Shown: positions 1 to 32,294 of the stretch, in pieces
Numbering within the stretch: position 1 is the stretch's first letter
How the letters are laid out: the number at the start of each line of letters is the position of its first letter
IMG/VR virus record: IMGVR_UViG_3300020173_000034
Coordinates: 1 to 32,294 of that record
Length of the DNA: 32,294 nucleotides
Source of the DNA: a virus
Direction: 5' to 3' (one strand)
The notes under the pieces: model-generated
Database searches by the model: none
Told to the model about the DNA's origin: nothing
Seen by the model: the letters and a program-made list of their open reading frames with translations, nothing else
Made by a program: the position numbers and the translations under genes

Positions 1-5
1 AAGAT

Positions 6-221
6 TTATTTTCCATATACGAAGCGGAGTTCCTTGCTCCACTTTTCGACCATTTTGGCTTCGTGACCGTTAGGCTTCTTGATGGCAACGGGAAGCCATT
101 TGTTGATCATGCGCTTGAGCTTGCGCTCTCTCAACCACTCGCCCAAGTGAATGCCGATAGCAAAAGGAAAAGTGATGATGATGATGGCCTTGTTGATGAG
201 GTTCTGGTTTTTGAAGTTCAT
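6..221 (-). CDS. Small hypothetical protein with one hydrophobic segment
   Basis: A 71-residue leftward ORF of unknown function. Residues about 9-26 (run KAIIIITFPFAIGIHLGEW) are hydrophobic and could form one membrane-spanning helix near the N-terminus, followed by a strongly basic stretch (RERKLKRMINKW), so the C-terminal part would probably stay in the cytoplasm. The start ATG at 221 has no Shine-Dalgarno sequence. The gene lies downstream of two other short leftward genes in what looks like an early or middle cluster. The stop codon lies inside a 12-base motif repeated after the next gene. I recognise no family. Confidence 0.6.
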   Translation of the reverse strand: MNFKNQNLINKAIIIITFPFAIGIHLGEWLRERKLKRMINKWLPVAIKKPNGHEAKMVEKWSKELRFVYGK

Positions 222-258
222 GGTGTTAGCTTAGTGTTTTTGGGTTAGTTGTAAAGAT

Positions 259-420
259 TTATTTTGATTTTTTAAAGACTACCTTGCCAGCTTCTGCGGT
301 GGCGGCCCAGTCGATAGGGTTTGCCTCGCGCTTCTCTTGGCACTCGTCGTTCCACTTGGCTTGACTGGCTCTTGCGGATTGAAGTCTCTTGTAGTAGTTG
401 CTTGTCTTGGTTGCTTTCAT
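259..420 (-). CDS. Small basic hypothetical protein (53 aa)
   Basis: A 53-residue leftward ORF that begins MKATKTSNYYKRLQSARA and ends VVFKKSK. It is rich in Lys, Arg and Gln with one Cys, and has no membrane segment. Support comes from its position between two other leftward ORFs with short gaps (37 and 61 nt), a composition richer in G+C than the spacers around it, and an ATG preceded by CCACC, similar to the ACACC before the ATG at 221. No Shine-Dalgarno is present. The function is unknown; small, charged early phage proteins often target host machinery, but nothing here shows that. Confidence 0.55.
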   Translation of the reverse strand: MKATKTSNYYKRLQSARASQAKWNDECQEKREANPIDWAATAEAGKVVFKKSK

Positions 421-481
421 GGTGGAAGTATACTTGATTTTTTGGGGGTTCGTAAAGAAAAAAAGAATTTATTTTTTTTCA

Positions 482-751
482 TTAGTAAATGCTGGCTCTT
501 AGCTTAATGACTGGCACCAACTCTTTGGCTGGTGTTTGGTTTTGCGTGTGTTGCTCAAGTGCGCTTTGAGCTTCTTCCACCCACCTTGCAACAGGCAGGT
601 GAGTCATGGCTGATACCATTACTGAGTCAGCGTTTAATGTACCGTGTGCATTTGTGAAGTAAAAGCAACCGCTGCCGTTACCGCCTTCTATCTCAAGCCC
701 AAGGTGGGAAATTGCTTTGTTAATTCTTGCTCTCATATCTGGATAGAGCAT
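482..751 (-). CDS. Hypothetical phage protein (89 aa)
   Basis: An 89-residue soluble protein of unknown function. I place the start at the ATG at 751 (MLYPDMRARINKAISHLG); the reading frame is open six codons further to a TTG at 769, which is less likely. A second ATG five codons downstream is also possible. The sequence has an amphipathic N-terminal helix, a glycine-rich turn (EIEGGNGSGCFYF) and a helical C-terminal half (WVEEAQSALEQH), so a compact alpha/beta fold is likely. It is the first gene of the leftward cluster and faces the rightward PhoH operon across a 214-base divergent region. No Shine-Dalgarno precedes the ATG. Confidence 0.65.
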   Translation of the reverse strand: MLYPDMRARINKAISHLGLEIEGGNGSGCFYFTNAHGTLNADSVMVSAMTHLPVARWVEEAQSALEQHTQNQTPAKELVPVIKLRASIY

Positions 752-965
752 GAAGCAACGAGCCCACAATTAAAAGCTTTTTTTTGCATAAAATGCATTT
801 TTATTTAGGGGAGGGGTTTTTTGAAAGTTTTTGACTTTTGCACTTGACACACAAAGCGCGGGGGGTGGTGAACACTATAAGTAAACTTTTTTTATAACTA
901 ATGGGGGATGCGCCATATAATAAAATATAGCTACATGTTTAAAAGCGTGTAATAAATAAAAACAA
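752..965. promoter_or_regulatory. Divergent intergenic control region
   Basis: This 214-base non-coding stretch separates the leftward small genes from the rightward structural genes and must hold promoters for both. It contains a TTGACA at 844-849, a G-rich tract near 857-870, AT-rich boxes (TATAAG at 876, ATATAATAAAATATAG at 915-930), the late-type motif GTGTAATAAATA at 947-958, and a short inverted repeat around TGCATAAAATGCA at 785-797. TTGACA and TATAAG lie 26 bases apart, too far for a standard sigma-70 pair. I see no RNA gene or ORF here. Confidence 0.5.
947..958 (+). promoter_or_regulatory. Late-type promoter motif upstream of phoH-like gene
   Basis: GTGTAATAAATA matches the recurrent motif exactly and ends 7 bases before the ATG at 966. 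If TGTAAT acts as the -10 element, transcription would begin only a few bases before the start codon. Confidence 0.5.
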
Positions 966-1640
966 ATGGCAAAAGAAAACAGCTTATTGTTGGGTCATAT
1001 AGAATTAACTCCTAAGCAAAAGGAATTTTATGATATAATGACGGATGAGAAAACGCGGATTGTGTTTTTGGGAGGGCCAGCGGGAACAGCGAAGACGTTT
1101 CTTTCTGTTTATTCTGCTTTGGATTTATATAATAATGACAAAAACTTAAAAATATTGTATTTACGTAGTGTTGTGGAGAGTGCGGATAGGGGGATAGGTT
1201 TTCTGAAAGGAGATATGGATGATAAGTTTGGGCCATATATGGCACCGCTTTTAGATAAGATTGATGAGTTATTGAATAAGCCAGAGAAAGAGCAATTAAA
1301 AAACAAAAGGGTACTGGAAGCAGAGCCGATTAACTTTTTGCGCGGATGTACATGGAGGGATAAGGTAGTTATTGTTGATGAGGCTCAGAATATGAGTGTG
1401 CGTGAATTGACTACTGTTTTGACTAGGATAGGTCGTGGTGCGAAGTTATTTATATGTGGAGATAGTTTGCAGAGTGACATTAGGAGTAGTGGTTTTGATA
1501 AGTTGAAGAATTTATTTAAAGATAGTGTTAGTTCCAAAAAAGGGGTGTATAGTGTAGAATTTGGTAAAGAAGATGTGATAAGAGATAAAATTATCAGTTA
1601 TCTTGTAGAAAAAATTGAATTATTAGCCCCAAAACAATAA
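966..1640 (+). CDS. phoH: PhoH-like P-loop ATPase
   Basis: A 224-residue cytoplasmic NTPase of the PhoH family (RecA/SF1-like fold). It shows Walker A GPAGTAKT at residues 37-44, Walker B VVIVDEAQN at 134-142, and the family's downstream GDSLQSD stretch at about 165-171. The length fits stand-alone phage PhoH proteins. PhoH genes are common in marine and other environmental phages; an RNA helicase or RNase-linked role has been shown for some cellular members, but the phage role is unsettled. It heads the rightward operon, follows the late-type motif, and is 8 nt from the zinc-ribbon gene. The start has no Shine-Dalgarno; the A-rich sequence before it is typical of this genome. Confidence 0.93.
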   Translation: MAKENSLLLGHIELTPKQKEFYDIMTDEKTRIVFLGGPAGTAKTFLSVYSALDLYNNDKNLKILYLRSVVESADRGIGFLKGDMDDKFGPYMAPLLDKIDELLNKPEKEQLKNKRVLEAEPINFLRGCTWRDKVVIVDEAQNMSVRELTTVLTRIGRGAKLFICGDSLQSDIRSSGFDKLKNLFKDSVSSKKGVYSVEFGKEDVIRDKIISYLVEKIELLAPKQ

Positions 1641-1648
1641 AATTTGAT

Positions 1649-2023
1649 ATGAATAAAGTTTTCTGTTCTTCCTGCGGCCACAAAAATGTGTATGAAGTGG
1701 TCAAACCAAAATTTTGTGCGGCGTGTGGCACTCAAATTGGAGTTGTTGCGGCTACTCCAGCGAAAAGAGAAGTGGTAGCAGAGATTGAATATGAAGAAGA
1801 GACTCCTCGCTCTTTTGATTTACGGAGATTAAAAAACGATATTGTGGCTGAAGCTAATACAAACAAAACAACATTAACAGACTTATGGAAATCTGCTACT
1901 CCTGAAGATGCTAGCAGGGGGAATTTTTCTAGGCCAGCGCCCAACTTACCTGATGGTGAGGCAATGATTAAACAAAGCCAAGCAGATTGTGCATCTTCTA
2001 GAGTTCAAGATATTGATGGATAA
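1649..2023 (+). CDS. Zinc-ribbon protein next to the sigma-like gene
   Basis: A 124-residue protein with an N-terminal zinc ribbon: CSSC at residues 6-9 and CAAC at 23-26, 13 residues apart. The rest is hydrophilic, probably flexible, with an acidic patch (EIEYEEETPRSFD) and a Ser/Pro/Asn-rich tail. It lies between the PhoH-like gene and the sigma-like gene and overlaps the latter by 8 nt (ATGGATAA), so the two are probably translationally coupled. A small zinc-ribbon partner beside a phage sigma factor could be a transcription co-factor, by analogy with T4 late transcription, where gp33 assists gp55. That is inference only; I see no gp33 signature. Confidence 0.8.
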   Translation: MNKVFCSSCGHKNVYEVVKPKFCAACGTQIGVVAATPAKREVVAEIEYEEETPRSFDLRRLKNDIVAEANTNKTTLTDLWKSATPEDASRGNFSRPAPNLPDGEAMIKQSQADCASSRVQDIDG

Positions 2024-2690
2024 AAGGTATGAAGACCTTGTTCCAGAAATTGAAGAGCTTTTAAATAGATATAGATCTAAGTGGCAACTTAACTCCATAG
2101 CTTGGTTGGATTATGATGATGTTTGTCAGATAATCCGCACTCATATCTATAAAAAGTGGCATTTGTGGGATCAGAAGAGAGCATTTAAGCCTTGGGCTTC
2201 TATGTTGATTAGTAATCAGATAAAGAATCTGATAAGGAATCACTATGGAAACTTTGCAAAGCCGTGTTTGCGGTGTTCCTTTTATTTGGGGGGAGATGAG
2301 TGTGGTTTTACAAAGAGTAGAGAGCAGGATGAAGAGTGTGAGGATTTTGCTAAATGGAAGAATAAAAAACAAAATGCTTTCAACTTAAAAATGCCAGTAT
2401 CTTTGGATTCATTAATATCTGTTAAAGATAGAATAAATGAAGATGAGTTAGACTATGATAAGAAAGTGGGCAAGATACATGATTTAGTAATGGATCAATT
2501 AAATGAAAAGCACAAAGAAATATATAAGCTTTTGTTTATAGACCATGAAGATGAAGTGAAGGTGGCTAAGAAGTTTGGATTTAAGAGAGATACAAGTAAA
2601 AGAAAAACACCTAGATACAAACAAATAAACAATCTCAAGAAGAAGTTTTATAATATAGCAATAAAGGTGATAAAAGAGGAGGATTTATAA
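2016..2690 (+). CDS. Phage sigma-like factor with four-cysteine insertion
   Basis: A 224-residue protein resembling a minimal sigma-70-family factor. Residues about 30-77 (WLDYDDVCQII through ASMLISNQIKNLIRNHY) look like region 2, with the conserved sense of an acidic loop followed by a basic aromatic core-binding and -10-recognition helix. Residues about 155-212 (NEKHKEIYKLLFIDHEDE then AKKFGFKRD) resemble a region 4-like helix-turn-helix. Between them, Cys84, Cys87, Cys96 and Cys108 form a likely zinc knuckle. I chose the ATG at 2016 over the upstream GTG at 1989 because it overlaps the preceding stop (ATGGATAA) and starts the folded part. It could direct host RNA polymerase to the GTGTAATAAATA motifs, like T4 gp55; this is inferred. 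A different DNA-binding protein remains possible. Confidence 0.7.
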   Translation: MDKRYEDLVPEIEELLNRYRSKWQLNSIAWLDYDDVCQIIRTHIYKKWHLWDQKRAFKPWASMLISNQIKNLIRNHYGNFAKPCLRCSFYLGGDECGFTKSREQDEECEDFAKWKNKKQNAFNLKMPVSLDSLISVKDRINEDELDYDKKVGKIHDLVMDQLNEKHKEIYKLLFIDHEDEVKVAKKFGFKRDTSKRKTPRYKQINNLKKKFYNIAIKVIKEEDL

Positions 2691-3748
2691 TGATATACGA
2701 TTTAACAGAGGAGCAGAAAGAGGAGATTTTAAAGTTATTTAAAAAGAACCCAGATTTAATGTTTATAACCCGCAAAATATTTAATGATGAGACTATTGAT
2801 GGGAGGTCTAAACAGGGTAGGGCAGTAAGGAAGTTCTTAGCTGAACAAGATAAAAAAGCAAAAACAACCCTTGCCCCCAAAGTAGAGCAAATTCATTTAA
2901 CAAAAGAACAAAAAGAGTTCTTGATGACTGACAATATTGAGGTTGGCATGAATGCGCTAGAAATAGCCCGACTCACTTTTAAAGATCGTGATGTCCAGCC
3001 ATTAAGCATGAAGCATAGAATCATTGTTGATTTTTTAAAAACTTACAGGCCAGAGATTGTAGATGATAATGAGATTGTTACAAAAGAGAAGTGGACTCCA
3101 CCTAAATCTATAAACAGAGCTATTGTTAAGATAAACAACTTCTGTGGCACTACTTTAGAGGAACTAAACCTCCAAACAAAACAAAAAAAACTAGTAGAGC
3201 AATTAATTCTTTATTTTAAAAGCCCCCGTTTTAACCATTTTATTAATCAGTATGTTACTCTAGCTGACAGAGACTTGTTTGAAAGTGAGTTTGTCCGTGC
3301 TGTTTGGGACAAGCCAGACCTCACTAACGACGAATTGAATCTGTATGTGACTGTGTGTGCCAACTACGTGCGCCAAAAACACATCCAGCAGCGCATTGAC
3401 AAGCTTAATGCACTACTAGACGACCAAGACAATGAAAGGGACATCACAATGCGTCTGACGGAGATTATCAAGGCGACTAGTGAAGAGCTTAACCAGTGCG
3501 AAAAGCGGATTGAATCCTTGACAAAAGACTTGAATGGCTCTAGAACTGCTAGGCTGAAGGCTAAAGGAGAGGAGAATGGATCTATCTTTGCTTTGGTTGA
3601 AGCTTTCCAAGAGCGTGAAGAACGTGACCGTATGATCATGATGGCTGAACTTCAAAACAAATTAATTGAAGAAGAGGCAGATAGGCTTGAGAGTATGGAT
3701 GACTACAAAGCACGAGTGCTTGGCATATCTAAAAAAGAATTGTTATGA
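2690..3748 (+). CDS. Phage protein with HTH-like N-terminus and coiled coil; possible small terminase
   Basis: A 352-residue hydrophilic protein. The N-terminus (residues about 5-50, LTEEQKEEILKLFKKNPD, then RKIFNDETIDGRSKQGRAVRKFL) looks like a DNA-binding helical domain; a similar segment begins LTKEQKEFL at about 69. Residues about 225-350 are a long charged coiled coil. Its place two genes before the large terminase, with a DNA-binding N-terminus and an oligomerising coiled coil, makes a small terminase plausible but unproven. The start is clear: an AGGAGG Shine-Dalgarno at 2679-2684 is followed by ATG in a TAATG overlap with the sigma-like gene. The last 150 codons are richer in G+C and C-ending codons than the first 200, suggesting a mosaic origin. 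Confidence 0.75.
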   Translation: MIYDLTEEQKEEILKLFKKNPDLMFITRKIFNDETIDGRSKQGRAVRKFLAEQDKKAKTTLAPKVEQIHLTKEQKEFLMTDNIEVGMNALEIARLTFKDRDVQPLSMKHRIIVDFLKTYRPEIVDDNEIVTKEKWTPPKSINRAIVKINNFCGTTLEELNLQTKQKKLVEQLILYFKSPRFNHFINQYVTLADRDLFESEFVRAVWDKPDLTNDELNLYVTVCANYVRQKHIQQRIDKLNALLDDQDNERDITMRLTEIIKATSEELNQCEKRIESLTKDLNGSRTARLKAKGEENGSIFALVEAFQEREERDRMIMMAELQNKLIEEEADRLESMDDYKARVLGISKKELL

Positions 3749-4698
3749 GTGAATTTGTTTGCAGAGAGTGTGGTAAGTCTTTTGAGAAGCGTAGGGGTTT
3801 TCACGCCCATCTTAAAGCGCATAGTACTTCTATTGGAGAATATTATGTTGAGCATTATGCTAAAAGAGACTTATACACAAACGAACTTCTGCAATTCAAA
3901 AACTACGACCAATATTTCACAGAAGACTTTAACAATGTAGATAATTATTTATCTTGGTTAAAAACAACTTCCCCAATCAAAGCAAAAAACCACTTAATCA
4001 AATATACTCGCAAAAGATTTGAGAACAAGGATGTTAAGTTTACTCCACCAGACTTATACTACATGTTGGCTCAAATGCCCAATATTGATTATTACCGCAA
4101 AATGTGGAGATCTTACTCTGATTTTTCTGAAGATTTGGGCATAGAATCTTGGTTTAATAAAAACTTGCCCAAAAACTTTTGGGAACAAGACATTAAAGAT
4201 ATGCAAATATTTATCGATACTAGAGAACAAAAGCCTCTCAGGTTCGATAATAGTATGAAGAACAAGTTGGACTTCGGTGATTATACCGCAGCAGGAGAAT
4301 ATTATTCAAAAACCTTTATAGATAGAAAAGCTCAAGATGATTTTAGACAAACCTTTGGAAAAGATATTGAACGCTTCAGGCGCGAAATGGATCGTTGTGT
4401 CAAGTTTAATTCTTACATGTTCATTGTTGTCGAGTCATCTATTGAGAAAATCGAAGAAGACAACAAAGTATCGAAGTTTAAATCGAACTTAGGTTACTTG
4501 TGGCATAATGTTCGTAGTCTGATGATAGACTACCCAGAAAATATTCAATTTATTTTTGCATACTCAAGAGCAGGAGCAAAGAAAATTATACCCAAAATAC
4601 TATATCATGGCCAAAACTTATGGCATGTTGATGTACAATACCACTTAGAGAAAAAAGTTCATGGCATGGCAGAAAGGAAAACAGCGGTATCGAAATGA
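3745..4698 (+). CDS. C2H2 zinc-finger / XPF(ERCC4)-type nuclease
   Basis: A 317-residue predicted structure-specific DNA nuclease. Residues 6-26 form a classical C2H2 zinc finger (Cys6, Cys9, His22, His26). The nuclease domain begins at about residue 153: IFIDTREQKP (Asp158, Glu161), DFGDYT (Asp179) and IDRKAQDD (Asp193, Lys195). These follow the GDx(n)ERKx(3)D pattern of the XPF/Mus81 family with Asp replacing Glu in the ERK box. No helicase or helix-hairpin-helix tail is visible. It overlaps the previous gene by 4 nt and the terminase gene by 38 nt. XPF-type nucleases cut branched or flapped DNA, so resolving replicated DNA before packaging is a reasonable role; another terminase-linked cut is possible. 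Confidence 0.82.
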   Translation: MSEFVCRECGKSFEKRRGFHAHLKAHSTSIGEYYVEHYAKRDLYTNELLQFKNYDQYFTEDFNNVDNYLSWLKTTSPIKAKNHLIKYTRKRFENKDVKFTPPDLYYMLAQMPNIDYYRKMWRSYSDFSEDLGIESWFNKNLPKNFWEQDIKDMQIFIDTREQKPLRFDNSMKNKLDFGDYTAAGEYYSKTFIDRKAQDDFRQTFGKDIERFRREMDRCVKFNSYMFIVVESSIEKIEEDNKVSKFKSNLGYLWHNVRSLMIDYPENIQFIFAYSRAGAKKIIPKILYHGQNLWHVDVQYHLEKKVHGMAERKTAVSK

Positions 4699-6553
4699 TT
4701 ACTCCGCACGAGAGTTTAACTCTTATTTAAGAACACTTGATGGCGACCTTCCCGACGAAGAGGCCAAGTATTTATTATACAAGTTCTTAAGGGCTAATAT
4801 AGCATTTACCTCCGAATTATTTTTGGGGGTAAAATTATTTCCTTTCCAAGCAATGGCCATCAAGGGAATGATGGTATCAGACTACTCTATGTTCGTATTC
4901 TCACGGGGTATGTCTAAGACTTTCTCTACAGCTATTTATGTGTTACTTGAATGTCTACTGAACCCCAATGCTAATATTGGTGTTATTGCAGGTAGCTTTA
5001 GGCAATCAAAACAGATCTTCCAGAAGATGGAAGATATCCTTAGTAAGCCAGAGGCAAAGCTCGCAAAAGAATGCGGAGTTAAAATAACAAAAGGTACTGA
5101 CCAATGGACTTTAAAAATTGGTAATAGCCGCGCTATAGCTTTGCCGTTAGCTAATGGAGAACGACTGCGTGGATTTCGATTTAATAGGATTGTGCTAGAT
5201 GAGTTCTTAACAATACCAGAAAAGATATTCAATGAAGTTATTATACCATTCCTTGGAGTTGTAGAGAATCCAATTGAAAGGGAGGAACTACATAAACTAG
5301 AATCCCGCCTAATCGACAAAGGCGAGCTGAAAGAGCAAAATAGGTATGTATGGCCTAACAACAAATTAATAATCCTTTCATCTCCGTCATTCAAATTCGA
5401 ATACATGTACAAACTCTACAAAAAGTATGAGGGGCTAATATTTGGAGAATTCGATAGAGACGATGAGGAGGATGAGCAAGCGGCTGATGATGCATATAGA
5501 TTAATTATGCAATTGAGTTATGATTGTGCTCCTACAAGGTTATACGATCAAAACCTGCTTAAACAAGCTAAGGCAACTATGTCTGAGATGCAGTTCAAGA
5601 GGGAATTTGGGGCACAGTTCGTAGATGAGAGCGATGGTTACTTTAGATTATCTAAGATGGCGGCTTGCACCATCATGGATGGAGAATTTCCTGCTGTTGA
5701 GGTAGTTGGGAATCCAAGTGATGACTATATTCTTGCTTTTGACCCCAACTGGGCTGGTAACACAAGTGCAGACCACTTCGCAATGCACGTATTTAAGGTT
5801 CTGAGGGACGAACAGAAGATTTGCCTTGTTCATAGCTACGCAGTGGCTGGAGTGTCCTTAAAAGACCATATGAGGTATTTCTTATATTTAATTGAAAACT
5901 TTAATATTGTCGGTATATGCGGTGACTATAATGGAGGGGTACAATTTATAAACTCCTGCAATGAAAGTGAACTGTTTAAAAAGGCTAAAGTTGATATTGG
6001 AGTAATTGAAGTTGAGCTAGAAAAACCAGATCAGTGGCATGGTGATATTATGCAGTTCAAGAATCAATACAACCAAAAGGAAAGAAAATATTGTATTTTA
6101 AGAAAGCCAACATCTAATTGGATTAGAAATGGTAATGAGATGTTACAAGCAGCAATAGACCATAAAAGAATATTGTTTGGTGCTAGAGCGGTAGACGATC
6201 ATTTTGATCAACAAAGAAAAAAGAACATACCTATTGAGGAAATTAAGTGGGACCACAGGATTACTGCTTCATCTAAAGGAGCTAAGATGATTGATTTAAT
6301 TGATCATCAGAAAAGTATCATTGAACTTACAAAGTCAGAATGCGCCAACATTGAGGTTGCTACAAACCCACAAGGATCTCAGTCATTTAACCTGCCCCAA
6401 AACTTAAGAAGACAAAAGGGACCGAATAGAGCACGTAAAGACTCTTATTCTGCTTTGATTCTAGGAAATTGGTTTGCTAAAGTGTATTTTGACTCTCTTC
6501 ATGTTACTCCAGAGAAAAAACCTGTTTCTACATTTATTCCATTCACAATTTGA
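4661..6553 (+). CDS. terL: Terminase large subunit
   Basis: A 630-residue packaging motor: an ATPase that drives DNA through the portal and a nuclease that cuts the concatemer. The ATPase half carries a Walker A-like SRGMSKT at residues 81-87, with Arg as the first motif residue as in many large terminases, and Walker B IVLDE at 177-181. The RNase H-like nuclease half shows Asp361 in ILAFDPNW, Asp422 in GICGDYNGG, and a late acidic site, probably Asp594 in RKDSYSALILGNW. Length is normal for the family. The start is inside the 3' end of the nuclease gene with a 38-nt overlap, and no internal start fits better. An AT-rich hairpin follows the stop. Confidence 0.95.
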   Translation: MAWQKGKQRYRNDYSAREFNSYLRTLDGDLPDEEAKYLLYKFLRANIAFTSELFLGVKLFPFQAMAIKGMMVSDYSMFVFSRGMSKTFSTAIYVLLECLLNPNANIGVIAGSFRQSKQIFQKMEDILSKPEAKLAKECGVKITKGTDQWTLKIGNSRAIALPLANGERLRGFRFNRIVLDEFLTIPEKIFNEVIIPFLGVVENPIEREELHKLESRLIDKGELKEQNRYVWPNNKLIILSSPSFKFEYMYKLYKKYEGLIFGEFDRDDEEDEQAADDAYRLIMQLSYDCAPTRLYDQNLLKQAKATMSEMQFKREFGAQFVDESDGYFRLSKMAACTIMDGEFPAVEVVGNPSDDYILAFDPNWAGNTSADHFAMHVFKVLRDEQKICLVHSYAVAGVSLKDHMRYFLYLIENFNIVGICGDYNGGVQFINSCNESELFKKAKVDIGVIEVELEKPDQWHGDIMQFKNQYNQKERKYCILRKPTSNWIRNGNEMLQAAIDHKRILFGARAVDDHFDQQRKKNIPIEEIKWDHRITASSKGAKMIDLIDHQKSIIELTKSECANIEVATNPQGSQSFNLPQNLRRQKGPNRARKDSYSALILGNWFAKVYFDSLHVTPEKKPVSTFIPFTI

Positions 6554-6581
6554 AAAGTTATAAAGTAACTTTTATAACTTT
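6554..6581 (+). repeat. AT-rich inverted repeat between terL and portal
   Basis: AAAGTTATAAA (6554-6564) and TTTATAACTTT (6571-6581) are perfect 11-base complements around a 6-base loop, directly after the terminase stop codon and directly before the next late-type motif. The stem has only two G-C pairs and no T-tract, so it is at best a weak terminator. An RNA-processing or stability hairpin at the end of the terminase transcript, or a protein-binding dyad beside the promoter, are alternatives. Confidence 0.7.
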
Positions 6582-6582
6582 A

Positions 6583-6594
6583 GTGTAACAATTT
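6583..6594 (+). promoter_or_regulatory. Late-type promoter motif upstream of portal gene
   Basis: GTGTAACAATTT ends 5 bases before the portal ATG at 6600 and follows the 11-bp inverted repeat. It keeps the conserved GTGTAA core; the second half is looser. Confidence 0.4.
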
Positions 6595-6599
6595 GTGAC

Positions 6600-8561
6600 A
6601 TGGCAAAACGTAAGTATACTAAGAGGTCTGAGTATTGGGAAAAATTCAAATCTAATACTCCCAATAATAATCTTGAAGAATTAACAAGACAATCTCTTGC
6701 CGAAGAGTTTTCTCCAGAATTAGTCGGAGAATCTCTTTATGAAACAACTGCTTCTAGGCTTTCTGATTCTAGTAAGCGTTCTAGTTCAAGAACTAACAGT
6801 GTTACTCAGAGTTATACTAAAAACAGATTCAAGAATATTGATGATGGTTTATTGCCATTTGATTACTCCCGTGATTCAGTAGATGTACGTGATGCTATTC
6901 AGCTATGTCAGAAAGCTTACTTTAACGTACCAGCTTTCCGCAGTACTATTGATATGTTATCTGATTTCGCTGATTCTGACCTTTATCTAGAAGGCGGTTC
7001 TGATAAATCAAGGAACTTTATTAATGCTTGGTTTAAAAGAATTAAAATACACGATATTAAGTCACAATACTTCCGCGAATACTATAGGTCTGGTAATGTG
7101 TTTATGTACCGTGTAGATGGTAGGATTAAAACAAATGATACTGGTAGGGTTTTAGAGACTTATGGTGCAACTAAAAGTGTGCCTATCCCTATTAAGTATT
7201 TAATCATGAACCCTACAGATATTGCTACTAAAGGTTCTATTTCATTTAATGATTTTCAATACTTTAAAGTTCTTACTCCATATGAGATTTCTCGACTCAA
7301 AGATCCCAAAACTGATCATGAGATTGAGATGTACAACTCTTTACCAGAAGATGTTCAAGTAAGAATACAAAATAACACTGCTACTACAACTGAGCGTTTA
7401 TACATAAAATTAGCATCTGAACTACTACATGTAGTGTTTGCCAAAAAACAAGACTATGAGCCGCTTTCTGTTCCATATGCTTTCTCTGTCCTTGATGACA
7501 TCAATAAGAAATTAGAACTTAAGAAAATTGACCAAGCTATTTCTCGTTCTATTGAGAATGTTGTTTTGTTAGTTACTATGGGTGCAGAGCCTGATAAGGG
7601 TGGAGTTAACCATAAAGCCCTGTCTGCTATGCAGAATATCTTTAAGAACCAAAGCGTTGGTCGTGTTCTTGTATCTGATTATACCACAAAAGCCGATTTT
7701 ATTATTCCTGATCTCCGAAAAGTAATTGGTCCAGAAAAGTATGAAATTTTAAACCGTGACATCCAAGAAGGACTTCAGAATGTTTTACTTGGGGATAACA
7801 AATACGCAGATGGACAACTTAAGATGAAGATCTTTATCCAGCGTCTTGAAGAGTCTCGTCAGCAATTTATTCGTGATTTCTTGCAGCCAGAGATCCGTCG
7901 AATTTGTAAAGCGGCTGGTATGCGTTCTTGGCCAGAGGTTAATTTTGTTAAGACTGATACTCTTGATAATTCAGACATGACCAAGCTTGCTACTCGCATG
8001 ATGGAGCTTGGAGTACTCACTCCACAACAAGGAATGGAAGTTGTTCATAATGGAGTATTCCCAAAGGCAGAAGATCTAATGTCTGCCCAAGAATCTTTCA
8101 AAGAGCAGAGGGAAGAGGGTTACTACATGCCTCTTGTAAATAGCATTAATCTCTTTCAAAACGAGGAAGATTCCGAACAAGAACCTCAAGAACAAGCTGC
8201 ACCTATAGCTCCTTCTGGTGGTCGCCCCATTGGAGTATCTAATTCTAACTTCTCTAAGAAACATATTGTTGAAGCTACTAAAATGGTTAGTGAGTTTGAA
8301 TTGAGAGCTTACCGCGACTTTGCTCTTAAGTTTGGTTTAGAAGAACTTGATGAAGATCGGAAAGACTTAGTTTCTCGCGCTTGTGAATCAATCATTGTTT
8401 CTAAGCCATCAAAAGAGTGGGATGAAACACTATCTAATGTTGTGGAGAATCTAGATAACCTTTCTGAGTTAAATGTTGACCCTGAAGTTCTAGATATGGG
8501 CTCTAAGCATCAGCTTGACGATATGTCTGCTGCAATTTTATATCACTCAACTAAAATTTAA
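6600..8561 (+). CDS. Portal protein
   Basis: A 653-residue protein expected to form the dodecameric portal ring at one capsid vertex, the channel for DNA entry and the tail attachment site. Support is its place directly after the large terminase and before the protease-scaffold gene, its length, and the portal-like stretch at residues about 88-165: a helical segment with AIQLCQKAYFNVPAFRSTID, then INAWFKRIKIHDIKSQYFRE and YYRSGNVFMYRV. The first 80 residues are Ser/Thr/Lys-rich and likely disordered, and a Glu/Gln/Pro-rich linker (residues about 520-540) precedes a helical C-terminal domain. The start follows the late-type motif and has no Shine-Dalgarno. Confidence 0.9.
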   Translation: MAKRKYTKRSEYWEKFKSNTPNNNLEELTRQSLAEEFSPELVGESLYETTASRLSDSSKRSSSRTNSVTQSYTKNRFKNIDDGLLPFDYSRDSVDVRDAIQLCQKAYFNVPAFRSTIDMLSDFADSDLYLEGGSDKSRNFINAWFKRIKIHDIKSQYFREYYRSGNVFMYRVDGRIKTNDTGRVLETYGATKSVPIPIKYLIMNPTDIATKGSISFNDFQYFKVLTPYEISRLKDPKTDHEIEMYNSLPEDVQVRIQNNTATTTERLYIKLASELLHVVFAKKQDYEPLSVPYAFSVLDDINKKLELKKIDQAISRSIENVVLLVTMGAEPDKGGVNHKALSAMQNIFKNQSVGRVLVSDYTTKADFIIPDLRKVIGPEKYEILNRDIQEGLQNVLLGDNKYADGQLKMKIFIQRLEESRQQFIRDFLQPEIRRICKAAGMRSWPEVNFVKTDTLDNSDMTKLATRMMELGVLTPQQGMEVVHNGVFPKAEDLMSAQESFKEQREEGYYMPLVNSINLFQNEEDSEQEPQEQAAPIAPSGGRPIGVSNSNFSKKHIVEATKMVSEFELRAYRDFALKFGLEELDEDRKDLVSRACESIIVSKPSKEWDETLSNVVENLDNLSELNVDPEVLDMGSKHQLDDMSAAILYHSTKI

Positions 8562-8573
8562 GTGTATAACATT
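8562..8573 (+). promoter_or_regulatory. Late-type promoter motif upstream of protease-scaffold gene
   Basis: GTGTATAACATT begins right after the portal stop codon and ends 2 bases before the ATG at 8576, so a transcript from it would have essentially no leader. Confidence 0.4.
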
Positions 8574-8575
8574 TT

Positions 8576-10099
8576 ATGGATTTAAAAGATTTTGAGGTAA
8601 GTAGCTTTGATTGTAACATTAAAGCTCTCAAACAGACTGACTACGAGAAGTTCGGAGTATCAGAAGGATCTATCGCAGAGGCAGCTAAATCTCTACTTCC
8701 AGAAGATTTTGACCCGTCACAGAATGTTGATGTTTTGCCTGTTGTCTTCAACTTAGCTTTAGTTAATGAGTTTAACAAGAACGGAGACGGTATTGATTCT
8801 GAAACAGCCGTAGCAGCAGTAAAAAGATTTATTAATAAGCCAATTAACATTGAACATAAGAAGCATAAAATTGTAGGGCATATGATTAACGCTTCTTTCT
8901 CTGTTGATGAGTATGATTTTAAAGATAACGCTATTGAATCATACGCTGACAAAAAAGAGCCTTTTTATATTAATGCTGCTGGTTTAATTTACAAAAATAT
9001 TTTTCCAGAGTTAGCAGAAGCAATTGAAGAAGCTGCCAAAGAAGAAAATGAAGAATATCAAAGTATTGCTACTAGTTGGGAACTTGCATTTAAGAACTAT
9101 AAAGTCGTCTATGGATCTAATAGATTGGACGAGTGCCAAGTTGCCGAAGGTTCACAGGCAGAAGAGTTAAAGCAATATGTAAAGGGCTTTGGAGGCAAAG
9201 GTATGGACAAAGATGGAACTCCTGTACATCGATTAATTCATGGTGAAACTTATCCTTTAGGAGCGGCATTGACATATAAACCTGCTGCTAGAGTTAAAGG
9301 AGTTTATACTTCAGAACCAGAGAAAAGTGAAAACAATGTTGATAATTCTTTAGCAGAACAAGATAATATTAATATTAAAAATTCCCTAAACAATAAAAAC
9401 ACTGTAACAACAAACAAATTCGATATTTTTGATATGGATAAAGAACAATTCGAAACATTAATGACACAAGTTGCAGAAAGCGTAGCTTCCGTTGTCAAGA
9501 AGGACGATCAAGCCAGCTCCGTTGGCGAGATTATGCGTGATGCTCTTACTGAGCATTCCGAAAACTGGAAATCTAAAGTTCAACTTGAAGCAGAAGCCCG
9601 TGAAAAGGCTGAAGCAGATCTTGCTGAAATGAAAGCTTCTTTTGAAGCTGTTCAGTCAGAACTCACTTCTCTCAAATCTGAGATCGAAGCTCAAGCTGCT
9701 GTTGAGTTATTTAACTCTCGCATGAACTTTATCGACTCCACTTACGAACTTACTGAGGCAGAGCTTCAGTTAGTCGTAGATGAGTTAAAGGTTGTTGAGG
9801 CTTCTGAGGAAGCTTTTGATGCCTTTAAAGGGAAACTTTCTATTCTTTTTGCAAGCAAGACCAAAGAGGCCATTGCTGCTCAAGAAGAGGCTGTTAAAGC
9901 TAAAATCGAAGAAGCTATTGCTTCCAAGATGGCTGAAGAGGCTACTGAAGAGCAAGAAGAAGTTAAGGCTAGTGAAGATGAGCTGGAAGTTGAAGAGGTT
10001 GAAGCCCCTTCTATTCCTAACAACAACGCTGAGGCCTCAGAACAAATCTCTTTAGTTGAAAAACTAAAAGAAAACTTCTCTGTTGAAGTTACTAAATAA
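8576..10099 (+). CDS. Capsid maturation protease fused to scaffold
   Basis: A 507-residue two-part protein. Residues 1 to about 245 look like a head maturation protease: NIEHKKHKIVGHM with His94 and SIATSWELAF with Ser167 are the likely catalytic elements, as in phage serine proteases of the U35/S78-like groups; the third residue is unclear. An Asn-rich linker (about 250-283) leads to a helical, acidic coiled-coil half (about 287-507, rich in Ala, Glu and Lys) typical of internal scaffolds. The role would be to template capsid assembly, then digest the scaffold. Position between portal and capsid genes supports this. Codon use changes at the linker, and Met287 (ATG at 9434) could start a separate scaffold. 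Confidence 0.82.
   Translation: MDLKDFEVSSFDCNIKALKQTDYEKFGVSEGSIAEAAKSLLPEDFDPSQNVDVLPVVFNLALVNEFNKNGDGIDSETAVAAVKRFINKPINIEHKKHKIVGHMINASFSVDEYDFKDNAIESYADKKEPFYINAAGLIYKNIFPELAEAIEEAAKEENEEYQSIATSWELAFKNYKVVYGSNRLDECQVAEGSQAEELKQYVKGFGGKGMDKDGTPVHRLIHGETYPLGAALTYKPAARVKGVYTSEPEKSENNVDNSLAEQDNINIKNSLNNKNTVTTNKFDIFDMDKEQFETLMTQVAESVASVVKKDDQASSVGEIMRDALTEHSENWKSKVQLEAEAREKAEADLAEMKASFEAVQSELTSLKSEIEAQAAVELFNSRMNFIDSTYELTEAELQLVVDELKVVEASEEAFDAFKGKLSILFASKTKEAIAAQEEAVKAKIEEAIASKMAEEATEEQEEVKASEDELEVEEVEAPSIPNNNAEASEQISLVEKLKENFSVEVTK
9434..10099 (+). other. Possible nested scaffold reading frame
   Basis: An in-frame ATG at 9434 (MDKEQFETLMTQVAESVASV) lies exactly where the Asn-rich linker ends and the coiled-coil half begins. 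Translation from it would give a 221-residue scaffold without the protease, as lambda Nu3 is made inside gene C. Codon use becomes richer in C-ending and host-like codons from about this point. A loose late-type motif, CTGTAACAACAA at 9402-9413, lies 20 bases upstream. No Shine-Dalgarno is present. This is inference: the sequence permits the product but does not show that it is made. Confidence 0.4.
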
Positions 10100-10112
10100 A
10101 AATCTAATTACA

Positions 10113-10120
10113 AATAAATA
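10113..10120 (+). promoter_or_regulatory. Weak late-type promoter candidate upstream of decoration gene
   Basis: AATAAATA within TTACAAATAAATA, 2 bases before the ATG at 10123, resembles the second half of the recurrent motif but lacks the GTGTA half. The two capsid genes downstream should be among the most expressed, so some strong promoter is expected here. Confidence 0.25.
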
Positions 10121-10122
10121 TT

Positions 10123-10701
10123 ATGGCTAATGAAATTACTAACTTGTTGCCTTTCCGTCAATATGATGACAACGATGTTGTCAACATGTTCGCTATGGAA
10201 GGTACAAATAAAGGGGCAGGACTTATTGTTAAAGTCTCTGCCGCCAACCTTAACGAAGATCTTGTTGATCTCGTCGATGGTGGAGGCGAATTCCTGACTT
10301 CTCAGGGTAACGCTTATTCTCCACTTTCTGTTAACCCACTTCGTGTGGAAGCTGCTGGATCTGGAGATTCTGCTCTTGGAATTCTTCTTCGTGACGTTCG
10401 TGACACTGACGAAAACGGTGAGAAACTTCGTTTCTACCCACAAAAGAAAGAAGAGCTTCAGTGCGTTCTTTCTGGAGAGTCCGTCCCTGTTGCAACCAAA
10501 GGTATCTTCACTTTCATGGATGATGCATTTACTGGTTCTGTTGTTCCTGCTGTTGGAACTGACGTTTATGGGCACGCTGGTGGAAAACTTGGTGTTGCTG
10601 GTGGTACTGCTGTTAAAGTCGGTCAAGTCCTTGCAACTGGAACTCGTGCTGCTGGTGATACTCACGCAGGAGACTACGCAATCGTTAACATCAACCTCTA
10701 A
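10123..10701 (+). CDS. Putative head decoration protein
   Basis: A 192-residue, glycine- and valine-rich, predicted all-beta protein with no membrane segment. It sits between the scaffold and the major capsid protein, the usual place for a capsid decoration or stabilising protein (compare lambda gpD, upstream of gpE). Stretches such as GSGDSALGILLRDVRD and AVKVGQVLATGTRAAGD suggest short beta-strands joined by turns. Codon use is shifted to C-ending codons as in the capsid gene next door, which suggests very high expression. It is separated from the capsid gene by 15 nt and probably shares its transcript. A head fibre base or minor capsid role cannot be excluded. Confidence 0.7.
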   Translation: MANEITNLLPFRQYDDNDVVNMFAMEGTNKGAGLIVKVSAANLNEDLVDLVDGGGEFLTSQGNAYSPLSVNPLRVEAAGSGDSALGILLRDVRDTDENGEKLRFYPQKKEELQCVLSGESVPVATKGIFTFMDDAFTGSVVPAVGTDVYGHAGGKLGVAGGTAVKVGQVLATGTRAAGDTHAGDYAIVNINL

Positions 10702-10716
10702 TTTTACTCACAGATT

Positions 10717-11832
10717 ATGAAAATTACTATTAAAAGAACTGAAGATCAGTTAGCCCTTGTTCGCGCAATGGGTTCGAATAATCGTGAGGAGGCTTACGAA
10801 GCACAGGCAGCTGTTGCAGAACTTCTTGGACCTGTGGTCACTGAAGTTATCAACAACGCTGTGACTGTTGGAAATCTTTTCACCACCCTGACTTATCAGG
10901 CTGATGATAATCCATCTCTTCCTCTTGACCTTTTCCACGATGTTACTGAAGAAGATTATGTACAGGTTTATTCCCAGCAAGTCGCTGGTGGACTTCCTTA
11001 CAACCAAGTCTTCCCAGCTCATAACGAGCTGAAGTTTAGCACTTACACTCTCGACAGCGCACTCGCTTTCGACCGTAAGTATGCTAAGAAGGCTCGCGTT
11101 GATGTGGTTTCCAAGACCTTTACTCGTATGGCTCAAGAGGTTATGCTCAAGCAGGAGCGCACTGCGTTCAACGTGCTTGCTACCGCTCTCGTTGGTGGAG
11201 ATAGCCTCACTGCTACCGCAGGAGATCATATTATCTCTGCCGCAGGATCGACTCTGCTTCTTGATGACTTGAATCAGTTGATCACCACCTCTAAGCGTAT
11301 CAACAGCTCTTTCGTTGGTGGTACTCCAGTTGGTGGTTCTAAAGTTGGTGTGACTGATTTGCTTGTTTCTCCTGAAGCAGTTGCAGACATTCGCGCTATG
11401 GCTTACAACCCAATCAACACCACGAAAGCTCTTGGTGGAACTATCTCTACCGATGCTGCTTCTAATGGACTTGCTGCTCCAGAAGATCTTCGCTCTCAGC
11501 TTTATAGCGGTGCTGGTCTTCCAAGCTTCTATGGTATCAATATCATTGAAGTTCTTGAAATGGGTAGTGGACAGCGTTTCAATAAGATCTTTGATGCTGT
11601 TAAGGGTAGCGTGAGCTTCACTGAAGCTTCTGATCAGATCCTTATCGGTATCGACCGTTCTCGTGACGCTCTTATCCGTCCTGTTGTTCTTGACGAAGGT
11701 TCAACTGGTGAACTCAACGTTCTCGTTGACGACCAGTTCTCTGTCCGTCAGAATAAGATTGGTTACTATGGTAAAGTTGAAGAGGGTCGCGTCTGTATTG
11801 ACGACCGCGCTCTTTGCGGAATCATCCTCTAA
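10717..11832 (+). CDS. Major capsid protein
   Basis: A 371-residue protein with the size, position and composition of an HK97-fold major capsid protein. The N-terminal half has a long helix-forming region (EEAYEAQAAVAELLGPVVTE), then a beta-rich segment, and SKTFTRMAQEVMLKQERTAF looks like the spine helix. The C-terminal third (VSFTEASDQILIGIDRSRDA) is beta-rich and ends in GIIL. Codon use is clearly unlike the AT-rich neighbours, with many C-ending codons, as expected for the most abundant virion protein. A strong intrinsic terminator follows 20 bases after the stop, isolating this gene's transcript. No Shine-Dalgarno precedes the ATG, and it probably shares the decoration-protein message. 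Confidence 0.9.
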   Translation: MKITIKRTEDQLALVRAMGSNNREEAYEAQAAVAELLGPVVTEVINNAVTVGNLFTTLTYQADDNPSLPLDLFHDVTEEDYVQVYSQQVAGGLPYNQVFPAHNELKFSTYTLDSALAFDRKYAKKARVDVVSKTFTRMAQEVMLKQERTAFNVLATALVGGDSLTATAGDHIISAAGSTLLLDDLNQLITTSKRINSSFVGGTPVGGSKVGVTDLLVSPEAVADIRAMAYNPINTTKALGGTISTDAASNGLAAPEDLRSQLYSGAGLPSFYGINIIEVLEMGSGQRFNKIFDAVKGSVSFTEASDQILIGIDRSRDALIRPVVLDEGSTGELNVLVDDQFSVRQNKIGYYGKVEEGRVCIDDRALCGIIL

Positions 11833-11852
11833 TAGAGGTTTCCTAAATTTAG

Positions 11853-11883
11853 GAGTCGCCCTACGGGGCGGCTCTTTTTTTTT
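11853..11883 (+). terminator. Strong intrinsic terminator after the major capsid gene
   Basis: GAGTCGCCC (11853-11861) pairs with GGGCGGCTC (11866-11874) in a 9-bp stem with one T-G pair and a TACG loop, followed by nine T residues. This is a textbook Rho-independent terminator. A palindrome CCTAAATTTAGG lies just upstream at 11842-11853. The next late-type motif starts 11 bases after the T-tract. Confidence 0.95.
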
Positions 11884-11893
11884 GATTTTTTTA

Positions 11894-11905
11894 GTGTAAT
11901 AGTTT
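11894..11905 (+). promoter_or_regulatory. Late-type promoter motif after the capsid terminator
   Basis: GTGTAATAGTTT lies between the capsid terminator and the ATG at 11916, ending 10 bases before it. Its place right after a terminator is where a new promoter is required. Confidence 0.5.
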
Positions 11906-11915
11906 ATTATAAGTT

Positions 11916-12287
11916 ATGGCAGATCAAGAAAACCTACAAGGGTTCCATTTTGCTGATGGAAAAAATCACGAAGACAAAGGCGAAAGAATTGAAAAAGCTA
12001 GGGAGCTTGAAGATCTACTAGGGATTAAAGATATGAACCCCTACAAAACTTTAGATAAAGAAATATTTGCTGAAACTTTAGCTTCTATGTCTATTTCTCA
12101 GATGACTGAGTTAGCTCAAAGGGTTGGAATTTCAGGAATGGAAATGGGGTCTAAACCTTCTTTGAAAAAGGCATTAGAGAAATCTTTTGATATTTATTTG
12201 AGGCAGCACAATGTTTCTGTTGCTGGATCACCTAAACCAGTAATCTCTACTGAAGACCCAGAAGTTAAGAAGCTGTTTGAGCTATAG
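11916..12287 (+). CDS. Small head-completion-region protein
   Basis: A 123-residue soluble, charged protein. Residues about 58-95 (SISQMTELAQRVGISGMEMG, then KPSLKKALEKSF) resemble a helix-extension-helix (SAP/LEM/Rho-N-like) fold, which often binds nucleic acid. The N-terminal 40 residues are hydrophilic and probably flexible. It is the first gene after the capsid terminator and lies upstream of the connector genes, so a minor head protein or capsid-tail assembly factor is the simplest guess. I do not recognise the family and the assigned fold is tentative. No Shine-Dalgarno is visible. Confidence 0.65.
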   Translation: MADQENLQGFHFADGKNHEDKGERIEKARELEDLLGIKDMNPYKTLDKEIFAETLASMSISQMTELAQRVGISGMEMGSKPSLKKALEKSFDIYLRQHNVSVAGSPKPVISTEDPEVKKLFEL

Positions 12288-12309
12288 AGTTCCCTAAATG
12301 CTTGTTTTG

Positions 12310-12321
12310 CTGTAAGATTAT
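12310..12321 (+). promoter_or_regulatory. Weak late-type promoter candidate
   Basis: CTGTAAGATTAT ends 3 bases before the ATG at 12325. It shares TGTAA with the recurrent motif but little else, so it may be chance. Confidence 0.2.
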
Positions 12322-12324
12322 TTA

Positions 12325-12846
12325 ATGAATGATCTTGGCTCACTAGCAACAAAAATAGTCAATTACGAATTTTCAGAAGATAGACAGAGGTTTCCTGTGT
12401 CTTATGTTTCTGGTTGGCTTGAGACCAACATTGGAGAACTTAATGGCCTCACCAATGAAGAATTTTATGTTAATGATACTGGTGCTATAGAAATTGCTAC
12501 AGGATCAGGTTTATTACCAATTGAAGAAAATATTCTTTCCACACTATATCAGATTCACTACTATGAGAAAGCAGCTAGGGATTCTCTGCGTGGATTTACT
12601 TATGGGGGAGATACTGACTGGATTACCCTCAAAGAAGGTGATACTACTATTCAGAGACAAAACAAAAACTCCGTTGCTAAAACATATAGAGATTTAAAGG
12701 TTGATGCTACTGATAGGCTAAATGATTTGGTAGGACGTTATAACCAATACAAGTCTTCTCCATTGCAGGTATTTGGTCGAGATGGAATTGAGCCAATTGA
12801 CAGCATTGATTCTTATCAACCTACAAGCTCTTATAGATCATACTAA
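12325..12846 (+). CDS. Head-tail adaptor-like protein
   Basis: A 173-residue protein, mostly helical (ENILSTLYQIHYYEKAARDSL, KTYRDLKVDATDRLNDLVGRY), of the size and position expected for the adaptor ring that sits under the portal (compare the gp15-type and gp6-type adaptors of SPP1 and HK97). The N-terminus EFSEDRQRFPVSYVSGWLETNIGELN is probably the portal-proximal part. It is joined to the next gene by a TAATG overlap, so the two should be made together. The assignment rests on gene order and secondary structure, not on a signature motif. Confidence 0.6.
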   Translation: MNDLGSLATKIVNYEFSEDRQRFPVSYVSGWLETNIGELNGLTNEEFYVNDTGAIEIATGSGLLPIEENILSTLYQIHYYEKAARDSLRGFTYGGDTDWITLKEGDTTIQRQNKNSVAKTYRDLKVDATDRLNDLVGRYNQYKSSPLQVFGRDGIEPIDSIDSYQPTSSYRSY

Positions 12847-13295
12847 TGGCTTCACTACTTACATCTGCTCAAAAGTCAGCAATACAAAGTGCATTAAGCG
12901 AAGTACACGATACTTTTGCCAGAGACATTTATGTCTACATAGAAAAGAAGGTTACTACGAGACCTGCTAATTTGAACTACAATCCATTGTACGGCAGGAC
13001 TAAGGATGATTCTAAGTTGAGTTCGCAAACTACGCTAGTCAAGCACACAGTGCAAGCTAGGGTCAGCTACGCGCCAAATCAGGGCGAGTCTATTATAGAC
13101 GCTGGGGCACAATTTAATTTAACCGCTTCTCATGGTAAAGTGAGAATAAAAGTTGATTCAGATGGTTACGAAAAAGTAAAAGATTCTACTAGGATTGAAA
13201 TTGATGACAATTTATTTATTGTAGATACTGACGCAAAAAATGTGGGGCCATTCTCGACTCAATACTATACTGTATTCCTTAAAAGAGAAAACTAA
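12846..13295 (+). CDS. Head-tail connector/stopper-like protein
   Basis: A 149-residue protein with a helical N-terminus (AQKSAIQSALSEVHDTFARDI) and a beta-rich remainder (VQARVSYAPN, KVRIKVDSDGYEKV, RIEIDDNLFIVDTD), a pattern typical of head-closure or stopper proteins that seal the connector after packaging. It starts at ATG in a TAATG overlap with the adaptor gene and ends in another TAATG overlap with the next gene, so the trio should be translated in concert. The role is inferred from order and fold. Confidence 0.6.
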   Translation: MASLLTSAQKSAIQSALSEVHDTFARDIYVYIEKKVTTRPANLNYNPLYGRTKDDSKLSSQTTLVKHTVQARVSYAPNQGESIIDAGAQFNLTASHGKVRIKVDSDGYEKVKDSTRIEIDDNLFIVDTDAKNVGPFSTQYYTVFLKREN

Positions 13296-13939
13296 TGGCT
13301 AAACCGTTTATATCTGCGACTAAATTTAAAGTTACTGTAAATCAAGCTGATCTCCTTCAAGAGATCACTGCTGGTAGAAATGGTAAGGTTACTGGACGAG
13401 AAATAAGAAAGTATGTTTTGCCAATTATTGAAGAAGCTCAAGAAAAATTAATTAAAGATTTTTACAATCATTCTGTTACTAAGGAGATAAAAGCTGGGCC
13501 GACTGCTTCTAACAGCTCTGGCACTTTGAATGGTTATGGTAACCTTTTTTCATTTATTGGTTTTAATAAAGGAGAAGACCCAATAGCAGCAATTGGCAAA
13601 GTTATAAGACAAAAGCTTTTAGTAACAGTTAGGGCAATCTCTAATGGAAGGTTTAGAATATCTATAGCTAACCCCCCTTCCAAAGAGGAGTTTTTTAGCG
13701 TATCCCAAATACCTTGGGCAAGTGGTTCTAGCTGGGCAGAAGGAATAGAAAAGGGAATGTCTAATTTGGGCTCCTTCTTATATAAAGAACGTGGAATTCG
13801 CGGTTCTTCTGCTGGTTCTTTCTCTAGATCAGGCACTGGTATTCAGATCAAAAATAATTTAAGGGCTGCTAGCTTCAGGACTCAGCCTTACATATCTAAA
13901 TTAGTAGATAAGTTCTATAAAGATGTTACAAAATTTTAA
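13295..13939 (+). CDS. Tail completion-like protein
   Basis: A 214-residue basic protein. It has an N-terminal helix (GREIRKYVLPIIEEAQEKLIKDFYNH), a central beta region (KLLVTVRAISNGRFRISIAN) and a Gly/Ser-rich segment (about residues 148-186, including SWAEGIEKGMSNLG and GIRGSSAGSFSRSGTGI). This layout resembles tail completion proteins of the HK97 gp10 type, which cap the proximal end of the tail. It sits third in the overlapping connector run and is 3 nt from the next gene. Assignment is by order and general fold. Confidence 0.55.
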   Translation: MAKPFISATKFKVTVNQADLLQEITAGRNGKVTGREIRKYVLPIIEEAQEKLIKDFYNHSVTKEIKAGPTASNSSGTLNGYGNLFSFIGFNKGEDPIAAIGKVIRQKLLVTVRAISNGRFRISIANPPSKEEFFSVSQIPWASGSSWAEGIEKGMSNLGSFLYKERGIRGSSAGSFSRSGTGIQIKNNLRAASFRTQPYISKLVDKFYKDVTKF

Positions 13940-13942
13940 AAA

Positions 13943-14821
13943 ATGAAAGCTCAATTTGATCAAAATTTATTGTCTAGTTTTTACTTGTGGTTAGAGAATC
14001 GTTTGTTAAAATCTGACACAAAAGCTTATCTTACGGGATTAGAAAATAATTTTCGTTATGTGGATTTCGATGACATTCCTACTGATATGGTTGGGTATCA
14101 GGGGGAATATCGACAGCTTGTAGCTGATTATGACGTTGATGTGGTTAATTCTGGTTTTTTTGTTGGAAATGCTTTTATTACAGGAGATTCTAGCGCTAAC
14201 GGAAGCGTATATACAGATTACAATAATGGCCGCATCTTATTCCCTTCGGCTTCTGGGACTGGGTTGAGCGTTTCTGGCACGTATTCAGTAAAGGAGGTTA
14301 ATACTTATATTTCTCATGATGATGATCTAGAATTTTTGGTACACTCTGATTTTATTGAGAATGGTCAAGATTCTCCTTATTTTTACAATGAAACTGGAAT
14401 TCTTGATAAAGGATCTTATTTCCTTCCAGCCTGTTTTATTTCCCTAGCTTCTTCTGAGAATGAAGAGTTTTCATTTGGTGGAGAAGAAAATACTCAAAGT
14501 AGAGTCCGTGTTATGGTTCTCACAAAAGATTCTTATATTTTAGACTCTGTGATTTCTAGACTTAGAGATACCGTAAGGGAAAAGGTGACTCATGTTCCTT
14601 ATGAGGATTTTCCATACGCTTATTCTTATTCTGTTAAGGATTTCCCTTATACTTATACTGGTATTGTGGGAGATCAAGGAGATAGTCCATTATGTTCTTA
14701 TATTGATCGCGTTACTGCTTCTAAGGTTGTTTCTGAAGCTTTGCGGGAAAAACTCAATAAAGATTTCTCTATAGCATTCTTAGATTTTGATTTATCGACA
14801 TATCGTTTCCCAAGATTATGA
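13943..14821 (+). CDS. Putative tail terminator or neck protein
   Basis: A 292-residue beta-rich, Asp- and Tyr-rich acidic protein. The first part is helical (LLSSFYLWLENRLLK), then comes a long beta segment with turns (YNNGRILFPSASGTGLSVSG), then a segment (VMVLTKDSYILDSVISRLRD) similar in character to tail terminators, which stop tube polymerisation. It lies directly before the tail tube gene, the standard place for the terminator. It is larger than most terminators (about 130-200 residues), so an inserted or added domain is likely. I recognise no specific motif, and a neck-decoration role is possible. Confidence 0.5.
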   Translation: MKAQFDQNLLSSFYLWLENRLLKSDTKAYLTGLENNFRYVDFDDIPTDMVGYQGEYRQLVADYDVDVVNSGFFVGNAFITGDSSANGSVYTDYNNGRILFPSASGTGLSVSGTYSVKEVNTYISHDDDLEFLVHSDFIENGQDSPYFYNETGILDKGSYFLPACFISLASSENEEFSFGGEENTQSRVRVMVLTKDSYILDSVISRLRDTVREKVTHVPYEDFPYAYSYSVKDFPYTYTGIVGDQGDSPLCSYIDRVTASKVVSEALREKLNKDFSIAFLDFDLSTYRFPRL

Positions 14822-14825
14822 TCTA

Positions 14826-14837
14826 GTGTATTTAATG
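14826..14837 (+). promoter_or_regulatory. Late-type promoter motif upstream of tail tube gene
   Basis: GTGTATTTAATG lies 5 bases after the stop at 14821 and ends 18 bases before the ATG at 14856, the longest spacing in the set. Confidence 0.4.
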
Positions 14838-14855
14838 TAAACCTTTTAATTTAAT

Positions 14856-16076
14856 ATGGCTTCAAGAACAAGAGTAATTTCACAGAATAAAGCAGTATAT
14901 GTTACACCCACTGGTTGGGATATTACTGGTACAGGTGGTAAGTATAAAATGGTAAGTGGTCATCAACTACACAGGGTTGATACTTTATCATTTGATATGG
15001 ATTTGGCTGGCGCTCGTCAAGATGTTAGAGAATTTGGACAATTAGCAAGAATCGGAACTGTTTCTCTTACTGAGATTAACCCTACTCTTAGTTTCGGTTA
15101 TTTTTTAGGGGACGGAGAAAATGAGTTAGCCCTTGGATTTACCAAATCAAAGACTGGAGTAGGTGGTTTTACTGGCCAAATGGCTTCTGGTATGTTGGTC
15201 GAAGATCCAATTCTTTCAGAAAGAAATGTTTTTGTCCTAACTGCTACAGAAGGAGGAGATGCCTTTAACTCGGATGTTTACGAAACTGAGGCAGAAAGTC
15301 ATGATGTAGTAGGATTTGGAAACTGCTTTGTTAGTAGTTATTCTGCGAACTTTAATGTTGGAGAAATCCCACGAGCCGACATTGAAATGCAAGCTTCTAA
15401 TATTGTTTTTTGGACAGGGATGCATTCTGGTTTGTATAGTCCTTCCCTAAACTTAGAAGGCGAAAGAGACTTCACTGGCGTTGTTAAACTCCCAGCTCCT
15501 GATACTGGGAGCATGGACACTCTTGTTCTTAGGCCCCAAGACGTTTCTATTTCCTTCTCTAAGCAAGGCATGATTACGGGTGATGGATCAATTAAAGGTA
15601 TTGGAGGAACTACTAGTTTCAACGATCTTCCCGTTCAAACCGCTTCTGTTGAGCTCCCATTAGCCCGTGAAGTTATTGAGTCTCTTGGTAACGAACTTGC
15701 TTACGCAAAACTTCTTGAGTTCCCAATTGATGTTACCTTGAGTGTTAGCGCGTTAGTACGTGAGTTTGGGGCTGGAGCACTTGAATATGCTCTCACTGGA
15801 ACAGCTGGAAATATTGAGACTAATGTTACCTTGAATGTAACAAATGGATCTTCTACTAGGATGAAGTATGAGCTCAAAAAAGCGGTTTTAGATAATCAGT
15901 CTTTCTCTCAGGGATTAGATGATAACGAAACAGTTGATCTCACTTTCTCCGCTCAAATCGGAGGAGCTACTACAGATGATCAAGGAATATTCTTATTCAA
16001 CAAGGACAGTGTAAACGCCCCTCCTTTCAATGTTGTAAGCGGTGAAGCTCATGCTAATCAACCGATTTCAGTATAA
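14856..16076 (+). CDS. Major tail tube protein
   Basis: A 406-residue, predominantly beta protein expected to polymerise into the tail tube. It lies between the terminator-like gene and the presumed chaperone/tape-measure genes, as tail tube genes usually do. Repeated stretches of beta character (HRVDTLSFDMDLAGARQDVR, TVSLTEINPTLSFGYFLG, VDLTFSAQIGG) fit the tube fold. It is longer than many siphovirus tube proteins, so it may carry an extra surface domain. A sheath was considered, but the sequence is short for one and no separate small tube gene is present. Own promoter motif upstream and strong terminator downstream make it a one-gene transcript, fitting high expression. Confidence 0.72.
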   Translation: MASRTRVISQNKAVYVTPTGWDITGTGGKYKMVSGHQLHRVDTLSFDMDLAGARQDVREFGQLARIGTVSLTEINPTLSFGYFLGDGENELALGFTKSKTGVGGFTGQMASGMLVEDPILSERNVFVLTATEGGDAFNSDVYETEAESHDVVGFGNCFVSSYSANFNVGEIPRADIEMQASNIVFWTGMHSGLYSPSLNLEGERDFTGVVKLPAPDTGSMDTLVLRPQDVSISFSKQGMITGDGSIKGIGGTTSFNDLPVQTASVELPLAREVIESLGNELAYAKLLEFPIDVTLSVSALVREFGAGALEYALTGTAGNIETNVTLNVTNGSSTRMKYELKKAVLDNQSFSQGLDDNETVDLTFSAQIGGATTDDQGIFLFNKDSVNAPPFNVVSGEAHANQPISV

Positions 16077-16100
16077 GTTGTAAATAAATTCAAATAAACA

Positions 16101-16134
16101 AACAAGCCTCATCGTAAGATGGGGCTTGTTTTTT
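16101..16134 (+). terminator. Strong intrinsic terminator after tail tube gene
   Basis: AACAAGCCTCATC (16101-16113) pairs with GATGGGGCTTGTT (16118-16130), a 13-bp stem with one T-G pair and a GTAA (GNRA) loop, running into six T residues. The next late-type motif starts at the base after the T-tract. Confidence 0.95.
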
Positions 16135-16146
16135 GTGTAATAAATA
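16135..16146 (+). promoter_or_regulatory. Late-type promoter motif directly after the tube terminator
   Basis: GTGTAATAAATA matches exactly the copy at 947. It abuts the terminator T-tract and ends 4 bases before the ATG at 16151. The immediate terminator-to-motif join is the strongest positional support for promoter function. Confidence 0.55.
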
Positions 16147-16150
16147 GGGA

Positions 16151-16522
16151 ATGAAAGTTTATCAAAGAGTAACTGGACATGAAAAATCAATTACAAATTT
16201 CGAAGTTGTAGTCGATGATACTTATTCTGGATTTTCTATACTCGCTGGGACAGCAACAGAAGAAGGCGACGATTTAACAAATATTTCTTACGGATTCAAT
16301 GGCTACGAAGGATATATTTTTGATTTTTCTGGTCGGTTTGTTGGGGGTTACTCTAAAGATATCCCAATAAATATATCAGTTCATATGAAAGATGATAATA
16401 CTTATTCTTACTTCATAAACGATGCTTTAATATGTAATAATATGGATGGGATTACAGGATTCAACAGCATTGAATTTAACAAACATGGAGATTCATCTAT
16501 ATTTATCGAATATATAGCCTAG
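16151..16522 (+). CDS. Small beta-rich protein between tail tube and chaperone genes
   Basis: A 123-residue acidic, aromatic, beta-rich protein (ISYGFNGYEGYIFDFSGRFV, INISVHMKDDNTYSYFIND, SIFIEYIA). The alternating strand pattern suggests a jelly-roll or lectin-like sandwich, as in small tail-surface or receptor-binding domains; I cannot identify the family. It sits alone between a terminator-promoter pair and a second promoter-like box, so it is probably made from a short one-gene transcript in amounts different from its neighbours. A tail tube decoration protein is one possibility, by inference only. Confidence 0.6.
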   Translation: MKVYQRVTGHEKSITNFEVVVDDTYSGFSILAGTATEEGDDLTNISYGFNGYEGYIFDFSGRFVGGYSKDIPINISVHMKDDNTYSYFINDALICNNMDGITGFNSIEFNKHGDSSIFIEYIA

Positions 16523-16549
16523 TAAGAATTGAATTATCTTTTTTTTTAC

Positions 16550-16561
16550 TTATAATAAATA
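16550..16561 (+). promoter_or_regulatory. Late-type promoter variant upstream of chaperone gene
   Basis: TTATAATAAATA shares the TAATAAATA half of the motif and ends 8 bases before the ATG at 16570. A run of nine T residues at 16539-16547, behind only a weak 4-bp stem, could be a poor terminator for the preceding gene. Confidence 0.4.
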
Positions 16562-16569
16562 GTAGAAGT

Positions 16570-17358
16570 ATGAAAGACCTGTATTCGTTTGAGATCAAAA
16601 GAAAAGTCAAAGAAAAAATCGCTTACAATAAGGAAGATAAAAATGGTAAGATTGTAGAAGCCTTTAAGACTAAGACTAAAACACTTTCCAACAAGGTTAT
16701 TTTTAAAAAACCTTCTTTTTCAGACATTGAAGATGCCGAGTTTTTTTACGGCCAAAAATACAATGAATTTATTAATTCTGGTTATCTAACTAGACTCATG
16801 CTCAATAAGAAAATTGGAGACATGGGGGGATCTTCTTCCAAACTTTCCGACGAACTTATTCAAAAAGCATTCTTAGATAATCTAGAAGCATCAAAAGTAA
16901 TTGAGTTTTACGAAGGTCAAAAGGGATTAAATAAAGAACAGGAAAGCAAACTTTCTGAAGCAAAGAAGACATTCGCATCAACACAAAAAACCATCTCAGA
17001 TTTCGAGTCTTTTCATAGGAGCCAATATGACCAAACAGCAGAGGCAAAAGCTGAACAAAAGATAATTGAGTGGTTTATTTTCAATTTTTCATTTTATGAG
17101 GATGAGATAGACGGAAAAAAAGAAGAATTCCCTATTTTTGAAGGGGATTACTATGAAGATAAAAGATCTCATTATTTAAGCCTATGTGAAGATGAAGAAG
17201 ATATTGAAGATAAATCATTATTGAAGAATAAAGGAATTTTTGATCAATCTTTTGAAACCTTGGCTAAAGTAGCTAACCTGTGGTATAACAAAATGGGTTC
17301 TAATCAAAAGGAAATTGAGAAATCTTTGGAAGAAGTTTTTCCTTTAATTGATGAATAA
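16570..17358 (+). CDS. Putative tail assembly chaperone
   Basis: A 262-residue charged protein with a beta-rich start (YSFEIKRKVKEKI, KTLSNKVIFKKPSFSDIED) and a helical, acidic remainder. It lies between the tube and tape measure genes, where chaperones that coat the tape measure during tail assembly are encoded. It overlaps the next gene by 8 nt (ATGAATAA). In lambda-type phages the second chaperone is made by a -1 frameshift, but here the downstream frame is +1 and has its own ATG, so two separate proteins are more likely. Function is inferred from gene order; there is no chaperone-specific motif to see. Confidence 0.6.
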   Translation: MKDLYSFEIKRKVKEKIAYNKEDKNGKIVEAFKTKTKTLSNKVIFKKPSFSDIEDAEFFYGQKYNEFINSGYLTRLMLNKKIGDMGGSSSKLSDELIQKAFLDNLEASKVIEFYEGQKGLNKEQESKLSEAKKTFASTQKTISDFESFHRSQYDQTAEAKAEQKIIEWFIFNFSFYEDEIDGKKEEFPIFEGDYYEDKRSHYLSLCEDEEDIEDKSLLKNKGIFDQSFETLAKVANLWYNKMGSNQKEIEKSLEEVFPLIDE

Positions 17359-18226
17359 AAAAGACTCCAAAATATCTCTGCTTCTTTTGGATATTTTGCG
17401 AGGTTACAGTAAGTTTCAACATAAATCAAAAACTTATTACCTGAAGCATTCTACTGTTTTTAATTCTTTAGAGCTAGAGGAGTATGAGTCTGAATGTTTA
17501 GATTCAGCCCTCAAAAAAGGCATTAAGAGTGAAAAGCAGCTCATAGAGATGGCCATTAAAAGGAAATCTTGGTCTTCTTTAGAAGAGGATAAAATTAAAA
17601 ATCTGAAGTGGGTAATTGAGAAGTCAGAATCAGCGGCTTCTAAAATAGCCGATAACATGGCAAGAAAGTCATTTGAAGATTCGGTTCTCAATCAAAAAAA
17701 AGAACTACATGAGCTTGAATCTAGAAGGCACAGTTTGATCGCTCACAGTGCTGAGAGCTTCGCTGCAAGGAAAAGAAATTATAAGGAACTAAGTTCTAAT
17801 TTATTTGAGGACTTAGAGATGAAGAAAGAAATTTGTCAGGATGATATTTTTCTTATAATGGGGTCAATTAATGAGAAATTAGAAGAGATAAACAACTATG
17901 ATAACATGATTAATATGTCTTATCATTATTTATTTTTTGACGTTTATTGCCTAATGTACCGTCAACCAAACGAAATGATTGATAAAACCATTTACGATAT
18001 AACAAACTGGCAAAAGACTCTGCTTTCTTGTGCTTCTGTGCTTTTGAGTAAACTGAAGAACTATGATGTTCCGAACCATGTATCAGAAGATGCTATAAAG
18101 CTTTATCAATATTCTCCAAAAGACAATGACACAAATAATCCCGAAAATAAAGTAACCCATGGAGTTGCAGATTTAAGGGAAAAAATGGCTCAAAAACAAG
18201 GCAAGCTTACTGCGGAAGATTTTTAA
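17351..18226 (+). CDS. Second putative tail chaperone-like protein
   Basis: A 292-residue mainly helical, Lys/Glu-rich protein, with a coiled-coil-like middle (residues about 95-145, ADNMARKSFEDSVLNQKKEL) and an acidic, Asn-rich tail. I use the ATG at 17351 rather than the adjacent TTG codon at 17348. It overlaps the previous gene's end, which suggests translational coupling at a fixed ratio. It ends just before the tape measure promoter motif. Position supports a role in tape measure folding or tail initiation; the sequence itself does not specify one. Confidence 0.6.
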   Translation: MNKKDSKISLLLLDILRGYSKFQHKSKTYYLKHSTVFNSLELEEYESECLDSALKKGIKSEKQLIEMAIKRKSWSSLEEDKIKNLKWVIEKSESAASKIADNMARKSFEDSVLNQKKELHELESRRHSLIAHSAESFAARKRNYKELSSNLFEDLEMKKEICQDDIFLIMGSINEKLEEINNYDNMINMSYHYLFFDVYCLMYRQPNEMIDKTIYDITNWQKTLLSCASVLLSKLKNYDVPNHVSEDAIKLYQYSPKDNDTNNPENKVTHGVADLREKMAQKQGKLTAEDF

Positions 18227-18238
18227 GTGTATTAAATT
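18227..18238 (+). promoter_or_regulatory. Late-type promoter motif upstream of tape measure
   Basis: GTGTATTAAATT overlaps the end of the preceding stop region and ends 3 bases before the ATG at 18242. Confidence 0.45.
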
Positions 18239-18241
18239 AAG

Positions 18242-21200
18242 ATGGCAGCTCCAATTAACCTTAACGCTAATCTTAACATAAATTCCTCTAGCATAAATGC
18301 GTCTGCGAAACAGGTGCAACAAGCTTTAGGCAGAATCACAGGACAAGCTTCAGAATTTCAAAAGTCTTTAGATGCTTCTACTGCTCGTGTCTTTGCTTTT
18401 GGAGCTACTACTAGTATTATTAATGGGATAAATCAGTCTTTTAAGAAGCTAATCAGTACTACTATTACAGTACAGGCTAAATTGACAGAGATAAACTCTA
18501 TTTTAGGCGCTGGAGCCTCAGAATTCAATAATTATAGAAACTCTATATTCAAAGTCGCTAAAAGTACGGGGCAGTCTTTTCAAACTGTAGCAGATGGAGC
18601 TGCTGAATTAGCTCGACAAGGACTTGGAGCTGCTGAAAGTGCTAAAAGATTAGAGGCTGCTCTAGTACTAACCAGAATATCTGGTTTAGGAGCACAGCAA
18701 TCAGTAAAAGCATTAACTGCGGCAATGAACGGATTCACATCCGCAGGCTTAACAGCAGAGCAAGTTATCAATAAGATCGTTGCTGTAGACACGGCCTTTG
18801 CTGTATCTGCTCAAGACCTTGCGGATGGATTCAGTCGGGCAGGTTCCACCGCCGAAGACGCTGGAGTTAGTTTCGAAGAGCTTCTTGGTTTAATTACAGC
18901 CGTAGAACAGAGGACTGCACGAGGAGGGGCTGTTATTGGTAACGCATTTAAATCAATCTTCACTCGTTTGAGTCGAGGTTCAACTATTGAGGATCTTAAA
19001 GCTCTTGGGGTAGAAATTAATGCCAATCAATCAGGAGTCCAAAAACTTCAAGCTCTTTCTAAAGCTCTGGAGCAAGTTGCGGACCCAACTGTAGCGAGTC
19101 AGATAAAAGAGTTAGCGGGTGGAGTGTTTCAAATTAACGTTGTTAGTTCTGCCTTAAAAGATTTAGGATCTGATGCTTCTATTTTTGCGAGAGCTACTGA
19201 AACTGGGTTAAATGCCACTAACGAAGCTACGAAAAAAAACACAGATTTAAATAAGACATTACTGGCTCAAATTAACAGTTTGACAGTGTCTATTACGAGT
19301 TTTGCAGAAAAGCTTGGTAGTATCACTTTTGGTCCTCTTTTGGAAAATTTAGTTTCACTAGCCACAAAATTATCAGAAGGATTGGATAGTGCTCTCGACC
19401 CAGAAAAAGGCAGTAAATTTATTCAAGGTATATTTAAAGTTATTGGTGGTTTTATATCTGGTCCAGGATTAGCTATCTTTACAATTGCTTTCGCTAAGAT
19501 ATTTAAAACAGTTATTAAGTTCGCCAAAGAAGGATTTAAGACTGTTATGGAAATAGGTTCCGCTACTGAAAGAATCAAACAAATTGAAGGTGGTCTGATT
19601 GGTTTATTACAAAAGGATGCAGGCTTAAGAGAGACACTTCTTAATACTACCGCAACTCAAGCTCAAAAAGAACAAGCTGTAATCTCTGCAATCCGACAAG
19701 AAAATATGTTGTTAGCTCAACAAGAATCTCTTGTTGCTAATATTTCTAATATAGCTAGACAAAGAGGAGTGACTGGATTTGATTCAAGCACAGGTTCCTT
19801 TAAAGGTAAAAGAGGAAGACGTTATGCTGCTGGAGGAGCTGGCGAAATGGAGCCTAACTTGATGACCGCCATGATGAATGAGGCTAGAGATGCTCCCGCT
19901 GGAGCAGTGCCTTATGTTACTAATTTTAGAGGTAGTCCTGCGGTGATGAACACTTCTGAAATGCAAGTAAAAATTGGTGGTAGAGAGGAAATACTTACGG
20001 CAGATCAAATTCCTAGATTTAACGGAGGTAGCGGAAAGAAGAAACAATATAAAGGGAAAAAAGCGTCAGCGAAAGGGACTGATATTAAGAATGATAAAGA
20101 ACTTGGAGATCGTTTCGTATTTTTGACTCCCCAAATAGACGAAAGAAGTTCTTTCGGTCCAATGACGGTGGATAAGACAAGGCACAAAGCGACTCATCAA
20201 ATTCATGGAATAAAGTCATCTCAAATTAAATCAATATCTGACAAGGAAGAAGATACACTTGAATCTAAAGTTAGAAATAGTTTGTTTAAAGAGGCTTCTG
20301 ATTGGACTTCAAGAATAAGGCCATTGGATAAATCTGCACCAATATCCGAAATAGAAAAAGGGTTTGATACTATTCGTGGGGCTAAAGGAGCTTTGAACGG
20401 TGCTATTGGATCGGCATTTGAAGTGGGCATAAGCAAGTCTTTAAAATATGAGGGTAGAGAAAGAGATGCGGGTGGTGATTTTGATGTTAGAGGAGGGCCA
20501 AATATCAGCAAAATTCAAAAGCTTTTTGGGATACGTCAGACTATTGGTGATTTTAAAAATTCTAGCTCTGATGGAAACAAGAGATCATTCATCAGAAAAG
20601 TTAGAAGAGAAAAAAATGCTGGAGCATTTACCGAAAACGAAGTTAGAGAACAAACTGCTAAAATTAGCGAAAGAGAAGGAATTCCTCTTAGAGTTGCACG
20701 TAGGAAAGCAACTAGCGCACAAAGAGCGAGCAGAAACCCTAGCAGTAACGCAAAAGGCACTATAAGTAATTCTAGGCTAGCTGCTAGAACTGGCATCCGC
20801 CGTTTTGCAAAAGGCTCTCCGACAAAATCTATTTCTGATGTCACAAACGCATCAGAAACTCGACAAAAAATAACTCTTGACTTATCAACAGTTCAGAAAG
20901 AAATAAAAAGAGTAAATGAAGCATTCGTAGAGGCTAGCAAATCAGCTAAAAAAAGTTCTGCGGGAATCAGGGCAGCAGCAGAAGTAAAAGCTCACTCTCT
21001 AAAAAAGCTAGGTGAGATTTATAAAATAAATACAAAAACAATAACCGCAGCAGCTAACGCCGAAAGAAAAAGAAATTCAATAATTTCAAGGGGCGTTAAG
21101 GGTGCTACCAAAAAAGGGATAGCAGGAATTAAAGCTTCGGGAGGTTTAGGGGTTGGATTTGCTCTTAGTGCGATAGGAACGGGTTTAGATTCTTTGGGTA

Positions 21201-22810
21201 GAGACGAAGAAGGTAATGAAACAGATAATGAATTTGGGAAAGCAGCTAGAGTTGCTGGCAAAACAGCCAGCTTTGCTGCAACTGGTGCAATGTTTGGAGG
21301 CCCCATAGGAGCTGCGGTTGGTGGAGCTATTGGACTTGGCTTGGGTCTTTTCGAAGAAAGTAAAAAGACAGACGAAAGAAAAGCTGAAGAAACAGACAAA
21401 AGAAATAAGTTAGACTCTAGAGTGGAAATCTCTAAAAGAATGCAGGGTAAGTTATCAGAATTTGGAGATATTGATCAACAATCTGTTCAATTGAAGAACT
21501 TGTCTTTCAGGACTGGAGATACTAGTCTAGATATTTCTAGTGAATTAAAAAGAGCAAAAGAGCAGTTAGATAAATCAGCAGATAGTGGAGAGGGATTTTA
21601 CGAAGCTCAAAAAGCTTATAATACTGTATCTAAGAAAGTAGCAAAATTGCTTGGTGATAAAGATGGGATTCAAGCACTTTATGCAGAAGGCGCTAAAATA
21701 AAATCAGAACTTAAATCTTTGATGAGTGAAAATGCTGGAGCTACCCTAAAGAAACAGTTGTCACAAGGGCAAGACGAAGTAGACACAAGATCAGCTTTAC
21801 TCAATCAGATGGTCGGATCAGACCCAGCAAGCCAAGCAAGAATAGAAGAACTTAAGAGAAAAAATCAAATAGACAATCAAATTTTGAAAACCGCTGGTGC
21901 AAAAGCTAATCAATTAGATTTGCAAGCGCAATTGTCTGGAACAACCGATCCAGCTCAAAGAGCGGAGATAGGCAAACAATTAAAGGAAGCTGGTAAAACT
22001 TTTAATGCAAGTGTCCGTCAAAGTGCTAATTTCCTAGTTAGCAAACAAATGGAAATCTCTAGACTTCTTGAGCAAGGAGCTAAAGAAAGAATTAATCTAG
22101 AAGGAAATGTTCTTAGAGGAGTATTTGCTGACATTACTAAAGGTGTGAGAGAAGGTCCATTTAACCTTGACGAAGTAACTCAGTTTGGGAAAGACTTTAA
22201 ATCAGCAAAAACTGATGAAGAAAAAGCTGAAATTATCGCTTCCTTCAATACTAATGTTCTTGGAAAGTTTGGAGGAAATAAAGCAATGCAAGATTTTCTA
22301 AGCAAGATGGCTGGATTTCTGCCTAATTCAGAGAATGATAAAAGTAACATGGTTACAAGCCAAAAAGAAATAGACCGCATTACAGGCAAAACGGTAGTCA
22401 CAGGAGGAGAGCGGCAGTCTGACAGAGATACGTTTATATCACTTGGTCAAGGAGGCGTAGCCAAAAAAGCTTTGAAAGACTTTAATGATAGGATGGCGGG
22501 GTTACAAGCAGAGTTTGATGCCGTATCAGAATCAATAAAAACTTTCTCTACAGAATTCAATGCTGGCCCTGTTGTAGACTCAGTAAAGGCTACGGCACGT
22601 AAACTTAACCAGTTCGCCTACGAGACTTCGAAAGTACCAGAAGCATCAAAAAAACTTGTAGACATTTCCAAGAGAGCAGTGGCATTAGCGGGCGTAGCGG
22701 AAAAAAATATTGCAGACCAAGAAATAAAACTAGAAGAGTTAAGAAGTAGGCTTGAAAAAGTCGAACTTGATAAAAAGAATATAACCAATAATCTGGGTAA
22801 TGGAGGGTAA
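18242..22810 (+). CDS. Tail tape measure protein with embedded nuclease-like domain
   Basis: A 1522-residue tape measure, the ruler that sets tail length. Residues about 30-390 match the TP901-type tape measure core (QSFQTVADGAAELARQGLG, GLTAEQVINKIVAVDTAFA, ARGGAVIGNAFKSIFTRLSR). A hydrophobic stretch follows at about 395-425 and another, Gly/Ala-rich, at about 965-1040, both candidates for membrane insertion during DNA ejection. Between them, residues about 525-615 are a Gly/Pro linker (AAGGAGEMEPN, GSPAVMNTSEMQVKIGGREE), then about 720-775 carry a PD-(D/E)XK-like pattern: Glu727, Asp746 in GGDFDV and Asp770/Lys772 in GDFK. The C-terminal third is coiled coil. At roughly 0.15 nm per residue the tail would be about 230 nm. 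The nuclease reading is an inference. Confidence 0.93.
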   Translation: MAAPINLNANLNINSSSINASAKQVQQALGRITGQASEFQKSLDASTARVFAFGATTSIINGINQSFKKLISTTITVQAKLTEINSILGAGASEFNNYRNSIFKVAKSTGQSFQTVADGAAELARQGLGAAESAKRLEAALVLTRISGLGAQQSVKALTAAMNGFTSAGLTAEQVINKIVAVDTAFAVSAQDLADGFSRAGSTAEDAGVSFEELLGLITAVEQRTARGGAVIGNAFKSIFTRLSRGSTIEDLKALGVEINANQSGVQKLQALSKALEQVADPTVASQIKELAGGVFQINVVSSALKDLGSDASIFARATETGLNATNEATKKNTDLNKTLLAQINSLTVSITSFAEKLGSITFGPLLENLVSLATKLSEGLDSALDPEKGSKFIQGIFKVIGGFISGPGLAIFTIAFAKIFKTVIKFAKEGFKTVMEIGSATERIKQIEGGLIGLLQKDAGLRETLLNTTATQAQKEQAVISAIRQENMLLAQQESLVANISNIARQRGVTGFDSSTGSFKGKRGRRYAAGGAGEMEPNLMTAMMNEARDAPAGAVPYVTNFRGSPAVMNTSEMQVKIGGREEILTADQIPRFNGGSGKKKQYKGKKASAKGTDIKNDKELGDRFVFLTPQIDERSSFGPMTVDKTRHKATHQIHGIKSSQIKSISDKEEDTLESKVRNSLFKEASDWTSRIRPLDKSAPISEIEKGFDTIRGAKGALNGAIGSAFEVGISKSLKYEGRERDAGGDFDVRGGPNISKIQKLFGIRQTIGDFKNSSSDGNKRSFIRKVRREKNAGAFTENEVREQTAKISEREGIPLRVARRKATSAQRASRNPSSNAKGTISNSRLAARTGIRRFAKGSPTKSISDVTNASETRQKITLDLSTVQKEIKRVNEAFVEASKSAKKSSAGIRAAAEVKAHSLKKLGEIYKINTKTITAAANAERKRNSIISRGVKGATKKGIAGIKASGGLGVGFALSAIGTGLDSLGRDEEGNETDNEFGKAARVAGKTASFAATGAMFGGPIGAAVGGAIGLGLGLFEESKKTDERKAEETDKRNKLDSRVEISKRMQGKLSEFGDIDQQSVQLKNLSFRTGDTSLDISSELKRAKEQLDKSADSGEGFYEAQKAYNTVSKKVAKLLGDKDGIQALYAEGAKIKSELKSLMSENAGATLKKQLSQGQDEVDTRSALLNQMVGSDPASQARIEELKRKNQIDNQILKTAGAKANQLDLQAQLSGTTDPAQRAEIGKQLKEAGKTFNASVRQSANFLVSKQMEISRLLEQGAKERINLEGNVLRGVFADITKGVREGPFNLDEVTQFGKDFKSAKTDEEKAEIIASFNTNVLGKFGGNKAMQDFLSKMAGFLPNSENDKSNMVTSQKEIDRITGKTVVTGGERQSDRDTFISLGQGGVAKKALKDFNDRMAGLQAEFDAVSESIKTFSTEFNAGPVVDSVKATARKLNQFAYETSKVPEASKKLVDISKRAVALAGVAEKNIADQEIKLEELRSRLEKVELDKKNITNNLGNGG

Positions 22811-22812
22811 TA

Positions 22813-24357
22813 ATGAGCTTAATAGTAAATAATGTTATTAATTCCAGTTCTCAAATAAGTTATTCTTATTTAGGGGGAGAGGAGATTTTTGGCTATTTAA
22901 TTAATTTAAATTATACAATAAAAACTGAAGATATTTCTTTTGATAATGATGATGGAGTTTTATTGACAGGAAGATCTGCAATTCGTCAAGCTTATAAAAG
23001 AAAGAATATCACAGCTAGAATAGCTGGAGATGAAATATTAAATGGATTAATAACTCAAGTTTCTTTTTCTGAAAGCTCCTTAACTGGAGAAGACATAGTA
23101 ACCATATCAATAGAAGAAAGAAGAAGGTTGGATGATTATAGTTCTAAAACTTTTTCAAAATATATTCCTAGTCCACATTTATTGACAGAGTTTTCAGAAA
23201 AATATACTTTCTCAAGGTCTGATTCTAGTTATAGTTATAACAGAGATATATCCATTAAATATGCTCAAGATTTAGGAGATCAATTTTTAAATAACGCTAA
23301 AGCCTTCTTAACTAATTATTATTTTTCTAATAGGCCATCTATTGGTTATTATGAAGATGGCATTTCAGAGAATGCTAGATTTAACGAAGGGTATAATGGA
23401 ACTTTAACAGAGACTATAGACTTAGTAAACTTGTCTGTATCTTTGAATGAAGTTTTTAATTCTTCGTTTATCTTTGATTCTGAAGGAGTTTCAAAAGACA
23501 TTGATATATCGTCAAGTATCGACGATAAAGGTTATTTGAATAAACAAATTTCTGTTAAATTGACTTCTTTAAGATACGATTCTCAGAATATTTTAGAAGA
23601 AGCCATAGCTAATACAATAGATCAAATTATATCTGATGAAGAATCAGATTTCGGAAAACCCTTTTCTATTGAAAAGGGAATTAAAAAAGACTCCAATGTT
23701 GCTGACTTAACAATTCAATTTTCAACAGACCCGAAACTAACAAAAGAAAACTTAGTTACATATACTTGTGAGAAAAGCAAAGATCAAGCTTTTTTTACGT
23801 ATACTTTGGCTGTTACATATAAATCAAAGGGGCCTAATGTACTAGAAAGGTATAACAATACAGTTTCTCTATGGGAATCTTCAAAAGATAAAAATGAACC
23901 CAAAGTATTGAGACTATTTTCTGAAGCTACTTCTATTTACGAAAAATCAAGATCAGCTAGTTTAAATAAAAGTGAAGGAACTATTACTGAAAATATAATC
24001 TTTTCTACAGATGAAAATTATGATTCTTCGGGGTTACCAAGTGGAATTATAAAATATGCAATTAATGTATCCAAACAAGAAAAAATAAAAAGAAATTCTG
24101 TTGTTTTGGATTTAATTAATTTAAAGCAAAAATTGGTAACTTCGAATTTAGATCGTCTTGGGTCTGCTTCTGTAACAGCTACTGCTGTTTGTGATCAAGC
24201 TTATGGAATATTTCACGCAAAAGATTTTTTAGCCTCTAAAACTTCCGAAATAAATGACTCTTTGGAAGAAGAAGCTTACTATGCGACAGCTGATGTAATC
24301 CAAATTGATTTATCAAATGGTAGTGCAACTCGTGTAATAAACTATATAATCGCTTAA
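22813..24357 (+). CDS. Distal tail / tip protein with beta repeats
   Basis: A 514-residue Ser-, Asn- and Asp-rich, all-beta protein directly after the tape measure, where the distal tail protein is normally encoded. The first 110 residues (FGYLINLNYTIKTEDISFDN through LTGEDIVTISIEERRR) are likely the ring-forming domain. The remainder shows repeating strand modules, such as GTLTETIDLVNLSVSLNE (about residue 195) and GTITENIIFSTDENYDSSG (about 387), similar in pattern to those of the next gene, so the two look paralogous. GGAGG at 22802-22806 provides a Shine-Dalgarno, one of the few in the window. The exact tail position is inferred. Confidence 0.6.
   Translation: MSLIVNNVINSSSQISYSYLGGEEIFGYLINLNYTIKTEDISFDNDDGVLLTGRSAIRQAYKRKNITARIAGDEILNGLITQVSFSESSLTGEDIVTISIEERRRLDDYSSKTFSKYIPSPHLLTEFSEKYTFSRSDSSYSYNRDISIKYAQDLGDQFLNNAKAFLTNYYFSNRPSIGYYEDGISENARFNEGYNGTLTETIDLVNLSVSLNEVFNSSFIFDSEGVSKDIDISSSIDDKGYLNKQISVKLTSLRYDSQNILEEAIANTIDQIISDEESDFGKPFSIEKGIKKDSNVADLTIQFSTDPKLTKENLVTYTCEKSKDQAFFTYTLAVTYKSKGPNVLERYNNTVSLWESSKDKNEPKVLRLFSEATSIYEKSRSASLNKSEGTITENIIFSTDENYDSSGLPSGIIKYAINVSKQEKIKRNSVVLDLINLKQKLVTSNLDRLGSASVTATAVCDQAYGIFHAKDFLASKTSEINDSLEEEAYYATADVIQIDLSNGSATRVINYIIA
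24332..24343 (+). promoter_or_regulatory. Late-type promoter motif inside the end of the preceding gene
   Basis: GTGTAATAAACT lies within the last codons of the upstream tail gene and ends 15 bases before the ATG at 24359. The coding constraint there makes chance more likely than in the intergenic copies. Confidence 0.3.
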
Positions 24358-24358
24358 T

Positions 24359-25954
24359 ATGCCTAATTCTATAACATATGGTAGTTACTCATTCCCAGAA
24401 CCTCTCCCATTATTTGCGGAACAGGATCAATCGGTTAATTTGGGCGGACTGTATGATCATAGTGCGATTAATGTAAACATAATAGGTTATTTTACTGGAG
24501 CAGATTTAAGTGGGCTTGATTTGCAAAAAATGCAAATGATTAGTGGCTTTTTAAATGAATACCAAGATTTAACTATAACTGTCGGCAACGAATCTAAAAC
24601 ATGCCCCAAAGCTTTTGTTCAAAATATTGATTTTGGAGAAAGTGATTCAACCACATTCCAACCGTACAACTTAACTGTTACATATTATTCTGGAGAAACT
24701 TTTTCTGAATATTTTAGAGTTACTCAACCTGAAAATAATTGGTCCTATTCAGAAGGTGAAAATAAAGTCATAACGGCAACACATAGAGTTTCTGCAAAAG
24801 GCTTAAAAGTAGATGGAGATAGTGCATTCGATAATGCTAAGAATTTTGTTAATGAAAAATTAGTTGGGTTCGAAAATATATCTTTATTTAATGGTACTGG
24901 CAATGCTTTTCTAAAATCTAGAAATGAAGATATTGATTTAGCAGAAAATTCTTACACAATTACTGAGGTATATTTATATTCTTCTTCTGATAGGCCCATT
25001 TCGAATAAAGGTATTTTAGACGTTTCTACGTCCATTTCTTATAATTCAGAGCAACAGTTATCATTATCTGTTCAGGGGAGCTTACAGGGGAGGATAGATG
25101 CCAATACGGGCATTCAAGAGGGATTACTGTCTACTGGAGATTTTTCTGCTGAACAAGCTACTGATATTGCAGTTAATGCTTTAGCGAATTCTTATTCTCA
25201 ATATGAGTCTGGAGTATATAGTTTTGTTTCTAACGGTCCCTCTTCTTTTAATTATGATTTAAATACTGGATCTAATTTATTAAACTTCAGCTTTTCTTTT
25301 GAAGATGCTGAAAATTTAGATTTAATTAATGAAGAAGTTCTGCATAAATATAGTTCTTCTGTAAGCGTTTCTAAAGATTCTTCTATTGCTAATATCAGTG
25401 TTAATGGTAATTTGAGCTATAGAGGAACTTCGATTATCGACAGAGCAGATGATGAAAGTTTAAATGAAAGATTTCTCGCTGTTGAGTCAGCTTACTCTGA
25501 AGTAGATCAATATTCTATAGCTAAGTCTTCTTTCCAAGAATTTACGGGAGTTGCTACTGGATACGAATTTTTATCTTCTTACATCGACTCTGAACCTGAA
25601 AATTTTAGCATTACTAAAGATCCTATTGAAAATACAATATCTTATAATTATACTTATAGTAACTCTATTGATTTTTCGAATGGAACTTTAAATAATTTAA
25701 AGTTAACAATAAAAGATAAAAAACCTTTGGTTGTTGTCAATGTTCAAGAAACTATTAGTGGATTTGAAGCTGCTGAAGTAATATCTAGAAGCTTGGGCGA
25801 GTACTCTGTTTCAGCTAGCGCTAATAATCAAGGAGAAGATTTGGATACATTAAAAGATATTGTGTCTGGATATTGTAGCGGGAAATTTTTCCAATCTGAA
25901 TCTTATGATACTGGGCAAAATTCAATATCTTATAATTTGCAAAAATATTATTAA
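24359..25954 (+). CDS. Distal tail protein, probable paralogue of the preceding gene
   Basis: A 531-residue beta-rich protein. Residues 1-115 (PNSITYGSYSFPEPLPLFAE through TFQPYNLTVTYYSGETFSEYF) look like a tail-tube-like ring domain. The rest carries at least three related strand modules, with cores NKVITATHRVSAKG (about 130), NLLNFSFSFEDAENLD (about 306) and NTISYNYTYSNSIDFSNG (about 424), and a final NSISYNLQKYY. The previous gene has modules of the same type, so the pair probably arose by duplication. It begins one base after the previous stop and ends in a TAATG overlap with the LamG gene. Likely a tail-tip ring or spacer; function not proven. Confidence 0.6.
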   Translation: MPNSITYGSYSFPEPLPLFAEQDQSVNLGGLYDHSAINVNIIGYFTGADLSGLDLQKMQMISGFLNEYQDLTITVGNESKTCPKAFVQNIDFGESDSTTFQPYNLTVTYYSGETFSEYFRVTQPENNWSYSEGENKVITATHRVSAKGLKVDGDSAFDNAKNFVNEKLVGFENISLFNGTGNAFLKSRNEDIDLAENSYTITEVYLYSSSDRPISNKGILDVSTSISYNSEQQLSLSVQGSLQGRIDANTGIQEGLLSTGDFSAEQATDIAVNALANSYSQYESGVYSFVSNGPSSFNYDLNTGSNLLNFSFSFEDAENLDLINEEVLHKYSSSVSVSKDSSIANISVNGNLSYRGTSIIDRADDESLNERFLAVESAYSEVDQYSIAKSSFQEFTGVATGYEFLSSYIDSEPENFSITKDPIENTISYNYTYSNSIDFSNGTLNNLKLTIKDKKPLVVVNVQETISGFEAAEVISRSLGEYSVSASANNQGEDLDTLKDIVSGYCSGKFFQSESYDTGQNSISYNLQKYY

Positions 25955-27330
25955 TGAGTGATACGGGTTTATATTTTGTAATGCAAGAGAGTCTTGGTTC
26001 TAACCAAAGATTGTCTGCTTTTTATGATTTTAATTATTCTTCTGATGAGATAGATATATTAGGCGCTGGGTCAGATTTTACAGGAGTTCTGCTTAATAAT
26101 GAATTAGTAAATCAACCTTCATTACATACAGGTTATGTTTTAGGTTCATATGAATCTTCTGAAATCGATGCTAACAATAATCTTCAAACTTTATTGGCTA
26201 ACAACAAGCTTCCGTTGACTTCTGGAAACTTGAGAATACCTTTAGATGGTTTAAATGCCAATGATATTTCAGTCATTATAGATTTTGAATTCGAAGGTGC
26301 TGTAGATGATGGTGTTTTATTGGGCTGCTTTAAAAAAAGAAAAGAAAGTGCAAGTTTTAATTCTTTTGATAACTCTGAAGGATTCAATATAGGAATCACT
26401 GATAGGGGTCATTTGTTTTGCCAAACCTATGGTCCAAATGGAGATTCTGTTGATGTCATTACAGATATTGAGTTATCTAAAAGAAATGTTATTGGTGTGT
26501 CTGTTTCTGAAAGTACTTTATCTTTAGGGACTTTTGATTACTTTAATAATATTGTACGTTCTGTTGATATACCAGTTGATGGAGATTACATTTACCAAAC
26601 TGGATTCTTGAATTTTGGTGGATCAGATAATTATTTTAGATCTGAAAGCAATTCAGAAGAAACATTTAGTGGTAGTTTACATAATCTTGCTTTGTTCTCT
26701 GGATATTTGGAGCCTAGATTTCTCAAGCAACTTTCAGAAGGTATTCTTGGTGATTATTTTTATAACGGTCCAGTCGAATCTGAATCTCAGAGAGTGACAG
26801 GTTATAGCGATGTTATTGTATATAAAACAGGAGTTACTGGTTATGAGTATACTTCTACTGGATCTCTAACAATTGCCACAGGTAGAGAATACTTTACAGG
26901 CAGTTTTTCTACGAATTCTTCGGAAACGAAGAAGGAGGGAGAACGTTTTTACAAATACTATACGTTAAATAACGGAGATACTGAGACATTTTATAAAGAA
27001 GAAATTGGCCAACTACATTCTGAATCTGGCTACATTTATTATCCTACAGGAGAGGATGCTTATGATACTTTGGGTTTAAATGACATATCGGAGTCAATCC
27101 AAACTTACGTGGAAACTACTGGTATTGAACAAGGGTCTGCTACAATAAATCTTTATGGTAGAAATGCTCTCACAGGAATGTTGAACGAAGTTAGTGGGGT
27201 AACTACTACTGCTCTCTACGAAACAGTGTCAAGTTTCTCAACACCTTCTTCTGGCGTAAATTTAGGTCATGAATCAGAAGATTTTAAAAAGAATTTTATT
27301 TATTACATAGGAACAAGAGATGAATTTTAA
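25954..27330 (+). CDS. Tail-tip protein with LamG-like lectin domain
   Basis: A 458-residue beta protein. Residues about 100-265 (NDISVIIDFEFEGAVDDGVL, then GFNIGITDRGHLFCQTYGPN, RNVIGVSVSESTLSLGTFDY and SGSLHNLALFSGYL) fit a concanavalin A/LamG-type sandwich, a fold that binds carbohydrate or protein in tail fibres and tips. The C-terminal half is Gly/Thr/Tyr-rich (VTGYEYTSTGSLTIATGREY), possibly an elongated stalk, and a short stretch FYKYYTLNNGDTETFYKEEI may be a hinge. It overlaps the next gene by 11 nt. A host-surface binding role is inferred from fold and place. Confidence 0.65.
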   Translation: MSDTGLYFVMQESLGSNQRLSAFYDFNYSSDEIDILGAGSDFTGVLLNNELVNQPSLHTGYVLGSYESSEIDANNNLQTLLANNKLPLTSGNLRIPLDGLNANDISVIIDFEFEGAVDDGVLLGCFKKRKESASFNSFDNSEGFNIGITDRGHLFCQTYGPNGDSVDVITDIELSKRNVIGVSVSESTLSLGTFDYFNNIVRSVDIPVDGDYIYQTGFLNFGGSDNYFRSESNSEETFSGSLHNLALFSGYLEPRFLKQLSEGILGDYFYNGPVESESQRVTGYSDVIVYKTGVTGYEYTSTGSLTIATGREYFTGSFSTNSSETKKEGERFYKYYTLNNGDTETFYKEEIGQLHSESGYIYYPTGEDAYDTLGLNDISESIQTYVETTGIEQGSATINLYGRNALTGMLNEVSGVTTTALYETVSSFSTPSSGVNLGHESEDFKKNFIYYIGTRDEF

Positions 27331-29584
27331 TTACATTTTATCAACTGGAGACTCTACTATTTCAGGAAGTTCTTATAGTATTCTTGAAACAAATCAACTA
27401 GCATTCAAGCAAAATGAGTATTCTTCAATAAAATATTACATGTTGGAGGAAGATGGTAGAGCTAAGGACAACTCTTTTCATTTTGACTCTTCTATTATTG
27501 AAAGTGGATTTTCTTCTTTGGTTTCATTAAATTCTCAAACTTTGGTGGAGGGAAATTTTGAAGTATCTACTGGTAGAAATCAATATTACTATACAATTAC
27601 TGATAGTGGTAATTATACGATAGATATAGAAAATTCAGATAATAAATTTATTTTTGACTCACTTATACCAATTGATGATGATTCTGTTATATATTACGAA
27701 GGTAGAGATTATTCAATACCATTTATACAAGAAAAAACTGGAATTGCTATAGGTTCTTGGAGTGATTCTTTAGATGATTTATTGACTTCGGTTGATTCTG
27801 TAGACACAACCGCTGACATCGCAGAATTACAGGAGAAGTATTTTTTATTTTTTAATGGACAAAAAATATCAGATTTTTCTGCCGCCACTGACTTGGACGA
27901 TGCTTCAGGTATTATGTTTGCAATGCCGAGAAAAACAAAAATAAACGATGTCTATGGTTCTGCCGCAGATATTTATGGTAGCGGATTTATTGATAATCAA
28001 GTTGATTTTTATTTGAATGGTATGAGGCAAGACCCGCAAGATGCTTTGCAGTTATATACTGGGGTGGGTATGATACAAACGGGCGTTAGTTCTTCTATTT
28101 CGATAAAAACAGTTTCTACTGATAACTTTTTAGTGGGAGAAGTGTTAAATTTAGAAAGAAACGATCAAGTCTCTAAAGATGTAACTGTTGAAGAAGCTGA
28201 ACCGATTCATGGCATAGAGGTTGAAGAAGACATTTTTGAACAGGGTGATACAATTGATACTACTGTGATAGGGGCAGCGTCAAGATCTTTTAGATCAAAC
28301 AGGAAAAACTTCTTAAAAGTTTCGGACAATAGTCTCCTTTCTATAGGAGATGGATCAAATGACTCTGAGTTTTCTACGTGTTTTTGGGTTAAAATTCCTC
28401 AAAATGGAAGGTTTCTTTTTCAAAAGGGTGGATTCGGTAAAGAAGAGTACGTACTACAAGTATACGCAGATTATATTTCGTTCGAAATATATGATCAATC
28501 AGGATTCCAATCAAGGATACAGGCAAAAACTTTAGAAGGTATTGACTACAATATATGGAATCATATTTCAATTACTTATGATGGAACAGCAAGTCAAAAT
28601 GGAATTGACATTTACGTAAATGGAATTAGTTACCAATGTGATAAATTTGAAAAAGGATCGTATTCTAGTTCGAACGACTTAGATGGAGAACTTTATATTG
28701 GATCATATTATCCATATACTTCAATGCTAACACGTTATTCTGACTGTAAAGTAGCTGACTTTAGATTTTATGATTATCAATTAACTTCTGCTAACATAAC
28801 TGATTTGTCAGACTATAGTAGCACTACTAATCCAACTACTGGTCCCATTTTATGGTTGTTCAGAAACGAGGATAGTTTAGATGATTATAGCGGCAACGAA
28901 TTAGACGCAACTGAAGGTAACTCTAATTATAGCACGTTTTTCTCAACTGACGGTCCTTTTGTTACTTTTTCCATCAAAACTGATCTTTATGAATGGTGGC
29001 AAAATGCAGATTCTGCGGGAAAACATGCTTCTATTAATATAGGGACAGCTGAGTCTACTATTAGTGGACCTAATAGTTTGAATGCATGGCATCAAACTGC
29101 TAGCGGTTCTACTACTTATACTCCAGCAAGTCTTCCCGTTGAACCCAAAACCTTTGCGGCCATTTGGAGAATGGATGACGGAGCAGATTTGGATTCTATA
29201 TTTGGAGAGATTTTAACTACAGAGGGTGGTAAGACTAGTTTTGAATTAGATACAATTGGCTCTAATGATACAATATTGTGGAAACATAATGGATCATCTC
29301 CTTTAGATAGGAGATTTTCTGAATTAGGGATAAATCTTGATGAATGGAATAGCATGGTTTATACTATTTATGATTCTGGACAAATAAAATTATGGATAAA
29401 TGGGGAAAATGTTCCTTATAATTATTATGAAGAAGGCGTACTATCTCAAAATGTGGGTTCTTTTATAAAATTAGGAGAAGATGCTTCTTTTGCTGTATGC
29501 ATTATTTCTAGAAGAGAATGGAGTCAGACAGACGTAAATTCATTTCATAATAATGGAAACTTTGTAAAATACGAAGATTTTTAA
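27320..29584 (+). CDS. Large tail-tip/fibre protein with two LamG-like domains
   Basis: A 754-residue beta protein. The N-terminal ~310 residues include FYLNGMRQDPQDALQLYTGV (about 232-251), a type of stretch common in phage fibre and baseplate proteins. Residues about 320-485 form one LamG-like domain (STCFWVKIPQNGRFLFQKGG, WNHISITYDGTASQNGIDIY, VADFRFYDYQLTSANI) and about 610-745 a second, more divergent one (TFAAIWRMDDGADLDSI, WNSMVYTIYDSGQIKLWING). Such domains often bind surface glycans, so this is a receptor-binding candidate. A Val/Glu-rich acidic segment (about 285-312) separates the first domain from the N-terminus. It is translated from an ATG overlapping the previous gene. Confidence 0.7.
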   Translation: MNFNYILSTGDSTISGSSYSILETNQLAFKQNEYSSIKYYMLEEDGRAKDNSFHFDSSIIESGFSSLVSLNSQTLVEGNFEVSTGRNQYYYTITDSGNYTIDIENSDNKFIFDSLIPIDDDSVIYYEGRDYSIPFIQEKTGIAIGSWSDSLDDLLTSVDSVDTTADIAELQEKYFLFFNGQKISDFSAATDLDDASGIMFAMPRKTKINDVYGSAADIYGSGFIDNQVDFYLNGMRQDPQDALQLYTGVGMIQTGVSSSISIKTVSTDNFLVGEVLNLERNDQVSKDVTVEEAEPIHGIEVEEDIFEQGDTIDTTVIGAASRSFRSNRKNFLKVSDNSLLSIGDGSNDSEFSTCFWVKIPQNGRFLFQKGGFGKEEYVLQVYADYISFEIYDQSGFQSRIQAKTLEGIDYNIWNHISITYDGTASQNGIDIYVNGISYQCDKFEKGSYSSSNDLDGELYIGSYYPYTSMLTRYSDCKVADFRFYDYQLTSANITDLSDYSSTTNPTTGPILWLFRNEDSLDDYSGNELDATEGNSNYSTFFSTDGPFVTFSIKTDLYEWWQNADSAGKHASINIGTAESTISGPNSLNAWHQTASGSTTYTPASLPVEPKTFAAIWRMDDGADLDSIFGEILTTEGGKTSFELDTIGSNDTILWKHNGSSPLDRRFSELGINLDEWNSMVYTIYDSGQIKLWINGENVPYNYYEEGVLSQNVGSFIKLGEDASFAVCIISRREWSQTDVNSFHNNGNFVKYEDF

Positions 29585-29589
29585 TATCA

Positions 29590-29601
29590 GTGTAATTAAA
29601 T
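29590..29601 (+). promoter_or_regulatory. Late-type promoter motif upstream of the last tail gene
   Basis: GTGTAATTAAAT lies 5 bases after the fibre gene's stop and ends 15 bases before the ATG at 29617. Confidence 0.45.
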
Positions 29602-29616
29602 ATAGATAATATTAAT

Positions 29617-32136
29617 ATGCCAAGCCTCAACGAAGAAAGAAAAGCTATAACTGGTTTAGAACTTAACTTTTCTAGTTCTGGTAGTAGTCATTCTGCCACA
29701 ATTACAACAGTTTTAAATGCTAAAGATTTATCAGACAATGAATCTGAATTAGGTTCTTTGATAGGACATGGCGCAGGAAGAACAACTTTTTCGAATCCAA
29801 CAATTGGCAAGCTACTGCAAAATTTTATTGAAGTAGAAAGAACTGTAAGTCAGGACGGTGATAAAAAATCTATATCTATAAAATATGAAGATATTACTTC
29901 TTTAAAATTAAAGTCTCATTGCTTTGTTGTTAGGGGTAGAGATTCGCACCCCCAAGATAAAGGATTTTCTGCTGGATTAAACGCTGCCTCTTCTCGTTTT
30001 ACAAGGAGAAACTTGGATAATAGTGGGAATAACCTAACTAACTTAGGTTCTTCTAACCCAATTAATCAAATAAATTCTAGTGGAGCTGGAGAATATGCCT
30101 TCATGCCATACTTTAGTGAGCTGCCAAATTCACCAATAACAAATCCAGATCAAAAATTTCCTTTACGTCAACCAAGGAAAACTGGAGCGGCAATTATTAT
30201 TGGGAATGTTTATAATGAGGAAAGTTCTGTAACTTCAGATGGAGATAAAACTTCTCTAGTTTATCAAGATGGAGAATTGATAGAAGAGTTCAGCTATAAT
30301 GAAGAAAAGATATCTTTACATTACAAAAAAAATCCAGATTTGGCAAGCTATAATATAAAAGTTGGATATACGTTATCTGAAGCTAAAAAAGGTTTTGCTT
30401 CAGCTGGAATAGCTATTGTCGGTTTACCAGAGTCTAGTGGAAATAAAGTTTTGTTTGATGTTTCTGGTAGTTTAGATTCTGTTTTATCAGCTATTGCCTC
30501 CAAATACGGATACTACTGGTTTGTTGATCCATTTCAAGCAGGAGTTATACGATTTGTTAATTCGTCTGCTGCTTCTCAGTTAATTGTCACAAACCCGTTG
30601 GAGCAATCTGGTTCAATACAATCAAAATATTTGAATGCTTCTTTTACGGAGAATTTTCTTACTCCTAAAATAGTAAATGCGTTCAGTTCTACGATTGAAA
30701 AACAAAAACAAACTTTTGAGTTTGGAGATGGACAGAGGTATACTAGGTTTGAGAGATTTGATCCTTCTAAAATCCTTTCTCAAACAAAGATAGACTCAAG
30801 TATATTTGAAGCGTTTTATGGATTATTCTTATCTGGACAATTAACGTCATCAGACATTTTTGATGTAATCGCTATCGTAATTACACAAAAATTAAAAGAC
30901 AAAATAAAATGGGGTGAAAGTTGGGAGGATTCAAGTGTTATAAAAGAACAAGAACTTCTTAGTTTTAAGGAGGTGGCCCCTGCAACTCAAGATAGAAAGA
31001 ACATGAAAAAAAGCCTTAAAGAATCTGGATCTGCTTTAAATCTTGAGGACGCGAAGTATATACTATTAAAAAAGAGACTAAAAAAAGTTAATAGACCTTC
31101 AGGTTTGGAATTAAATGGAATTGTACAAGATGCAATGTCTGTTTTGTTCAATTCTATTTATACCAGCAAAAGAATTGGTCGTTTCAAAGCTAAAAGAATG
31201 CAATGGGGAAGTTCTCCAATGAATATATCTGGACCCCATATTCTCACAACGGGAAAAGTTGCAAAAATTAAAGAAGTGGATCAACTTCAATCTTTAGATA
31301 ATCTTTTACAAAGAATGGGTAAACCAGATTTGCTATTGAATGAATTATTTGATGAGACTGGCAATGGTGAGTATGGTTTTGTTGGCACAGTAACAGGTAA
31401 TCAAAAACAAATGTCGGACGCTGAGAAATCGGACATTGATTATTCAAAAATAAGTTCAGATAATTATGCTTTTATTCAAAACACAACAAGTCAAAAGATG
31501 TTTCTAGCGATCAAAGAAGACTTAATAGATGAAATTTCAAGACTTGTTTCAGCTTCTATAAGAATATTTAAAGAAGCTTTAGAGGCAAAATCCGAAAGCA
31601 CTATAAAAAGCATGAAAGCTTACTATACTAGATCAAAAAAACCAACTGACGAACCAGAAACTGAAGAGACGAAAAAAGAAGAAGAGGCAAGAACAAACAG
31701 AATAGCGGGGCTTACTGCTATTCAGCAAAGCTTAGATGAGGTAGGAGAAAGATTCGATATTAAGTATTTTAGCTTGAAAACTAATGGAGCTAGTGGTGAC
31801 CCTACATCACCAGTAAACCTTGATGTCAAAAATGGGAAAATATCTGACATATTAGCCCTTGAAAATTCAAACTCTTATTCAAGACAACCAAGGAGTTCTC
31901 AAAGTTCAAGTAGGACTATAGTAGGACTAAGCTTGCCGACATCTTTTAAAATTACTTTATCGTCAGTTTCGGTAAGTCTAAGTGGCTCTGGAGTAACTAC
32001 AACGATTAATGAGTCAACGAAAAATCTACTACCATTAGATGACTCTTTAATTATAGACTCTAACTCTAAAGCTACGGTAAGTAAGAATTTCTATGGAAGA
32101 CTTAAAGCTAATCAGAAGAACTTCTTAGGACTGTAA
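29617..32136 (+). CDS. Large tail hub-like protein
   Basis: An 839-residue protein. The first ~350 residues are beta-rich and look like a tail hub or tail-associated assembly domain (gp27/prophage-tail-endopeptidase type in general character), with SVLSAIASKYGYYWFVDPFQ then GVIRFVNSS near residues 290-312. The middle is mixed helical with many Lys/Glu (KDKIKWGESWEDSSVIKE). Residues about 650-705 form a charged coiled coil (SESTIKSMKAYYTRSKKP, ETEETKKEEEARTNRIAG). The last ~100 residues are Ser/Thr-rich. I see no catalytic signature of a peptidase or lysozyme. It is the last gene of the rightward block and converges with a leftward gene. Confidence 0.6.
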   Translation: MPSLNEERKAITGLELNFSSSGSSHSATITTVLNAKDLSDNESELGSLIGHGAGRTTFSNPTIGKLLQNFIEVERTVSQDGDKKSISIKYEDITSLKLKSHCFVVRGRDSHPQDKGFSAGLNAASSRFTRRNLDNSGNNLTNLGSSNPINQINSSGAGEYAFMPYFSELPNSPITNPDQKFPLRQPRKTGAAIIIGNVYNEESSVTSDGDKTSLVYQDGELIEEFSYNEEKISLHYKKNPDLASYNIKVGYTLSEAKKGFASAGIAIVGLPESSGNKVLFDVSGSLDSVLSAIASKYGYYWFVDPFQAGVIRFVNSSAASQLIVTNPLEQSGSIQSKYLNASFTENFLTPKIVNAFSSTIEKQKQTFEFGDGQRYTRFERFDPSKILSQTKIDSSIFEAFYGLFLSGQLTSSDIFDVIAIVITQKLKDKIKWGESWEDSSVIKEQELLSFKEVAPATQDRKNMKKSLKESGSALNLEDAKYILLKKRLKKVNRPSGLELNGIVQDAMSVLFNSIYTSKRIGRFKAKRMQWGSSPMNISGPHILTTGKVAKIKEVDQLQSLDNLLQRMGKPDLLLNELFDETGNGEYGFVGTVTGNQKQMSDAEKSDIDYSKISSDNYAFIQNTTSQKMFLAIKEDLIDEISRLVSASIRIFKEALEAKSESTIKSMKAYYTRSKKPTDEPETEETKKEEEARTNRIAGLTAIQQSLDEVGERFDIKYFSLKTNGASGDPTSPVNLDVKNGKISDILALENSNSYSRQPRSSQSSSRTIVGLSLPTSFKITLSSVSVSLSGSGVTTTINESTKNLLPLDDSLIIDSNSKATVSKNFYGRLKANQKNFLGL

Positions 32137-32294
32137 TTTCTTTAAAGCAGCTCTGATTTTACGAGCCTCTTTTGCTGGGATGTCTGAGAAATCATTCCAG
32201 TCCTTAGCATCTGGATTTTTATATTTTTCTTCAGTCCACAGCTTTCTTAAAAGAACTTTGAAGTCTTCAAAAGATTCTCCATTCATTTCATCAA
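32125..32294 (-). CDS. Partial leftward hypothetical protein (C-terminal end)
   Basis: The final 56 codons of a leftward gene whose start lies beyond the window. It reads through the right edge without a stop and ends KEARKIRAALKKLQS at a TAA (32125-32127). An internal Met (MNGESFEDFKVLLRKLWTEE) occurs two codons from the window edge and could be its start, giving a 54-residue protein. The sequence is helical, charged and Trp-containing (WTEEKYKNPDAKDWNDFSDI). Its 3' end overlaps the end of the tail gene by 12 bases in convergent orientation, so the rightward block ends here. No family is recognised. Confidence 0.7.
   Translation of the reverse strand, partial: DEMNGESFEDFKVLLRKLWTEEKYKNPDAKDWNDFSDIPAKEARKIRAALKKLQS

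Follow-up and report, generated by a model that had tools for sequence, protein, structure and literature searches.

Results

The tape measure protein gene and its surroundings

The window, by which we mean the whole 32,294-base virus record that was analysed, encodes a tape measure protein (TMP) in its largest open reading frame (Table 1). Identification of this protein as a TMP was indicated by its matches to Pfam and PHROG families together with the presence of hydrophobic stretches. Residue numbers given below are those of the TMP, residue n of which starts at window position 18242+3(n-1). A hydropathy scan placed the first hydrophobic stretch next to the conserved N-terminal core and the second well downstream, and between them lies a discrete domain, which is where a nuclease-like insert had been placed in an earlier note on this DNA.

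Genes neighbouring that of the TMP were mostly without family matches. Elsewhere on the + strand of the window were genes for a PhoH-like protein (966-1640, PHROG 170, E 2e-60), for a protein weakly matched to Lar-like restriction alleviation proteins (1649-2023, E 6e-4) and, immediately upstream of the terminase gene, for a 317-aa protein (3745-4698) that begins with a sub-threshold C2H2 zinc finger and contains an ERCC4-type nuclease region (PHROG 3490, E 1.5e-10). A further gene (27320-29584, +) encodes two concanavalin-like (Laminin_G_3) stretches and is likely that of a tail or receptor-binding protein. With respect to tail type, a sheath family was sought in 16 records and gave one sub-threshold match only.

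Table 1. Features of the TMP gene and of its nuclease-like domain, with positions in the window.
Feature	Position	Strand	Evidence
TMP gene, 1522 aa	18242..22810	+	Pfam PhageMin_Tail E 2e-24 (above curated cut-off); several PHROG families named 'tail length tape measure protein'
Conserved TMP N-terminal core, residues 1-390	18242..19411	+	80-84% identity to relatives; dN/dS about 0.06-0.08
First hydrophobic stretch, residues 396-428	19427..19525	+	Hydropathy scan
Exchangeable cassette as visible in the window, about residues 601-800 (right edge near 800-830)	20042..20641	+	4-fold-site identity to L002-L004
Nuclease-like domain, about residues 620-795	20099..20626	+	Iterated HMM, 87-sequence alignment; AlphaFold2 pLDDT 85, pTM 0.79 on residues 601-810
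Gly723, one helical turn ahead of Glu727	20408..20410	+	G in 87/87
Glu727, candidate catalytic acid, long helix	20420..20422	+	83 E, 3 D, 1 Q (n=87); model helix 114-133 = residues 714-733
Asp748, candidate metal-binding acid	20483..20485	+	D in 87/87
Asp770-Phe-Lys772, candidate (D/E)xK motif on strand	20549..20557	+	60 D + 27 E = 87/87; K 87/87; model strand 168-171 = residues 768-771
Lys786, helix after (D/E)xK motif	20597..20599	+	76 K, 11 Q (n=87)
Second hydrophobic, Gly-rich stretch, residues 1016-1037	21287..21352	+	Hydropathy scan

Distribution of the domain

Four close relatives were found in IMG/VR with the domain as query, and with the N-terminal region of the TMP as query 66 loci were found with one profile and 388 with a broader profile, the best 80 of which were used. 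An iterated HMM of the domain then identified 113 open reading frames, every one of them a TMP. Related sequences in TMPs of other environmental phages, as mentioned in the earlier note, were thus found both at the profile loci and among the 113 domain-bearing frames. All of these relatives are metagenomic, and the term aquatic, as used here, is our reading of the source collections.

Of the 114 TMPs exceeding 1100 aa in length, 102 had the domain. The 12 long TMPs without it (L106, L107, L109, L114, L115, L117, L122, L129, L137, L142, L147 and L154) are large, most being about 3,000 aa, and form a separate clade; in the corresponding part of one of these giant proteins (L109) were other segments and many IPNY-type linkers. 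Seven further TMPs considered as candidates for lacking the domain (L010, L012-L014, L038, L040 and L044) were rejected as such since each carries a diverged domain with the signature intact. Variants of the signature in diverged TMPs included QE..FDL..GEVK and FE..MDF..EAK.

A search of about 700 Bacteroidota genomes with the domain gave two TMPs in one metagenome-assembled genome (MAG) and otherwise false positives, the non-TMP matches, of which two resembled outer-membrane proteins and one a tryptophanase, being rejected as members. Two different domain-bearing contigs (L157 and L159) were both binned in one 4.1-Mb Flavobacteriaceae MAG. Placement of two contigs in MAGs named Flavobacteriaceae and Flavobacteriales gives a weak indication of hosts in these groups, binning of viral contigs being unreliable.

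Comparison of the domain with Pfam, PHROGs and PDB sequences, either as single sequences or as profiles of 45 to 77 members, revealed nothing beyond chance, and tblastn searches of 50,697 phage records with seven members (that of the window and six divergent ones) revealed no relative. A tblastn match to a Mannheimia major tail protein (E 0.2) was weak and was judged to be due to chance. Since neither an isolate phage record nor a curated family was matched, the domain is missed by current annotation.

Conserved residues of the domain

Translation of window positions 20399-20557 (+ strand) gave GAIGSAFEVGISKSLKYEGRERDAGGDFDVRGGPNISKIQKLFGIRQTIGDFK, corresponding to TMP residues 720-772 (G720 to K772). 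This segment contained the residues from which an E, D, DxK active site had been proposed (i.e., E727, D746, D770 and K772) as well as D748. The bare pattern is uninformative since shuffled sequence has as many, the number of loose E-D-(D/E)xK sites being 10 in the window TMP versus a mean of 9.2 in shuffles. Rather than the bare motif, the feature not attributable to chance is conservation among relatives. Thus, in a set of 87 non-redundant TMP domains (median pairwise identity 18%, about 190 aligned positions), only seven columns were at least 80% conserved, namely G723, F726 (82 of 87 domains), E727, D748, D/E770, K772 and K/Q786 (see Table 1 for the remaining counts). Of the residues proposed earlier, E727 (E or D in 86/87), D/E770 (87/87) and K772 (87/87) were upheld by this comparison while D746, which had been taken as the middle acid, was Asp in only 25 of 45 sequences and gave up this place to D748, which was invariant (87/87).

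Signatures in the wider set were EDDK (68), EDEK (35) and DDDK (4), the other rows representing off-by-one alignments or cut contigs. The distances of 21 residues from E to D and 22 residues from D to DxK are in the usual range of the PD-(D/E)XK superfamily, and interchange of D and E beside an invariant K is the hallmark from which this superfamily takes its name. As judged from the alignment, the seven conserved columns include every residue expected in a PD-(D/E)XK active site.

Evidence of purifying selection on the domain was noted in the close set, where dN/dS was 0.17-0.31 for the domain as opposed to 0.57-0.70 for the downstream linker. Amino acid identity to three relatives was 80-90% for residues 701-750 and about 10% for residues 851-950.

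Predicted structure

Confident AlphaFold2 models were obtained both with the window sequence placed first in an alignment with 45 sequences (pLDDT 85.4, pTM 0.79) and with a compact member (L080) placed first with 77 sequences (pLDDT 88.6, pTM 0.82). Each model began with strands at the N-terminus and a helix; next came the long helix bearing Glu, then the short strand at Asp, another helix, the strand bearing DxK and a helix bearing K/Q. Foldseek found no match to either model in the PDB and none to the first (window) model among viral models. The domain is thus confidently predicted to fold, but a restriction-like fold was not confirmed by any match in the PDB. In both models the E helix leads to D748 without the intervening strand of the canonical PD-(D/E)XK core. 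The N-terminal strands may complete the sheet in place of this missing strand, and the topology of the domain may be permuted or new. Probabilities from hhalign were below 1% against the known PD-(D/E)XK families UPF0102, Mrr and HSDR_N, a comparison of low sensitivity since these families scored 84.6, 32.6 and 1.4% among themselves. Since the predicted fold is without a PDB match, we do not claim proven membership of the PD-(D/E)XK superfamily for this domain despite the presence of the signature.

Exchange of the domain between phages

The most striking property of the domain, which goes beyond anything in the earlier note, is its wholesale exchange as a cassette. In 271 pairs of TMPs, the N-terminal region was more than 75% identical while the domain was less than 30% identical. 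Extreme examples were provided by L082 and L083 (99% identity in the N-terminal region, 16% in the domain), L120 and L123 (99% and 20%) and L030 and L031 (98% and 17%). When aligned as DNA (16.6 kb), the last pair was 89.6% identical in the first 9.2 kb and 88.1% identical in the last 6.5 kb, the two parts being separated by a single 880-bp hole without similarity (L030 positions 9156-10035) that corresponds to TMP residues 597-890. No second variable island was found near the cassette in this comparison, and hence no linked immunity gene was seen in this pair. The left edge of the swapped block was alike in other pairs of phages, at about TMP nucleotide 1790-1920. Cassette edges nevertheless vary, since some pairs diverge beyond the nuclease-like domain; the divergent block of L041 and L065, for example, extends over TMP residues 521-880 and is followed by a short block of 85% identity.

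Single-linkage clustering over automatic alignments of these very diverged sequences gave 30 domain types at 40% identity, a count that shifts with the threshold (30% identity gave 10 types and 50% gave 51), and seven of the 30 types were shared by two or more of four N-terminal backbones. In the window itself, identity to three relatives (L002-L004) at 4-fold sites, of which there were 10-30 per block, was 0.2-0.7 for residues 1-600 and 0.7-0.93 for residues 651-800, after which it fell. Since silent sites of the cassette are closer to those of L002-L004 than are silent sites of its flanks, the cassette of the window has moved between lineages. A swap in any one pair could be mimicked by mosaic assembly, but swaps were seen in several pairs that are independent of each other and come from different samples. 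Thus, a fixed slot of the TMP holds the domain as a polymorphic cassette open to exchange.

Discussion

TMPs are usually viewed as rulers and conduits that sometimes carry cell-wall hydrolases. The domain described here resembles members of the PD-(D/E)XK superfamily in its E...D...(D/E)-x-K signature with D/E interchange, in the K/Q of the next helix, in the spacing of these residues and in their predicted placement (helix for E, strand for DxK). It differs in that sequence, profile and Foldseek comparisons revealed no similarity to any member, in that the E helix leads to D without a strand in the usual place, and in being embedded in a TMP.

The nearest precedent is Tme, a TMP-related effector of the contractile injection system of Streptomyces davawensis, which has a C-terminal EndA-like endonuclease with DRGH and H-N-N motifs (PMC11126660). 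Both are proteins of a phage or phage-tail-like particle in which a TMP or TMP-like part, with its hydrophobic stretches, is fused to a nuclease or nuclease-like domain. However, the EndA-like domain of Tme is C-terminal and belongs to a contractile system whereas the E-D-(D/E)xK domain of the window TMP is internal, belongs to a phage and is polymorphic and exchanged; moreover, the window TMP had no Pfam match to the C-terminal DNA/RNA non-specific endonuclease (DRGH motif), and the motif class is different. TMPs with peptidoglycan-hydrolase domains, such as that of mycobacteriophage TM4 (PMC1796659), likewise carry an enzymatic domain that acts at entry, although the enzyme is a cell-wall hydrolase rather than a nuclease. 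The swapping of many alleles with one catalytic logic on a constant carrier is reminiscent of polymorphic toxin tips and of the diversification of restriction enzymes, in contrast with which no adjoining immunity or methyltransferase gene varied with the cassette in L030 and L031. In the literature searched, largely outside the subscription journals, we found no description of a phage TMP with a PD-(D/E)XK (E-D-(D/E)xK) domain, nor was there mention in titles and abstracts of hypervariable or swapped TMP domains or of this exchange of cassettes. To our knowledge, the peptidoglycan-hydrolase domains of TMPs have not been described as exchangeable cassettes either.

The invariant residues make it likely that the domain has nuclease activity. 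On balance, we favour the view that it is a metal-dependent nuclease carried in the tail, that it is probably brought into the host together with the TMP and that conflict has driven its diversification. As such, a PD-(D/E)XK-type enzyme with an active site formed by E727, D748, D770-x-K772 and K/Q786 would be built into the TMP as an interchangeable cassette and would enter the host at the start of infection. Delivery from the tail is suggested by the accepted picture of model siphophages, in which the TMP leaves the tail along with the genome during infection and arrives at the inner membrane. The TMP of lambda, for example, contacts the inner-membrane protein ManYZ during injection (PMC13190303), and Tme, with its C-terminal endonuclease, is a second precedent for delivery. 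The delivered nuclease would cut nucleic acid in the host cell, whether that of the chromosome, of resident elements or of a rival phage, and the cassette would diversify by exchange of alleles as targets, inhibitors or opposing defences change, a role in conflict being suggested by the polymorphism of the domain. Points that count against a delivered nuclease are the lack of Foldseek and profile matches and of the canonical strand, as described above, the finding that no immunity gene which might account for self-protection co-varied with the cassette in L030 and L031, and the narrowness of the tail tube, inside which a folded domain would have to be stored.

The sharp replacement of this block only, between near-identical phages, and the occurrence of the same domain types on different backbones would also be expected of a selfish, homing-like cassette that cuts TMP alleles without its own version during co-infection and spreads by repair or gene conversion rather than through a benefit to infection. 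Nucleases are located at boundaries of phage genetic exchange, as described in one report (PMC10448857). We nonetheless consider this explanation unlikely since no empty allele was found, the slot being filled in all TMPs of this backbone whose sequence could be followed across it, and since the TMPs that lack the domain form their separate clade of mostly 3,000-aa proteins. Furthermore, the domain is fixed inside the TMP reading frame, being neither free-standing, intronic nor an intein, and matched no homing-enzyme family of Pfam.

Replacement of whole blocks in a fixed slot would also fit tuning to the host by an adaptor module that binds an inner-membrane or periplasmic partner for DNA entry, with diversity tracking host range and the acidic and lysine residues being structural, or metal-binding without catalysis. 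There is precedent in that regions of the TMP set the inner-membrane protein requirement of siphophages, as illustrated by the A304V substitution of lambda and the divergent region at residues 300-400 (PMC13190303). Such a role is rather improbable for the present domain because a binding module would not be expected to hold E, D, (D/E)xK and K/Q invariant at 16-20% identity.

That the enzyme acts in assembly or packaging, i.e., in the producing cell or virion, for instance on DNA ends at the neck in the way reported for gp4, the head-completion nuclease of T4, is more improbable still. A virion-associated nuclease of the restriction enzyme fold is indeed required for packaging in T4-like phages (PMC7824862), but a function of this kind should stay conserved within a lineage, and what was noted instead were 16%-identical alleles in phages that are 88-99% identical. 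Finally, a flexible hydrophilic insert with a chance motif, although in keeping with the frequency of the bare pattern in shuffled sequence, is hardly credible given the invariance of the signature in 87 diverged relatives, the purifying selection and the confidently folded models.

A broader view of the favoured explanation, which we put forward tentatively, is that the domain may represent a widespread new class of virion-delivered nucleases with a PD-(D/E)XK-like site in a possibly permuted or new topology, held in a fixed slot of the TMP and exchanged as cassettes in the manner of polymorphic toxins, and that, just as the phage DNA enters, it may serve aquatic phages as a weapon against elements of the host or against rival phages. 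If so, a nuclease in the TMP would arrive in the cell together with the genome, ahead of any expression of phage genes. The constancy of the candidate catalytic residues in a sequence that is otherwise swapped wholesale suggests a phage-delivered nuclease engaged in an arms race, and the exchange of a whole allele with nothing else changed in 16 kb provides a natural experiment on the target of such a nuclease and on resistance to it.
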